The notes beneath the pieces were generated by a model, which had not been told where the DNA came from, did no database searches, and saw only the letters and a list, made by a program, of their open reading frames with translations. DNA of 64,000 bases from Mesobacillus subterraneus (lineage in GTDB: Bacteria; Bacillota; Bacilli; Bacillales; Cytobacillaceae). The stretch lies in assembly GCF_020524355.2 (NCBI RefSeq), contig NZ_CP129019.1, positions 2,542,001-2,606,000 of the forward strand, written 5' to 3'. Below, in pieces: positions 1-64,000 of the stretch (positions are counted from its first letter, which is position 1; each line of letters opens with the position of its first letter). The position numbers and the translations under genes are program-made.

Positions 1-818
1 ACTTCCCTGGCAATTTTTGAATCATTCGCCTTGGAACCGATTGTATTGACCTCGCGATTCATCTCCTGAAGCAGAAAATCAAGTTTCCTGCCAAGCGGCT
101 CATCCGTCTTCACTATATCTTTGAATTGACTTACATGGCTTTCAAGCCGGGCAATCTCTTCGCTGATGTCAGCTTTATCTGCAAAGAAGGCAACCTCGGT
201 GAGGATTCTATCCTCATCTGCCTGGTTATCCATAAGTTCAGCCATTTTCTTATGAAGCCTTTCACGGTATTGCTCTACAACATTCGGTGCCAGCTTGTTC
301 ACGCTCGAAATGTTCTCTTTGAGCTGTTCGATATACTGCAATACATCCTTTTCAAGTGCTGATCCTTCCAACCTGCGCATTTGGACCAGTTGGCTGCCTG
401 CACCCTCAACGGCAGAAAGAACAAGAAGTTCAAGTTCTTCATTTTCAGCTTCTAGTTCTTCAATATGGATGATTTCTTCCCTGCTGACAATATCACGGAG
501 CTCAATTTCCCCCGTTATGCTGTACCTGTTTTTAATTTCTGATATGTGATGAACTAATTCGTCCAGGGCTTTCCAGTCAATATGTACACTTCGGCTTACT
601 ATGCCTTCGCCCTCCAAAGTTACAAATACTTCGACTCTCCCTCTTTTTATGTGTTCGCCAAGTTTCTTCTTTATTTTTTCTTCTGTTTTCAAGAGCTGCC
701 GGGGCATGCGAATATGGAATTCACAAAAACGGTGATTGACCGTTTTCACCTCGACTGTGACACTGAACCTCTCAGATTCAGCTCTGCTCCTTCCAAACCC
801 AGTCATACTGACGACCAT
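1..818 (-). CDS. yloC: YicC/YloC family endoribonuclease, 3' end outside window
   Basis: The minus frame is open from about 818 to the left edge without a stop, giving roughly 272 codons of a family usually near 290, so only the last few residues are missing. The N-terminus reads MVVSMTGFGR, the family signature, and near the edge it reads QEMNREVNTIGSKAND, the conserved C-terminal YicC motif. An ATG at 833 would add five residues (MDVSE). I prefer 818 because the protein then starts like its homologues. YicC-type proteins are stress-linked endoribonucleases. The gene lies downstream of yloB as in B. subtilis, where remA, gmk and rpoZ follow. Its upstream region consists of a dispersed repeat (845-1031). 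Confidence 0.9.
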   Translation of the reverse strand, partial: MVVSMTGFGRSRAESERFSVTVEVKTVNHRFCEFHIRMPRQLLKTEEKIKKKLGEHIKRGRVEVFVTLEGEGIVSRSVHIDWKALDELVHHISEIKNRYSITGEIELRDIVSREEIIHIEELEAENEELELLVLSAVEGAGSQLVQMRRLEGSALEKDVLQYIEQLKENISSVNKLAPNVVEQYRERLHKKMAELMDNQADEDRILTEVAFFADKADISEEIARLESHVSQFKDIVKTDEPLGRKLDFLLQEMNREVNTIGSKANDSKIARE

Positions 819-844
819 TTCAGACACATCCATTCTTGCTATAA

Positions 845-1031
845 GGCTGTTTGCGTAAAATTGTTTGTTAAAATCCTAACGCCGATTTTAACGTGATAAA
901 TGCCATTTTGTAGTTCGATATTAAGTATGCTAGCTCTTTTCTCTTAATAATCTTTGATTTTTGTGAAGTAACATAGGTCATTTACTCCTATTATGCAGTC
1001 AATAGCAACAAAGTTTGAGAAAAGAGCCTTC
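845..1031. repeat. Dispersed intergenic repeat, copy A (mate at 39914-40100)
   Basis: About 187 bp that align end to end, in the same orientation, with 39914-40100. Shared blocks include GATTTTAACGTGATAA, ATTTTTGTGA followed by GCATAGGTCATT or ACATAGGTCATT, and CAACAAAGTTTGAGAAAAGA at the right end. By eye identity is around 70 percent. It begins 12 bp from the possible yloC start, so any yloC promoter would lie in it. No reading frame is evident. The remainder up to 1198 shows nothing recognisable except a small CTCGAG-containing inverted repeat near 1112-1131. Confidence 0.7.
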
Positions 1032-1194
1032 TAAAAAGTCGAGTTTTCTGTATACCCGTGGAACAGGCTTGTTCATTTATGTAATCGCTAATACTCGTTT
1101 TTCTCGCTCTATCCTCGAGAGGGAATCTCGAGTCCAGGACGAACTAATCTTCAAAATACTTTTGGCCGTAACGGCAAGAAAGTATTGAGAAAAA

Positions 1195-1225
1195 AAGAAA
1201 GGCAATAGAGCCTTCTCTATTACCT
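1195..1225 (-). terminator. Intrinsic terminator of yloB
   Basis: On the minus strand a 10-bp stem (GGTAATAGAG / CTCTATTGCC, one G-U pair) with a 4-nt loop, followed by TTTCTTTTTTT. It begins 7 nt after the yloB stop. Confidence 0.8.
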
Positions 1226-1231
1226 AACGGA

Positions 1232-3920
1232 TTATATCATATTTCTCTTTGTTTTTCTTGCAAAAAATGTTCCTGCAAGCAAAAATGTAGGAATTGCCGA
1301 TAAGCCAATGATTAATAACCAGTCCGCCGCCAGGATTGGAACGGTATGGAATATTGGCTGCAGGACAGGTGAATAAATAACTGCAAGGACCATGACCAAA
1401 GATGAAATGACAGCCCAAACTAAATATTTGTTTTCAAACGGGTTGCGGGCGAAAATTGATTTTTCGCTTCGGCAGTCGAATACATGGATCAGCTGCGCCA
1501 TCACGAGTGTCGTAAATGCAATCGTCTGGGCATATACCAGGTCATCCGGATTTCTATTATAAACAATCATGAATGCGAATAAAGTCATCAGCCCAATCAA
1601 GAAACCTCTTGAGATGACTTTCCAGCCTAATCCGCGGGAAAATACCCCTTCCTTAGGGTGGCGCGGCGACCTTTTCATTACATCTTCCTCAGGCTGGTCT
1701 AGCCCTAATGCCATCGCAGGCAGGCCATCTGTAACCAGGTTCACCCACAGGATCTGTATCGGCACTAGCGGCAGCGGCAAACCTATGATCATCGCGAAAA
1801 GCATGACCAATATCTCCCCAACATTGGAAGCAAGTAGGTATCTGATGAACTTCCTGATATTTTCATAAATATTCCGACCTTCTTTTATTGCTGCTTTTAT
1901 AGTGGCAAAGTTATCATCCAGAAGTACGAGTGAAGAAGCTTCCTTCGCTACATCTGTACCCGCAATCCCCATAGCCACCCCAATATCTGCAGCTTTAATC
2001 GCAGGTGCATCATTTACACCATCGCCTGTCATGGCAACGATATGGACTCTGTTTTGCAGTGCCTTGACGATTTTCAGTTTATGTTCTGGAGAAACTCGTG
2101 CAAAAACAGAGACATCATCGACGATATCTTCCAGCTCAGAAACTGACATCTCTGATAACGCTTTTCCATCCAATACTTTGCTGCCTTTGGTTAAAATGCC
2201 TAACTGATTCGCAATTGCCTTGGCAGTAATGACGTGGTCACCAGTAATCATCACTGTTTTAATACCTGCGTCGCGGCATTCTTTTACAGCTGTCTTCACC
2301 TCAGGACGCGGCGGGTCGATCATACCCTGTAACCCGATGAAAACCAGATCTTTTTCAGCTTCATTTTCATGAAGGACTACTGTGTTGTGCGGAATCGGTT
2401 TGAAGGCAATTGCAATCGTTCTTAATGCGTTGCCAGCCAGCTCGTCAATCGCACCCTGGACTTTAGCAGTCAAATCTTTTGTCAGGCGCTGCTGCCTTTC
2501 GTCCCAAAGGATCGAATCACTTAATCCAATCAGGACATCCGGAGCGCCTTTTACTACAGCGAATTTACGTCCCGAATGATCTTTCACGATCATGCTCATC
2601 ATTTTTCGTTGAGAATCGAATGGAAACTCATTCACAATTTCAAACTGGCTAAGCAAGTTCTTTCTTTTGTAGCCGGCCTTCATTGCGGCAACCAGCAGAG
2701 CACCTTCAGTTGGGTCACCATCAATGGCGTATTCACCATCTTTGTCAATCATTTCAGCGTGGTTGCATAGCATGCCAAATGTCAGCAGCTGCTGCAGAGA
2801 TTTTTCATTTTGCGGATCCACGGATTTATCATTATGAAAGAACAAGCCTGTCGGTGAGTAGCCTACACCATCGACAGTCCAGGTTTTATTACCACTCCAT
2901 AGATGAGTGACAGTCATTTTGTTCTGTGTCATTGTACCTGTTTTGTCAGAACAAATGACAGAGGCACAGCCAAGTGTCTCCACTGCCGGCAGCTTCCTGA
3001 CGATCGCATTCTTCCTGATCATTCTTTGAACACCGAGTGACAATGCCACTGTAATCGCTGGAAGGCCCTCAGGGATGGCAGCCACTGCCAAGCTGACGCC
3101 CGCTAGGAACATCGTATATAAATCATGCCCCTGAAGCACTCCAATCCCTACTACTAATAGGGTTAAGAAAAGAGCTGCTGTAATCAGGGTCTTTCCCAAC
3201 TGTTCAAGTCTGCGCTGCAACGGAGTTTCCTGTGTTTCGGCCGTCTGGAGCAAATCGGCAATCTGGCCCATTGCTGTTTTCATACCTGTCGCAACAACAA
3301 CACCAGTTCCAGTTCCCCTTGTCACCATCGTACCCATAAACGCCATGTTTTCCATATCACCCAGTCCCGGGTTAGGAATCCTCAACGGACTTGTGTTTTT
3401 TTTGTACTGGGACCGACTCTCCCGTAAGCGCTGACTCTTCAATTTCAAGACTTCTGGATTCAATCAAGCGAATATCCGCACCAATCCTGTCCCCGCTAAT
3501 AAATTTGAGGATATCTCCAGGTACGACTTCCTTTGACGGAATCTTGGTCCACTCTCCATCACGCAAAGCATGGACTTGCGGAGCAGAAAGCTCTTTCAGG
3601 GCATCAAGTGATTTTTCCGCCTTTCTTTCCTGGAAAAACCCTAAAATGCCATTTACAAGAACAATGGCTATGATTGCGATCGCATCGACCATTTCACCGA
3701 GAAGTCCTGATATCAACGTTGCTGCAAGGAGCACCAGTACCATGAAATCCTTGAACTGGCTGAAGAATAATAACAGGGCCGATTGTTTCTCCCCCTCGGC
3801 CAATACATTATATCCATGCTGTTCACTTCTGCGTTTTACTTCCTTTTCGTCCAATCCTTCTGTAAAATCTGTTCTTAAGGCACTAGCTATTTCACTTTCA
3901 TTCATCTCATGGAACTTCAT
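1232..3920 (-). pseudogene. yloB: P-type Ca2+-transporting ATPase, single-nucleotide frameshift
   Basis: Two overlapping frames together encode a PMCA/SERCA-like P2 ATPase. The N-terminal part (3920 to about 3400) has the cation ATPase N-domain and the TGES actuator motif. The C-terminal part has PEGL in a membrane helix, the phosphorylation site DKTGTMTQ, the hinge TGDGVNDAPA and the last membrane helices. The frame changes at an A8 run (minus strand; 3396-3403), just after TGESVPVQK. With seven A the frame is continuous and encodes 895 residues, against about 890 for B. subtilis YloB. AGGAGG lies about 15 nt before the ATG. YloB is a sporulation-associated calcium pump. As written, the protein would stop after 182 residues. 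Confidence 0.85.
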
Positions 3921-4004
3921 GGGGCCATCACACTTCCTCCTTGTTTGTCCTACTCTAAAGAAAGCTTATTCAGCCCTGTCCAAAAAAATGATAAGATGTT
4001 TATA

Positions 4005-4177
4005 GAAAAGCGGAGGCGACTGTCCAACTCCGACAAGCGCTGGAGGGCCTGACATTGAAGTCGTTCTTTGACTTCATTGTCAGGACCGAAGCGACTCGAG
4101 GAGTTAGGGAGCCGCGGCTGGACAATAGAAAAGCGGAAGCGCCTTGGTCAGCTCCGACAAGCGTTGGAGTATTAGAA
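4005..4177 (+). repeat. REP/MITE-like palindromic repeat, long copy
   Basis: Starts with AGAAAAGCGGAGGCGACT and includes CGACAAGCGCTGGAG. A hairpin follows: CCTGACATTGAAGTC, a short loop, GACTTCATTGTCAGG. It ends with GAAGCGACTCGAGGAGTTAG. A second truncated head, AGAAAAGCGGAAGCGCC, begins at about 4131. Related copies are at 20191, 21030, 31187, 37165 and, inverted, 56836. It occupies most of the 314-bp yloB-yloA divergent gap, so promoters of both genes are inside or beside it. Confidence 0.75.
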
Positions 4178-4234
4178 AAGCGATGCAGACATATACAATT
4201 GCACGAGAGATAAATAGAAAAGGATGTATTTCAC

Positions 4235-5944
4235 ATGTCATTTGACGGATTGTTTACAAGAGCCATTACAAACGAACTCTCCTTCCTTCTTAAAGGGGGA
4301 CGAATCAATAAAATCCACCAGCCGTATAAAAATGAAATGATCCTGGCTGTGAGGGCAAATGGAGTTAACCATAAGCTGCTTTTGTCTGCTCATCCGAGCT
4401 ACGCCAGGGTTCAAGTTACAAACGAGCAATATGATAACCCAAACGAACCACCAATGTTCTGTATGCTTCTCCGCAAGCATCTTGAAGGCTCCATAATAGA
4501 AGATATCAAGCAGGCCGGACTTGACCGGATGATAATTTTTGACGTAAAAGGAAGAAATGAAATCGGCGATATATCATACAAGCAGCTGATTGTTGAAATT
4601 ATGGGACGCCACAGCAACATTATCATCGTCGATAAGAACAGGAACATGATCCTAGACAGCATCAAGCATGTATCATTTGCCGTGAATACACACAGGGCCA
4701 TCATGCCTGGGCAAGAATACGTCATGCCTCCGCAACAGGAGAAAATGAACCCGTTTGAAGCCCAGGAAGAAGACGTACTAAGAGCCATCGATTTTAATGC
4801 AGGCAAACTCGATAAGCAACTCGTTTCAAGTTTTGCTGGAGTATCACCGGTATTGGCTAGGGAAATAGTGTTTAAAGCTGGCCTTGCGAACCGCACGACC
4901 CTTCCAAAGGCCTTCATCTCAGTGTTGAGTGAGTTCAAAGAACACCACTACCAGCCTTCCATTACGAATGGTGGCAATAAAGAGGCATTTTACCTGATTC
5001 CGCTTGAACATTTGAAGGGTGAAACAAAATCCTTTGAATCTCTAAGCAGTCTGCTCGACCGTTATTATTTTGGCAAAGCGGAACGTGACCGCGTCAAGCA
5101 GCAGGGCAATGATCTGGAGCGCCTGATTGCAAATGAGAAGGAGAAAAATGAGAAGAAGATCATAAAGCTTGAATTGACTCTTGAAGATGCAAAAAAGGCT
5201 GAGCAGTATCAATTATATGGAGAGCTACTGACCGCCAACATCTTCATGGCTAAAAAAGGCATGAAGGAAATCACCGTTGTTAATTATTATGATGAAGACG
5301 GTGCTTCGATCACAATTCCGCTGGAGCAACGGAAAACACCTTCGGAAAATGCCCAAAGATACTTTACAAAGTATCAAAAGGCGAAGAAATCCGTGAATAT
5401 TGTTAAAGAACAAATTGAAATAGCCAGAGCTGAAGTCACCTACTTCGATTCTCTTCTTCAGCAGGTTGAAGCCGCTTCCCCAAAGGATATTGAGGAGATC
5501 AGGGAAGAGTTGATTGAAGGCGGATATATTCGCGCCCGGCAGAAAAAGGGGAATAAAAACAAACAAAACCTTAAGCCGCTTCTAGAAAAATACAGTTCTT
5601 CCGACGGAACTGAACTCCTTGTCGGGAAGAATAATAAGCAAAATGATTATCTAACTAACAAGGTCGCAGCACGTGATGAAATATGGCTCCATACAAAAGA
5701 TATACCGGGATCCCATGTTGTCATCCGCAGCAAAGAGCCATCTGAAGAAACGATTCTCGAAGCAGCCCAGATTGCGGCCTATTTCAGTAAAGCACGAAAT
5801 TCCAGCTCTGTTCCTGTAGACTTCACTAAGGTGCGACATGTAAAGAAGCCAGCAGGCGCAAAGCCTGGGTTTGTTATATACGATCAGCAGCAGACCGTAT
5901 ACGTCACGCCGGATGAAGATATGATCCTGAAATTGAAACAGTAA
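4235..5944 (+). CDS. rqcH: RqcH, ribosome quality control NEMF-family protein
   Basis: 569 aa (YloA, formerly annotated as fibronectin-binding protein A). The order is NFACT-N domain (about 1-200), helical and coiled-coil middle (about 270-440, charged [13 protein letters not shown]), then the NFACT-R/DUF814 domain (about 450-550, with [14 protein letters not shown]). The Asp97-Arg98 pair that is essential in B. subtilis RqcH falls at exactly these positions (GLDRM). RqcH binds stalled 50S subunits and recruits tRNA-Ala to add C-terminal poly-alanine degrons. AAAGGATG precedes the ATG. It is divergent from yloB, as in B. subtilis. Confidence 0.95.
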
Positions 5945-5950
5945 CATTAA

Positions 5951-5984
5951 GAAACCCGCCTTGATTTTAGAGGCGGGTTTTAGA
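5951..5984 (+). terminator. Intrinsic terminator between yloA and the DedA gene
   Basis: A 9-bp stem, AAACCCGCC / GGCGGGTTT, followed by TTAGA. It lies between convergent genes and may serve both. Confidence 0.75.
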
Positions 5985-5997
5985 TTATATATCCATT

Positions 5998-6645
5998 TCA
6001 GGCGATTGCCTCTTTTTTCTTTTTATATTGTTTTATAAAACCAATGATTGCAGGAATGAACGCAGTAGAAGATACCATCAATAAGGTGAAAAATAAGTTA
6101 TTCACTACCCAGTCAATATTCCCAAGCAAATGCCCTGCAGTCAGCCATAAAGTCGTCCATATCAGCCCTCCGATAAGGTTGTAGCTTAAAAATGTTCTAA
6201 ATTCATATCCCGTGTACCCTGATACAAAAGGTACAGAGGTTCTCATGAGCGGGACGAAACGTGAGGCAGAAATGGCTATCTTGCCATAATCAGACAAGAA
6301 ATCCTTCGCCTTACCAATAGATTTATCTGATGTTAGACGGTTTAAATAATGTTTCTTTGAGTTTAACTTCCTTAACAGCTTGCCAATCAAGAAATTCTGG
6401 CTGTCACCAAGGATCGTAGCAGCCGCAAATAAGATAAACAAGGTTTTAAAATTCAAGTCTCCGGTCGCGGCAAGAGTACCGCTTGCAAAGACCATTGAAT
6501 CTCCTGGCAAAAAAGTGAGGATGACAAAACCCGTTTTAAAATAAACAATCAAAAACAGCATGATGTAAATCGCTGCCCCAAACTCATCGATATAGTAGTG
6601 GAGACTACTATCAATATTTTTCAGCACTTGAATAATTTCGTCCAT
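5998..6645 (-). CDS. DedA family (SNARE-associated/VTT domain) membrane protein
   Basis: 215 aa from the ATG at 6645, which follows GGTGG at a good distance; the frame is open further upstream, but those residues look non-coding. Family features are FLPGDSMVFASGTLA near the N-terminus, the conserved SRFVPLMRTSVPFVSGYTGYEFRTFLSYN (quoted in parts: SRFVPLMRTSVP and FVSGYTG), and C-terminal hydrophobic helices ending in KKKK. DedA proteins act in lipid (undecaprenyl phosphate or phospholipid) flipping and envelope homeostasis. In B. subtilis this position downstream of pyrE holds the cysH sulfate operon, so this gene is a local difference. It is monocistronic, between two terminators. Confidence 0.88.
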   Translation of the reverse strand: MDEIIQVLKNIDSSLHYYIDEFGAAIYIMLFLIVYFKTGFVILTFLPGDSMVFASGTLAATGDLNFKTLFILFAAATILGDSQNFLIGKLLRKLNSKKHYLNRLTSDKSIGKAKDFLSDYGKIAISASRFVPLMRTSVPFVSGYTGYEFRTFLSYNLIGGLIWTTLWLTAGHLLGNIDWVVNNLFFTLLMVSSTAFIPAIIGFIKQYKKKKEAIA

Positions 6646-6771
6646 GCTTTCCACCGTCCCCTCTACTTGGCATACAATCAACAACTTTCTAATCATATTG
6701 AAACACATACATTGGCTGCTTTGCCACTGAATGAAACGCATACTATCTTATTAATGTATTCTCTTCCATGA

Positions 6772-6800
6772 AAAAAGCGTACCCTCATTCAAGGATACGC
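6772..6800 (-). terminator. Terminator of the pyr operon
   Basis: Minus-strand stem GCGTATCC / GGGTACGC with a loop of about 8 nt, followed by seven T. It lies 24 nt after the pyrE stop. Confidence 0.85.
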
Positions 6801-6823
6801 AAATAATAAACTTTTTTTCTTTT

Positions 6824-7467
6824 TTATACTTTATAAGTATCACTTTTTACAGCTAACCATTCTGCTGGATTCTTCTGCCATTGAACCAGGCTTTTCTGGT
6901 TTTCACCCGTGATCATCCCTTTTTCCTCAGCAATAGTTGATAGTACATTAAAATCCGTTAAAGAATAAGCTGTGATATCAGCAGCCTTAAGCTTCTGCGT
7001 ACCTTTTTCCAATCCATATGTAAAAATCGATACAACCCCGAGTACTTCGCAGCCTGATTCTCGCAATGCCTCAACCGCTTCAATGACGCTGCCACCAGTT
7101 GAGATCAGATCCTCGACAACGACGACCTTCTGGCCTTCGGTCACCTTTCCTTCGATTTGATTTCCTTTTCCATGCCCCTTAGCTTTCGAGCGGACATAAC
7201 TCATCGGCAAATCAAGCAGTTCGCTGACCCAGGCGGCATGAGGTATACCAGCAGTAGCCGTCCCAGCAATCATTTCAGCCTCTGGAAAATGCTCAACAAT
7301 CAAACTTTTCAGCCCTTCAGCTACTTTTCTGCGAATAGATGGGTAGGATAGTGTGAGTCGGTTATCGCAGTAGATCGGCGACTTCATTCCCGAAGACCAA
7401 GTAAATGGGTCTTCAGGCTGCAAGCTAACGGCTTCGATTTCTAGCAATGCTTCTGCTATTTCTCTTT

Positions 7468-7471
<4 letters not shown>
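6824..7471 (-). CDS. pyrE: Orotate phosphoribosyltransferase
   Basis: 215 aa. Converts orotate and PRPP to OMP. The PRPP-binding signature [17 protein letters not shown] and the N-terminal [20 protein letters not shown] are typical. The ATG at 7471 is chosen over an upstream one because GGAAGGGTG precedes it and because it overlaps the pyrF stop as ATGA. It is the last gene of the pyr operon. Confidence 0.97.
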
Positions 7472-9864
<2,393 letters not shown>

Positions 9865-9868
<4 letters not shown>

Positions 9869-12800
9869 GAAAGCACACCTTCTTTGGCTGGCTCCATCGG
9901 CTTTAAGGCATCTGCTGAAAATGTCATAGATTCAATGACTCTTAAAATCGCTTTTGCAGTGTCCAGTGATGTAAGGCATGGAACACCATTTTCAACAGAT
10001 TCTCTGCGGATCCTGAATCCATCACGTTCTGGCTGCTTCCCTTTTGTCAGCGTATTGATGACCATCTGTGCTTCTCCCTTACGGATGACATCGATCAGAT
10101 TCAAGCCTTCTGATCCGATCTTTCCGACTGTTTTCACCTTAATACCGGCAGTCTCCAGGTATTTCGCTGTACCTTCTGTCGCCATCAATTGATAACCAAT
10201 GTTCGAGAATCTTTTCGCAAGTGCCAATGTCTCTTCTTTGTCCTTATCTGCAACCGTAAGCAGGACTGTGCCGAATTCCTTAATTTTCATACCAGCAGCA
10301 ATCATCCCTTTATACAAAGCTTTTTCGAGTGTCGTATCCTTGCCCATAACTTCCCCTGTTGATTTCATTTCTGACCCGAGAGTAATGTCCACCCGGCGTA
10401 ATTTTTCAAATGAGAACACCGGTACCTTTACAAAAACTCCATCCTGCTCTGGAACAAGTCCTGTTTCGTACCCCTGCTCAGGCAGGCTCTGCCCAAGAAT
10501 GACCTTTGTAGCGATTTTTGCCATCGGAACATTCGTGATTTTACTCAGGAATGGTACCGTACGGCTAGAGCGAGGGTTCACTTCGAGCACATAGACCTCT
10601 TCATTTGCAATGACGTATTGAATATTCAGCAAACCGACAATGTTCAGCCCTCTTGCAAGTTCAATCGTATAGTTCATTAGCTTTTGTTTAATTTCTTCGC
10701 TGAGGCTTTGCGGCGGATAGACACCGATCGAGTCACCAGAATGGACACCAGCTCTTTCAATATGCTCCATGATTCCAGGGATCAGTACATTCTCCCCATC
10801 TGAAATCGCATCGACTTCCACTTCCTTTCCAGTCAAATAACGGTCAATCAGCACAGGATATTCCGGATTTATTTTGACCGCGTTTTTCATGTAATGAAGA
10901 AGTTCTTCTTCCTTATAAACAATCTCCATCGCCCTGCCGCCGAGTACATAGGATGGACGAACTAGAACTGGATAGCCGATTTCTGATGCAATCAACGCTG
11001 CTTCTCTGACTGATTTCGCCGTGTTTCCCTTCGGCAAAGGAATTTGCAGGTTAGAAAGTGCGTGTTCAAATTTATCACGGTCCTCCGCACGATCCAAATC
11101 TTCCAGACTTGTTCCGAGAATCTTCACTCCTCTGTCCACAAGCTTTGAAGCCAGGTTAATCGCTGTTTGGCCGCCGAATTGAACGACGGCGCCAATTGGG
11201 TTTTCTAGATTGATAATGTTCATGACATCCTCAATGGTTAACGGTTCAAAGTACAACTTATCCGAGATGCTAAAATCAGTAGAGACCGTCTCAGGATTAT
11301 TATTGACGATGATTGCCTCATAACCCGCCTCTTTGATCGCTTTTACGGAGTGAACAGTTGCATAATCGAACTCGATTCCCTGCCCGATTCTGATTGGCCC
11401 GGAGCCGAGCACAATGACGCTTTTTCTATCTGTCACTACAGATTCATTTTCTTCTTCATATGTGCTGTAGAAGTATGGCGTTTCCGACTCGAACTCAGCG
11501 GCACAGGTATCGACCATTTTAAAAACGGGAATCAGATTGTTTTCAAGCCGCCATTGGTATACTGCCTGTTCTTCGACCTTCCACAGATTCGCAATGACCT
11601 TATCGGAAAAGCCTTTTCGCTTTGCTAATCTCGCTGTTTCAAAGTCAAACTTATTTTCAGCAAGCTCGTGCTCAAAAGCTATTACTCTTTCTAATTTATG
11701 AAGGAAGAATAAATCGATTTTGCTCCAGCTGTGAAGAGTTTCTATTTTGATTCCTCTTCTGATAGCTTCTGCCAGGTAAAATAATCTCTCGTCTCCAGCC
11801 TTGCGGATTCTCTTTTCAATCAATTCATCGTTGATTTCTTTTTGATTATTCAAAGAAAGGTGGATCACATCTGCTTCAAGCGAACGAATCGCTTTCAGTA
11901 ATGACTCTTCGAACGTGCGTCCGATTGCCATCACTTCACCGGTTGCTTTCATCTGTGTTCCAAGTGTACGGTTCGCGGATTCGAACTTGTCAAAAGGCCA
12001 GCGCGGGATTTTTGTTACAACATAATCAAGCGCAGGCTCAAAGCAGGCATATGTTTTTCCTGTCACCGGGTTCAGCATTTCATCAAGTGTCAACCCTACA
12101 GCAATTTTTGCCGCAAGCTTGGCGATTGGGTAGCCTGTCGCCTTCGATGCTAGGGCAGAGGACCGGCTGACTCGCGGATTCACTTCGATCACATAATAGT
12201 TAAAGCTGTCAGGGTCAAGTGCGAGCTGAACATTGCAGCCGCCTTCGATTTTTAGGGCCCTGATAATTTTCAGACTGGCATTCCTAAGCAACTGGTATTC
12301 GCGGTCGCTCAATGTCTGACTCGGTGCCACGACGATGGAATCTCCTGTATGGACTCCGACCGGATCGAAGTTTTCCATATTGCAGACTACAATGGCATTG
12401 TCATTGCTGTCACGCATCACTTCGTATTCAATTTCCTTGAACCCGGCAATGCTCTTTTCAAGCAAACATTGGCCTACAGGGCTGTTTTTAATACCACTTG
12501 ACACAATCTCAATCAATTCTTTCTCGTTGCTGCAGATACCGCCACCTGTTCCTCCCATCGTAAAAGCAGGGCGGACAATCACGGGATATCCGATTCTCTC
12601 CACAAAAGTATAGGCCTCTTCAAGGTTGTGAATGATGTCGCTGTCAGGGACCGGCTGGCCGAGTTCATTCATCAGGTTCCTGAATAATTCCCTGTCCTCC
12701 GCCTGGTTGATCGCTTCAAGCTTTGTACCTAGGATCTTCACTCCACATTCATCCAAAACACCTGATTTAGCGAGCTCAACAGCAAGGTTAAGTCCTGTCT

Positions 12801-13077
12801 GTCCTCCAAGTGTCGGCAGGATGGCATCCGGACGCTCCTTTCGGATGATCCTTGCCACAAACTCTAGAGTAAGAGGTTCAATGTACACTACATCCGCAAT
12901 TTCCGTGTCAGTCATGATTGTAGCAGGATTCGAGTTAACAAGAATTACCTTGTAGCCTTCTTCACGCAAAGCGATGCACGCCTGTGTTCCTGCATAATCG
13001 AATTCTGCCGCCTGGCTGATGATGATCGGGCCTGACCCAATGACTAATATACTGTTAACATCTTTACGCTTTGGCAT
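9865..13077 (-). CDS. pyrAB: Carbamoyl-phosphate synthase, pyrimidine-specific large subunit
   Basis: 1070 aa (B. subtilis PyrAB, 1071). Two homologous ATP-grasp halves (about 1-400 and 550-940) each begin with a pre-ATP-grasp motif ([19 protein letters not shown] and [19 protein letters not shown]). A C-terminal MGS-like allosteric domain follows (about 940-1070). Start 13077 is preferred over the upstream in-frame codon because GGAGG lies 9 nt before it. The gene start overlaps pyrAA by 14 nt. It makes carbamoyl phosphate from glutamine-derived ammonia, bicarbonate and 2 ATP. Confidence 0.97.
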
Positions 13078-14161
13078 TTGTGATAGCCTCCTTTTTTTCT
13101 GCTTCAACTAGCTCCAGGAATTGGTTGAATAATCCGTTCGCATCTTCCGGTCCTGGTGATGCTTCCGGATGATATTGGACAGTGAATGCGGCAGCGGTTT
13201 TATGGGCAAGGCCCTCGACACTTCCATCATTCAAAGCTATGTGCGTTACTTCAAGCTCTGTCTCCGTGATAGAGTCTTCAGTAACTGTATATCCATGATT
13301 TTGCGATGTCAGCGCTACTTTCCCTGTTCGTAAATCCTGAACCGGATGATTTGAACCACGATGGCTGAACTTCATTTTCTCTGTATTTGCACCGCAGGCA
13401 AGCGCGAACAACTGGTGGCCGAGACAAATTCCGAACATTGGAACCTTGCCCAGTAGGCCCTGGATCATTTCGATTGCTTCAGGAACATCTTTCGGGTCTC
13501 CAGGTCCATTTGACAGCATGATGCCATCCGGACTCAGGCTGAGGATTTCTTTCGCAGTGGTATTGTAAGGAACGACAATCACATCACAGTTCCGGTCTTT
13601 CAGTTCTCTCAAAATTCCATGCTTAAGGCCAAAATCAACAAGGACAACCCTGTGGCCTCTCCCAGGACTCGGATAAGCAGTTTTCGTTGAAACTTCCATT
13701 ACTTGATTGGTTGGCAGCGTTTTGCCCTTAAGAGCTGCAATAACCTTCTGGGGATTTTCATCAATCCCGCAAATAGAACCCTTCAAAGTTCCGTGTTTGC
13801 GAATGATTTTTGTCAGCTTCCTAGTATCAATTCCAGCAATGCCCGGGATGTTTTTCATTTTAAGATAAGCGTCCAAAGACAGTTCTGATCTCCAATTGGA
13901 TGGATATTCAGCATTTTCCTTTACGACGAGACCCTGGACCGCAGGGCTGATCGATTCAAAGTCATCCCTGTTGATACCGTAGTTTCCGATTAACGGATAG
14001 GTCAGCGTCACAATTTGCCCGCAGTATGATGGATCAGAAAGAATTTCCTGGTAGCCGGTCATTCCTGTGTTGAAAACAACTTCCCCAACGCTCGCCGCAT
14101 CACTTCCAAAGCTTTCTCCAACAAAAACTGTGCCGTCTTCCAAAATCAACTGTTTTTTCAT
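13064..14161 (-). CDS. pyrAA: Carbamoyl-phosphate synthase, pyrimidine-specific small subunit
   Basis: 365 aa. Glutamine amidotransferase subunit that feeds ammonia to PyrAB. N-terminal CPSase small-chain domain ([21 protein letters not shown]), then a class I GATase with the nucleophile in [15 protein letters not shown] and the catalytic His-Glu in [11 protein letters not shown]. Overlaps the pyrC stop as ATGA. Confidence 0.97.
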
Positions 14162-15441
14162 GCTGTCACAACTCCCTTTTCCCAGACTATTTTTCCTTCA
14201 GCAATCGTCAGAACAGGCCATCCCTTGCAGCTCCATCCTGAAAATGGTGTATTTTTTCCTTTTGATAAAAATTCACTTGGATTGATTTCCTTTGCTTCAT
14301 CAAGATCAATCAATACCACATCCGCCGGCGCTCCAGCTTTTAGCTCTCCATAAGGTAATCCGAAGGCTTTCGCTGGTTTTACAGTCAAAAATTCAATCAA
14401 TTGTTTTAAAGTAATGATGTTTGTTTCGACCATATGCGTATATAAAAGCGGGAATGCTGTTTCAAGTCCGACAATCCCGAAAGGTGCAAGCTGTATTCCC
14501 TCTTCTTTTTCCTCACTAGTATGGGGTGCGTGGTCAGTTGCGATAAAATCGATCGTCCCGTCAAGCAGTCCTTCAATCAACGCCTCGTGGTCAGCCTTGC
14601 TCCTTAGCGGTGGATTCATTTTATAGTTGGCATCATTTCCAGTAATGTCATCTTCATCTAAAAGCAAATGATGTGGAGTTACTTCTGCAGTGACCTTTAT
14701 GCCATATCTTTTTGCGTCCCTTACTGCCCTGACGGATTCCTTCGTACTGATATGGCAAACATGGTAGTGGCAGTCTGCCTTTTCCGCGAGCAAAATGTCC
14801 CTTGCTATATGTACAGATTCACACACTGACGGAATTCCGTTAATTCCCAGTTCAGAAGCTTTTCTTCCCTCATGGAGAGAGCCTTTATTAATCAATGTAT
14901 TGTCTTCGCAATGAGCGACGATTGCCATATCAAGCTTTGCTGCCCTTTTCATTGCCTCAAGCATCATTCCTGCTGACTGGACTCCCACACCGTCATCAGT
15001 CAGGGCAAAGGCTCCGGCTGCTTTTAGTTCTGCGAAATCAGTGAGCTCCTCTCCAAGCTCGCGGACCGTAATCGAAGCATACGGCAGAACTCTAACGGAA
15101 GCTGTTTCGTCAATTTTTCTCTGAACCCATTCCATTTGGTCCTTTGAGTCCGGAACAGGTCTTGTGTTCGGCATTGCAGCTACTGTAGTGAAGCCTCCCC
15201 TTGCTGCAGCCATTGTGCCTGTAGCAATGGTTTCTTTTTTCTCGCCGCCCGGCTCGCGCAGGTGGACATGAAGGTCAACCAATCCTGGCGCCACCAGCTT
15301 ACCTTCAGCATCAATAATTTGTTTTGCATCTGCAGAGATTTGAGTGCCAACTTCTGTGATTTTTCCGTTTTCTATTAAAATATCTACTGATTCAAACCCA
15401 TTTTCAGTAACTAGTTTGCCATTTTTGATCAGCATTGACAT
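14158..15441 (-). CDS. pyrC: Dihydroorotase
   Basis: 427 aa from the ATG at 15441 ([10 protein letters not shown]), preceded by GGGGGAAC; the frame extends five codons upstream. Zinc amidohydrolase that cyclises carbamoyl aspartate. Metal ligands are in [10 protein letters not shown] and later in [15 protein letters not shown] and ATDHAPH. The start lies 37 nt inside pyrB. Confidence 0.97.
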
Positions 15442-16348
15442 ATTCCGTTCCCCCATTTCTATTTTCTAGTGCTCTTTTTAACACTGCCATCCTAATGTAC
15501 ACACCATTTTCCATTTGTTTAAAAATCCGTGACTTCGAACTTTCAACTAGCTCATCTGCGATTTCTACACCGCGATTGACCGGTGCTGGGTGGAGGATGA
15601 TGCTTCCATTTTTCATCAGCCTTTCTCTTTCAAGCGTTAAGCCATATTTTCTGTGGTACTCATCCTTATCAAACAGAATTTTGCCATCATGCCTTTCATG
15701 CTGCACACGAAGGAGCATGACCACATCAGCCATCGCAATTGCATCGTCTACTGGCTTATAGAAGCAGCCAGCAGGGAGTTCGTTTAGATTCACCCAATCC
15801 TCGGGTCCTGAAAAAACAACTTTTGCTCCAAGTCTCATAAGGGCATCTGCATTGGACCTCGCAACACGACTATGGAGGACATCCCCAATGATCGTGATTG
15901 TAAGACCGGTAAACTTTTCAAATTCTTGCTGGATTGTCATTAAATCCAGCAGTGATTGTGTTGGATGATGACCTTTTCCATCGCCGGCATTAATGATGGG
16001 AATCGAAATCCCTTTTTCAAGTTCTGAGAAATAACTGTCAGCATCGTGTCGGATTACAACTGCATCGGTGCCAATCGCTTCAAGCGTTTTTACAGTGTCA
16101 TACAATGTTTCGCCTTTCAGTACACTGGAAGTCTGGACCTCAAACGGAATCACCTCGAGTCCGAGCTTGCGTTCAGCCATCTCAAAGCTGGACTTCGTTC
16201 TAGTGCTTGGTTCGTAAAATAAATTGCAGATGAACAGCTTTTCTTCTGGCTTCCAGGTCTTTCCTTTGGCAAATTCACTTGCAGCCAATATGATTTCCTG
16301 TATTTCATTTGTATCAAGCTGTGAAGTAGTCAGTAAGTCCCATTTCAT
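15404..16348 (-). CDS. pyrB: Aspartate carbamoyltransferase catalytic subunit
   Basis: 314 aa from the ATG at 16348 ([11 protein letters not shown]), which follows AAGGGGGA; upstream in-frame residues belong to the leader. Carbamoyl phosphate binding is shown by [12 protein letters not shown], and the carbamoyl/aspartate loop by [11 protein letters not shown]. There is no regulatory-chain gene nearby, as expected for Bacillus. It is preceded by its own PyrR attenuator. Confidence 0.97.
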
Positions 16349-16373
16349 GGAAGATCCCCCTTCTTTTTGCAAG

Positions 16374-16520
16374 AAAAAAAGCACCCTGTTTTCTGTTCAA
16401 CAGGGTGCTTTACCATGAGCTTGCCGGCATAAACCCGGTATTGCCGGGTTTGCGTGCATCTTGAATAGGCCGGTTCGCTCATAACACCCTTTTAAGCCTC
16501 TCTGGACTCTTTTAAAAGGT
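16374..16520 (-). promoter_or_regulatory. PyrR-dependent attenuator, pyrP-pyrB intercistronic
   Basis: On the minus strand the PyrR-binding loop AGTCCAGAGAGGCT with flanking AAAAG/CTTTT complementarity (16485-16520) is followed by a hairpin AAACCCGG/CCGGGTTT (16433-16454). An intrinsic terminator AAGCACCCTG / CAGGGTGCTT plus a T run follows (16374-16410). With UMP/UTP, PyrR stabilises the upstream structure and lets the terminator form. Confidence 0.93.
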
Positions 16521-16524
16521 GGTA

Positions 16525-17844
16525 CTATGCTACATCGTTCTTTTGCTCAGTTTTTTTTTCATTTTCGACTTCAAACATATCTTCTTCAATTTCCGGACGT
16601 CCAGGAAGGACAAGGTTAAGGATGACCCCAATAAAAGCTGCTAAAGCCATACCATGTATTTCAAAGTTTTCATTTAGTTTAATGAATGCTCCGCCAATCC
16701 CGATAACCAGGATGACCGATGAGACGACAAGGTTTCGTGTGTTGCCAAAATCGATTTTGCTGTCTACCAGCATTCTCAAACCGGATGACGCGATGATACC
16801 GAACAACAGGATTGAGACGCCGCCCATCACCGGTGTTGGGATGGAGCTGATCAATGCCGTGATTTTGCCGATGAATCCGAATACTGTTGCAATGACGGCT
16901 GCTCCAAGCAGAACATACACGCTGTACACTCTGGTAATAGCAAGGACACCGATGTTTTCACCGTAAGTCGTTTTTGGCGGGCCGCCAATCAAGCCGGAAA
17001 TCATCGTTGCCATTCCGTCACCCATAATGGAGCGATGAAGACCCGGCTCTTTAATATAGTCTCTGCCAACAACCTTGCTCAGTACAAGCTGATGGCTGAT
17101 ATGCTCGGACAATGTAACGATTGCTACCGGAACCATCAGCATGACAATTTCCCAGCTGATACTTACATTGTAATGAACGAAAGGGAAGATGAAGTCTGGC
17201 ATTTCGAAAATGTCCGCTTCTTTCACTCCACTAAAATCGACAATGCCTATTGCCATTGAGTATAGATAACCCACAATGATACCGGCAAGGATTGGAACCA
17301 TGCTAAGCATTCCCTTTCCGTATATCGAGAAGACAATTGTAGCTGCCAATGTTACTAGAGCAGCTGAGAAGTGAATCAAGCTGTACTCAGTAGTGCCTGG
17401 TACATTCATAGCCATGCTGACCGCTGTTCCTGCTAATGATAATCCGATAACAATGATGACTGGGCCGACTACGACTGGGGGCAGCAGGCGCATGATCCAG
17501 CGGTAGCCTGCCTTTTTGATGATAAGAGCGACAACTCCATAAACGAGTCCGGCAAGGAATGTTCCAATCATCGCTGCACCCGGACCGCCGCCTGCTTTAG
17601 CAGCAATGACAGGAGCTATAAAAGCAAAGGATGATCCGAGGTAAGCGGGAACCTGGAATTTTGTGATGATCAGGAAGGCGATTGTTCCAAGACCGCTTGA
17701 AATTAAAGCGATTGCCGGGCTCAGGCCGACCAGATAGGGTACCAGTATCGTTGCGCCGAACATGGCGAATAAGTGCTGAAGACTAAGTGTGATCCATTGG
17801 AATGGTGATGGTACATCTTTTATATCTAGGATTGGTTTGTTCAT
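16525..17844 (-). CDS. pyrP: Uracil permease
   Basis: 439 aa from the ATG at 17844 (MNKPILDIKDVP), which follows AGAGGGGA. The reading frame extends 44 codons further upstream but there runs through the attenuator. NCS2/NAT family with about 14 membrane segments. Family motifs include QHLFAMFGATILVP near the N-terminus and GGPPKTTYGENIG in the transport domain. It imports uracil with protons. Second gene of the pyr operon. Confidence 0.96.
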   Translation of the reverse strand: MNKPILDIKDVPSPFQWITLSLQHLFAMFGATILVPYLVGLSPAIALISSGLGTIAFLIITKFQVPAYLGSSFAFIAPVIAAKAGGGPGAAMIGTFLAGLVYGVVALIIKKAGYRWIMRLLPPVVVGPVIIVIGLSLAGTAVSMAMNVPGTTEYSLIHFSAALVTLAATIVFSIYGKGMLSMVPILAGIIVGYLYSMAIGIVDFSGVKEADIFEMPDFIFPFVHYNVSISWEIVMLMVPVAIVTLSEHISHQLVLSKVVGRDYIKEPGLHRSIMGDGMATMISGLIGGPPKTTYGENIGVLAITRVYSVYVLLGAAVIATVFGFIGKITALISSIPTPVMGGVSILLFGIIASSGLRMLVDSKIDFGNTRNLVVSSVILVIGIGGAFIKLNENFEIHGMALAAFIGVILNLVLPGRPEIEEDMFEVENEKKTEQKNDVA

Positions 17845-17865
17845 ATTTATTCCCCTCTCTGTTTT

Positions 17866-17985
17866 AAAAACAAAAACCCTCTTTGCCAGTGGATACAAAG
17901 AGGGTATGGGTCTAAAAAAAACCCGCACAAAGCCGTCAGCCATGCGTTCCCCCTTTTCAGCCTCTCTGGACTGCATTTAAAAGGG
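17866..17985 (-). promoter_or_regulatory. PyrR-dependent attenuator, pyrR-pyrP intercistronic
   Basis: PyrR-binding loop AGTCCAGAGAGGCTG with flanking CCCTTTTAAA/GAAAAGGGG pairing at 17951-17985. The terminator is ACCCTCTTTG / CAAAGAGGGT followed by TTTTTGTTTTT at 17866-17905. Confidence 0.94.
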
Positions 17986-17991
17986 CTCTAT

Positions 17992-18540
<549 letters not shown>

Positions 18541-18598
18541 TCACTCCTTCTCTGTCTGTGGTATGAAAACGGAAGTTCAGCACGTCTTACGTTAGATA

Positions 18599-18724
18599 TA
18601 AAAAACCCTCTTGTCTGTTTAGGCAAGAGGGTAAACGTGTGGTGTTAGCATGCAGCAGAGCATACATCATATGCCTGCGTGCAAATCCGTTTCCTTCTCA
18701 GCCTCACGGGACTGTCTTTAAAGG
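18599..18724 (-). promoter_or_regulatory. PyrR-dependent attenuator, pyr operon leader
   Basis: PyrR loop AGTCCCGTGAGGCTGAG with CCTTTAAAG on its 5' side and AAGGAAACGG on its 3' side (18688-18724). The terminator is ACCCTCTT / AAGAGGGT followed by TTTTTTATA (18599-18632). Confidence 0.94.
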
Positions 18725-18742
18725 ACTTATTAAACTATAGTC

Positions 18743-18771
18743 ATCTTAAAATACTTGTTGAACTTTGTCAA
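18743..18771 (-). promoter_or_regulatory. Sigma-A promoter of the pyr operon
   Basis: TTGACA (18766-18771), 17-bp spacer, TAAGAT (18743-18748). It overlaps the last codons of rluD, just upstream of the first PyrR attenuator. Confidence 0.85.
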
Positions 18772-19679
18772 CGATTTTCTCTAAAATCGTTTAAAAGCTC
18801 CACGAAATATTCAGGTAGCGGAGCTTCAAACTCTATATACTCCCCTGTCCTTGGATGATCAAAACCAAGCAGTCCAGCATGCAAAGCCTGTCCTCCGATA
18901 TCTAGTGACTTTTTTGGTCCGTATTTAGGATCGCCTGCCAGCGGATATCCGATATACTTCATGTGAACACGTATTTGATGTGTCCTGCCTGTTTCAAGCT
19001 GACATTCAACGAAAGTGAAGTCTTTGAAGCGTTCGAGAACATTAAAATGTGTGACAGCATTCTTGCCATTATCGACTACTGTCATGCTCTGACGGTCTTT
19101 TTGATCGCGCCCAAGCGGTGCGTCGATAGTACCATGATCATGCTGGATATTTCCATGAACGAGCGCTTGGTATTTGCGGGTAACACTTTTGGCTACGAGC
19201 TGGTTCACCAGGCTTTCGTGCGCCATATCATTTTTAGCAACCATTAAGAGTCCAGAAGTATCCTTATCAATCCTATGGACGATTCCTGGGCGGAGAACAC
19301 CATTAATGCCTGATAAATCCTTGCAATGCGCCATCAGCCCATTAACAAGTGTTCCAGTCAAATGTCCTGGCGCCGGATGGACGACCATTCCCTTAGGCTT
19401 GTTCACAACGAGAACATCTGCATCCTCATAAAATATCTCAAGGTCCATTTCCTCTGCAATTACATCCAGCACTTCTGGTTCTGGAATGGTGATTTCAAGC
19501 TTATCATTCAAGCTGCATTTATAATTCGTTTTGACTTGAGCTCCATTGACAAGAACGCTGCCATCCTTGATCCATTGCTGCACCTGGCTCCTTGACCATT
19601 CTGCATCAAGAGTCGAAACTACTTTATCTATTCTGTCACCAGCCTGTTCCTCACTGATGATGTGTTCCATTTTCTCCAT
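18768..19679 (-). CDS. rluD: RluD-family 23S rRNA pseudouridine synthase
   Basis: 303 aa (ylyB in B. subtilis). N-terminal S4 RNA-binding domain (about 14-75) and RluA-type catalytic domain with the conserved Asp in [20 protein letters not shown] follows. Makes pseudouridines in 23S rRNA. The start overlaps lspA by 29 nt. An internal ATG three codons in is possible but has a worse ribosome-site distance. Its 3' end holds the pyr -35 element. Confidence 0.93.
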
Positions 19680-20142
19680 AAGCTTTTCTTTTCGCCTCTC
19701 TCTCTTCCCTAATCATGTCAATCATCAACAACCCTACGCCGATCACCAGCGCAGCATCCGCAATATTGAAGATAGGGAAATCGTATCCGAAAATATATGT
19801 GTTGATGAAATCGACCACTTCTTTTCGGTATACCCTGTCGATAAAATTCCCAATCGCCCCGCCCAGCATGAAACCAAGCGAAACGCCAAGCAGAAGTTTG
19901 CCTTTAGCTGCTTTTTGAATATAGACGACAAGGCCAACCACCACAATGATGGTAATGACATAGAAGAACCACATTTGTCCCTGCAGGATTCCCCATGCAG
20001 CACCACGGTTACGGTGCGAAGTAATATACAAAAAATTCTCTATGACCTTTATGCTCTCTCCAAGCTCCATGTTTTTAACAATAAACCATTTAGTAACCTG
20101 GTCAAGCAAAATAACAAACAGTGCAATTATGTAATAAAACAC
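19651..20142 (-). CDS. lspA: Lipoprotein signal peptidase II
   Basis: 163 aa from the GTG at 20142. GGAGG followed by TTACCTTT decides this start, and the protein then begins [14 protein letters not shown] like B. subtilis LspA. An in-frame GTG five codons earlier overlaps the ribosome site and is rejected. Four membrane helices. The catalytic aspartates are in NFIDRV...VVDFI and [17 protein letters not shown] is also conserved. It cleaves lipoprotein signal peptides after diacylglyceryl transfer. Confidence 0.95.
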
Positions 20143-20190
20143 AAAGGTAACCTCCACATCAATTCATTACCTTTGAATTTTAGCACATAT

Positions 20191-20236
20191 TAGGAAAAGC
20201 GCAAGCGCCGACAAGCGCTGGGAGCTGGACAATTCT
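20191..20236 (+). repeat. REP/MITE-like repeat, short fragment
   Basis: GGAAAAGCGCAAGCGCCGAC followed by AAGCGCTGGGAGCTGGACAA. This joins the head and tail of the family seen at 4005, 21030 and 37165 without the central hairpin, as if internally deleted. The following 160 bp to 20400 are AT-rich and show nothing I can name. Confidence 0.65.
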
Positions 20237-20400
20237 CTAGTTGTAAAATAGGTTTTCTATTTTTTTAATCAAAACAACAGATTTTACAAATTTTTAGTAA
20301 GAAAACACTACTGACAACATAGTTCAACTTAAAAATAGCAATTAGAATTTTGATTTTAACCGAAAATGAACATTCAAATTGGCTTTCATTTGGGTTATAT

Positions 20401-20520
20401 TCATTTTTATAGCGGAAATTTATTTTTTATAGCGAAAAAATATTTTTCATAGCGAATTTTTTCTTTTTATAGCGAAAAAATATTTTTCATAGCGAATTTT
20501 TCCTTTTTATAGCGAATTGG
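20401..20520. repeat. 20-bp tandem repeat, six units
   Basis: The core ATAGCG occurs at 20409, 20429, 20449, 20469, 20489 and 20509, an exact 20-bp period. Units alternate between TTTTTATAGCGAAAAAATA and TTTTTCATAGCGAATTTT types, so units 2-3 and 4-5 form a near-identical 40-bp pair. Strongly AT-rich, with A-tracts at helical (about two-turn) spacing. It lies between ylyA and lspA with no reading frame. Confidence 0.85.
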
Positions 20521-20628
20521 AAATTCGCATTGATTTTTTCCAGTACAGTTTGTGTGGAAATCCAATTCTAAGCTTCAAAATGCATTCTTATATAATTTTT
20601 ACGGGACCAAATTTATTCTTGATAAAAC

Positions 20629-20916
20629 TCATGAATAGATGGGCTTGCGGTAGTATTGTTCAATTTGGTCTACCTCCACAGCGGATCTTGCTGTAGGAAT
20701 TCTTTGCAAAAACTCGTATGGCAAACTTTCTCCTGAAATTTCGCATTTCCCATACTCACCAAATTCCATTTTCTCCAATGCAGTTTCTATATCTTTTAAT
20801 TCATCAACAATGTATTGCAAAATCCTCTCGTCTTTCTGGCTGTGATTCAGGTACGCTAACAATTCTGTTCTCGTTTCGCGGAGCTCATTGTAAATGTAAT
20901 CAAGATTACCTTCCAT
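20629..20916 (-). CDS. ylyA: TraR/DksA-like RNA polymerase-associated protein
   Basis: 95 aa from the ATG at 20916 (MEGNLDYIYNELRETRTELL), preceded by GGGGGC; the frame extends 15 codons upstream. Helical coiled-coil N-half, then a DksA-type C-terminal segment, EFGEYGKCEISGE...PTARSAVE. The zinc finger is degenerate: CxxC has become CEIS, and the second Cys pair is absent. Its position between ileS and lspA matches B. subtilis ylyA, a GS13-like RNA polymerase regulator of spore genes. Assignment rests on synteny and fold pattern. Confidence 0.8.
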   Translation of the reverse strand: MEGNLDYIYNELRETRTELLAYLNHSQKDERILQYIVDELKDIETALEKMEFGEYGKCEISGESLPYEFLQRIPTARSAVEVDQIEQYYRKPIYS

Positions 20917-21029
20917 GTATCTGCCCCCGTTCCTGTTTACAGCTATTATTTCCACAGGCATGATGCTGACTCAGATAAACTTTTTACATGTACTGCAGGA
21001 TTTCCCAAGCAGGAAGATAATTGGCAAAA

Positions 21030-21145
21030 AGAAAAGCGTAAGCGCATTGGTCAGCCCCGACAAGCGATGGAGGTCCTGACAGAGAAGCCGTTCTTTGACT
21101 TCATTGGCAGGACCGAGGGGCTACGCGCTGGAGCTAGACACAATA
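21030..21145 (+). repeat. REP/MITE-like palindromic repeat, full copy
   Basis: Begins AGAAAAGCGTAAGCGC and includes CCGACAAGCGATGGAG. The hairpin CCTGACAGAGAAGCC / GACTTCATTGGCAGG follows, and it ends CGCTGGAGCTAGACAC. Lies between ylyA and the ileS terminator. Confidence 0.75.
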
Positions 21146-21177
21146 TTAGTGCCAAAAATTATACTTTTGTATAACAA

Positions 21178-21202
21178 AACTCCGGGTTAAAAACCCGGAG
21201 TT
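21178..21202 (-). terminator. Intrinsic terminator of ileS
   Basis: Minus-strand stem ACTCCGGGTT / AACCCGGAGT with a short T loop, then TTTTG. It is 11 nt after the ileS stop and is palindromic enough to act in both directions. Confidence 0.8.
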
Positions 21203-21213
21203 CAACAGATCGA

Positions 21214-23973
21214 TTAGTAATTTTCTTTTACAACAGTTGCACAGCGTTCACATAGTGTTGGATGCTCTTCAACACTTCCTACTTCAGGAGTGACAACCCA
21301 GCATCGTTCGCATGTTTCGCCTTCTGCCTTGGTAACAACAATCGCTGCATTTTCAAGCTTGATCGCGTTGTCAGGAGCCTGATCATAGCTTCCTGCCACT
21401 TCGAAGCCTGAAACAATAAACAGCTGACTTAAGTTTTCAGAGATTGAATCCAACAGCTCTTTTGTGCTGTCGTTTACGTATAATGAAACCTTTGCAGTCA
21501 GCGACTTACCGATGACTTTCTCGTTCCGTGCTTCTTCAAGAGCCTTAAGGACCTCGTCGCGAAGCTTCATGAATGCATTCCACTTAGTTTCAAGAGCTTC
21601 TGCATTTGCGATTTCCTTCGCTTCTGGCATATCTGTCAGCTGGACGCTGTCTTTGTCAGCTGACGGGATGAATCCCCAAACCTCATCCGCTGTGTGAGAA
21701 AGGATCGGTGCAGTCAGCTTAACTAAAGCAATCAAGCTTTCATGCAATACAGTCTGAATTGCCCGGCGCTCTGCATTATCAGCAGCCTCAATGTAAAGGA
21801 CATCCTTTGCAAAATCAAGGTAGAATGAGCTTAGATCGAGTGTACAGAAGTTGTTTACCGCATGGTAGACGCTCGCAAATTCATAGTTGTCATATGCATT
21901 GCGCACATATTTAGTCAATTTGTTCAGCTTTACGAGCATGAACTGATCAACTTCGCGCAGCTGCTCGAATGGTACTGCATCCGTTTCAGGATTGAAATCA
22001 GAAAGATTGCCAAGCAAGAATCTGAACGTGTTACGGATTTTACGGTAAACTTCAGCAACCTGCTTCAGGATTGCGTCAGACACACGTACGTCTGATTGAT
22101 AATCGACAGATGCAACCCACAGTCGAAGGATATCTGCGCCTAACTGGTTCATCACCTTCGCAGGAACGACTACGTTACCGATTGACTTACTCATCTTGCG
22201 GCCTTCGCCATCAAGTGCGAAACCGTGGCTCAGGACACCTTTGTAAGGTGCTTTGCCTGTTACGGCAACAGCAGTTGATAATGATGAGTTGAACCATCCG
22301 CGGTATTGGTCAGATCCTTCAAGATAAAGGTCTGCAGGGCGCTGGAGGTCATCACGCTCAACTAGCACTGCCTGGTGAGAAGAGCCAGAGTCAAACCAAA
22401 CATCCATGATGTCTGTTTCTTTCGTAAACTCTCCATTAGGGCTGCCAGGATGGCTAAAGCCTTCAGGAAGCAATTCTTTAGCTTCTTTTTCAAACCAGAT
22501 ATTAGAGCCTTGCTCACGGAAAAGATTTGAGACATGGTCGATTGTTTCATCCGTAATGATTGCTTCCCCGTTTTCCGCATAGAATACCGGGATTGGAACG
22601 CCCCAGGCACGCTGACGTGAAATACACCAGTCGCCGCGGTCACGGACCATATTGAACAGTCTTGTTTCTCCCCATGCTGGCACCCATTTTGTTTCTTCTA
22701 CGGCTTTTAGCAATTCACCGCGGAAGTCCTTGATCGATGCAAACCATTGTGCTGTAGCACGGAAGATTACAGGTTTCTTCGTTCTCCAGTCATGCGGGTA
22801 TGAGTGGGTGATGAAGCTTAGCTTCAATAAAGCGCCAGCTTCTGCAAGCTTTTCTGTGATTGGCTTGTTAGCCTGATCATAGAATAATCCTTCAAAGCCT
22901 TCTGCCTCAGCTGTCATAACACCCTTATCATCTACAGGACATAAAACTTCAAGCCCGTACTTCTGACCAACATGGAAGTCATCTTCCCCGTGTCCTGGTG
23001 CAGTGTGTACGCAACCTGTACCAGCATCTGTCGTAACATGCTCTCCTAGCATGACAAGTGAATCGCGGCCGTATAATGGGTGCTTTGCAAGAACACCTTC
23101 AAGTTCTTTACCAGCAATCTTCTTAACTGCAGTAGCATTTTCCCAGCCAATTTCATTCGTTACTGCTTCTAGAAGGTCTTCAGCTACAAGGAATTTCCTT
23201 CCGTCAGCTTCTACGACAACATATGTTAAATCAGGATGGACGGAGATTCCAAGGTTGGCTGGAATTGTCCATGGTGTAGTCGTCCAGATGATGATTTCGA
23301 CATCCTGGTCCAGAACACCTTTGCCGTCTTTTACAGGGAAGCCAACATAGATGGAGGCAGAACGCTTATCCTGATATTCGATTTCAGCCTCAGCAAGTGC
23401 AGATTCACTTGATGGTGACCAGTAAACAGGCTTTTTGCCTTTGTAGATGTATCCTTGTTTTGCCATCTCACCAAAAACTTTAATTTGTTGCGCCTCATAC
23501 TCAGGCCTCAATGTGATATAAGGGTTTTCCCAGTCTCCTCTTACACCAAGACGCTTAAACTGCTCACGCTGGTTGTTAACCTGCTCGTAGGCATACTCTT
23601 CACAAAGCTTCCTGAATTCAGCGACCGTCATTTCTTTGCGTTTTACACCCTTATTCGTTAACGCCTGTTCAATTGGCAATCCATGAGTATCCCAGCCAGG
23701 AACATATGGTGAACAAAAACCGCTCATTGATTTATAGCGTACGATAAAATCTTTAAGGATTTTATTTAACGCATGACCCATATGGATATCTCCATTAGCG
23801 TATGGTGGGCCATCATGAAGGATGAACAGCGGTCTTCCTTCTGTGTGCTTTTGAACCTTTTCGTAAATATTCATCTCTTCCCATTTTGCCTGGATTTCAG
23901 GTTCTCTGTTCGGAAGATTTCCGCGCATCGGAAACTCCGTCTTCGGCATGAGCAATGTGTCTTTATACTCCAT
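21214..23973 (-). CDS. ileS: Isoleucyl-tRNA synthetase
   Basis: 919 aa class Ia synthetase. HIGH motif as HMGH in [16 protein letters not shown], and KMSKS in [12 protein letters not shown]. The CP1 editing domain lies between them (with [13 protein letters not shown]). The C-terminal zinc site has two Cys pairs, CERCW and CERCA. Expression is controlled by an Ile T-box leader directly upstream. Gene order divIVA-ileS-ylyA-lspA is conserved in Bacillus. Confidence 0.98.
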
Positions 23974-24032
23974 TAAGTTGATCCTCCTATTTTTACCGTT
24001 GCAATCATGAAAGAATACGATTTCTGAAAATA

Positions 24033-24310
24033 AAAAAACCTCCTCATCCCTGAAAAGGGACGAGAAGGTTATATTCCCGCGGTACCACCCTAAATAGACA
24101 AGGATTCATCATCCTGTCCTCTTAGCATTCTTAACGCGAATGTCACGCCTGTACTTACTGATCCTAAAAGGATGTTCAGCTCGGAACTATCGGGTGATTT
24201 TCTGGCAATCCGCCTGCAATGGGCTTCCACCTTCCCCATTTCGCTGAAAAGCAAGCAACTGGAACGCCATACTGTCCCTGTCATCGTTTCTGTCATGTAT
24301 TGCACTTTGT
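24033..24310 (-). promoter_or_regulatory. T-box leader (Ile) controlling ileS
   Basis: The T-box sequence AGGGTGGTACCGCGGGAA is at 24074-24091. It is followed by a terminator stem AACCTTCTCGTCCC / GGGATGAGGAGGTT and a T run (24033-24070). About 220 nt of upstream leader contains the AGTA-like and stem I region. An ATC (Ile) triplet in GAAAATCACC near 24200 is a plausible specifier, but I did not fold the stem to prove it. Uncharged tRNA-Ile would stabilise the antiterminator. Confidence 0.92.
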
Positions 24311-24316
24311 TATGAA

Positions 24317-24346
24317 ATTATATGCGAAACAGCGTGCCTGCGTCAA
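24317..24346 (-). promoter_or_regulatory. Sigma-A promoter of ileS
   Basis: TTGACG (24341-24346), 18-bp spacer, TATAAT (24317-24322). It overlaps the divIVA stop codon and sits just upstream of the T-box leader. Confidence 0.8.
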
Positions 24347-24864
24347 GCTAGTGAATCTTCCTCTTCTCTTGCAGCAGCCTTCAATTCAGTTGAATCCAAT
24401 TCATATTCAAGAAGATGATCCCAATCATCGGTGTTCAGCATATCAAGCTGCGCTTCAATTAGCATCTTGAACCTTGTCCTGAATACTTTAGACTGCTTCT
24501 TCAATTCTTCAATTTCAAGGGCGATTTTTCGTGCCTTTGATAGAGATTCATTAATGATCCTGTCAGCGTTCTTTTCTGCTTCCTTGACGATCAGCTTCGC
24601 TTCCTTTTGCGCGTTGCGGCGGACTTCTTCGCCAGCTTCCTGAGCAATGACGATTGATTTATTCAAGGTTTCTTCTATATTTGTAAAATGGCCGAGCCTT
24701 GAATTCATTTCATTCAGCTTTTCTTCCATTTCTTTTTTTTCACGGATAATTAGTTCGTAGTCCTTGATCACATTGTCAAGAAACTCATTTACTTCATCTT
24801 CATCATACCCGCGAAATCCCTTATTGAATTCTTTGTTGTGTATATCTAACGGCGTTAAAGGCAT
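24343..24864 (-). CDS. divIVA: DivIVA cell-pole / septum topological protein
   Basis: 173 aa from the ATG at 24864 (MPLTPLDIHNKEF), with GGGAGGTGG upstream; the frame extends 75 codons further but those residues look non-coding. The membrane-binding loop has Phe17-Arg18 (GFRGYDEDEV) as in B. subtilis. Two long coiled coils follow (about 30-60 and 75-155). Binds negatively curved membrane, recruits MinJ/MinCD and anchors the chromosome at sporulation. Confidence 0.96.
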   Translation of the reverse strand: MPLTPLDIHNKEFNKGFRGYDEDEVNEFLDNVIKDYELIIREKKEMEEKLNEMNSRLGHFTNIEETLNKSIVIAQEAGEEVRRNAQKEAKLIVKEAEKNADRIINESLSKARKIALEIEELKKQSKVFRTRFKMLIEAQLDMLNTDDWDHLLEYELDSTELKAAAREEEDSLA

Positions 24865-24955
24865 GACGCCACCTCCCATTAAGTTATAATCCTTTATGTA
24901 CTTAAAGCAATGATTCGACAAATAAACTAAAAATCCTTCTACTATTACTATATAA

Positions 24956-25729
24956 TTATTTTTTTCTCCCGGCAATAACTCGATATTTATCTTTTTTTGT
25001 TTTCCCTTCAATTGTGATGATTTTTGCACGGCCGTATCCACGTGCGGAGATAATATCTCCTTCACCACACTCAAAAGCAGTATATTCAATCGCAGTCCAA
25101 TTCACTTTTACTTGGCCATGCTGGATGAGCAGCTGGGATTTTTGCCTTGAGAGATTGAAAAGAGCCGACATGACGGTATCCAGCCGTAATGATGAAACAG
25201 TCGTGTGCATCTCATTCCACTCTTCAGTAATTCCCACTGCCTTTTCAAGTGGAAGCTCTGATAAGCCAATCGCTGCTCTGCCGATCGATTCTAATTGGAT
25301 ACGGATGTAATCAGCGATCTCCTCAGCTGCAAAAAATTGCACATTATCCCCGTCAATCAGGATATCACCAAATTTTCCTCGCTTCAATCCTAGGGACATC
25401 AAGCTGCCCAACACTTGACGGTGTTCAATATTCACAAATTTCTTTGCATAATCAATTCCAAAAAGCTTTACCTGAAAATCTTCTTCTTTAGCTTCCATAT
25501 ACTCTGGAAAAAGAAGTGCCCTCTTTCTCTCTGTACCTGGTCGACCGCCAAACAGCTCCCACTTAACGTCAGGATGCTTACCGATGACTGTTGACAGTAT
25601 TTGCTGCTCCCTCGGATCCAGGAAATCAGTCAATTTCGGAGCATAATTTTGTTCTACATATTCCTTCCAGTTAATCACCTGATCGATAAATTCCCGTTCC
25701 TCAGGACGGAAATGTTGATAAATACTCAT
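24956..25729 (-). CDS. ylmH: YlmH, S4-domain RNA-binding protein
   Basis: 257 aa. An N-terminal RRM-like half carries PREQQILSTVIGKHPDV and LFGGRPGTERKRALLFPEY. The C-terminal S4 domain (about 180-245) includes SALFNLSRQKSQLLIQHGQVKVNW. In B. subtilis YlmH (RqcP) acts with RqcH in alanine tailing on stalled 50S subunits, so its partner RqcH is also encoded in this window. Last gene of the ylm cluster. Confidence 0.93.
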   Translation of the reverse strand: MSIYQHFRPEEREFIDQVINWKEYVEQNYAPKLTDFLDPREQQILSTVIGKHPDVKWELFGGRPGTERKRALLFPEYMEAKEEDFQVKLFGIDYAKKFVNIEHRQVLGSLMSLGLKRGKFGDILIDGDNVQFFAAEEIADYIRIQLESIGRAAIGLSELPLEKAVGITEEWNEMHTTVSSLRLDTVMSALFNLSRQKSQLLIQHGQVKVNWTAIEYTAFECGEGDIISARGYGRAKIITIEGKTKKDKYRVIAGRKK

Positions 25730-25762
25730 TTTGTTCTCCTTTTACTCTTAAAACATCGATAG

Positions 25763-25794
25763 AAAATAAGCAGGGCCTGAATCAGACCCTGCTT
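25763..25794 (-). terminator. Hairpin, probable terminator between ylmG and ylmH
   Basis: Minus-strand stem AAGCAGGGTC / GGCCCTGCTT with a small loop, then TATTTTC. It starts right at the ylmG stop. The weak T tract suggests partial termination. Confidence 0.6.
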
Positions 25795-25796
25795 AG

Positions 25797-26057
25797 TTAG
25801 AACCATAGTGCTAATTGCCTTAGGCCATCAACGGCAAAACGCAACACAAGGAATGCCACGATCGGCGAAATATCAATCATACCGATTGAAGGAACAATCC
25901 GTCGGAAAGGCTCCAGGAAAGGTTCGCAAATCCTTGCTAAAAATTGTCCGATCGTTGTTTCTCTGGCATTAGGGAACCATGACATGAAAATATAAATAAT
26001 CAGGGCCCACTGATAAAGACTGACTAGTTGAGCTATAATACCTATCACTAAATCCAT
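25797..26057 (-). CDS. ylmG: YggT family membrane protein
   Basis: 86 aa with two hydrophobic segments (about 3-28 and 62-85). The conserved part between them includes [21 protein letters not shown] (contains the WFP and EPFL-type motifs) and [16 protein letters not shown]. The family is linked to division or membrane protein organisation. Lies 5 nt after sepF. Confidence 0.93.
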
Positions 26058-26062
26058 TTAAT

Positions 26063-26503
26063 CTACCACCTCGACTCTTGGTAATCCCGCTCCTGCATCA
26101 ATTCAGAAATATTTCCTGTTACTTCTACATTATCCGGGGTACATAAGAAAATATTCATACCGATCCGCTGAATATCCCCGCTGATTGCATAAACTGTTCC
26201 GCTGAGGAAATCCACGATACGCCTTGCCTGGTCCTGTTCAATACGCTGCAGGTTCACAACGACTGCCCGGCGATTTTTTAAATGATCAGCAATTTCCTGT
26301 GCTTCCGCATACATTCTTGGCTCCACCAGGATCACCTTCGAAGACTTTTGCACACTTTGCAGGCTTACTATATTCTGCTTTTGCTGAACAGGCTGTTTAT
26401 TGGGCTTGAAAGGCTCGGCTTCTTCCTCGAGCATTTCCTCATCATTATAGTCATATTCATCTTCCAGGAAAAAAAATGTCTTAATTTTTGATTTTAAGCT
26501 CAT
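26063..26503 (-). CDS. sepF: SepF cell division protein
   Basis: 146 aa from the ATG at 26503 ([11 protein letters not shown]), preceded by GGAGGTGC. Amphipathic N-terminal membrane anchor (residues 1-12), acidic linker, and the C-terminal SepF core (about 60-140) with [13 protein letters not shown] and [17 protein letters not shown]. Rings of SepF bundle FtsZ and tether it to the membrane, overlapping FtsA function. Confidence 0.96.
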
Positions 26504-26504
26504 A

Positions 26505-27191
26505 TTATTGCACCTCCGATTCATTGCCTACCAAGGCAGTGCCAATACGCACCATTGTTGATCCTTCTTCAACAGCTATTTGAAAATCATTTGACATTCC
26601 CATTGACAGCTCATTACATGGTGCATAATCATACTTAAGCGATTGTATCTCTGCTCTCAGCCTTTTCATCGTCCTGAAGCTTTCCCTGATCAATTGCTCA
26701 TCCTCAGTTAAAGGAGCCATCGTCATCAATCCGCTGATTTCAATATTTTGAAACTGCTTCAGTTCTTGTACAAAACCAATGACATCATCCGGATGTAACC
26801 CATGCTTGCTCTCTTCGCCGGATGCATTGACTTGGATCAGACATTTCACTTTGGAATCGGATCGCTTATTGATTTCCTTCGCAAGTGACAGCCTGTCCAA
26901 TGAATGGATATATGTAATATGCTCAATGATGTTTTTTACTTTTCTAGTTTGCAGCGTCCCGATAAAATGCCAGACCGGCTTGTCCCCTAATTCGTTCATC
27001 TTTTGAAGGAGTCCTTCATCACGATTTTCGCCAAGATGAGGGACACCAGCATCAATCGCTTCCTGAGCCCGTTCTGATGTAACATATTTGGTAACCGCAA
27101 TAATCTTTATTTCCCCTGGATCACGCCCGGTTTTTTTACAGGCATCTGCTATTTGATTCTGGATAACCTCCAGATTTTCTCTGACTTTCAT
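26505..27191 (-). CDS. ylmE: YggS/YlmE family pyridoxal phosphate homeostasis protein
   Basis: 228 aa alanine racemase-like TIM barrel. The PLP-binding Lys is in IIAVTKYVT. Further marks are [11 protein letters not shown] (family GENR), WHFIGTLQ and the C-terminal LSMGMSNDF. Shares TAATG with the ylmD stop and sits 1 nt before sepF, so the three genes are probably coupled. Confidence 0.94.
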
Positions 27192-28021
27192 TATGGACGG
27201 CTATCCTCCTTCCAGCCGATATAAGCCATCATTCTGCCTGCATTACCCATATCCCGTCTATGGGAATAGAAATGCTCATGATGGCAGCTGGTGCAATAAT
27301 CGGTTACAAGTATATTCCTGTCATCTACCCCTGCCCGTAACAGGATCTGACGGTTCAATTCCTTTAAATCGAGAGAATATTGACCTTCACTCACTTGATT
27401 ATATGGTAACACATCGACACCATCTAGTATATTTTTCACTAAATTGATGATTCTCTCATCAACAATATAACATTTTTTGCATATTGATGGGCCAATAATG
27501 GCAGAAATTTTTTCTATATTTGCCCCATTTTGCTGAAATTTGCGGACCATTTCCGCTGCAATTCCGTGAACAGTTCCTTTCCAACCTGCATGAGCCACCC
27601 CAATCAGCTTTGTATCCGGATCAATGAAATAAAGCGGAACACAATCTGCAAACACAAGTGTCAGCAGGATTCCATCCTCTTCTGTCAAAAAACCATCTGT
27701 TCCTGAAAAAGAGGAATCGTAAGTCGTTGAGCCTCTGCCTTGATCTGATTTTCCAATTTTGGCAATGCTGATATCATGAGTTTGTTCCGCTCCAACCCAG
27801 CTGTAAAGAGGAAATTCGATCTTTTCGGCCAGCAGGAGACGATTTTCGCAAACAGCATTCTGCTCGTCTCCAACATGAAAGCCGAAGTTCAAACCCGAAA
27901 AAGCATCCTGCTGGCTCACGCCCCCGTTCTTCGTCGTGAACCCAACCTCAAGTCCAGGATAACGCTCCATCCACTCTCTAATTTTAAAATATTCCTGACT
28001 TTCTAAGATGAATGGCTCCAT
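27191..28021 (-). CDS. ylmD: Polyphenol oxidase/laccase-domain protein (YlmD/PgeF family)
   Basis: 276 aa from the ATG at 28021 (MEPFILESQEYF), with GTGAGG upstream. Metal-site residues are in ADCVPLYF, GVAHAGWKGTVHGI and the C-terminal TSCHHEHFYSHRRD. Family members act as purine nucleoside phosphorylase/adenosine deaminase-type enzymes and in peptidoglycan editing; the substrate here is inferred only from family. Confidence 0.93.
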   Translation of the reverse strand: MEPFILESQEYFKIREWMERYPGLEVGFTTKNGGVSQQDAFSGLNFGFHVGDEQNAVCENRLLLAEKIEFPLYSWVGAEQTHDISIAKIGKSDQGRGSTTYDSSFSGTDGFLTEEDGILLTLVFADCVPLYFIDPDTKLIGVAHAGWKGTVHGIAAEMVRKFQQNGANIEKISAIIGPSICKKCYIVDERIINLVKNILDGVDVLPYNQVSEGQYSLDLKELNRQILLRAGVDDRNILVTDYCTSCHHEHFYSHRRDMGNAGRMMAYIGWKEDSRP

Positions 28022-28090
28022 TGCTTTTAACCTCACACTTTTTTTGTCTAGTTTATCACATACAAACCGCAATACAACAGTATTACGTTG

Positions 28091-28366
28091 TTACTGATCA
28101 TCCTCACTTTTCTGTTGCAGATATCCCCCGCTGTCTTTATATCGGACTAAAATGACATCTTCACCTATTTTAAGGATATTAGTCCAGGGAATCACAACTT
28201 CATCTTCCTTTCCGAAGAATCCCAGCACCTTACCTGAACTCCCAATCACAACAGCTTCGATTTTCCCGGTATTTAAATTAATTTCAAAATCCTCTATATT
28301 GCCAAGCCTTTTTCCATCGGACACATTCACAACATCCTTAACTTGAAACTCTGTCACCTTAACCAT
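28091..28366 (-). CDS. ylmC: YlmC/YmxH family PRC-barrel protein
   Basis: 91 aa, a single PRC-barrel fold: MVKVTEFQVKDVVNVSDGKR, then LGNIEDFEINLNTG and VIPWTNILKIGEDVILV. Known as a sporulation-associated small protein; exact role unknown. GGAGGGATCT precedes the ATG. Located between sigG and ylmD as in B. subtilis. Confidence 0.93.
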   Translation of the reverse strand: MVKVTEFQVKDVVNVSDGKRLGNIEDFEINLNTGKIEAVVIGSSGKVLGFFGKEDEVVIPWTNILKIGEDVILVRYKDSGGYLQQKSEDDQ

Positions 28367-28498
28367 ACAGATCCCTCCGGATTTTCACTTTGGCTTTATT
28401 AAACCCTTATATAAAATATATGAACGGGAAACTGATGTATGAATTACTTCAGTGGAACTTGAAATTTTACAGAGTATTCCTCCATTGAGGATGCAAAT

Positions 28499-28522
28499 AA
28501 AAAAGCTGCCAAAAGGCAGCTT
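28499..28522 (-). terminator. Intrinsic terminator of sigG
   Basis: Stem AAGCTGCC / GGCAGCTT with a TTTT loop, then TTTTTTATTT on the minus strand. It overlaps the sigG stop codon. Confidence 0.9.
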
Positions 28523-29300
28523 AGCTTTGGATATTTTTATTCATTTGTTTGATGGCTGCTTTTTCAAGTCGGGACACCTGGGCTTGCGAGATGCCGATTT
28601 CATCGGCTACCTCCATTTGTGTCTTACCCTGGAAGAACCTCTTCCTTAAAATCAATTTTTCACGCTCATTCAGGCGTCTCATACCTTCCTTCAGAGCGAT
28701 TTCTTCTATCCAGTTTGTATCCTTGTTTCGTTCATCGCTCAGCTGGTCCATCACATAAATTGGATCTCCGCCATCATTATAGATCGGTTCAAATAACGAT
28801 ACAGGGTCTTGAATCGCATCAAGAGCAAAGACAATCTCCTCGTGAGGCACCTCAAGTACCTTGGCGATTTCTTCCGCAGTTGGTTCCCTTGACGCCTCAC
28901 TCATCAGCCTTTCACGAACCTGAAGCGCCTTATAAGCTATATCCCTTAATGAGCGTGAGACTCTGATTGGATTATTATCTCGTAAATATCGTCTTATTTC
29001 GCCGATGATCATCGGGACGGCATAGGTGGAAAACTTAACATTCTGCCCGAGATCAAAATTATCAATGGACTTCATAAGGCCTATACATCCGACCTGAAAT
29101 AGGTCGTCAACAAACTCGCCCCGGTTGTTAAAACGCTGGATTACACTTAAAACAAGCCTCAGGTTCCCATTCACAAGTTTCTCTCTTGCTGTGATGTCAC
29201 CACTTTGCATTTCTCTAAAAAGTTTTCTCATTTCCTCGTTTTTTAGAACGGGAAGCTTTGATGTATCAACACCGCAAATTTCAACTTTGTTTCGTGTCAA
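28521..29300 (-). CDS. sigG: RNA polymerase sporulation sigma factor G
   Basis: 259 aa. Starts with TTG at 29300 behind GAGGAGGG, giving TRNKVEICGVDTSKLPVLKN, near-identical to B. subtilis SigG. Region 2 has FQVGCIGLMKSIDNFD and region 2.4/3.0 has NPIRVSRSLRD. Region 4 HTH is TQMEVADEIGISQAQVSRLE. Late forespore sigma factor. It has no anti-sigma partner here, and a 169-bp leader separates it from sigE. I could not confirm a sigma-F promoter in that leader. Confidence 0.97.
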   Translation of the reverse strand: MTRNKVEICGVDTSKLPVLKNEEMRKLFREMQSGDITAREKLVNGNLRLVLSVIQRFNNRGEFVDDLFQVGCIGLMKSIDNFDLGQNVKFSTYAVPMIIGEIRRYLRDNNPIRVSRSLRDIAYKALQVRERLMSEASREPTAEEIAKVLEVPHEEIVFALDAIQDPVSLFEPIYNDGGDPIYVMDQLSDERNKDTNWIEEIALKEGMRRLNEREKLILRKRFFQGKTQMEVADEIGISQAQVSRLEKAAIKQMNKNIQS

Positions 29301-29469
29301 TCTTTTCCCTCCTCACAGGAGCTGCTGTCAAAAATCAGTATCTCCGCAAGAAGGAAAAATATGCACTATTTACCTAAAGCCTGGACAGGTTTCAGGAAGA
29401 ATACGGCAGAAAAACCGCCAAGTTATCACTATTTTCAATGAGAAAATTTTTTTATAGAAAGTTTTTCTG

Positions 29470-30189
29470 CTATACCATTTTGTTGAATTCTTTACGCAGT
29501 CGTTTGATAATCCTTTTTTCCAGACGAGAAATATAAGACTGTGAAATTCCTAACATATCTGCCACATCTTTTTGTGTCTTTTCTTCACCGCTGCCAAGCC
29601 CAAATCGCAATTCCATGATTTGTTTTTCACGATCGGATAGCTGCTGAAGCGCTTTAACCAGTAATTTTTTATCTACATTGGACTCTAGATCCTTAGTGAT
29701 AATATCATCATCGGTCCCAAGAACATCTGACAAAAGCAGTTCATTTCCATCCCAGTCGATATTCAGCGGCTCATCAAAGGAAACTTCAGACCGCAGTTTA
29801 TTATTCCTTCGCAGATACATCAGGATTTCATTTTCAATACATCTGGAAGCGTAAGTCGCCAGCTTGATTTTCTTCTCAGGATTGAACGTATTGACTGCCT
29901 TAATTAAACCGATTGTACCGATACTGATTAAGTCTTCAATATTGATGCCTGTGTTTTCGAATTTACGTGCGATGTAGACAACGAGTCTCAAATTTCTTTC
30001 GATTAGAATTGATCTCGCCGCTTTATCCCCATTTGGAAGTTTGTTTAAAAGCACTTCTTCCTCTTCTTTCGTTAAAGGAGGAGGCAACGCTTCGCTACCG
30101 CCGATATAATATATCTCATCTGTTTTCAAGCCTAGTTTCATTAATAATTTATACCAGTAATAGGATATCCGAAGCCGTAAATTTTTCAT
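29470..30189 (-). CDS. sigE: RNA polymerase sporulation sigma factor E precursor
   Basis: 239 aa from the ATG at 30189 ([16 protein letters not shown]), with AAGGAGGA upstream; same length as B. subtilis pro-SigE. The N-terminal ~27 residues form the amphipathic pro-sequence removed by SpoIIGA, with [13 protein letters not shown] just after it. Region 2 includes [18 protein letters not shown] and region 4 [20 protein letters not shown]. Directs early mother-cell transcription. In an operon with spoIIGA, 44 nt apart. Confidence 0.98.
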
Positions 30190-30233
30190 TGATTGTCCTC
30201 CTTCTAAATTATGTATTTCTGAGTATAGTAATA

Positions 30234-31172
30234 TTAGCTTACCTTCACGGTTGGCTCTTGTTTTGCCATCCCCGCCATCATTTTTGGATGGATAATACAT
30301 TGAAAACTGCCATCAGCCGAAAGTTCCTGTGCAGTAAAAGATATTAACCCTTTTTCAGCAAGATAAGTTCCTTCATCTGTAGTGATTTTGATCATGTCAG
30401 GTTGAAAAGCAATTATTAATTGATGCTCTTGTCCGACTACCTTGCATGGAATAATTCTCATTCGACTTTCTAGCTGCTGCGAGAAATTTCCATCACCTGA
30501 CAAAATGCAATCAGGATTTTCAGCTATCCTTTTGATTTCACTTGGCATGCGCTCCAAACAATTTGAAATAGATAAAATCATGACAGGCATCTTAGAGATT
30601 GGATCATAAAGCTGGTTTCCGCTATCTATCAATCCCTTAATATTGAAATCCATCTCCATAAACTTCACTTCAACTTCTGCCAGTGATTCGTATTGAATCT
30701 TGGTCATTTCAAATTGTTCAATATTTCTCTTTGAAAAATGCCACGCAAGCGGAAACCCAAGCAATACGAACATCCAACTGATTGGATCACCAAACCCTTT
30801 AATATGGTTCATGGCAACATTCGATGCCAGGTTCATATCAAATTGGATAAAGTAATGCACTCCTGTCAAAGTGCCCCCAAGCAGAAAAGTCGTCACATAA
30901 AAAGTCATCAGTGCCTTGAAAAAAAAACGGAATCTTCTATAGCCAAAGGCTGCCAGGACCATCAATATTGAAAAGAACAGTTTCCCCGCTGGGTGCCCTG
31001 CTGCAGCATGAAACGGAGTAATTGCTAATATAATGAGCAGTGAACCAATAGTCCCTCCCACACATAGCCGCCATAGCTTAACCTGTCTTTTCAGGATGAT
31101 GGCAGTCAAGTAAAGAAGGAATGTATCAAATAATAAATTCAATGCCCAGATGACATCCAGATAGATCTTCAC
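30234..31172 (-). CDS. spoIIGA: SpoIIGA, pro-sigma-E processing aspartic protease
   Basis: 312 aa. GTG start at 31172 behind GGGGGATG. Five N-terminal membrane segments (about 1-150), then a soluble retropepsin-like domain with catalytic Asp183 in [11 protein letters not shown], at the same position as in B. subtilis. It sits in the septum and cleaves pro-SigE on receiving the SpoIIR signal. Confidence 0.96.
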
Positions 31173-31186
31173 CTCTCATCCCCCTA

Positions 31187-31256
31187 AGAAAAGCGCACGC
31201 ACCTTGTTAAGCGCCGACAAACGTCTAGATAGGCTAGGCGATGGAGCTAGACACTA
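31187..31256 (+). repeat. REP/MITE-like repeat, internally rearranged fragment
   Basis: AGAAAAGCGCACGCACCTTG and CGCCGACAAACG match the family head. GGCGATGGAGCTAGACACTA matches its tail. The central hairpin is missing. It lies 15 bp upstream of the spoIIGA start. Confidence 0.65.
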
Positions 31257-31528
31257 ATTTAAGTGAATAAACTCGATACGCTTATACAGGTACAGAATTT
31301 GCATACGCCTGGTTTGACCGCTAAAAGTACTGTACCAGAATCCCATTCAGACTCCTTCATCCCTCTTAATCATAAGGATCCAGCCAACGTTAATTGACAG
31401 ATCAATCTGGCAAACCTCACAAACTAATACAGCTGTAACAACCAACATGGCGCTGAGCAAGATTATCACCCACTGTTGAAGCAAGTGGTAATCGATTTGC
31501 TTCTTGCTCTATCATTCCGTTACGGAAA

Positions 31529-31561
31529 AGTATATCGTCAATGACCTATGAAGTGTGTCAT
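31529..31561 (-). promoter_or_regulatory. Possible Spo0A-type spoIIG promoter
   Basis: TATACT (31529-31534) and ATGACA (31556-31561) with an unusual 21-bp spacer, recalling the 22-bp-spaced Spo0A-activated spoIIG promoter of B. subtilis, which has the same TATACT. No convincing 0A boxes were identified, and it lies about 360 bp before spoIIGA. The rest of 31257-31700 holds no gene I can support; bpr and bpf, present here in B. subtilis, are absent. Confidence 0.3.
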
Positions 31562-31707
31562 AATCTGGCAACAAAACAACAGAGATTTTCACTTTTCCCT
31601 TCGGATTTTGTCAATTTTCAGATTATTAACTTTAAGAATAAAATTCACTTGAATTTTTAGTAGTCCATATTTTCCAATGGAAGTTGTTTAGTAGATTTCA
31701 AAAATAA

Positions 31708-31742
31708 TATAAAAAAGGGCATAGCCATTTCGGCTATGCCCT
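31708..31742 (-). terminator. Intrinsic terminator of ftsZ
   Basis: 11-bp perfect stem AGGGCATAGCC / GGCTATGCCCT with a 5-nt loop, then TTTTTTATA on the minus strand, 15 nt after the ftsZ stop. Confidence 0.92.
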
Positions 31743-31756
31743 GCAGATTTATAAAA

Positions 31757-32902
31757 TTAGCGTCTTCTGTTTCGATTGCGCAGGAATGTTGGGATATCAA
31801 GAGCATCGTCACCTTGTGGAGACTGATTGCTGCTTCTTGATGCTTCCTGCTGAATTTCTTCACGTTTAGGCTGTTCTCGCTTGATCGCACCCATACCTGG
31901 CTTCTGCTGCCCTCCAAAACCTGGCCTTGTCGGCTTAGGCTGGACGACCTCCTCATTGAAACCTGTTGCAATAACCGTAACGATAATTTCATCTTTTAAG
32001 TTCTCATTGATAACTGATCCAAAGATCATGTTTACATCCTGGTCTGAAGCAGAAGCAACAATATCTGCGGCTTCCTGTACTTCATAAAGGCTTAGATTCG
32101 TGCCGCCAGTAATGTTCATCAAGACACCCTGTGCTCCATCAAGTGATGTTTCAAGCAATGGAGATGAAATAGCTTTTTTAGCTGCTTCAGTAGCACGGTT
32201 TTCACCCGCAGCTACACCAATTCCCATCAGCGCTGAACCTTTATTCGACATGATTGTTTTAACATCGGCAAAGTCAAGGTTGATCAGACCAGGTGTAGCG
32301 ATCAAGTCTGAAATGCCCTGGACACCCTGGCGCAAAACATTATCCGCTTCACGGAACGCTTCAAGCATAGGAGTGCTCTTATCAACAATCTCAAGCAAGC
32401 GATCGTTAGGGATGACGATCAAAGTGTCAACTGCTTCCTTCATAGCGGAAATACCGCCGCCAGCCTGTCCTGCACGCTTGCGTCCCTCAAATGTAAATGG
32501 ACGAGTAACAACACCAACCGTCAATGCTCCAAGGTCTTTGGCAATTTGAGCAATAACCGGAGCTGCACCAGTTCCTGTTCCTCCGCCCATACCAGCTGTA
32601 ACGAATACCATATCCGCGCCTTTTAGCACTTCTTCAATTTGTTCTTTGCTTTCTTCGGCTGCTTTCTTTCCGACCTCAGGGTTAGCACCAGCGCCTAGTC
32701 CACGCGTTAGTTTTGCACCGATTTGCATTCTGATCTCAGCTTTGGAAAGGTTAAGCGCTTGGGCGTCTGTATTAACAGCGATGAATTCCACACCTTGTAC
32801 GCCGTGTTCGATCATTCGGTTAACCGCATTATTTCCGCCGCCGCCAACACCGATAACTTTTATAGTAGCAAGTGAATCTAAATTTGTATCAAATTCCAAC
32901 AT
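31757..32902 (-). CDS. ftsZ: FtsZ cell division GTPase
   Basis: 381 aa tubulin homologue. GTP-binding G-box [15 protein letters not shown]7 synergy loop [11 protein letters not shown], basic-rich flexible linker (about 320-365), and the conserved C-terminal tail [13 protein letters not shown] that binds FtsA and SepF, ending in basic RRR. Forms the Z-ring. 40 nt downstream of ftsA. Confidence 0.98.
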
Positions 32903-32942
32903 GACAAATCCTCCTAATTCGCCGAATTCCTGTTAGCTCTGA

Positions 32943-34226
32943 TTATTCAAAAAAGTAGCCAAGAAATTTCTTCATTCTTGTGGTGACTTTTTCTTCAGGC
33001 TGTTTCTCGGGCTTCGATTTTGGATGCGGCTGTTTTTGAACTCTCTTTTCTTTCGGTTCCATCTCACTAAAAGCTGCTTCCATTTTCTTTCCTTTTAATT
33101 TTGCGTTTTTATATGCAAATTGGATTAAGCCGACTGCTGTCGTGTACTGGGGTTCCCTTACGCCAATATAATCCGGGATGGCGATTCTTACCCTGCTTTG
33201 GAAAATATCCTGGGCTAGCTCCAGAACACCCTGCATATTGGCTGTTCCACCTGTCAGAACAAAGCCGCCTGGCAGGTCCCTTATGTTCATGTGTTTCAAT
33301 TCATCCTGAACAAGGGAGAAAATTTCTTCCATTCTTGCCTCTATGATATCGGCTACTTCCAGCTGATTGAACTGCTGTTGCTGGTCGCTGCCAATAATTG
33401 AAACCTCGAAAATTTCTTCATCGGATGCATGGTCATAAAAGGCATGTCCATGCTTCAATTTCAATTTATCCGCTTCTTCAGTTGTCGTACGCAAACCGAT
33501 TGATAAGTCCTTAGTGATATGGTCTCCTCCAACCGGAATGACAGATGTACCCCTTAAGTGCCCGTTCTCAAATACGGCAACAGTCGATGAACCGCCCCCG
33601 ATATCAATCATCGCGACACCCATATTCTTTTCATCCTTTGAAAGTGCGAAAGCTCCTGCAGCAAGCGGCTGCAAGCCGATATCCACAATTTCAAGACCAG
33701 CACGCTCAACACAACGAAGAGTATTATGTAAGATAGTCTTTGATCCAGTAATGATCGTTCCTTCCATTTCAAGCCTGACACCGATCATGCCTCTTGGATC
33801 ATTGATCTCATCAAGACCGTCAACGATAAATTGCTTTGGAATCACGTCTATTATCTCTCGCTCTGGCGGAATCGATACCACCTGTGCAGCATCAATGACT
33901 CTGGCTACATCTTCATTGGTGATCTCGCGATTGTCGCTGGAAACTGCAACCACGCCATGGCATGGCAACAGGGAAACATGATTGCCGGTGACACCTACAA
34001 TCACCTGATTAATCTTTAAACCTATCATTCTTTCAGCTTGTTCGATTGCCCTTTTAATAGAATGAACGGTTTCATCTATATCAACAATGGAGCCCTTTCT
34101 TAACCCTTCGGACTTTACATTGCCAACACCAATTATATTTAAAGTGTCGCTGACCATTTCCCCAATGATTACCTTCACACTGGATGTACCGATGTCAAGA
34201 CTGACATATATATCATTGCTGTTCAT
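32943..34226 (-). CDS. ftsA: FtsA cell division protein
   Basis: 427 aa actin-like ATPase that anchors FtsZ to the membrane. Phosphate 1 motif VSLDIGTSSVKVIIGE, phosphate 2 AMIDIGGGSSTVAVF and adenosine motif FVLTGGTANMQG. The C-terminal amphipathic helix TRMKKFLGYFFE binds membrane, after a charged linker (about 380-415). AAGGAGGTG precedes the ATG. Confidence 0.98.
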   Translation of the reverse strand: MNSNDIYVSLDIGTSSVKVIIGEMVSDTLNIIGVGNVKSEGLRKGSIVDIDETVHSIKRAIEQAERMIGLKINQVIVGVTGNHVSLLPCHGVVAVSSDNREITNEDVARVIDAAQVVSIPPEREIIDVIPKQFIVDGLDEINDPRGMIGVRLEMEGTIITGSKTILHNTLRCVERAGLEIVDIGLQPLAAGAFALSKDEKNMGVAMIDIGGGSSTVAVFENGHLRGTSVIPVGGDHITKDLSIGLRTTTEEADKLKLKHGHAFYDHASDEEIFEVSIIGSDQQQQFNQLEVADIIEARMEEIFSLVQDELKHMNIRDLPGGFVLTGGTANMQGVLELAQDIFQSRVRIAIPDYIGVREPQYTTAVGLIQFAYKNAKLKGKKMEAAFSEMEPKEKRVQKQPHPKSKPEKQPEEKVTTRMKKFLGYFFE

Positions 34227-34363
34227 TCTGTGGCACCTCCTTCAATAATTCCTAGTGGTTGAACAACAATTTCTTGCCACTATCTAATTGCGTTTCATTT
34301 TTTAATTACATTACTTTATTCGTCACAATTAAATATTTCCCTTTTAAAATATCATTTTTTTTT

Positions 34364-34714
34364 CTACTTTTCACTTGTCGTTGACCATTTTGTCAAAATT
34401 ATCCTCCGGATGACGGCTATATTCTGGAATAGCCTTACCCCAAAGGCAAAAACTGCTGCTAAATACAAGTCTACACCAAGATGGACACCTAGAAAAGCTA
34501 AACTTGCTGCTAATACTATATTAAAAAAGAATCCTGATACGAAAACTTTTTCATCATAAATATTTTGCAGTTGGGCGCGGATCCCTCCGAACAAAGTATC
34601 CAGGGCTGCAAGGATCGCGATTGATAAATAGTTGGAGTATTCTTCAGGAATTGTGATATCGGTCAATAGCCCAATGATGACACCGATGATCAACCCCATG
34701 ATTGGAAGCCACAT
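34364..34714 (-). CDS. sbp: Small basic membrane protein Sbp (DUF1290)
   Basis: 116 aa with three or four hydrophobic helices. The conserved block YLSIAILAALDTLFGGIRA followed by LQNIYDEKVFVSGFF is diagnostic of the DUF1290 family. Function unknown; always near ftsA/divIB in Firmicutes. It overlaps the ylxX stop by one base (TAATG). Confidence 0.92.
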   Translation of the reverse strand: MWLPIMGLIIGVIIGLLTDITIPEEYSNYLSIAILAALDTLFGGIRAQLQNIYDEKVFVSGFFFNIVLAASLAFLGVHLGVDLYLAAVFAFGVRLFQNIAVIRRIILTKWSTTSEK

Positions 34715-35493
34715 TATCCGTTGCCTCCCCCTTTGTCTGTTTTAACGGGTTCCATGTACCTGATCCTGATTGTATCTTGATATGCAGGTACAACCAGCGT
34801 GCTCTCAGGCCTGTTTACTATCACTTCCAGGTTATCGATGAAAAAATCATCGGCTACCGTGGAAACTTTCATACGATTGTATAACTTTTCGGCTGCGTCT
34901 CCATTTTCGGTAATAACCCGAACTTCAATAGGAAAACGATTTAAAGAATGGCCGTTGATTTTTGTCACTCTGTTTATATCCCGGATGACGGTCGTGTTAA
35001 TAATTCTCTCGCCATCAACGGAAACATACTTCGCGCCATACATATTCAACTCATTCAAAAGCCTTTTAAGCATGTCTGGAGAAACCGAAGGCGGATTGTC
35101 CCCTTCGACGATCAGGTTGAAAGCAGGTTTGATCGAGAGAGAGAGCCCCGGACCGGTGACCTCGGTCAGTCCAGCCTCATCCTTCAATTCTGCGAGGGTT
35201 TCCCGCAGCACCTCTTCCTTGCTTTGCTGCCGCTCAGTTTCATACTTAGCTATTTTCTCTTCATTGGACCTGATTTCAAGAAGCAGCTTAGACTGTAATT
35301 CCTTCTCCTTCATTAAATCCTCACGAAGCTGCCAAGTGTCACGTGTATCCCTGACTTCTGGTTCCCTGACGGTTTGAAACTGAATGGCGACCATTAATCC
35401 AATTATTGCAGCTATAATACTGAAGCTGAGATTGTTAGGTCGGACCAATATATTCACCTTGCTTTCTATTAGGCCATTTCTGGTGATATTCAT
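34714..35493 (-). CDS. ylxX: DUF881 family protein YlxX
   Basis: 259 aa. One N-terminal membrane segment (about 22-42), a coiled coil (about 55-105), then the DUF881 domain with GPGLSLSIKP and YVSVDGERIINTTVIR. Paralogue of ylxW next door. Function unknown; the extracellular domain location suggests an envelope role. The start has only a weak ribosome site (GGGATTGA), so a later start near residue 12 is possible. Confidence 0.88.
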   Translation of the reverse strand: MNITRNGLIESKVNILVRPNNLSFSIIAAIIGLMVAIQFQTVREPEVRDTRDTWQLREDLMKEKELQSKLLLEIRSNEEKIAKYETERQQSKEEVLRETLAELKDEAGLTEVTGPGLSLSIKPAFNLIVEGDNPPSVSPDMLKRLLNELNMYGAKYVSVDGERIINTTVIRDINRVTKINGHSLNRFPIEVRVITENGDAAEKLYNRMKVSTVADDFFIDNLEVIVNRPESTLVVPAYQDTIRIRYMEPVKTDKGGGNG

Positions 35494-35570
35494 TCAATCC
35501 CATTCTAACAGCCTGATAACCTATTTTCTTGTACGGCGTTCGTATTTTGGGAAGAAAACGATGGCTGTGA

Positions 35571-36263
35571 TCATTTACCCAAAATTGGATCCATTTTAAG
35601 ATCTTCCTTTTCTTCTAATGAAAAAACAATCTGGTCATTCACAAGCTGATCTTTTACCCCACCGGTAATATTCAGAGCGGAGGAAAGAACATCGGGGTCA
35701 CCAATAGCAGTGATTTCGAATGGGGCAGGATGCTGGTAGCCATCAACAGTGATGACAGGGCCTGTACACAATATATATGAATTGTGTGAAATCCGCTGCC
35801 CGTTCACAGCGATTGCTGCTGCTCCTGAAATGTACAACTCATTGATCACCTTGAAGACATGGTGCTCGTGGACAAGATAATTATTGATATTCTCCTCATC
35901 AGGATCATACTCTCCATCAGCCAGGGTTACGTTTACTCCCTTGCCTCTGACCTCTACCTTGCCAAGGAACATACGGTATTTCTCAGCGTCCTCTGCCATG
36001 TTGAAAAAAACTTGAGCTTCTTTGGAAAGGCTGGTTTCAATTTCTCTTACCTTTTCCTGCTTGGCATTCAACTCTTTCTGAAGATCGCGGTTTTTTTCTT
36101 CCTGTTCTATCAAATCGTTCCTCAAACTCAATTGCTTCTCCCATTGCCCGTCTGTCAAGCCCTGGACTTTTTCTTCCTCGTCCTGTGTGACACGAAATGA
36201 AAAAGCTATCATGAAGCCAAGTACCAGGGAAACGATTGAAAGAATTACACGGTTACTGTTCAC
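35571..36263 (-). CDS. ylxW: DUF881 family protein YlxW
   Basis: 230 aa from a GTG at 36263 (NSNRVILSIVSLVLGFMIAF), overlapping the divIB stop by 11 nt; B. subtilis YlxW is 231 aa. The frame is open 27 codons upstream, but those basic residues overlap divIB and lack a ribosome site. Membrane segment at residues 5-22, coiled coil (about 30-85), DUF881 domain with GKGVNVTLADGEYDPDEENI and AIAVNGQRISHNSYI. Confidence 0.87.
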   Translation of the reverse strand: MNSNRVILSIVSLVLGFMIAFSFRVTQDEEEKVQGLTDGQWEKQLSLRNDLIEQEEKNRDLQKELNAKQEKVREIETSLSKEAQVFFNMAEDAEKYRMFLGKVEVRGKGVNVTLADGEYDPDEENINNYLVHEHHVFKVINELYISGAAAIAVNGQRISHNSYILCTGPVITVDGYQHPAPFEITAIGDPDVLSSALNITGGVKDQLVNDQIVFSLEEKEDLKMDPILGK

Positions 36264-37044
36264 TTTCTTTTTCAATTTCAACTTCCTCAGCTTCCTCTGC
36301 TTCATATGCTTTAAAATAAGAGCCAACCTCAAGATCGATGACACCCTTTATAGTAGGGTCAAGCTGGCTGACAATTGAAGGGTAATGTGCCATTTTTTCA
36401 GAAAAAGTCCTGAGAGTAGCATTTACCTCGAAACCGTCATTCATATACAGCTTAACAAGGTATTTATCCGTTTTAACGGGCTGTGAGTGAATTTCAGAGA
36501 TTGAATTCATGACAACTTCAGGAAGTTCCACCAGTGAAGCGATCATTTCATCCAGGACCTTCCCTTCTTTGAACCCTATTAAGATTGGAGCGTTAACAGG
36601 AATTTCATCAATCTGCTTTTCTGCTAGTATATTTCCATTCTCAAGGACCGGGTAGAAATTCTTTCCCTTAGAAATGTAGGCAAGCCGGCTAAATTCTTCA
36701 AGCTCAATGGCGACTTTATTTGGAAACTTTACGTTCACAGTAGCTTGCTTGATTTCCTGGATATTCTCCAGTTTCTCTTCGACTTCGCCTTTGCTTATTT
36801 TCCACACATTTGAATCGTTGCTTAGTCCGCTCTTCTCCACGATATACTCTTTGGAAAAGGATTCATTTCCTGAAACAGTAATCACTTTCACCTTGCTTAG
36901 CGGTGACTGAAAATAAATAACACCGGCAATCAATATAAAAAACAAAGCCAGAAGCGTGATAAGCCTGCGATTAGCTTTCTTGCGCCTTTGATGTTTTAAC
37001 TTTGGAATCCGATCTTCAATTGAGACGATTTTCCTCTTGTCCAT
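36253..37044 (-). CDS. divIB: Cell division protein DivIB/FtsQ
   Basis: 263 aa from the ATG at 37044 (MDKRKIVSIEDRIPKL) behind GAGGGGA; identical length to B. subtilis DivIB. Basic cytoplasmic tail, one membrane helix (about 30-50), POTRA domain (VKVITVSGNESFSKEYIVEK) and beta domain, then an acidic tail rich in EEAEE. Stabilises the FtsL-DivIC complex at the septum. Confidence 0.95.
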   Translation of the reverse strand: MDKRKIVSIEDRIPKLKHQRRKKANRRLITLLALFFILIAGVIYFQSPLSKVKVITVSGNESFSKEYIVEKSGLSNDSNVWKISKGEVEEKLENIQEIKQATVNVKFPNKVAIELEEFSRLAYISKGKNFYPVLENGNILAEKQIDEIPVNAPILIGFKEGKVLDEMIASLVELPEVVMNSISEIHSQPVKTDKYLVKLYMNDGFEVNATLRTFSEKMAHYPSIVSQLDPTIKGVIDLEVGSYFKAYEAEEAEEVEIEKESEQ

Positions 37045-37164
37045 TTTCAATCCCCTCTTTATCGGCTGAACCCATTTCCAATAAGATAACATCTTTTTCT
37101 TGTTCTTTCAGGTTAAAGCCATCGATATAATAATTTTAGAATCAGAAGCTATGTACCAAGCACA

Positions 37165-37325
37165 TAAGAAAAGCGCAAGCGCCATTGTCAGCCCCTACAA
37201 GCGCTGGAGTGCCTGACAGTGAAGTCGCTCTTTGACTTCATTGGCAGAACCGAAACGTCTCGAGGAGTTAGGAGCCGCAGCCAGACAAGCGACTCGAGGG
37301 GCTAGCGCTGGAGCTAGACACTAAT
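37165..37325 (+). repeat. REP/MITE-like palindromic repeat, long copy
   Basis: AGAAAAGCGCAAGCGCC, CTACAAGCGCTGGAG, then hairpin CCTGACAGTGAAGTC / GACTTCATTGGCAG. An extra GACTCGAGG segment follows, and the tail is CGCTGGAGCTAGACACTAAT. It fills the murB-divIB gap, which has no gene. Confidence 0.78.
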
Positions 37326-37359
37326 ATAAGTCCAAGAGTTTATACTTTTTTATTCAGTA

Positions 37360-37399
37360 AAAAGAACAAACGACATGAGAATTTGTCATGCCGTTTGTT
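37360..37399 (-). terminator. Intrinsic terminator of murB
   Basis: Stem AACAAACGGCATGA / TCATGTCGTTTGTT (one mismatch) with a 7-nt loop, then CTTTTT on the minus strand. It separates murB from divIB. Confidence 0.85.
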
Positions 37400-37466
37400 T
37401 TCCGGACAGCACCTAATCTAATGAATTATTATAACACAGAATTTGACAGCTTGAACCATTTTCCTG

Positions 37467-38375
37467 CTATTTCCGACCTATTATCTCTACCTCTGTCTCC
37501 ATTTTCACACCATGTAAATCAAGGACTGTATCCTTTACATGCTGAATGAGACCAAGGACATCCTCAGCCTTTGCATTCCCTTTGTTCACAATGAAATTCG
37601 CATGAAGCTCCGAAATTTGTGCCCCTCCGATTTGATGTCCTTTCAAACCTGATTTTTCAATTAAATTTCCAGCGTAATTGGGCAGTGGATTCCTGAAGAC
37701 ACTGCCGCAGCTAGGAAAGTTATACGGCTGGGTTTCTTTGCGATAATCCTTGTTTTTTTGAAGCTCTGCCACAATTTCATCCTTGTTGCCTTCTTGAAGT
37801 TGGAAAATGGCTCCTACGACTACACCCGGTCGCTCTTTCTGAAGGATAGACGTCCGATAAGAGAATTTCATCTCTTTGTTAGTGAGCCACTCTAGTGAGC
37901 CATCTTCAAAGAGCACATAGGCTTTCTCGAGAATTTGTGAGATATCAGAACCATGGGCTCCAGCATTCATATAAACCGCGCCGCCAATCGACCCGGGAAT
38001 TCCGCCTGCGAATTCAAGCCCTGAAAGTCCTTTGCGGCTAATGGTAATCGCAAAGTTGACCAGGGAAAGACCTCCCCCGGCTGTCACTGTAGTGCCATCG
38101 ATCTCCAAATCATCCAGTCCGGAACCGAGTTTAATTACAACACCTTCAATACCTTTATCTGTTACGAGGAGATTCGACCCTCTGCCGATTACTGTCCATT
38201 CAACACCGGAATCCTTAATGACTTCAACCGCTTTTCTTAAATTTTCAATTGATGAAGGTTCAATAAGTATGTCAGCAGGTCCGCCAATTTTCATTGATGT
38301 ATGGTTTGCCAGCGGTTCATTTTCCTTTACCGAACCGATGCTCAATTCCCTAAGTTTGTTAGCTAGATCCTTCAT
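37467..38375 (-). CDS. murB: UDP-N-acetylenolpyruvoylglucosamine reductase
   Basis: 302 aa FAD enzyme that reduces UDP-GlcNAc-enolpyruvate to UDP-MurNAc. FAD-binding motif [29 protein letters not shown], and the catalytic Ser in [13 protein letters not shown]. Compact type II MurB lacking the E. coli-type loop. Followed by a terminator, unlike a continuous dcw operon. Confidence 0.97.
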
Positions 38376-38436
38376 AATTACCTTCCTTTCACGATACAGC
38401 TATTTTGACCATTTTATGCAGCTGCATGCCTTTAAG

Positions 38437-39531
38437 CTACTTTCCTGCCAGTTCTTCCATGACCCGGTACAGTCTCTGGGCTGCATCTGGTATGCCTAGT
38501 TTTTTCGCTGATTTTTTCATTTCTGCCAGCTTTTCTTCATTGCTAAGAATGTGGTCAATACTTTCGACCAGCTTTGGACCTGTTAGGTCCTTTTCAAGCA
38601 GGAGCCGCGCTGCTCCATTTTCACTTAAAGCCCGTGCGTTTTTCTCTTGATGATTGTCGGTAACATATGGGCTTGGAATCAATATGCTCGGGATTCCCAA
38701 TGAGGTTAGTTCAGCAAGGGTAGTCGCTCCTGCCCTTGCTACGGTTAAATCAACTCCAGCTAGCACCTCGGGCATATTGTGAATAAATGGTTTGATGATG
38801 ACATTTTCAGGATTACCAACAAGCTCAACTTCCTTCCGGACATCTTCAAAATGAACATCACCAGTAACATACAGAACCTGATATGGTTTGCCGCTTAATT
38901 CTGCTAGGCTTTTTACGACTGCATCATTAATTGGCCTCGCACCCCTGCTTCCGCCAAAAATGAGGACAGTAGGCATTTTAAGTTTTAAACCGGCAGACAA
39001 TCTGCCTTTAATCCCATCTTGCCCCAATACCTCCGATGCTCGAGGGTTACCGGTCAACACAACTTTTTGTTCAGGGAAGAATTCTCTAGCTTCTTCAAAG
39101 CAAATCGCGATTTTATCCACATAACGGCTAAGGAATTTATTCGTCAAACCTGGTACGCTGTTTTGTTCATGGACGATTGTAGGTATGCCCATTTTCGCAG
39201 CTCCATAGACCACTGGACCGCAAACGTAGCCTCCAGTACCAATTACCACATCTGGCTTGAATTCCTTGAGCATTTTTTTACTGTCCCTGACACCTTTTAG
39301 GAATCGCAAGATTGTTTTTACGTTATCAAATGAAATCTTTCGTTTGAATCCTGTGATATGTATGGATTTAAATGGAATGTTCTCCCTTGGGACAATTTTG
39401 CTTTCGAGGCCTTTTTCTGTCCCTATGTAAAGAAACTCGACTTTTTCATCCTTTTTCTTAATTTCCCTTATTAGTGCGAGCGCAGGATATATATGCCCAC
39501 CTGTACCGCCGCCGCTAACTGCAATTCTCAT
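38437..39531 (-). CDS. murG: UDP-GlcNAc:lipid I N-acetylglucosaminyltransferase
   Basis: 364 aa GT28 enzyme from the ATG at 39531 ([16 protein letters not shown]) behind GAGGTG. Makes lipid II from lipid I on the inner leaflet. Glycine loops [14 protein letters not shown] and [11 protein letters not shown], and the UDP-GlcNAc region [15 protein letters not shown] are present. Confidence 0.97.
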
Positions 39532-39913
39532 TTTCCACACCTCAATAACTTATCTCTTTTTTAATCGTGTCCATTACGCATGCATGTAAACACCAGTTTT
39601 TTCGGGTAACGTGATGAATTTGAATGGTGAGAAGGAGTCTTTAAAAAAGGCACTCCCCGGTTTTACCCTATTCTACTATATTCTAAACTTAAGAACAGTT
39701 TTTAAAGATATTGTTATTTAAATGTAATATAGCATGAACATAGCTATTTTCCTAACATATTCATCGCGTGTCTGAATTTCCGGCTCCTTTTAAAATCATC
39801 ACTCACAGAGGAAAAAGTCATCAAAAAAAAGCTGGTTTCCTAAAGCCGCAAATAAGGACTCAGTTTGAAATCCGACCAATTTAATAAAACTATCCTTAAA
39901 GGACTTTTTCAGT
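39532..39913. other. Intergenic stretch without recognisable gene
   Basis: AT-rich. No frame on either strand resembles a protein. A weak GGAGT/ACTCC hairpin is near 39632-39654. It is probably murG leader; I cannot name a promoter with confidence. Confidence 0.5.
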
Positions 39914-40100
39914 GGCCTCGTTTCGCAAAGACTGTCGTTAAAGTCCTAAAGCTGATTTTAACGTGATAACAAGCCAGTTTGAAGTTCGGTATTTAATGTG
40001 CAAGCTTTTTTCACATAAAAAGCTTTAATTTTTGTGAGGAAGCATAGGTCATTCAATCCTATTTTGTTGTCGAATGCAACAAAGTTTGAGAAAAGAGCTA
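39914..40100. repeat. Dispersed intergenic repeat, copy B (mate at 845-1031)
   Basis: Aligns with 845-1031 over its whole length in the same orientation, sharing GATTTTAACGTGATAA and the right end CAACAAAGTTTGAGAAAAGA. It ends exactly where the spoVE terminator stem begins. Confidence 0.7.
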
Positions 40101-40136
40101 AAACAAAAGACCCTGATGGCAGGGTCTTTTGTTTTT
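40101..40136 (-). terminator. Intrinsic terminator of spoVE
   Basis: Stem AAAACAAAAGACCCTG / CAGGGTCTTTTGTTTT, 16 bp with a 4-nt loop, symmetric T/A tracts. It lies 8 nt after the spoVE stop. Confidence 0.9.
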
Positions 40137-40143
40137 TAACAGG

Positions 40144-41245
40144 TTAATATCTCGAGTGGCGACTGATATTCAGCAGCACTCCGACGACCATCAGCATCAG
40201 TGTCAGGGATGATCCTCCGTAGCTAAGGAATGGGAGAGTGATACCAGTAACAGGCATTAGGCCGGTGACAACACCGATATTAATCATGACCTGGATGGCA
40301 ATCATCGCAATAATCCCTGTGGCAAGGAAAGTTCCGAATAAATCAGGAGCCCCAAGCGCAATTCTTACTCCTCTCCAAAGCAGCAAGGAGAACAAAAGAA
40401 GAATCAATGAACCGCCAATGAATCCAAGCTCCTCAGCGAGAATTGCGAATATAAAATCTGTTTGAGGTTCAGGCAGATAAAAGAACTTTTGCCTGCTCTG
40501 TCCAAGGCCAAGACCGAACAATCCTCCAGGGCCGATTGCATACAGCGATTGGATCATTTGGAACCCGCTACCGAGGGGATCCTGCCATGGGTCCAGGAAC
40601 GATGTAATTCGTTTCATCCTGTATGGCGCAGAAATAATCAGGCCGACAAAACCAGCCACCCCAAGCAGACCGAGTCCGACAAAATGGCTTATCCTGGCAC
40701 CTGCAATAAAGATAATGACTACAGAAGTACCAACCATTACCGTTCCTGTTCCCAAATCAGGCTGAAGCATAGTGTAGGCCAAAAGCCAAAAACACAAGAC
40801 CTAAAGAAGGGAAAAGCCCCTTTTTAAATGAAGTGATTGCTTTCTGGTTCTCAGACAAAAATTTAGCGAGAAAGGCGATCATCGCAATCTTCATGAACTC
40901 TGATGGCTGAACGGAAAAGGCACCTACACCGATCCAGCTCCTTGATCCATTCCGCACATTCCCGATTCCAGGGATCAAAACAAGGATCAACAAGACAAAA
41001 CAAATAATCAAAATGACCTTGGCCCATGTTCGCCATGTCCAATAGTCAATATTCATGATGAAAAACATCGCTATGATTCCAACACCAGCAAACAGCATTT
41101 GCCTTTTCGCAAAGAAAAACGAATCATTAAACTTATAGTCCGCCCAGACAGCACTTGCGCTATAGACCATGATTAAGCCCACTGCCAAAAGCGTAAATGT
41201 AACAATCATCAGAAAAATGTCTGGGGTAGATTTTTTCGTTGGCAA
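40144..41245 (-). pseudogene. spoVE: SpoVE/FtsW lipid II-polymerising SEDS protein, single-nucleotide frameshift
   Basis: Residues 1-157 (MPTKKSTPDIFLMIVTFTLL to VFLAFGL) are in one frame. The rest, from MLQPDLGTGTVMVG, is in another. Between the codons for Leu (CTA) and Met (ATG) the minus strand has CACT, four bases where the family has one residue; the extra base lies in 40771-40774. Repaired, it encodes 366 aa, the length of B. subtilis SpoVE. About ten membrane helices and SEDS motifs including PEPQTDFIFAI and GITLPFLSYGGSS. SEDS glycosyltransferase partner of a class B PBP such as SpoVD for cortex synthesis; its place between murD and murG supports SpoVE over FtsW. Confidence 0.88.
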
Positions 41246-41349
41246 AGCAATACACCTCGGCTGTATGATTTAGGGCTCATATGCCGTTTCCCATCCAGCC
41301 TGCACCTGAGAGGCCAAGCAACCTGAGTCATGTTGTTCAAGACAAGCCC

Positions 41350-42702
41350 TTACTTAAGCTTATGCACGGTCTCGATAAACATGTCTCCCCTTACCTCAAA
41401 AGTTTTGTACTGATCCCAGCTTGCACATGCTGGAGACAGCAGGATGACATCACCGGGCTCTGAATGTTCAAATGCCATGGGAACGGCCTTTTCCACATTA
41501 TCGGCCCGCAAAATCGTTTTTATTCCTGCAATATGTCCTGCCTGTCCAACTTTTTCAGCAGTCTCTCCGAAAGTAATCAATGTCTTCACATTTTTTAATG
41601 AAGGAACAAGCTCATCAAAAGAATTTCCCCTGTCAAGACCGCCGGCCAGCAAGACGATCGGTGCGTCGAAAGCTGCCAGGGCATTTTCCGTAGCCAAAAT
41701 ATTTGTTGCTTTTGAGTCGTTATAAAATTTACGTTCATCGATCGTGGCCACATACTGGAGCCTGTGGCGAACACCTGCAAAGGTAGTAAGCACCATCCTG
41801 ATGGCCTCTTTATTTGCACCTGACAACAGTGTCGCGGCTACTGCTGATAGTATATTCTCCAAATTATGCTTGCCCGGCAGGACGATATCCTTCGTTTCAA
41901 TAATTTGCTCTCCGTTAAAACAAACCCAGCCATCCTTGACATAAGCGCCACTTTCAAGCACCTTCCTTGTTGAAAAAGGAACGATTTGGGCTTTTGAATT
42001 GCGAGCAATTTCCATGCATTCCTCCTGGTCTGCATTGACAATCAGGAAGTCTTCTTCAGTCTGGTTCTGTGTAATCCTGGCCTTAGCACCAATATATTCG
42101 TTTCTTGTGCCGTGATAATCCAGGTGTGCGTCATACAGGTTTGTAATGATGGCAATTTTAGGCTTGAACTGGTCAATCCCCATCAATTGAAACGATGACA
42201 GTTCAATAACAATCGTATTTTCAACGGTTGCTTCCTGAGCGACACCTGATGCTACTGTGCCGATATTACCTGCAATCAATGGATGCCTGTTCCCCGCCTC
42301 CAGAATTTCGAATATAAGAGTGGTCGTTGTTGTTTTTCCGTTTGTACCAGTAATACCAATCAGGGGAGCCTCAGAAATCTGATATGCGAGCTCAACCTCG
42401 GTAATTACCGGAATTTCTTTTTCAATCGCTTTTCGAATCATAGGGTTATAGTAAGGAATACCAGGATTCTTAACAACGAGTTCAAAGCCTTCGTCCATCA
42501 ATTCGATGGGATGGCTTCCACACACAACCTTGATTCCATGCTCTAGCAATCCTTGCGCTTCAGGATTTTCAGAAAGAGGCTTACTATCGTTGACAGTTAC
42601 AAAAGCCCCTAATTTATGTAGTAGAGCAGCCGCACTGACTCCACTCTTGGCCAGGCCAAGTACAAGTATCTTTTTATGTTGATATGTTTTGATATCTTTC
42701 AT
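41350..42702 (-). CDS. murD: UDP-N-acetylmuramoylalanine--D-glutamate ligase
   Basis: 450 aa. N-terminal Rossmann-like UDP domain ([14 protein letters not shown]), the ATP P-loop [14 protein letters not shown] and the C-terminal ligase domain ([12 protein letters not shown]). Adds D-Glu to UDP-MurNAc-L-Ala. The ATG directly follows the mraY stop, with GAGGTGTG inside the mraY end. Confidence 0.97.
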
Positions 42703-43677
42703 CTAGATCCACACCTCAATATAGATTCCAAGGATTGCGAAGAGAAGGCCCACAGTCCAGAAGGTGACAACAACACGCCATTCTGACCATCCAATCAATT
42801 CATAGTGGTGGTGAAGTGGACTCATCCTGAAAATTCTTTTCCCAGTAGTTTTAAATGAAATAACCTGCAGGATAACGGATAATGTTTCAATCACAAAAAT
42901 CCCGCCAATGATGATGAGGATAATTTCAAGCTTCGCAAGGATCGCTACTGTTGCAATGGCACCACCAAGAGCGAGAGAACCGGTGTCTCCCATGAACACT
43001 TTAGCAGGATGTGCATTGAATACAAGGAATCCTAAAACAGCTCCAACAACAGCTACTGAAAAAATAGAAAGCTCATATTGAGATTGACTCCACGCTAGTA
43101 CAGCAAATGCACCAAAAGCAATGGCAGCAGTACCGGAAACCAGCCCGTCAAGCCCGTCCGTCAAGTTGACAGCATTCGAAAAACCGACCAACCAGAAAAT
43201 AATGAACAGGGCATATCCCCATCCAAGATCAAAAGAGATGTCAGTTAATGGGATGCTGATGACCGTTGATAAGTCACTTTGCTTGAATATGAAGTAAAAA
43301 ATAACGGAAATAATAATTTGGCCAAGCAGTTTTTGTTTTGAAGTCAAGCCAAGGTTTCGTTTCATCACAACCTTGATGAAGTCATCCATAAAGCCAAGCA
43401 GGCCAAATCCTAAAGTGACAAATAGCAATAGGTACGTTTCCACTGAAGGCTGGGAGAACTTCCCTGTCATGACGAGGGTAGTGATTGTAATGGAGATTAA
43501 AATCATGACCCCGCCCATGGTTGGTGTACCTGTTTTTTTCTGATGCGATTTCGGTCCTTCTTCTCTGATGCTCTGGCCAAATTTAAGCCTTCTCAGAAAA
43601 GGAATAAACACTGGAGAAAGCAGTACAGTGATAAGGAAACCCATCAATATTGTGAAAAAGATAACTTGCTCCAGCAT
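42703..43677 (-). CDS. mraY: Phospho-N-acetylmuramoyl-pentapeptide transferase
   Basis: 324 aa from the ATG at 43677 ([11 protein letters not shown]) behind AGGTGAGG. Ten-helix enzyme making lipid I. Conserved cytoplasmic motifs [10 protein letters not shown], the aspartates in [17 protein letters not shown] and the [10 protein letters not shown] loop. Confidence 0.97.
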
Positions 43678-43678
43678 T

Positions 43679-44128
43679 CTATTCCTCACCTGCCTTATTA
43701 CGATTGCTGCCAAAACCATTGATGTTTTCGGCCATCACAGCTATATCATATGTTTCATCAGCTTTATTAAGAAGTGCTTTGTTCAGGAAAATGAATTTGG
43801 TTCTTGCGTTGATGTCTTCGTATTGTGTTAAGTAATCATAGTATAAGTTCATAATTTTCTCTAAGCCTTTCAAATTATCTTGTGTGTAAAAAATCGGGAA
43901 GTGGTTTGGTGTGTATGCGGGAACCTGCTCACCTTCAGGCCATACAGCTGCCACAGCACCATTCGATATCGCCTCCTGTAAAGTTCCGGAATCATTCGAT
44001 ACCGGCACAAATAGCCCTTTAGGCTGTTGAACAACAGCCAGACTGCTTACAGTATGAAACTGGATATTCTCATCCCCTATTCCAGTTGCTCTTGAAAATA
44101 GACTTGAAACATCCTGGTATGTCAGCAT
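43679..44128 (-). CDS. Stand-alone Mur-ligase N-terminal domain-like protein
   Basis: 149 aa. I do not know a characterised homologue. Residues 20-95 follow the layout of the substrate-binding N-domain of MurE/MurF: a short strand, PKGLFVPVS, then [17 protein letters not shown] and [17 protein letters not shown]. These match the PGxLFVAL, GAAAVL and VxDxxxAL blocks of MurE next door. There is no P-loop, no central ATPase domain and no C-terminal ligase domain, and the usual DSR of the first block is VSS. Codon use and spacing look like a real gene: GGAGATG precedes the ATG inside the murE end and the stop touches the mraY start. It could be a degenerate MurF remnant or a regulator that binds UDP-MurNAc peptides. 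Confidence 0.75.
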
Positions 44129-44129
44129 A

Positions 44130-45590
44130 TTACATCTCCTCTATCGCCTCGCGTGCCACAATTCGGTCGTCAAAGTCGAATGTCCTGTCACCTATTTGCT
44201 GGTATGTTTCATGACCCTTCCCAGCAATCAGGATCACATCCCCAGATTTCGCATTTTTTATGGCATGCTGGATAGCTTCCTTCCTGTCAATGATCGAAGT
44301 ATAGACTTCGCCTTTGACTCCTTCTTCCATATCCTTAATGATTTCTGCCGGATCCTCGCTGCGGGGATTATCCGAGGTAAAAACAGCATCTGTAGAATAT
44401 TCACAAGCGATTTTCGCCATAAGCGGACGTTTCGTACGATCCCGATCACCACCACAGCCAACTACACAGAAAACTCTTTTCTGTGCAAATTGCTGAATTG
44501 TTTTCAGGACGTTTTCAAGACTGTCAGGGGTATGGGCATAGTCAACGATCACAGAGAAATCCTGTCCTGCATCGACTACTTCAAACCTACCAGAAACTCC
44601 TTTAACACCTTCAACAGATTCGATGATATCCTCTAAAGGTATGCCAGAAACGAGGGCTGCCCCGATGCTCGCAAGTACATTATAAATACTGAACTTTCCA
44701 ATCAGCTGGATATTAACCTTTTTCACGCCAAACGGGCTAACCAAATCAAATGAGGTTCCGCTGGCTGTCATCTCGATGTTGATTGCCTGCAAGTCGGCAT
44801 GGTTGTCAATCCCATATGTTAATATATGGGCAGTTGTCAGCATAGCAAATTCATCACTTGCAGGATCGTCTGAATTCAGGACCGCAAATTTCGGTTTCTC
44901 ATGGTTGAAGCCATTTCCAAGCTGTGAAAACAAAAGTCCCTTCGCTTTCCTGTATTCCTCCATTGTCTTGTGGTAGTCCAAATGGTCCTGCGTCAGGTTC
45001 GTGAAAACAGCAACATTGTAATCCGTCCCATGAACACGTCCATAAACAAGCGCATGCGAAGATACCTCCATTACCGCAGTATCAACGTTTTCGTCGACCA
45101 TTCTTTTGAACGTCTTTTGCAGAGTCAGGCTCTCCGGTGTTGTATTTTTCACTTCAAAGATTTGCTCGCCAATCTTTGTGTACATCGTACCGATCAGTCC
45201 GGTTTTCTGATCTGCATCCTTGAGAATCTGTTCAATAATATGGCTGGTCGTCGTCTTTCCATTCGTACCTGTGATTCCGATCATATGAAGCTTCTGGCTA
45301 GGCTGGTCGTAAAAGGCATCCGCAAGCACTGCCATCGCCCTTACAGTGTCCTTCACGACAATGACTGGTACATTCACTGGCAATTCTCGTTCGGCGAGAA
45401 CGGCTGCTGCTCCATTCTTCACGGCTGATTCAGCAAAATCGTGACCATCAACTGTATAACCTTTTATGCATATGAATAAACTTCCAGGAGTCACTCTGCG
45501 GTTATCATTTTCAATTGAAGTAATTTCGGGATTTTCTCCCTTATAATCCACGAACGGGTGCAAGTAACCGATCAATTCGTGTAATTTCAT
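44130..45590 (-). CDS. murE: UDP-N-acetylmuramoyl-tripeptide synthetase (meso-DAP adding)
   Basis: 486 aa from the ATG at 45590 ([12 protein letters not shown]) behind AGAGGA. N-domain (about 1-95, with [20 protein letters not shown]), the ATP P-loop [14 protein letters not shown] and the C-terminal domain with DNPR in [11 protein letters not shown], the motif specific for meso-diaminopimelate ligases. The carbamylated Lys region follows [15 protein letters not shown]. Confidence 0.97.
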
Positions 45591-45737
45591 AAATATCAAA
45601 TCCTCTCAAACAACATGGCGACTCTTATTTTACATGATTAGGCTGAAATTAGCCATTGTTGAGATGAAAAGAGCAAGCCCTTTTTACGTCAGTATGTTTC
45701 GGCCTGCTGCTCAACAAGTGTAATGGCCAGCAGTCTA

Positions 45738-45771
45738 AAGCAGGCGGCGGATGATTATCCTGCCGCCTCCT
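45738..45771 (-). other. Strong hairpin in the spoVD-murE gap
   Basis: Stem AGGCGGC-(A)-GGAT / ATCC-GCCGCCT with an AATC loop, extendable by GCAG/CTGC. It is only followed by TTTAG, so it is not a clear terminator. It may be a processing site, a partial attenuator or an RNA-stabilising end. Confidence 0.55.
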
Positions 45772-45808
45772 GCTCACCATGAGTTTCTGTTTTAATGATA
45801 GCTCTTAG

Positions 45809-47722
45809 TTAATCGTTCATATAAACTCTAATGGTTGACCCTTCCTTAATTTTTACCCCTGGTGAAGGAAGCTGTTTGACAACCTTCTCACCATCGCCTG
45901 CTATATCAAGCTTGAAGTTGATCAATTGTTGCCTTAGTTCCTGTTTGGATAAGCCAATCAGGTCAGGCACCTCCACCATAGGTGTATCGAGCCATGTCAA
46001 TTCCTTTTCAATCTGATCCTTCCGCGGAGGCACTTCCATAGCGCGCAGACTGTCCTCCATTATATCGCCAACGATCGGAGCTGCTACTACGCCACCAAAC
46101 TGTACTGTACCTTTCGGATTATCAACCGCAACATAAATAACGATTTGCGGGTCATCTGCAGGAGCGAAACCTATGAAGGAAACGATATGGTTATTTTCGA
46201 GGTAGCGGCCATCCTTCGCCTTCTGGGCTGTACCAGTTTTGCCGCCAACTCTGTAAGAGTCTACGTAAGCATTTTTACCTGAACCTTTAGCTACGACACT
46301 CTCAAGCGCATGCCTGATTTCTTTGGAAGTCTCTTCAGAAATCACCCTTCTTTTTGCTTGTGGAGATTTTTTCATGACAACCTCTCCAGTAACGGGATCA
46401 ATCAATTCTTTAGCAATAAACGGTGTATACAGTATTCCACCATTTACAGCTGCTGAAACAGCAGCGACTTGCTGGATTGGCGTGACAGAAACACCCTGAC
46501 CAAATGCAGTTGTTGCCTGCTCGACTGGACCGACTCTCTCCAGGTTGAACATAATCCCTTTTCCTTCCCCTTGAAGGTCGATTCCTGTTTTCTCGCCAAA
46601 ACCGAAATCCTTCACATATTTAAACAGTTTTTCTTTACCTAGCCTATCGCCAAGCTCAACGAATCCAGGGTTGCAGGAATTCTCGACAACTTCGAGGAAG
46701 GATTGGCTTCCGTGTCCTCCTTTTTTCCAGCAGCGGATTCTCGCTCCAGCTACTTCGACAGAACCGGAGTCATGGAAGTGATCTTTTTCAAGATCGACCT
46801 TTCCTTCCTGAAGTGCAGCGGCGAGGGTAACAATTTTGAAAGTAGAACCTGGTTCATACGTGCTCCAAATCGGCAAGTTCCGGTTGTAAACTTCCGGTGC
46901 TACATTACGGAAGTTAGCCGGATCAAAGTCAGGCCTGCTTGACATTGCAAGGATTTCCCCATTATTAGGATTCATGGCGACCGCAATGATGCCATCTGGA
47001 TTATATTTTGCTTGGGCAATATCAAGTTCTCGCTCGACGATGGTCTGCACCCTGCTGTCGATCGTCAGCTTCAGATCAAGCCCGTCCACCGGCGGCTCGT
47101 AGTCATCCGCCATATTGTTCATTCGCTGCTGTTTTGCGTCCGCATAAAATTGGACAGAACCTTTTTGCCCTTTTAATTCTTTATCATAGTAAAGTTCCAA
47201 TCCCATCAATCCCTGGTTATCAATTCCCGCAAACCCCAAGACATGGGACAGGTAACTGCCGTATGGATAATGGCGCTTGGAATCCTCACCGATGTATACA
47301 CCTTTGATATCGAGTGCCCTGATTTCCTTCGCTTTCTCGTGAGAAATCTTTCTGCCTTCTGGAATTCTCTCAATCATCGCTCTTTTTGTAATATGTTGAT
47401 AGGCCTTCTCTTTTGACATATTTAAAGCCTTCGCTAATATTTCCGCTGCAGCCTCGGGATCCTCCACCTGGCGCGGCACCACGTAAACAGTCGGTGCACT
47501 AATATTCGTTGCGAGCGCCACTCCATTCCTATCCGTTATTTCCCCGCGCTGTGGCTCAAATGGGACGTTTCTGCTCCACGAATCCTTCGCCTTTCCTGTC
47601 AAAAAATCTCCTAGCATGAATTGCACATACCCAAGCCGGACATCTATGATGAAAAACACCAAAATTCCAACCACCAGAACGAGAGCCAGCCTTTTTCTGA
47701 CCGTCACGTTTGATACACGCAT
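45809..47722 (-). CDS. spoVD: SpoVD, sporulation-specific class B penicillin-binding protein
   Basis: 637 aa from the ATG at 47722 (MRVSNVTVRKRLALVLV) with GGGAGG upstream. One membrane helix, PBP dimerisation domain (GEITDRNGVALATNIS), and transpeptidase motifs STFK, SCN (ENSCNPGF) and KTGTAQ. One C-terminal PASTA domain begins at VEVPDLIGLSKQEL. Crosslinks spore cortex peptidoglycan with SpoVE. It has its own sigma-E-type promoter and is cut off from pbpB by a terminator and a repeat array. Confidence 0.95.
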   Translation of the reverse strand: MRVSNVTVRKRLALVLVVGILVFFIIDVRLGYVQFMLGDFLTGKAKDSWSRNVPFEPQRGEITDRNGVALATNISAPTVYVVPRQVEDPEAAAEILAKALNMSKEKAYQHITKRAMIERIPEGRKISHEKAKEIRALDIKGVYIGEDSKRHYPYGSYLSHVLGFAGIDNQGLMGLELYYDKELKGQKGSVQFYADAKQQRMNNMADDYEPPVDGLDLKLTIDSRVQTIVERELDIAQAKYNPDGIIAVAMNPNNGEILAMSSRPDFDPANFRNVAPEVYNRNLPIWSTYEPGSTFKIVTLAAALQEGKVDLEKDHFHDSGSVEVAGARIRCWKKGGHGSQSFLEVVENSCNPGFVELGDRLGKEKLFKYVKDFGFGEKTGIDLQGEGKGIMFNLERVGPVEQATTAFGQGVSVTPIQQVAAVSAAVNGGILYTPFIAKELIDPVTGEVVMKKSPQAKRRVISEETSKEIRHALESVVAKGSGKNAYVDSYRVGGKTGTAQKAKDGRYLENNHIVSFIGFAPADDPQIVIYVAVDNPKGTVQFGGVVAAPIVGDIMEDSLRAMEVPPRKDQIEKELTWLDTPMVEVPDLIGLSKQELRQQLINFKLDIAGDGEKVVKQLPSPGVKIKEGSTIRVYMND

Positions 47723-47788
47723 ATAATGAACGAACCTCCCTCTATAGTTGATCCAATAGTAAACTGAGAAACTCTCAGACACTCGTTC

Positions 47789-47819
47789 AAATATATGCTT
47801 GTACGAATTCGAATATAAC
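47789..47819 (-). promoter_or_regulatory. Sigma-E-type promoter of spoVD
   Basis: -35 GTTATATT (47812-47819), 14-bp spacer, -10 CATATATT (from 47797 down), close to the sigma-E consensus KMATATT-N14-CATACANT. It is about 65 bp before the spoVD ATG. B. subtilis spoVD is known to be sigma-E dependent. Confidence 0.75.
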
Positions 47820-47890
47820 AAGAAGTGGAGACAAGCTGAGGTTTGTTTAGGACGTGGAGATTCTACTGCCTTGGAAAATTTTCAGGGGAA

Positions 47891-48939
47891 TTTTCGAACC
47901 TGAAGCTACTTTATACAAAGTGAGGAGTTCAGACTAGGATTTTGTCCGAACCTGATGCTACTTCGGACAAAACGAGGAGACCCGAACACGATTTTGTCTG
48001 AACCTGATGTGACTTCGGACAAAACAAAGAGATCCGACTGCGATTTTGTCCGAACCTGATGTGACTTCGGACAAATCGAGGAGACCCGGCCACTATTTTG
48101 TCTGAACCTGATGCGACTTCGGACAAAACGAGAAGAAGAGTACACGTTTTTGTCCGAACCTGATGCTACTTCGGACAAAATGAGGAGACCCAACCACGAT
48201 TTTTGTCCGAACCTGATGCGACTTCGGACAAAACGAGGAGACCCGGCCACTATTTTGTCTGAACCTGATGCGACTTCGGACAAAACGAGAAGAAGCGTAC
48301 ACGTTTTTGTCCGAACCTGATGCGACTTCGGACAAAATGAGGAGACCCAACCACGATTTTGTCCGAACCTGATGCGACTTCGAACAAAACAAGGAGACCC
48401 GGCCACTATTTTGTCTGAACCTGATGCTACTTCGGACAAAACGAGAAGAACCGAACACATTTTTGTCCGAACCTAGTGCTACTTCGGACAAAATAAGAAG
48501 AACCGAACACGTTTTTGTCCGAACCTGGTGCCACTTCGGACAAAACAAGGAGACCCGGCCACGATTTTGTCTGAACCTGATGTGACTTCGGACAAAACGA
48601 GTAGAACCGAACACGTTTTTGTCCGAACCTGATGCTACTTCGGACAAAATGAGGAGACCCAACCACGATTTTTGTCCGAACCTGATGCGACTTCGGACAA
48701 AACGAGGAGACCCGGCCATGATTTTGTCGAACCTGGTGCTACTTCGGACAAAACGAGTAGAATCGAACACGATTTTGTCCGAACCTGATGCTACTTCGGA
48801 CAAAACGAGGAGACCCGGCCATGATTTTGTCTGAACCTGATGTGACTTCGGACAAAACGAGGAGACCCGGCCATGATTTTGTCGAACCTGGTGCTACTTC
48901 GGACAAAACGAGTAGAATCGAACACGATTTTGTCCGAAC
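47891..48939. repeat. 52-bp tandem repeat array, 19 full units, between pbpB and spoVD
   Basis: Units run 47940-48927: fifteen of 52 bp, two of 53 and two of 51, total 988 bp. A decayed unit precedes (47891-47939) and a 12-bp half unit follows. Each unit is TTTTGTCCGAA, an 11-bp loop (CCTGATGCTAC type), TTCGGACAAAA, then a 19-bp spacer, so every unit can fold as an 11-bp hairpin. Spacers fall in about three types (ending CCGGCCACTA/TGA, GTACACGT or GAACACGT/GA, and CCAACCACGA) that recur as a trimer of 156 bp. The unit has no stop in any minus frame, which yields long frames with RSRIRFGQN, PKSHQVRTK and SEVASGSDK; these are three frames of the same DNA and I do not call them genes. Confidence 0.95.
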
Positions 48940-48982
48940 TTTGGACTTCTGCGAATCAAAATATTAGGAGCGACAACAAAAC

Positions 48983-49024
48983 AAAAAAAAACAGAGGCAG
49001 GGCTCACCCGCCCACTTCCTCTGT
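48983..49024 (-). terminator. Intrinsic terminator of the mraZ-rsmH-ftsL-pbpB unit
   Basis: Outer stem ACAGAGG / CCTCTGT and inner stem GGGC / GCCC on the minus strand, then TTTTTTTTT. The stem overlaps the pbpB stop codon. It would end transcription before the repeat array. Confidence 0.85.
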
Positions 49025-51214
49025 CTCTTCATTTTCTTCCTCAGTTTTTAATGAATTCTCAAATTGCTGCAGCGGGGTTTCCAGCTCGACAATCAAATTT
49101 TCACCTTCATTGATTGGCAATCCTGGCTTAAGACTTTGTTTTGTAACATAACCGCTGCCGGCTTTGTTTAACTTAATCCCTGTAATTTGCGCCAGCTTCA
49201 AGACGTCCCTGAGTGACCAGTCTGTCATGTCAGGGTATGTCATGACTCCCGATGACTTGATAAAGACTTTCTCTCCCTCGAGAGCCATTATCTCTGCCTT
49301 TGGCAACTGCTCCTCAACCTGGCTGCCATCTCCTATAATCACTGTTTCAAACCCTTTAGATTCTAGCAAACTCTTTGCTTCTCCTGAATTCATGCCAGTT
49401 ACATCAGGAACCTTTATCGAATCAGCTTTTTCCATTGAAGCAGGTTTAATATTCAAATACTGAAGACTGCTCTTCATCACAGATTTAAAAATCATGGATG
49501 TAGGAATCGATCCTTTAAAATAATGGTCGATTTCCGGCTGTTGAACGGCTACATAAACGATAAGTTTAGGGTCATCTTTTGGAGCCATCCCCAGGAATGA
49601 AAACAGGTAATCGCTCGCCCCTGCTAAATAACTGCCGTTAGCTGTTAAGTTCGCAGTACCAGTTTTACCAGCAACCTCGTAACCTTCGATTGCGTATGAT
49701 TTACCAGTACCATGTTCACCAGTTACAACTGTACCTAAAACATCTCTCACCTTTTTTGCTGTTTCAGCGGATATAGGCTGCCCAACAGACTTCGGCTCTT
49801 CCTGCTTGATCACTTCACCTGTGTTTGGATCGACTATCTTATCGATCACTCGCGGTTTCATCATCTTCCCATCATTTGCTACTGCTGTTGCGGCTTGGAT
49901 CATCTGTATTGGCGTCACAGTAGTACCCTGTCCGTAAGATGTCGTTATTTTTTCAATCGGCCATCTATAGACAATCGTTCCGGCTGTTTCATTAGGAAGG
50001 TCGATGCCTGTGGGCTCGTCAAACCCAAAATCAGTAAGGTACTCACGGAATTTTTCTGTACCGATTTTTTCATTTACTAACTTTGCCACTGCTACGTTCG
50101 AGGAACGCTGAATTCCTTCAAGATAGGTAATTGAACCCCATCCGCTGCCGTTATGGTCGCGAATCGGCTTTGAGTTTTCAGTAACTTTATAGGAACCAGA
50201 TTTATACCACTCATTAGGATTCCATTTATTCTCCTCAATTGCCGCTGCAAGCGTGAAGATTTTCATCGTCGAACCTGGCTCAATTGGTGTTTCGACCACC
50301 TCGTTATGCCAGCTGTTATCGAGCCCTTCCCTTGTCGTCGGGTGGAAGCTCGGTCGTTGAGCCATCCCGAGAATATCACCAGTCTTCGGATCAGCCACGA
50401 CTGCAATGATTTTCTTTGGCTTGTATTCCTTGTCTACACGATCGACTGCATCCTCCACGAACGTCTGGATTTTTTTATCAATCGTTAAAAAAACATTGCT
50501 GCCATCTTCGGCAGGTGTGACTTTTTTCTCTCCATCAGGTAAAAGGAAGCCCCATAAATCACTTTCGAATGAAAGAGAGCCATTTTTACCAGTCAATTCC
50601 TTATTAAGTGTTTTTTCTATCCCGAGCTGTCCAGAAGTAACCGTTTTATCGTCCTCAGTTTCTTCCTTTTCCACAAATCCGACTAAGTGGGATGAGAATA
50701 CACCATTCGGATAGAACCTCTTTGAATCTCGTAAAAAAGTAATCCCCGGCAGCTTCTCCTCTTCAATCTCACGTTTGGCCTGATGGGAAATGTCGCGGCC
50801 GGCTTTTCCGAATTCAACCTGCCAAGCGCCTTGTTTTGTCAGTCTTTTATATATTTCCGACTCACTCATATCAATATACTTAGCAAGCACGGCTGCTGTT
50901 TTCGCAGGATTGCTCACATGCTTTGGTTTCTTTTTATTCGTTGTCACAGATTCATTAAGGATAGCGACAAGTGTGTAGGCTGTTGTATCCTCAGCAACAA
51001 CTTCGCCTTTTCGGTCAAAAATCGTTCCTCTAGTCGCCTCGATTATTTTTTCATTTGAGTACTTTTGCTGCGCCCTTGCAGCCAGGGCTTGTCCATGCAC
51101 TTCCCCGGTGACCTGGATTGAAATAAACCTGAAAATCAAGATAAAAAAGAGCAGGCTGAATATTACGAATAATACCGCTGCTCCTGCATTCATATTTGGC
51201 TGTTTCTTGATCAT
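49004..51214 (-). CDS. pbpB: PBP2B, septal class B penicillin-binding protein (FtsI)
   Basis: 736 aa. Membrane helix at about 12-33, dimerisation domain (EATRGTIFDRKGEVVAEDTT), transpeptidase motifs STMK (EPGSTMKIF), SSN (QRSSNVAVAKL) and KTGTAN, and two C-terminal PASTA domains (from KVPDVTGMNSGEAKS and from MTYPDMTDWSLRDV). It ends in a Glu-rich tail. Essential septal transpeptidase. Overlaps ftsL stop as TGATG. Confidence 0.96.
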   Translation of the reverse strand: MIKKQPNMNAGAAVLFVIFSLLFFILIFRFISIQVTGEVHGQALAARAQQKYSNEKIIEATRGTIFDRKGEVVAEDTTAYTLVAILNESVTTNKKKPKHVSNPAKTAAVLAKYIDMSESEIYKRLTKQGAWQVEFGKAGRDISHQAKREIEEEKLPGITFLRDSKRFYPNGVFSSHLVGFVEKEETEDDKTVTSGQLGIEKTLNKELTGKNGSLSFESDLWGFLLPDGEKKVTPAEDGSNVFLTIDKKIQTFVEDAVDRVDKEYKPKKIIAVVADPKTGDILGMAQRPSFHPTTREGLDNSWHNEVVETPIEPGSTMKIFTLAAAIEENKWNPNEWYKSGSYKVTENSKPIRDHNGSGWGSITYLEGIQRSSNVAVAKLVNEKIGTEKFREYLTDFGFDEPTGIDLPNETAGTIVYRWPIEKITTSYGQGTTVTPIQMIQAATAVANDGKMMKPRVIDKIVDPNTGEVIKQEEPKSVGQPISAETAKKVRDVLGTVVTGEHGTGKSYAIEGYEVAGKTGTANLTANGSYLAGASDYLFSFLGMAPKDDPKLIVYVAVQQPEIDHYFKGSIPTSMIFKSVMKSSLQYLNIKPASMEKADSIKVPDVTGMNSGEAKSLLESKGFETVIIGDGSQVEEQLPKAEIMALEGEKVFIKSSGVMTYPDMTDWSLRDVLKLAQITGIKLNKAGSGYVTKQSLKPGLPINEGENLIVELETPLQQFENSLKTEEENEETEEVGG

Positions 51215-51570
51215 CAGTTTTCCACACCTTTAACATTGTCTTCATTCAATGTTAAACCGAGCTTTTCTGTTACCTTCTTAATTCTTTCATAGGTACTTAA
51301 TTCGCTAATCTGGATTTCAAGATCACTGTTAATCTTTTGCTGCTCCTGAATATCGCCTTCAATGATTTGGATTTCTTTGTTGACTTCGTAAATGGCTGCC
51401 TGTTTTGAAACCATGAATGTTGCGCCGAAGCAAACAATTGTCCCGAAAACAAACATCAGGATTTTTTCGCCGGGCGTTAATATCGAATTGCGTTTCGCCG
51501 GTGCTTTTGCCGGTACCTGAACAGTTTGCTGTTGCTGCTCTTGCTGCAATTTTCTAGCCAGATTGCTCAT
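51214..51570 (-). CDS. ftsL: Cell division protein FtsL
   Basis: 118 aa from the second of two adjacent ATGs (51570), better placed behind AGGAGGG. Basic, Gln-rich cytoplasmic tail (QQEQQQQ), one membrane helix (about 37-57) and an extracellular leucine-zipper coiled coil (about 60-105). Unstable partner of DivIC and DivIB that regulates septal synthesis. Confidence 0.93.
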   Translation of the reverse strand: MSNLARKLQQEQQQQTVQVPAKAPAKRNSILTPGEKILMFVFGTIVCFGATFMVSKQAAIYEVNKEIQIIEGDIQEQQKINSDLEIQISELSTYERIKKVTEKLGLTLNEDNVKGVEN

Positions 51571-51603
51571 CATTTTCCCTCCTGAAAATTATATTTTATA
51601 TTT

Positions 51604-52542
51604 TTATTTTTTTACTTTTTCAGCGATACGCAGTTTTGCGGATCTTGCCCTGTTATTGAACTCCAATTCTTCCTCTGAAGGGAGGATTGGCTTTCGTGTG
51701 ACCAGCTTCAACTTCGGCTGGTATTCTTCAGGGATGATTGGCAATCCTGGAGGCAGCGGGGGTGTTTCGCTCGCTTTCTTCAAGGTAACCTTACAAATTC
51801 TGTCCTCTAATGAGTGGAAGGTGATAACACTGATCCTTCCACCTATATCAAGTAGGTCAATCGCCTGTTCGAGTGATTTTTCAAATACACCAAGTTCATC
51901 ATTAACAGCGATTCTTACCGCCTGAAAAACTCTCTTTGCAGGATGACCACCTTTTCTTCTTGCAGGTGCAGGAATCGCATCCTTAATCAACTCTACAAGT
52001 TCACCAGTGGTTTCAACGTGTTTGATTTCCCTTGCTGCTTCAATCTTTCGGGCAATCTGCTTTGAAAATTTCTCTTCCCCATACTGGAAAAAGATTTTGA
52101 CCAGTTTTTCATATGACCATTCATTAATGACATCGTAAGCGGACAATGGTGCGTCCTGGTCCATCCGCATATCAAGCGGAGCATCATGATGGTAGCTGAA
52201 GCCTCGTTCTGGTGTGTCCAGCTGTGGAGATGAGACTCCAAGGTCATATAGGACACCATCAACCTCCGTTACACCATGGTTTTCTAGTTCTTCCTTCAAA
52301 TGGAGAAAGTTGCTTTTAATAATTGTCAGTCTGTCTCCATAAGCAGCAAGCTTTTCTTTTGCATTCGCAATCGCAATATCGTCCTGGTCAAACGCGTATA
52401 GCTTTCCATTTCCCGAAAGCTTGGACAAAATTAATTCACTGTGGCCTGCGCCACCGAGAGTGCAATCCACATATGTACCGTCAGGCTTGATACCCAGCCC
52501 GTCTACTGTTTCTTCTAGCAAAACTGTTGTATGTTTGAACAT
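51604..52542 (-). CDS. rsmH: 16S rRNA (cytosine1402-N4)-methyltransferase
   Basis: 312 aa from the ATG at 52542 ([16 protein letters not shown]) behind GAAAGGTGG. SAM-binding [13 protein letters not shown], the inserted helical domain, and family motifs [10 protein letters not shown] and [16 protein letters not shown]. Methylates C1402 in the ribosomal P site. 57 nt after the mraZ stop. Confidence 0.96.
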
Positions 52543-52599
52543 TATGATCCACCTTTCCAATCGAGGAGCAGGTAATATTATATCAGAATAATGTTACCC

Positions 52600-53032
52600 T
52601 TAAATATCAAATCCAATCATATTTTCCGCAATTTCAGCAAAAGATTCCTCAGATTCTGCGAAATATTCTTCCCAGATGGCTTTGCTCCAAATTTCAATTC
52701 GATTGGAAACACCTAAAATCACACATTCTTTCTCAAGCTTGGCGTACTGCATCAACGGGGAAGGGATATTTACTCTCCCCTGTTTGTCAATTTCACTCTC
52801 GGTAGCACCCGAAAAGAAAAATCGGGTAAATGCTCGTGCATCTTTTTTTTGTCAGTGGAAGTCCTTTTAGCTTATCTTCGATCACAGACCATTCAGAAAC
52901 GGGGTAACCAAATAAACACTGGTCAAGTCCACGGGTAAGAATGAACATTTCTCCCAGGTTTTCTCGGACCTTGGCAGGGATGATCAATCGGCCTTTGCTA
53001 TCAACATTATGATGGTATTCACCCATGAACAT
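52600..53032 (-). pseudogene. mraZ: Transcriptional regulator MraZ, single-nucleotide frameshift
   Basis: First half [21 protein letters not shown] up to LPLTKK is in one frame. The second half ([20 protein letters not shown] to the end AENMIGFDI) is in the next. The switch is at an A8 run (minus strand, 52843-52850). With seven A the product is 143 aa, the length of B. subtilis MraZ, with both SpoVT-AbrB-like halves and their DSKGR and DKQGR motifs. ATG at 53032 behind GGGGG. MraZ is the dcw repressor; as written it ends 15 residues into nonsense. Confidence 0.88.
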
Positions 53033-53033
53033 G

Positions 53034-53090
53034 CCACTACCCCCACTTTCTAAATACAATGTACCACATTCCCCCACTTTTCACCACCTT
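53034..53090 (-). promoter_or_regulatory. Possible MraZ-box direct repeats in the mraZ leader
   Basis: Two direct repeats, AAAGTGGGGGTAGTGG (just before the ATG) and AAAGTGGGGGAATGTGG (about 30 bp upstream), with AAGGTGGTG further up. They resemble the AAAGTGG / GTGGG direct repeats known for MraZ operators. No -35/-10 pair could be assigned with certainty. Confidence 0.5.
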
Positions 53091-53208
53091 ATATTAAATA
53101 TTCTCCCCGCTCCCTTGAAATCCTTCCAGGAAAATTCATTTCCACTAATTTCTTTCATTTCAAAAAAGTTGCTTTTAACATATCTCGTCGTTTCTCTTCC
53201 TTTCAGGT

Positions 53209-53340
53209 AATGCAGAAGTGCTGCTTTTACCGTAAATCCTCTTTTCCCTGCATTTCGAGCTATGGAAAGCCACTGCTTTTACCATAAATCAGCTTCTCTC
53301 CTCTTCTCGGGCAATGCAGAGGTGTAATTTTTCCATAGAA
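53209..53340. repeat. Diverged 52-bp-period repeat, about 2.5 units
   Basis: AATGCAGAAGTGCTGCTTTT at 53209, the related TATGGAAAGCCACTGCTTTT at 53261 and AATGCAGAGGTGTAATTTTT at 53313, exactly 52 bp apart. ACCGTAAATC / ACCATAAATC and CTCTTTTCC-like blocks recur in phase. Not related in sequence to the array at 47891. The rest of the bshC-mraZ gap shows no gene. Confidence 0.65.
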
Positions 53341-53371
53341 AAAAAGCTCCATCCACTTAGGATGAAGCTTT
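53340..53371 (-). terminator. Intrinsic terminator of bshC
   Basis: Minus-strand stem AAAGCTTCATCC / TGGATGGAGCTTT with a small loop, then a T run, immediately after the bshC stop. Confidence 0.85.
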
Positions 53372-53374
53372 GAA

Positions 53375-55009
53375 TTACATTTTTATAACTTTGTGTGTTC
53401 CATCGAATTCATAATGAAGCTTTAATAATTCAGGTATTAAACTTAAACCGTACTTATTCAAATAATAGAATGGATTCCAGACTCTTTCCTGTGGTGATCC
53501 GCCTGGTCTTAGTGCATTTTCAACTCTTGTGAACTTCCTCAGGATATGGTCATGTTTACGGCAAATGGCCTCCACGATTTTATCCTCCATGAACTCAACC
53601 TGTTTTAACAGGATGGATTCGTTCTTCTGCAGCATTGGCATCAGTACTGGGTCAATTCCGTTTGATTTTTCACGAATGACCTTATATTGATCAGCCAGTG
53701 TCATTTTTACATTCTCGAAAAGTTCTTCTACTTCACGATCCTTTAATGAATCGATAAATTTGATCTCATGCCCGTTCGTGCCTGAGATCAATACCTCTTG
53801 CAAATCAAGGTTCAATTCTTTAAGGTCAGACTCAATCGACCTTTCGAGCAGGGTGATGTTAAGTCTTGGTACAAGCGGGGGCATGTTGAGACCGAAATGT
53901 TCAAAAACGAGTTTCAATTCAGCCCAATAGGCAATTTCACCAGGGCCTCCAATGAACGCCAGTGTTGGGAAAAGCAACTCCTGCATTAACGGACGAGTGA
54001 CAACATTATTGCTTAGCTTCTCAGGATATTCGTTCGCAATCTCCACCAGTTCATCATATGTGAAGGTGACTTCACCATTCTTACCTGAAAATCCTCCACT
54101 TTGTGGGTCAAATTGGAGTAAAATCCGTTCATTTACTTTTTCATCGTAATAGAAAAGGTTCGCAGCATTCTCGGTAATTTCGATCATATTAGCAAATCCT
54201 GCCGAGATTGTCTGTTCTTGCTGTTCAAGTACAGCAGTGGTAATTTCACGATGGTTCTTTATTTGATTGATGAAGTATTCTTTTTCAAGCCTGCGCAGTT
54301 CTTTATTTCCTGAATCCACAATCAGCAAACCTGAGTCCTTGAAAAGCTCCATGATAATCATCGCAAAAAAATCAACAAATGATTCGGCTTTCTCCAAAGA
54401 TTCTAAAGCAAATGCCAATACTTCTTTCGTGTGCTTTGTTTCTCCATAGGTTTCCATGATTTCTTCAACCCAGGAATAGCATAGGTCCCTGTTGATACAA
54501 ACTTCTGAAATCATTTTTTTCTCTAGATTCCTTTCAGGATAAACCCACTTTTCCTGCTTATTGTCATTCATGACGTAGACATGGTTAACTTCCTGATAAT
54601 CATGGTCTTCTCCAGCAATCCAAAATACGGGTACGACTGGAATTCCCAGCTCTGCCTCTTTTTGTTCAGCAAGCTTGATAATCGATATCACTTTATGAAT
54701 AGTATATAGCGGTCCAGTCAGAATACCTGCCTGCTGTCCTCCGATGACTGCTACGCTATTTTCTTTTCTGAGCTTTTCAATATTACCATTGATTTTGTCA
54801 GACTTGGCAAAACGGGTCATGAAGAACTGAATATGGTCTGCAAGCTCATTCCTCATAAAGCTTCTATTTTTCAATTCATCAAGGCGATGAATATAACAGT
54901 TTTTGTCTGTAAAATTGTAATGAAAGAAGCTCTGCAATTCAGGGCTTCCAGCCAGGTAATCTGTCGCAAACCGGTTTGCTGCCGGAAGAGAGAGATTCAA
55001 CATCTCCAT
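53375..55009 (-). CDS. bshC: Bacillithiol biosynthesis cysteine-adding enzyme
   Basis: 544 aa (yllA; B. subtilis BshC is 539). Family motifs: VIGGQQAGILTGPLYTIHKV near residue 90, then VFWIAGEDHDYQEVNHV, the HIGH-like segment. Then FPTLAFIGGPGEIAYWAELK and the C-terminal NPFYYLNKYG. A coiled coil spans about 420-480. It ligates Cys to GlcN-malate in the last step of bacillithiol synthesis. ATG at 55009 has AAAGGAAG upstream. Confidence 0.95.
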   Translation of the reverse strand: MEMLNLSLPAANRFATDYLAGSPELQSFFHYNFTDKNCYIHRLDELKNRSFMRNELADHIQFFMTRFAKSDKINGNIEKLRKENSVAVIGGQQAGILTGPLYTIHKVISIIKLAEQKEAELGIPVVPVFWIAGEDHDYQEVNHVYVMNDNKQEKWVYPERNLEKKMISEVCINRDLCYSWVEEIMETYGETKHTKEVLAFALESLEKAESFVDFFAMIIMELFKDSGLLIVDSGNKELRRLEKEYFINQIKNHREITTAVLEQQEQTISAGFANMIEITENAANLFYYDEKVNERILLQFDPQSGGFSGKNGEVTFTYDELVEIANEYPEKLSNNVVTRPLMQELLFPTLAFIGGPGEIAYWAELKLVFEHFGLNMPPLVPRLNITLLERSIESDLKELNLDLQEVLISGTNGHEIKFIDSLKDREVEELFENVKMTLADQYKVIREKSNGIDPVLMPMLQKNESILLKQVEFMEDKIVEAICRKHDHILRKFTRVENALRPGGSPQERVWNPFYYLNKYGLSLIPELLKLHYEFDGTHKVIKM

Positions 55010-55231
55010 TCACTTGTACTTCCTTTCTCTTAGGCAATTTTCACTGTTATGAGTATAGCATTGTTTGAAATGAAAAGAAAAAAACTTTGCTTTACGAAAT
55101 TTCTAAAATCAAGATTTTCATAATGATTTGTATCACTTTGCACTTTCGCTAGCCATGTCTGTTTTAACTACAATGGTTTCTTGACAGCTTTGGCTTCTTC
55201 ACAACGCCTTTACAACTTTTTTCTAAACAAT

Positions 55232-55266
55232 AAAAAATGCTGGACCTTCTAAAGGACGGTCCAACA
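55232..55266 (-). terminator. Intrinsic terminator of the DUF3397 gene
   Basis: Stem TGTTGGACC / GGTCCAGCA with an 11-nt loop, then TTTTTTA on the minus strand. The remainder of the gap up to bshC (55010-55231) shows no gene. Confidence 0.88.
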
Positions 55267-55271
55267 CCAGA

Positions 55272-55664
55272 TTAAGCGAACAAAAATGTAAGGCGCTTAA
55301 CCAAACCATATAAAACTAGGACGATGTATGCTGAAAAGAAAAGCAGGAAATTTAAGCGCCAAAACCCCTTAAACACTTTTGGCAACAATATTTCCTCTTT
55401 AAATTTCCAATGAATCCACACAAATATAGCCGCAAGCCCAAACAAGATGATCAAAATCAGCCAGAGGAAGGACTTTTCCCAAATAGTGATGATCAAAAAA
55501 TGAACAGACAGCACCAGTAAAAAGGTGCTGAAATCAATTGCCGTATTGACTGAACGCCGATGATTGCCTGTGATTTGCTTACTGATGATGAACACAGCGA
55601 GGTAGCCAATCATTGGAACTGTAATCAATGCGGCAACAAGCGCGGAGAATAATCCCGACATCAT
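55272..55664 (-). CDS. DUF3397 family membrane protein
   Basis: 130 aa from the ATG at 55664 behind GGGAGG (a second ATG follows at once). Four hydrophobic helices, at about 3-22, 42-60, 64-84 and 100-122. A conserved ISKQITGNHRRSVNTAID segment lies between helices 1 and 2. Function unknown. Overlaps ylbQ as ATGA, so it is co-translated with it. Confidence 0.85.
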   Translation of the reverse strand: MMSGLFSALVAALITVPMIGYLAVFIISKQITGNHRRSVNTAIDFSTFLLVLSVHFLIITIWEKSFLWLILIILFGLAAIFVWIHWKFKEEILLPKVFKGFWRLNFLLFFSAYIVLVLYGLVKRLTFLFA

Positions 55665-56557
55665 GCTCCCTCCCTTTCGTGCTCCTTCCCCTTGATGCAA
55701 TGATAATAATTATGTATTAATGGAGCTTTTATATTTTTGCTGTTAGATAAGTCGAGCAAATACCCGAGGATGGCGTCAATTTCAGTTTGTCGGCCATTTT
55801 CAATATCTTTAAACATGGATGAATGGTTATTTGCTGTTTTTTCGCAAACTGTCATTAGATTTTTGAAGTACTGTTCCCGATTAGGCAAATCAAGTACATA
55901 GGCACACTCATCAAACATTTGCTTAAAAATTTCAAAGTAAGATGGATTGTGGATCAGCTCGCCATTTTTAACTTTAAGAATTGCTGTCAATGGATTAATT
56001 ACCGAATTGACCACCAGCTTCTTGATTAGCATCTCCTTGAAATCCGGTTCAATGATAAACGGAAAACCCGAAGGTGATATAGTAGATAATTCTCTAAGAA
56101 GGTCATCTTCTCCTTTAAATATCGCAGTTCTTGTTACACCCAATCCATTATGCTGAACTGTAAAGCCGTTCTTTCTTACAGCTCCGTGTTCAACGGATCC
56201 CACATAAACTTCAGGTGTTTCCAATTCAGAAAGCAGTTTGATATGGCTATAGCCATTTTGCAGAAAAAGGATGCTTCCTTTCGCTTTATCTTTTAGATCA
56301 GATATTAAACCATCCAGCTGGTATTGCTTTACCGCAACAACTGTTAAATCATCGTTCCCCTTCCATTCGTGGATTGGGACAGCAGTTACCTTTGCAGGAG
56401 TATGCTCTATTCCACTTTTTACAAGATGAAGACCATTTTCGTTAATTGAGTCTGCTTGTTCCCGTGTCCTTGTGTATATGGAAACATCACTACCCATGCT
56501 CAGGTAATAAGAGAATAATAAACCTACTGATCCGCCGCCGATTATTCCTATTTTCAT
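55661..56557 (-). CDS. ylbQ: 2-dehydropantoate 2-reductase family protein
   Basis: 298 aa. N-terminal NADP Rossmann motif IGIIGGGSVGLLFSYYL, VVAVKQYQLD, and the C-terminal helical ketopantoate reductase domain with KKLVVNSVINPLTAIL. Family reaction is ketopantoate to pantoate in CoA synthesis. B. subtilis has this paralogue besides ilvC/panE activity, so the true substrate is uncertain. Confidence 0.9.
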   Translation of the reverse strand: MKIGIIGGGSVGLLFSYYLSMGSDVSIYTRTREQADSINENGLHLVKSGIEHTPAKVTAVPIHEWKGNDDLTVVAVKQYQLDGLISDLKDKAKGSILFLQNGYSHIKLLSELETPEVYVGSVEHGAVRKNGFTVQHNGLGVTRTAIFKGEDDLLRELSTISPSGFPFIIEPDFKEMLIKKLVVNSVINPLTAILKVKNGELIHNPSYFEIFKQMFDECAYVLDLPNREQYFKNLMTVCEKTANNHSSMFKDIENGRQTEIDAILGYLLDLSNSKNIKAPLIHNYYHCIKGKEHEREGA

Positions 56558-56749
56558 AAAGACCCCTTATCCTGCCCTTAAAAAACAACTAAGAACATTC
56601 GTGCTTTTATATTGAAAAATCTATTATATTTAACACCGATATAACAATGACTTTAGTCATATTTTAGCAGAAACAATTGCTTGTTAGGAAGAAGGGATTA
56701 TGGTTATTTGAATTAATTTTGATAGAACATTATCTTTTCCCCAGTAAAA

Positions 56750-56782
56750 ACAAAAACGGAGACCCAATAGGATCTCCATTTT
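56750..56782 (-). terminator. Intrinsic terminator of the carboxylase operon
   Basis: AAAATGGAGATCC / GGGTCTCCGTTTT stem with short loop and flanking T tract on the minus strand. Bidirectional in appearance. Between 56558 and 56749 no gene is seen. Confidence 0.8.
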
Positions 56783-56835
56783 GTTTTTATGCAGGGTAAA
56801 ATAATTGCGATGTAGGTAACTATATGGGTTGTCTT

Positions 56836-56884
56836 AATCCAGCTCCAGCGCTTGTCGGGGCTGAACGAGGCGCTTGCGCTTTTT
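56836..56884 (-). repeat. REP/MITE-like repeat, short inverted fragment
   Basis: Reads on the minus strand as AAAAGCGCAAGCGCCTCG then CCCCGACAAGCGCTGGAGCT, the head of the family plus its terminal GGAGCTGGA. It is the only copy in this orientation and ends 5 bp from the carboxyltransferase stop. Confidence 0.7.
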
Positions 56885-56888
56885 GTTT

Positions 56889-58430
56889 TTATACCGGATA
56901 TACAGGATGTTTCCTGACACTGAATTGCATATCTTTTGTTTCGTATAGCTTGAATCGGTCTATCAGTGCATTCCTCAGGTCGTTGGCTGCAACGATGTCG
57001 TCAACGATCAATTCGGAAGCGAGCTTATAGATATCGATACTTTCTTTATACTCCTGGTGCTTCTCCTGGACAAAAGCGATTTTCTCTTTAGGATCTTCAA
57101 TTTGATTGATTTTATTGGAGTATACTGCGTTAACCGCTGCTTCCGGACCCATGACCGCGATCTGCGCAGTCGGCAGGGCGATGCAGCAATCTGGTTCGAA
57201 TGCCGGTCCAGCCATTGCGTACAAACCAGCTCCATATGCCTTACGGACAATTACAGAGATTTTCGGTACGGTCGCTGAACTCATCGCAGCAATCAGCTTC
57301 GCTCCGTGACGGATGATCCCCGCTCTCTCAACCTTCGTTCCTATCATGAAGCCCGGTACATCAGCAAGGAACAGCAATGGAATATGGAAAGCATCGCAGA
57401 GCGTGATGAATTTAGCAGCCTTATCGGCAGAGTCCACGAACAATACCCCGCCCTTCACCTTCGGCTGGTTGGCAATGATTCCAACTGCCTTTCCGTCTAT
57501 ACGCGCAAGCCCAGTGATGATTTCAGGAGCGAACAGCTTTTTGATTTCAAAGAAACTTCCTTCGTCGATCAGAGCATCAATACCTTCATACATATCGAAT
57601 GGAGCATTTTGGTTCACTGGAACAATTTCTTCAAGACTTCTTCCTGCCTTGGGAGCTACTCCTTCGACCACTTCTGTCTTTGATTGGAAATTCGCAGGGA
57701 AATAGCTCAAATAGCGCTTCGCTGATTCAATGGCTTCTTCTTCGCTGTAAACGAGCATATCGCCTACACCACTGACAGAACAATGCATGCGGGCTCCGCC
57801 CATTTCCTCAAGCGTTACCTTCTCACCGATTACCTTTTCCGCCATCCTTGGTGACCCAAGATACATTGATGCATTCTGGTCAACCATGATCACGATATCG
57901 CAAAAAGCAGGGATATATGCCCCTCCGGCTGCAGAAGGACCAAAAAGGAGACAGACTTGGGGGATTACCCCAGATAATTTCACCTGATTGTAAAAGATCT
58001 TGCCTGCTCCCCTTCTGTTAGGGAACATATCAAGCTGGTCAGTAATCCTGGCTCCGGCAGAATCCACGAGGTACAGCAATGGCACTTTCAGCTTTTCAGC
58101 TGTTTCCTGGACTCTAATGATCTTCTCAACAGTCCTGGCGCCCCATGACCCGGCTTTTATTGTTGAATCATTCGCCATTACACATACTGTTTGCCCGTCT
58201 ATTTTTCCAATCGCTGTAACGACACCATCTGCGGGAAGGTCACCAGCCTGGAAGTTGGCGAATTTGCCATCTTCTTCATAGACTCCGTCGTCAAATAATA
58301 GATTCAAGCGCTCACGCACAAATAATTTATTTTGCTCTGCCAGCTTTTCATGGTATTTCGGTTGTCCACCAGCCTCGATTTTTTGAACCTTTTCCTGCAA
58401 CGAATCAGTTAAAGTCTTCGCGGTAGTCAT
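56889..58430 (-). CDS. Acyl-CoA carboxylase carboxyltransferase subunit (YngE/PccB type)
   Basis: 513 aa with fused N and C carboxyltransferase halves (crotonase-like folds at about 25-260 and 275-500). Motifs include SAGARITDQLDMF, GPSAAGGAYIPAFCD and the acyl-CoA pocket DVPGFMIGTKVERAGIIRHGA (quoted in parts DVPGFMIGTK and ERAGIIRHGA). Transfers CO2 from biotin to acetyl-, propionyl- or methylcrotonyl-CoA; specificity cannot be read safely. It forms an operon with the biotin carrier and biotin carboxylase, an arrangement matching B. subtilis yngH-yngHB-yngE but here inserted between rsfA/ylbP and ylbQ. AAGGAGGAG precedes the ATG. Confidence 0.9.
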   Translation of the reverse strand: MTTAKTLTDSLQEKVQKIEAGGQPKYHEKLAEQNKLFVRERLNLLFDDGVYEEDGKFANFQAGDLPADGVVTAIGKIDGQTVCVMANDSTIKAGSWGARTVEKIIRVQETAEKLKVPLLYLVDSAGARITDQLDMFPNRRGAGKIFYNQVKLSGVIPQVCLLFGPSAAGGAYIPAFCDIVIMVDQNASMYLGSPRMAEKVIGEKVTLEEMGGARMHCSVSGVGDMLVYSEEEAIESAKRYLSYFPANFQSKTEVVEGVAPKAGRSLEEIVPVNQNAPFDMYEGIDALIDEGSFFEIKKLFAPEIITGLARIDGKAVGIIANQPKVKGGVLFVDSADKAAKFITLCDAFHIPLLFLADVPGFMIGTKVERAGIIRHGAKLIAAMSSATVPKISVIVRKAYGAGLYAMAGPAFEPDCCIALPTAQIAVMGPEAAVNAVYSNKINQIEDPKEKIAFVQEKHQEYKESIDIYKLASELIVDDIVAANDLRNALIDRFKLYETKDMQFSVRKHPVYPV

Positions 58431-58451
58431 TCTACTCCTCCTTAAAATCTA

Positions 58452-58664
58452 TTATTCTAGTACAAGCAGAACATCGCCTTCGTTGACAAAGTCTCCGATG
58501 TTTACCTTTACTTCAGCAACACTTCCTGCCCCGTGGCTTTCTACAGGGATTTCCATCTTCATTGATTCAAGCATAAGGACTTCCTGCCCTTCTGAAACCG
58601 TATCTCCTGCAGCTACCATCACATTAAGTACTGTACCTGCCATATTTGCTGTAATTTCTTTCAT
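58452..58664 (-). CDS. Biotin/lipoyl attachment carrier protein
   Basis: 70 aa, a single lipoyl/biotinyl domain. The biotinylated Lys is in LESMKMEIPVES. Flanking MAGTVLNVMVAAGDTV and GDFVNEGDVLLVLE complete the beta barrel. Matches yngHB. Carries carboxybiotin between the adjacent carboxylase and transferase. Confidence 0.92.
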   Translation of the reverse strand: MKEITANMAGTVLNVMVAAGDTVSEGQEVLMLESMKMEIPVESHGAGSVAEVKVNIGDFVNEGDVLLVLE

Positions 58665-58678
58665 GTTCTCTTCCTCCT

Positions 58679-60022
58679 CTATTTAGATGCCATTTTTCTT
58701 TCTGTTAAGTACGCTGTAGTATAATTGCCTGATTTGAAGCCCTCTTCATTTAATATCTCCGCGAACAGTGGCGCATTGGATTTGATGCCTTCAAGCTTCA
58801 GAGTCGCGAAGAATTCCTGTCCTAGCTGGATCGCTTCTTCACGGCTGTTTCCCCCTACTATGCACTTAGCAACCATAGGGTCATAAAAAGGGGTTACCGT
58901 TGAACCGGATTCATAGCCAGAATCGACCCGGACGCCTTCTGCCTCAATCCAAGAGAACTCACTGATTTTTCCAGGAGACGGGAGGAACCTAACTGGATCC
59001 TCGGCATACAAACGGAATTCAATGGACCACCCTTTCTTTTCGATCCCATCCTGGAGCAGAGGCAATTGTTCACCACGAGCGACAAGAAGCTGCCACTTAA
59101 CAAGGTCCAGACCTGTGATGGTTTCTGTGACTGGATGTTCGACCTGCAGTCTTGTATTCATTTCAAGGAAATAAAAGTTTTCGTTCTCATCAACAATGAA
59201 TTCCACAGTTCCAGCATTCACATAGTCCACTGCTTTAGCGGCCTTTACAGCTGTTTCATACATCTTCTGCCGTGCTTCTTCTTTCAGGAACGGTGAAGGT
59301 GCCTCTTCAATCACTTTTTGGTGTCGGCGCTGGATGGAACAATCACGTTCGAACATATGTACATGGTTGCCATAGGTATCGCCAAAAATCTGTACCTCGA
59401 CATGCCGGGCATTTTTGATGTATTTTTCAATGAATACTTCATCAGAACCAAAGTAAGCCTTTGCTCTGCCCTTTGTAGAATCAAAATTCTTAGCGAGCGC
59501 TTGCTCATTTTCACAAAGCACCATGCCAATGCCTCCGCCGCCCCCGCTCGCCTTTAGCATCACAGGGTAGCCGATTTCTTCTGCAAGCGTAATTGCATCC
59601 TCCAGCGTTTTCAAACCCTGGTCACTTCCAGGAACGACTGGTACACCCGCTGCTTCCATCGTCGATCTAGCAACGATTTTATCGCCCATTTTTTCAATCG
59701 TATCCGGAGCAGGACCAATGAAAGTCAAACCTGCTTCCTTCACTTTCCGGGCAAACTCTGCATTTTCTGATAAAAATCCATAACCAGGATGGATGCCATC
59801 CACCTTTTCTTCCTGTGCGATTCTTAGAATTTCTTCTGCATTGAGATATGATTTTTGTACAGGCGGCTCGCCAATCCGGTAAGCGCAATCAGCTTCTTTT
59901 ACAAAAGGCAGCTCTTTATCCGCATCAGAATAAACTGCTACTGTTTTCACTCCAAGATCACGGCAAGATTTGATAATGCGAAGCGCAATTTCTCCTCTGT
60001 TTGCAATTAATATTTTTTGCAT
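58679..60022 (-). CDS. Biotin carboxylase subunit of acyl-CoA carboxylase
   Basis: 447 aa ATP-grasp enzyme. N-terminal ILIANRGEIALRIIKSCRDLG, glycine loop KASGGGGGIGM, metal site FLEMNTRLQVEHPVTE and the biotin carboxylase C-domain with RLYAEDP. Length and order fit YngH rather than a fused alpha subunit, since biotin is on the separate small protein. First gene of a three-gene operon behind AAAGGGGA. A second accC is likely elsewhere for fatty acid synthesis. Confidence 0.92.
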   Translation of the reverse strand: MQKILIANRGEIALRIIKSCRDLGVKTVAVYSDADKELPFVKEADCAYRIGEPPVQKSYLNAEEILRIAQEEKVDGIHPGYGFLSENAEFARKVKEAGLTFIGPAPDTIEKMGDKIVARSTMEAAGVPVVPGSDQGLKTLEDAITLAEEIGYPVMLKASGGGGGIGMVLCENEQALAKNFDSTKGRAKAYFGSDEVFIEKYIKNARHVEVQIFGDTYGNHVHMFERDCSIQRRHQKVIEEAPSPFLKEEARQKMYETAVKAAKAVDYVNAGTVEFIVDENENFYFLEMNTRLQVEHPVTETITGLDLVKWQLLVARGEQLPLLQDGIEKKGWSIEFRLYAEDPVRFLPSPGKISEFSWIEAEGVRVDSGYESGSTVTPFYDPMVAKCIVGGNSREEAIQLGQEFFATLKLEGIKSNAPLFAEILNEEGFKSGNYTTAYLTERKMASK

Positions 60023-60258
60023 GCTATTTCCCCTTTCCCGTAAAAAAATACGCTCACTATATAAAATTCTACAATATTCTGTATATTTCCTGCAAAAAAT
60101 GGAACCGCTTTCTAAAAATCAAATGCAGAATTTTTCATGTTTTTATAATATAATAAAAATAGGCTATAAAAAACAAATATATTCAGCTGCTTTTAAATAT
60201 TCCATATTTCGGGTAAATACAAAATGAATTATTGGCGGCTTGATTGGGGGATTGTTTT

Positions 60259-60732
60259 ATGGTGAATAAAGTGGAGAAACTGAAAATCAATTATAAGACA
60301 TTAGAAGAATTCAAGAAATTCAAAGAGTATGACCACCAGGAGCTTTCGATGCTTGAGGACTTGGAAGCGAACATTGTTGAAAATGATAGCGATTCACCGT
60401 TCTACGGAATCTATTTCGGCGACAAGCTTGTTGCCCGCATGAGCCTTTACCAGGTGAAGAAGCAATTTGACCGTTATTTCGAGCCTCCCCAGGATTATCT
60501 TGAGCTTTGGAAGTTAGAAGTACTTCCAAATTACCAGGGCAACGGCTATGGAAAAGCACTTGTTGAATTCGCGAAAAGTTATGGTCTGCCAATCAAAACA
60601 AATCCTAGAGTAAAATCACAGGACTTTTGGGATAAGATGGGCTTCACGCCAGTTCATTATGATGTAGAAAGAGACCGTGGCGAGAATCCGCTTGTCTGGT
60701 ATCCGGCTGGTGTAACTGAGCAATTGCAGTAA
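60259..60732 (+). CDS. ylbP: YlbP family GNAT N-acetyltransferase
   Basis: 157 aa from the ATG at 60259 (MVNKVEKLKINYKTLEEFKK) behind GGGGGA; the frame starts five codons earlier without a ribosome site. GNAT fold with the acetyl-CoA loop LPNYQGNGYGKAL and the strand YGIYFGDKLVARMSLYQV. Strongly similar to B. subtilis YlbP; substrate unknown. Divergent from the carboxylase operon. The 236 bp before it are AT-rich, with no promoter I can name. Confidence 0.93.
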   Translation: MVNKVEKLKINYKTLEEFKKFKEYDHQELSMLEDLEANIVENDSDSPFYGIYFGDKLVARMSLYQVKKQFDRYFEPPQDYLELWKLEVLPNYQGNGYGKALVEFAKSYGLPIKTNPRVKSQDFWDKMGFTPVHYDVERDRGENPLVWYPAGVTEQLQ

Positions 60733-60741
60733 TTTTTTTAA

Positions 60742-60774
60742 AAATAGCGCCTGCCATTCCGGCAGGCGCTATTT
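60742..60774. terminator. Bidirectional terminator between ylbP and rsfA
   Basis: 14-bp perfect stem AAATAGCGCCTGCC / GGCAGGCGCTATTT with a 5-nt loop, between convergent genes. The T-rich stretch on the minus side (TTTTAAAAAAATT) suits rsfA as well. Confidence 0.85.
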
Positions 60775-60779
60775 ATCGG

Positions 60780-61412
60780 CTATTTTTCAACCTTCTCCAG
60801 AGATCCCTTTCCCTCAACCTGAAAGTTCATTTTTTGCTGATTTTCATCGCTTTTTGAGGTTACTCTTTTTTTGGCGCGATCCATGATGTCAATCAAAGCA
60901 CGATAATCTTCTTCCATGGAACGCAACTGTGTTTCTAATTTTTCATTTTCAGCAGACAAGTAATAGATTTGCTTTTCTAACCCGCGGATTTTTTCTTTTT
61001 GCACATCCTGACTATTTGCAGCTGCAGCTTTTTCATAGAGATCATCAAGATATTGCTTTACTACTTCTATGTTAAGGTTGGAACGCTTTTCTTCTTGTTT
61101 TAAAGGCACTCTTGGCGCATCGCTTACTGGTGCCGGTGCCGGTGTCGGTGCTGCTTCTGACTTCTCTTGTGTCTTTGTCTGTTTTTTCGCTTCCTTCCGC
61201 TGCTTTTTCGCCAGCTCAATACCAGATTTATATTGTTTTCTTACATAGGAATTCCAGCGAAAACCACAAGCTGCAGCAGTCCTCGAAAGCTGCTTTCCTA
61301 CTTCTTCAAACGCTTTCAATTGAGTACCGCCTTCTCGAATATTTCTTAATACCACTTCAGCAAGCAATAAATCTTCATCCTGTGACCAGGCATCCTGTCG
61401 GGTTAATGGCAT
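60780..61412 (-). CDS. rsfA: RsfA family prespore transcriptional regulator
   Basis: 210 aa from the ATG at 61412 ([20 protein letters not shown]) behind GGAGGGA. N-terminal Myb/SANT-like domain (about 5-65, with [18 protein letters not shown]), a Pro/Ala-rich linker (about 88-100), and a C-terminal coiled coil (about 135-180). In B. subtilis RsfA (ywfN) and its paralogue YlbO tune sigma-F-dependent genes in the forespore; this position corresponds to ylbO. Confidence 0.88.
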
Positions 61413-61491
61413 CAATAAATCCCTCCTACTGTTTTTTATTCATTCATATGCATCTAATAGGAAAGATAGACTGATAACACCTAATACCCTG

Positions 61492-62262
61492 CTAATTATT
61501 TTTATTTTTTTTCATCATGAATTCGTCCACTTTTTTGTGGTGAGCATCACCCTCCCACAAGACAGCACATCTTCGTGCCTCCTCTTCCATCCTTTCTTTC
61601 ATCGATAATAGCTTCCATTTTTTATTTAACATCGTTTTATACGCTTCTAATACAGTTGTCTCTTTATGCAGGCTTCCATTCATAAATGAGAGACAGGCAT
61701 CTATCGGAGGATCATTATAAATTTGGTGGATGAAACCAAATTCTCTAAGTTCCTCAGCAGTGTATATTTTTGCATCAAGGAGCATTTTCATCGCAATAGG
61801 CTGTGGAAGTTTTTCAAAGAGAATCGATCCTCCTCCCCAGCCGGTTGTGATGGCGAGGTTCCCCTGAACAAATCCAGCTCTCATTCCATCTCTTCCAATC
61901 CGAAAGTCGCAGGCAGAAGCAATTTCACATCCTCCGCCTACTGCAGAACCATTTAGAATGGCAATAGTTGGTTTCGGGAGGACTAGGAGGTTATATAAAA
62001 TCCCCGCCATCCTTGAGAGCATTTCAAACGCCTGAGCCTCTGTTTTTAAACAATGGAAGGCGGATAAATCCCCACCAGAACAAAATGCCTGGTCACCTGC
62101 CCCTGTAATGGCAAAGACTTTAACATCATTTTCTGCAGCCATATCCATCGCTGTTTCAAGCCCGGACATTATTTCATAGTTTATGGCATTTCTCCTATCA
62201 GGCCTGTTGATGGTAAAAAGCAGCACACCATTTTTTTCTTTTGAAATTATGTATGAATCCAT
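61492..62262 (-). CDS. Enoyl-CoA hydratase/isomerase family protein
   Basis: 256 aa crotonase fold. The oxyanion-hole region is SGGDLSAF, followed by NGSAVGGGCEIASACDFRIG. The first catalytic Glu (GGGCE) is kept. The second, normally in FGQPE, is replaced by Asn in FVQGNLAITTGWGGG, so a classic hydratase reaction is doubtful. The GWGGG segment recalls decarboxylase-like members such as ethylmalonyl-CoA decarboxylase. It is not part of the B. subtilis ylb order. Substrate unknown. Confidence 0.82.
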   Translation of the reverse strand: MDSYIISKEKNGVLLFTINRPDRRNAINYEIMSGLETAMDMAAENDVKVFAITGAGDQAFCSGGDLSAFHCLKTEAQAFEMLSRMAGILYNLLVLPKPTIAILNGSAVGGGCEIASACDFRIGRDGMRAGFVQGNLAITTGWGGGSILFEKLPQPIAMKMLLDAKIYTAEELREFGFIHQIYNDPPIDACLSFMNGSLHKETTVLEAYKTMLNKKWKLLSMKERMEEEARRCAVLWEGDAHHKKVDEFMMKKNKNN

Positions 62263-62396
62263 TGTTTGCCTCCTCTACTTCTCGTCCAATAAATTTTATC
62301 AATTTTCTGTAGATTTAAAAAGCGCACGAGCTTCAGAATGGACTGAAATTAGTCTATTAAAGAGTACGCAGGCCAAATTGGAATAGCGCGTAAAAG

Positions 62397-62435
62397 AAAA
62401 AAAGCACAGGGATGCGAATGCATCCTGTGCTTTTC
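62397..62435 (-). terminator. Intrinsic terminator of rpmF
   Basis: Minus-strand stem AAAAGCACAGG-ATGC / GCAT-CCCTGTGCTTTT with an ATTC-type loop, then TTTTTTC. Confidence 0.9.
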
Positions 62436-62446
62436 CTTAGAAAAGA

Positions 62447-62620
62447 TTAGTTGTTTACAACTTCTTTTCCTTTGTATGTTCCGCAAGCTTTGCACACACG
62501 GTGAGCAAGTTTCATTTCACCGCAGTTAGGGCATGCTACCATACCCGGAACTTGTAACTTAAAATGAGTACGGCGTTTTCTTTTCGCAGTTTTAGACGTT
62601 CTTCTAAATGGTACAGCCAT
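62447..62620 (-). CDS. rpmF: 50S ribosomal protein L32
   Basis: 57 aa from the ATG at 62620 ([17 protein letters not shown]) behind AAGGAGGTGG. Zinc-ribbon Cys pairs CPNC and CKAC are present, so this is the zinc-binding form. A hairpin-forming GGTCCAG...GGACTGG segment lies in the ylbN-rpmF gap. Confidence 0.97.
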
Positions 62621-62699
62621 TCTTCCCACCTCCTTAAAAGGAATAAGAAAGTTGATGAAGGCCAGTCCTTTTCTGGACCTCCACGCTCTTTTTTATACA

Positions 62700-63224
62700 T
62701 TAGTCAGAGGAATCTTTAGAATCCTCAAAGAATTTTGCAAGCCCGGCAAGTCGGGGATCAAGTTTTTCGGATTTCTCCTGTTCCTCGATTACTTCCCAAT
62801 CCTTACCTGACTGGGGTGCGCCTTCTAGACCAGCGCTATCATCACAGAATACTTGCATTGGAATTTCCACTAGCAAGATCTCTTTAATGATGGGTTCCAG
62901 GTCAATGACATCGCCTGTTACTTGATGAACTTCCTCTACAGCCTCATAATCGTGGCTGTTTAACATGAAAGTTTCAGTAGTTTCCACATCAATTGGATAT
63001 TTTACATCAACCAGTGTCCGTGAACAAGGAAGGACTAGATGTCCATCAACCCGGAAATGAAATGTCACTCTCGTGGCACTGATGTCTGCCCTTCCAGTAA
63101 GATGGATGGGAGAAACTTCGCGGATTGTCGGATCTATTTCCTTAATCGAGTCCATTCGGACAAACTCGTCAATCAGAAAGTCCTTGTTTCGATGTTTTTG
63201 TATCTGACTTATTGTCCATTTCAT
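62700..63224 (-). CDS. ylbN: YceD/YlbN (DUF177) family protein
   Basis: 174 aa from the ATG at 63224 (MKWTISQIQKHRNKDF) behind GGGGTGA. DUF177 motifs: SRTLVDVKYPIDVETTETF (CSRTL of the metal-like site) and the acidic C-terminal DPRLAGLAKFFED. Always upstream of rpmF; implicated in 23S rRNA accumulation/ribosome assembly in related systems. Confidence 0.93.
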   Translation of the reverse strand: MKWTISQIQKHRNKDFLIDEFVRMDSIKEIDPTIREVSPIHLTGRADISATRVTFHFRVDGHLVLPCSRTLVDVKYPIDVETTETFMLNSHDYEAVEEVHQVTGDVIDLEPIIKEILLVEIPMQVFCDDSAGLEGAPQSGKDWEVIEEQEKSEKLDPRLAGLAKFFEDSKDSSD

Positions 63225-63396
63225 AGAATCACCCCAAGGCAACAAAGGTAATTATAGACCTTCGCGTAATCATTTGTCAATATTTTTTCTTTACACCCTT
63301 AAATTTGAAATATTGGCATTGGTTTAGTATAACAGTACTTTTTTGAGGTTTCAATTTCATTATTATGCCCTATTTTGCATCTTTTGAAAAGAGTGT

Positions 63397-63436
63397 GTGG
63401 TCAAAACTGTGGTCAAGTGGTCAAAATGCCACTTGG
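63397..63436. repeat. Triple GTGGTCAA direct repeat with stem-loop
   Basis: GTGGTCAA occurs at 63397, 63409 and 63417. The last copy forms CAAGTGG / CCACTTG with an 8-nt loop. It lies just downstream of the mobile-type gene at the window edge, in the boundary between it and ylbN. Confidence 0.55.
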
Positions 63437-63443
63437 CTATTTT

Positions 63444-64000
63444 TTATCCAATTTTAATCTTCACCCCACTCTCCTGTTTAGGCTTCTCTTCCAAACCTTT
63501 CAGAGAGTTTACAAAATCAGTGAAGCTTTGCGCCTGGAATACCTTGAATGGATACTCCCCATCAATCGCATACCGCTGATCAGATAGTATCAGAACATGT
63601 GGGAAGGGTTTTGCCACTATGCTGCCATTGTATAAATTCACATAACGCTCCATCTTTTCATCCATCAGTTTATCAGAGTAAATAGTTCTCTGTACCTCTA
63701 TGAAGAACCCTGTGCCGCGATACATACAATAGATATCCGGTTCTGCACCTTCCCCCTTTTTTCCGTATTTAGGTTCAACCCAGAAGCTTTCCAGCTTACC
63801 TAACTTCCTCATTTCCTTATACACGTTCAGAATCGCTAGGAAATGCCCTATTTTCGCACTGTTCTGCTTCATGAATACATCGGGACCAAAATAGACAAAT
63901 GGAGTGAATGCGGTAGAACGCTGAATCTGTCCGTCACGTAATAAACGCAATAGGACATTGTTAGCAGCATACTTCGGATTTTTCAACCCGGCAAAGTGTA
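63444..64000 (-). CDS. Replication-relaxation-like protein, 5' end outside window
   Basis: The frame is open from 63444 to the right edge (the TTG near 63986 is not needed as a start), so the gene is probably truncated by the window. About 185 residues are visible. Starting at the edge there is a winged-helix-like segment, LKNPKYAANNVLLRLLRDGQ. It is followed by a nuclease-like core, EPDIYCMYRGTGFFIEVQRT, and MERYVNLYNG. This layout resembles replication-relaxation family proteins of plasmids and integrative elements, where PD...EV precedes a conserved Tyr-rich helix. In B. subtilis ylbM occupies this place, so an insertion upstream of ylbN is likely. Moderate certainty. Confidence 0.55.
   Translation of the reverse strand, partial: HFAGLKNPKYAANNVLLRLLRDGQIQRSTAFTPFVYFGPDVFMKQNSAKIGHFLAILNVYKEMRKLGKLESFWVEPKYGKKGEGAEPDIYCMYRGTGFFIEVQRTIYSDKLMDEKMERYVNLYNGSIVAKPFPHVLILSDQRYAIDGEYPFKVFQAQSFTDFVNSLKGLEEKPKQESGVKIKIG

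Follow-up and report, generated by a model that had tools for sequence, protein, structure and literature searches.

A tandem array on a fixed TGTC-N19-GACA-N25 lattice between pbpB and spoVD of Mesobacillus subterraneus, and its possible role as a DNA platform for a putative dimeric protein

In Mesobacillus subterraneus, a member of the Bacillales, about 1 kb of tandem repeats separates a pbpB-type gene from spoVD. What are these repeats, is their sequence constrained, and would they act as DNA or as RNA? The window analysed here is a whole stretch of 64,000 nucleotides and sits in a single 4.79-Mb contig. Tandem repeats of this unit length occur in approximately 30% of the Bacillus species studied by Subirana and Messeguer in 2021, with a function described as not known (PMC8161180). 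In that work 49 repeats of 51-53 nt were found in B. selenatarsenatis, and this species was reported to have them in common with B. boroniphilus and B. subterraneus; the 52-nt repeats are stated to lack sequence conservation, a short signal and its reverse often occur in one repeat, and a protein that polymerises, stabilisation of the nucleoid or small RNAs were suggested as roles (PMC8161180). The same paper cites a 2020 publication on 52-nt Bacillus satellites, and the accessible part of an earlier survey contains nothing on 52-nt repeats (PMC6749651).

A preliminary description of the locus had recognised 19 hairpin-type units of 52 bp between pbpB and spoVD. Direct inspection of the sequence, TRF and unit parsing confirm both number and placement: 19 complete dyad units of about 52 bp occupy 47940-48908. 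TRF reports a repeat at 47895-48939 with a period of 52, 20.1 copies and a score of 1351, together with a second period of 156 bp. According to unit parsing, each unit is composed of TTTTGTCYGAA-N11-TTCGGACAAAA followed by roughly 19 bp of spacer. Two of the 19 units are short of one left-arm base, a few steps measure 51 or 53, and six of the 19 have CT in place of CC in the left arm. Within 48670-48908, the two units with TTTTGTCGAA (one base lost, 18 gap) look copied inside the array together with their neighbours, matching the 156-bp period. The features of the junction, in window coordinates, are as follows.

45809-47725, minus strand: spoVD, downstream of the array (TIGR02214, 872.8 bits, cut-off 688)
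47783-47822, minus strand: conserved promoter-like block upstream of spoVD (CTTGTTATATTCGAATTCGTACAAGCATATATTTGAACGA), by direct reading
47891-47939: degenerate partial unit at the spoVD-side edge, by direct reading (TRF start at 47895)
47940-48908: 19 complete units on the lattice TGTC-N19-GACA-N25 (18 gap in the units at 48721 and 48876), from sequence, TRF and unit parsing
48928-48939: left-arm remnant TTTTGTCCGAA at the pbpB-side edge, with divergence beyond (last row of unit parsing)
48983-49023, minus strand: intrinsic terminator at the pbpB end, between gene and array, a CAGAGG..CCTCTG stem (49013-48995) with T run, coordinates read from the sequence
49004-51214, minus strand: pbpB-type gene, upstream of the array (PBP family matches, below every equivalog cut-off)

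murE also lies downstream of the array. For the pbpB terminator, RNAfold gives -23.9 kcal/mol over 55 nt around the stem. The core ACAAGCATATA of the promoter-like block, which may be a sigma-E promoter, is found in 13 of 14 printed junction sequences and is missing in one (L155). As a terminator closes pbpB and a promoter-like block precedes spoVD, the array probably lies between transcription units and outside an mRNA leader.

The dyad is not confined to this junction. In the own genome the exact dyad pattern has 15 forward matches, far above chance, and the pattern with up to three mismatches 263, the backward-read control giving none in either case, and at least 21 sites carry arrays. The arrays of this genome share a common lattice; their inner arms differ, with at least four stem classes (TGTCYGAA, TGTCCGTCAT, TGTCAAGAA and TGTCCGATAGAG), the third of which shows poor arm pairing on direct reading. 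With up to two mismatches the dyad occurs in 17 of 21 genomes of the genus, and two of the four negative ones carry the lattice (157 matches in G002, 63 in G015); the other two, G008 and G012, were outside the order sample searched for the lattice. A stricter dyad pattern matched 13 of 61 relatives, all in the genus, and none of 40 genomes outside it. The unit is thus present both elsewhere in the genome and in relatives, and the absence from both, with random stem changes, that the preliminary description had named as evidence for a neutral local expansion was not observed. The proposed tie to division and cell wall genes, in contrast, we have dropped, since many other sites carry arrays: the pbpB-spoVD junction is one of at least 21 in this genome and is empty in two genomes of the genus. 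After merging of overlapping loci of one array, 47 distinct genus arrays and three single units were kept; among 417 steps in these arrays 397 measure 52, 11 measure 53, six 51, one 50 and two 103.

A scan of named genome contigs yielded 40 stretches, mainly from Bacillus sp. ISL strains, Mesobacillus boroniphilus, M. selenatarsenatis and one Cytobacillus oceanisediminis strain. Two stretches named Chryseobacterium sp. ISL-80 (L060, L093) carry such arrays, and this record is probably misnamed or mixed. A Bacteroidales MAG (L067) and a Prevotellaceae MAG (L071) have one pattern place each and no array, probably chance matches or ordinary hairpins. Phages and plasmids contained no similar DNA at E 1e-5, so that a phage or plasmid origin is not supported.

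Do relatives carry an array at the same place? A query with the PbpB C-terminus found matches in all 61 relatives, and loci were obtained for 30. Within the genus, the pbpB-spoVD junction carries an array in 14 of 21 genomes. In two genomes the junction is empty, with spoVD 150 and 194 bp away; that of G008 has 466 bp without dyads and that of G004 only decayed dyads by eye; G005 and G012 stop at contig edges and G015 is unparsed. Outside the genus, no junction array was present in the five loci parsed of nine. Copy number, compared here across species, varies from 2 to 17 units at this one orthologous junction. Because such arrays recur at the same junction in 14 of the 21 genomes, six of them single-contig, an assembly artefact is an unlikely source of the array. 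When the 14 junction arrays are compared, half-sites are 94% identical, centres (loops) 68% and spacers 53% (minimum 16%), and three species have a different spacer type around the same dyad.

The same contrast is found inside arrays. We measured variation as the minority frequency between units, in 34 perfect-register segments with 325 units from the genus and in nine segments with 78 units from other genera. In the genus it is 0.012 for the TGTC/GACA core, 0.008 for inner positions 2-4, 0.168 for inner position 1 (Y/R), 0.093 for inner positions 5-6, 0.145 for the centre, 0.046 for the three spacer bases adjacent to the core and 0.177 for the mid-spacer. The corresponding values in other genera are 0.022 (core), 0.009 (inner 2-4), 0.090 (inner 1), 0.022 (inner 5-6), 0.125 (centre), 0.071 (core-adjacent spacer) and 0.144 (mid-spacer). 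Arrays were gathered with core-containing patterns, which favours core conservation to some degree. Half-sites are the same across arrays with different spacers, and loops and spacers resemble each other more inside an array than from one array to another. The earlier statement that stems are better conserved than spacers is therefore correct, both within arrays and across species, and so is the constraint on the dyads that it implied.

The geometry of the dyads extends far beyond the genus. Of 397 genomes sampled from the order, 69 contain the pattern TGTC-N19-GACA-N25-TGTC-N19-GACA. They represent 30 of 135 genera, and one genome holds as many as 584 matches, against a single match in one genome for the backward control. 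In a sample of the class it occurs in nine of 398 genomes; outside the order there are three of 360, all from one family. Other spacings are rare. A pattern with N18/N26 was found in one of 397 genomes (G192), a comparison that is unfair to 51-bp arrays and whose backward control, positive in four genomes (1, 2, 1 and 5 matches), exceeds the pattern itself. N20-21 with N25 is present in two of 199 genomes and N17-18 with N25 in five, the backward control being positive in one genome each, while 38 of these same 199 genomes have the N19 lattice. A gap of 19 is therefore not universal. Three genomes (G128, G218 and G192) have 22, 11 and 9 matches to TGTC-N18-GACA-N25, that is, a period of 51, and 0, 2 and 0 matches to N19; the 18-gap matches in these genomes fall on several contigs among the matches listed. 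Gap length thus seems to be set for a whole genome and not array by array, and a change common to many arrays of one genome points to a factor acting in trans. Inside arrays, N19 was counted in 418 of 426 cases in the genus and in 153 of 161 in other genera, a count biased toward 19 because the arrays were picked by N19; N25 was counted in 424 of 446 and 138 of 169 cases, respectively.

The lattice leaves part of the published class unexplained, since just five of 27 published 52-nt consensus units fit TGTC-N19-GACA exactly and seven with at most one mismatch; other half-sites exist there. A test for dyad symmetry by reflection, applied to these units and to the window unit, gave p<=0.05 in eight of 28 rows, with 0.18 for the window unit. 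We had also considered an alternation of TTTTGTC and GACAAAA every 26 bp in all species and rejected it, as this is true of the genus consensus only and the outer three bases pair in 10-12 of 31 rows.

Where do the arrays sit relative to transcription units? With open reading frames called by length alone, 37 of 75 arrays lie between co-directional, 20 between convergent and eight between divergent genes, and 10 lie at contig edges. A strong terminator separates gene and array at 44 of 70 gene ends as compared to four of 39 gene starts; when look-alike sites are collapsed (58 sites), the counts are 40 of 62 and three of 36. This survey covers gene-array gaps giving 60-400 bases (109 sides, 98 after collapse). 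Arrays therefore tend to lie beyond the terminator of a neighbouring gene.

Exact spacing, half-sites that vary little between units, a degenerate base in the middle of the arm, intergenic position and the genomes with another gap together favour a symmetric dimer on duplex DNA. We consider it about an even call that the array serves, at the level of DNA, as a lattice of binding sites for a putative dimeric protein. Each 52-bp unit would then be one dyad, with half-sites (core TGTC outward, here TTTTGTCYGAA) 23 bp apart from centre to centre. The half-site may resemble the Spo0A box. A sequence-specific putative protein of two-fold symmetry, encoded elsewhere in the genome, would most likely bind each dyad. 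Fifty-two bp correspond to about five turns of B-DNA, and the fixed phasing suggests that the putative protein lines up along the array, possibly by oligomerisation. As the arrays tend to lie in gaps between transcription units, such a complex would act on the chromosome and not on mRNA; nucleoid anchoring, insulation or control of supercoiling are candidate roles. Recombination within the array may turn over units and even out loops and spacers locally, while selection would preserve the half-sites and their spacing in each unit. That a protein binds the DNA dyad had already been raised as an idea in the preliminary description; the constraint on the dyads supports the idea, binding itself being deduced from sequence.

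The arms of the dyads bear on a different explanation, which we judge unlikely but worth keeping: the units may be hairpins, either in RNA (for processing, stability or as an RNA sponge) or in single-stranded DNA of the lagging strand, with selection on pairing. We compared 31 array consensuses, 30 from genomes of other genera (one row each, some of these genomes sharing a genus) and one row from Mesobacillus; three additional arrays, from loci already represented, were omitted. Watson-Crick pairing is seen at inner pairs 1-5 in 27, 21, 28, 28 and 26 rows, the shuffled means being 21.0, 10.7, 9.2, 8.8 and 12.1, and none of 2000 shuffles, which leave genome relatedness in, reaches the observed values. 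Inner pair 6 is Watson-Crick in 18 of 31 rows (reached by five of 2000 shuffles), pairs 7-9 show no excess, and three or four pair types occur per inner position. Inner arms thus covary across genera, as a hairpin predicts, while one mid-arm pair is free to mismatch: at inner pair 1, 462 units of the 47 genus arrays have C-G 207 times, C-A 119 times, T-G 100 times and T-A 28 times, and the T-A double change is not enriched (28 observed, 41 expected under independent arms). Tolerated mismatches in mid-stem and a double change that is not favoured are more easily reconciled with a protein site that has one degenerate base than with a helix under selection. The previous argument that the CC to CT change preserves a G-U pair in plus-strand RNA is weak, as T-G and C-A are both common at this pair and as the flanking genes are read from the minus strand, where the change gives C.A. 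Oriented by the genes, co-directional genus arrays do lean towards RNA, with G-U exceeding A-C in 16 of 26, the reverse in seven and three ties (122 G-U and 56 A-C cells). No such lean is seen in other genera, where 11 arrays gave three against five with three ties for a stem of TGTC+5 (12 G-U and 27 A-C cells) and four against five with two ties for TGTC+6. A larger excess, 24 against seven arrays with six ties (n=37), was discarded as confounded, two loop positions having been counted as stem. The loop, taken in its orientation CCTGG..AC, runs against the direction of the genes in 20 of 26 genus arrays in co-directional settings; orthologues enter this count more than once. Satellites are transcribed in B. 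coagulans according to the accessible part of a companion paper (PMC8625621), which suits a hairpin in RNA; the tendency of arrays to sit outside transcription units does not, and a scan of 45500-51500 against Rfam gave two matches, both far under gathering scores. Nor does a hairpin need an exact loop length, yet gaps of 18, 20 and 21 are rare outside a few genomes.

Three further explanations were considered. A tyrosine recombinase core site consists of two inverted arms of roughly 10 bp around a centre of 7-11 bp. Dyads that serve as core sites of a site-specific recombinase, with recombination between units making and evening largely selfish arrays, would account for the layout of arm, centre and arm at fixed total length, for centres that differ less inside an array than among arrays and for 2-17 units at one orthologous site. 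We nevertheless think this improbable, because sites spaced by 52 bp lie too near each other to recombine within the same molecule, because arrays stand at the same place in 14 species and because inner arms differ between arrays of one genome. A REP/BIME-like element mobilised by a RAYT (Y1 transposase) would likewise be intergenic, palindromic, of high copy number and with alternating half-sites, as the accessible part of the literature on BIMEs describes (PMC2817692). Y1_Tnp (PF01797) is absent from the own genome and from G006, which have 519 and 506 lattice pairs, and the domain does not track arrays (18 of 20 genomes rich in arrays have it, as do 16 of 20 without arrays); on direct reading the unit has no GT(A/G)G head. 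On the distribution of PF01797 we therefore reject the link to RAYT, unless a diverged RAYT escaped the profile, and rate the element itself as very improbable. A neutral local satellite, produced by slippage and unequal crossing-over only, agrees with loops and spacers that are more alike within arrays, with the higher-order period of 156 bp and with the variable number of units. It has hardly any probability in our view, since the TGTC/GACA core varies about 15-fold less than mid-spacers within arrays, the same half-sites occur across arrays with different spacers and the same lattice occurs across genera; core constraint and cross-genus lattice contradict it, subject to the bias of collection by the core.

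Some facts weigh against the DNA platform for a putative dimer as well. A neutral repeat, too, would be tolerated between transcription units, and arm pairing with compensatory changes is equally predicted by a hairpin. With at least four inner-stem classes on one lattice in the own genome, one protein would read little more than TGTC, which does not account for inner arms that are complementary across genera. It is mainly the covariation of the arms and the presence of several stem classes in one genome that lack an explanation, and they keep the hairpin in play as a rival.

As a wider and tentative proposal, which we put forward as possible though somewhat doubtful, TGTC-N19-GACA-N25 arrays could be the footprint of a putative Bacillales chromosome-organising or insulator protein: one trans factor of fixed geometry would maintain many phased platforms between transcription units, and this factor would have been lost and gained across genera and would have changed its geometry from 19 to 18 genome-wide in a few lineages. 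A protein of this sort, should it exist, could represent a novel type of bacterial chromosome-structure protein, and species without the lattice or with an 18 gap provide natural controls.

How does the array compare with known systems? CRISPR arrays consist of regular repeats of partial dyad symmetry, separated by spacers whose length is constant, and in these respects the present array is alike. It differs in that its spacers recur and drift within the array, where CRISPR has unique spacers between near-identical repeats, and in that the genome has at least 21 array sites. BIME/REP elements with their RAYT, as far as described in the accessible part of PMC2817692, share intergenic, high-copy palindromic units in alternating orientation; the arrays differ by an exact 52-bp tandem period, by the lack of a GT(A/G)G head and by an own genome without a cognate RAYT. 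The tandem repeats of 20-21 nt in Bacillus (PMC8161180), 30 of which are carried by B. selenatarsenatis, are near whole helical turns, of variable sequence and from the same group, but span about two turns where the 52-bp units span five. A second tandem array in the window, at 20403-20518, with a period of 20 bp, core ATAGCGAA and variable flanks, probably belongs to this published 20-21-nt class. The pbpB-spoVD array itself belongs to the known class of 52-nt Bacillus tandem repeats of constant size and variable sequence (PMC8161180): the period is 52, the repeats are non-coding, of 51-53 nt with at least four copies and of species-specific sequence, several families of equal length and different sequence occur per genome, and the host group is among the carriers (PMC8161180, Tables 1 and 4). 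The lattice TGTC-N19-GACA-N25 is not stated in the main text of that paper and was not found in the literature searched; new relative to this main text are, besides the lattice, the covariation of the arms, the 18-gap genomes, the position beyond terminators and the orthologous presence. A common half-site that varies little from unit to unit, an exact geometry and an intergenic position recast the puzzle of these satellites as a more specific question: which protein binds TGTC-N19-GACA arrays?
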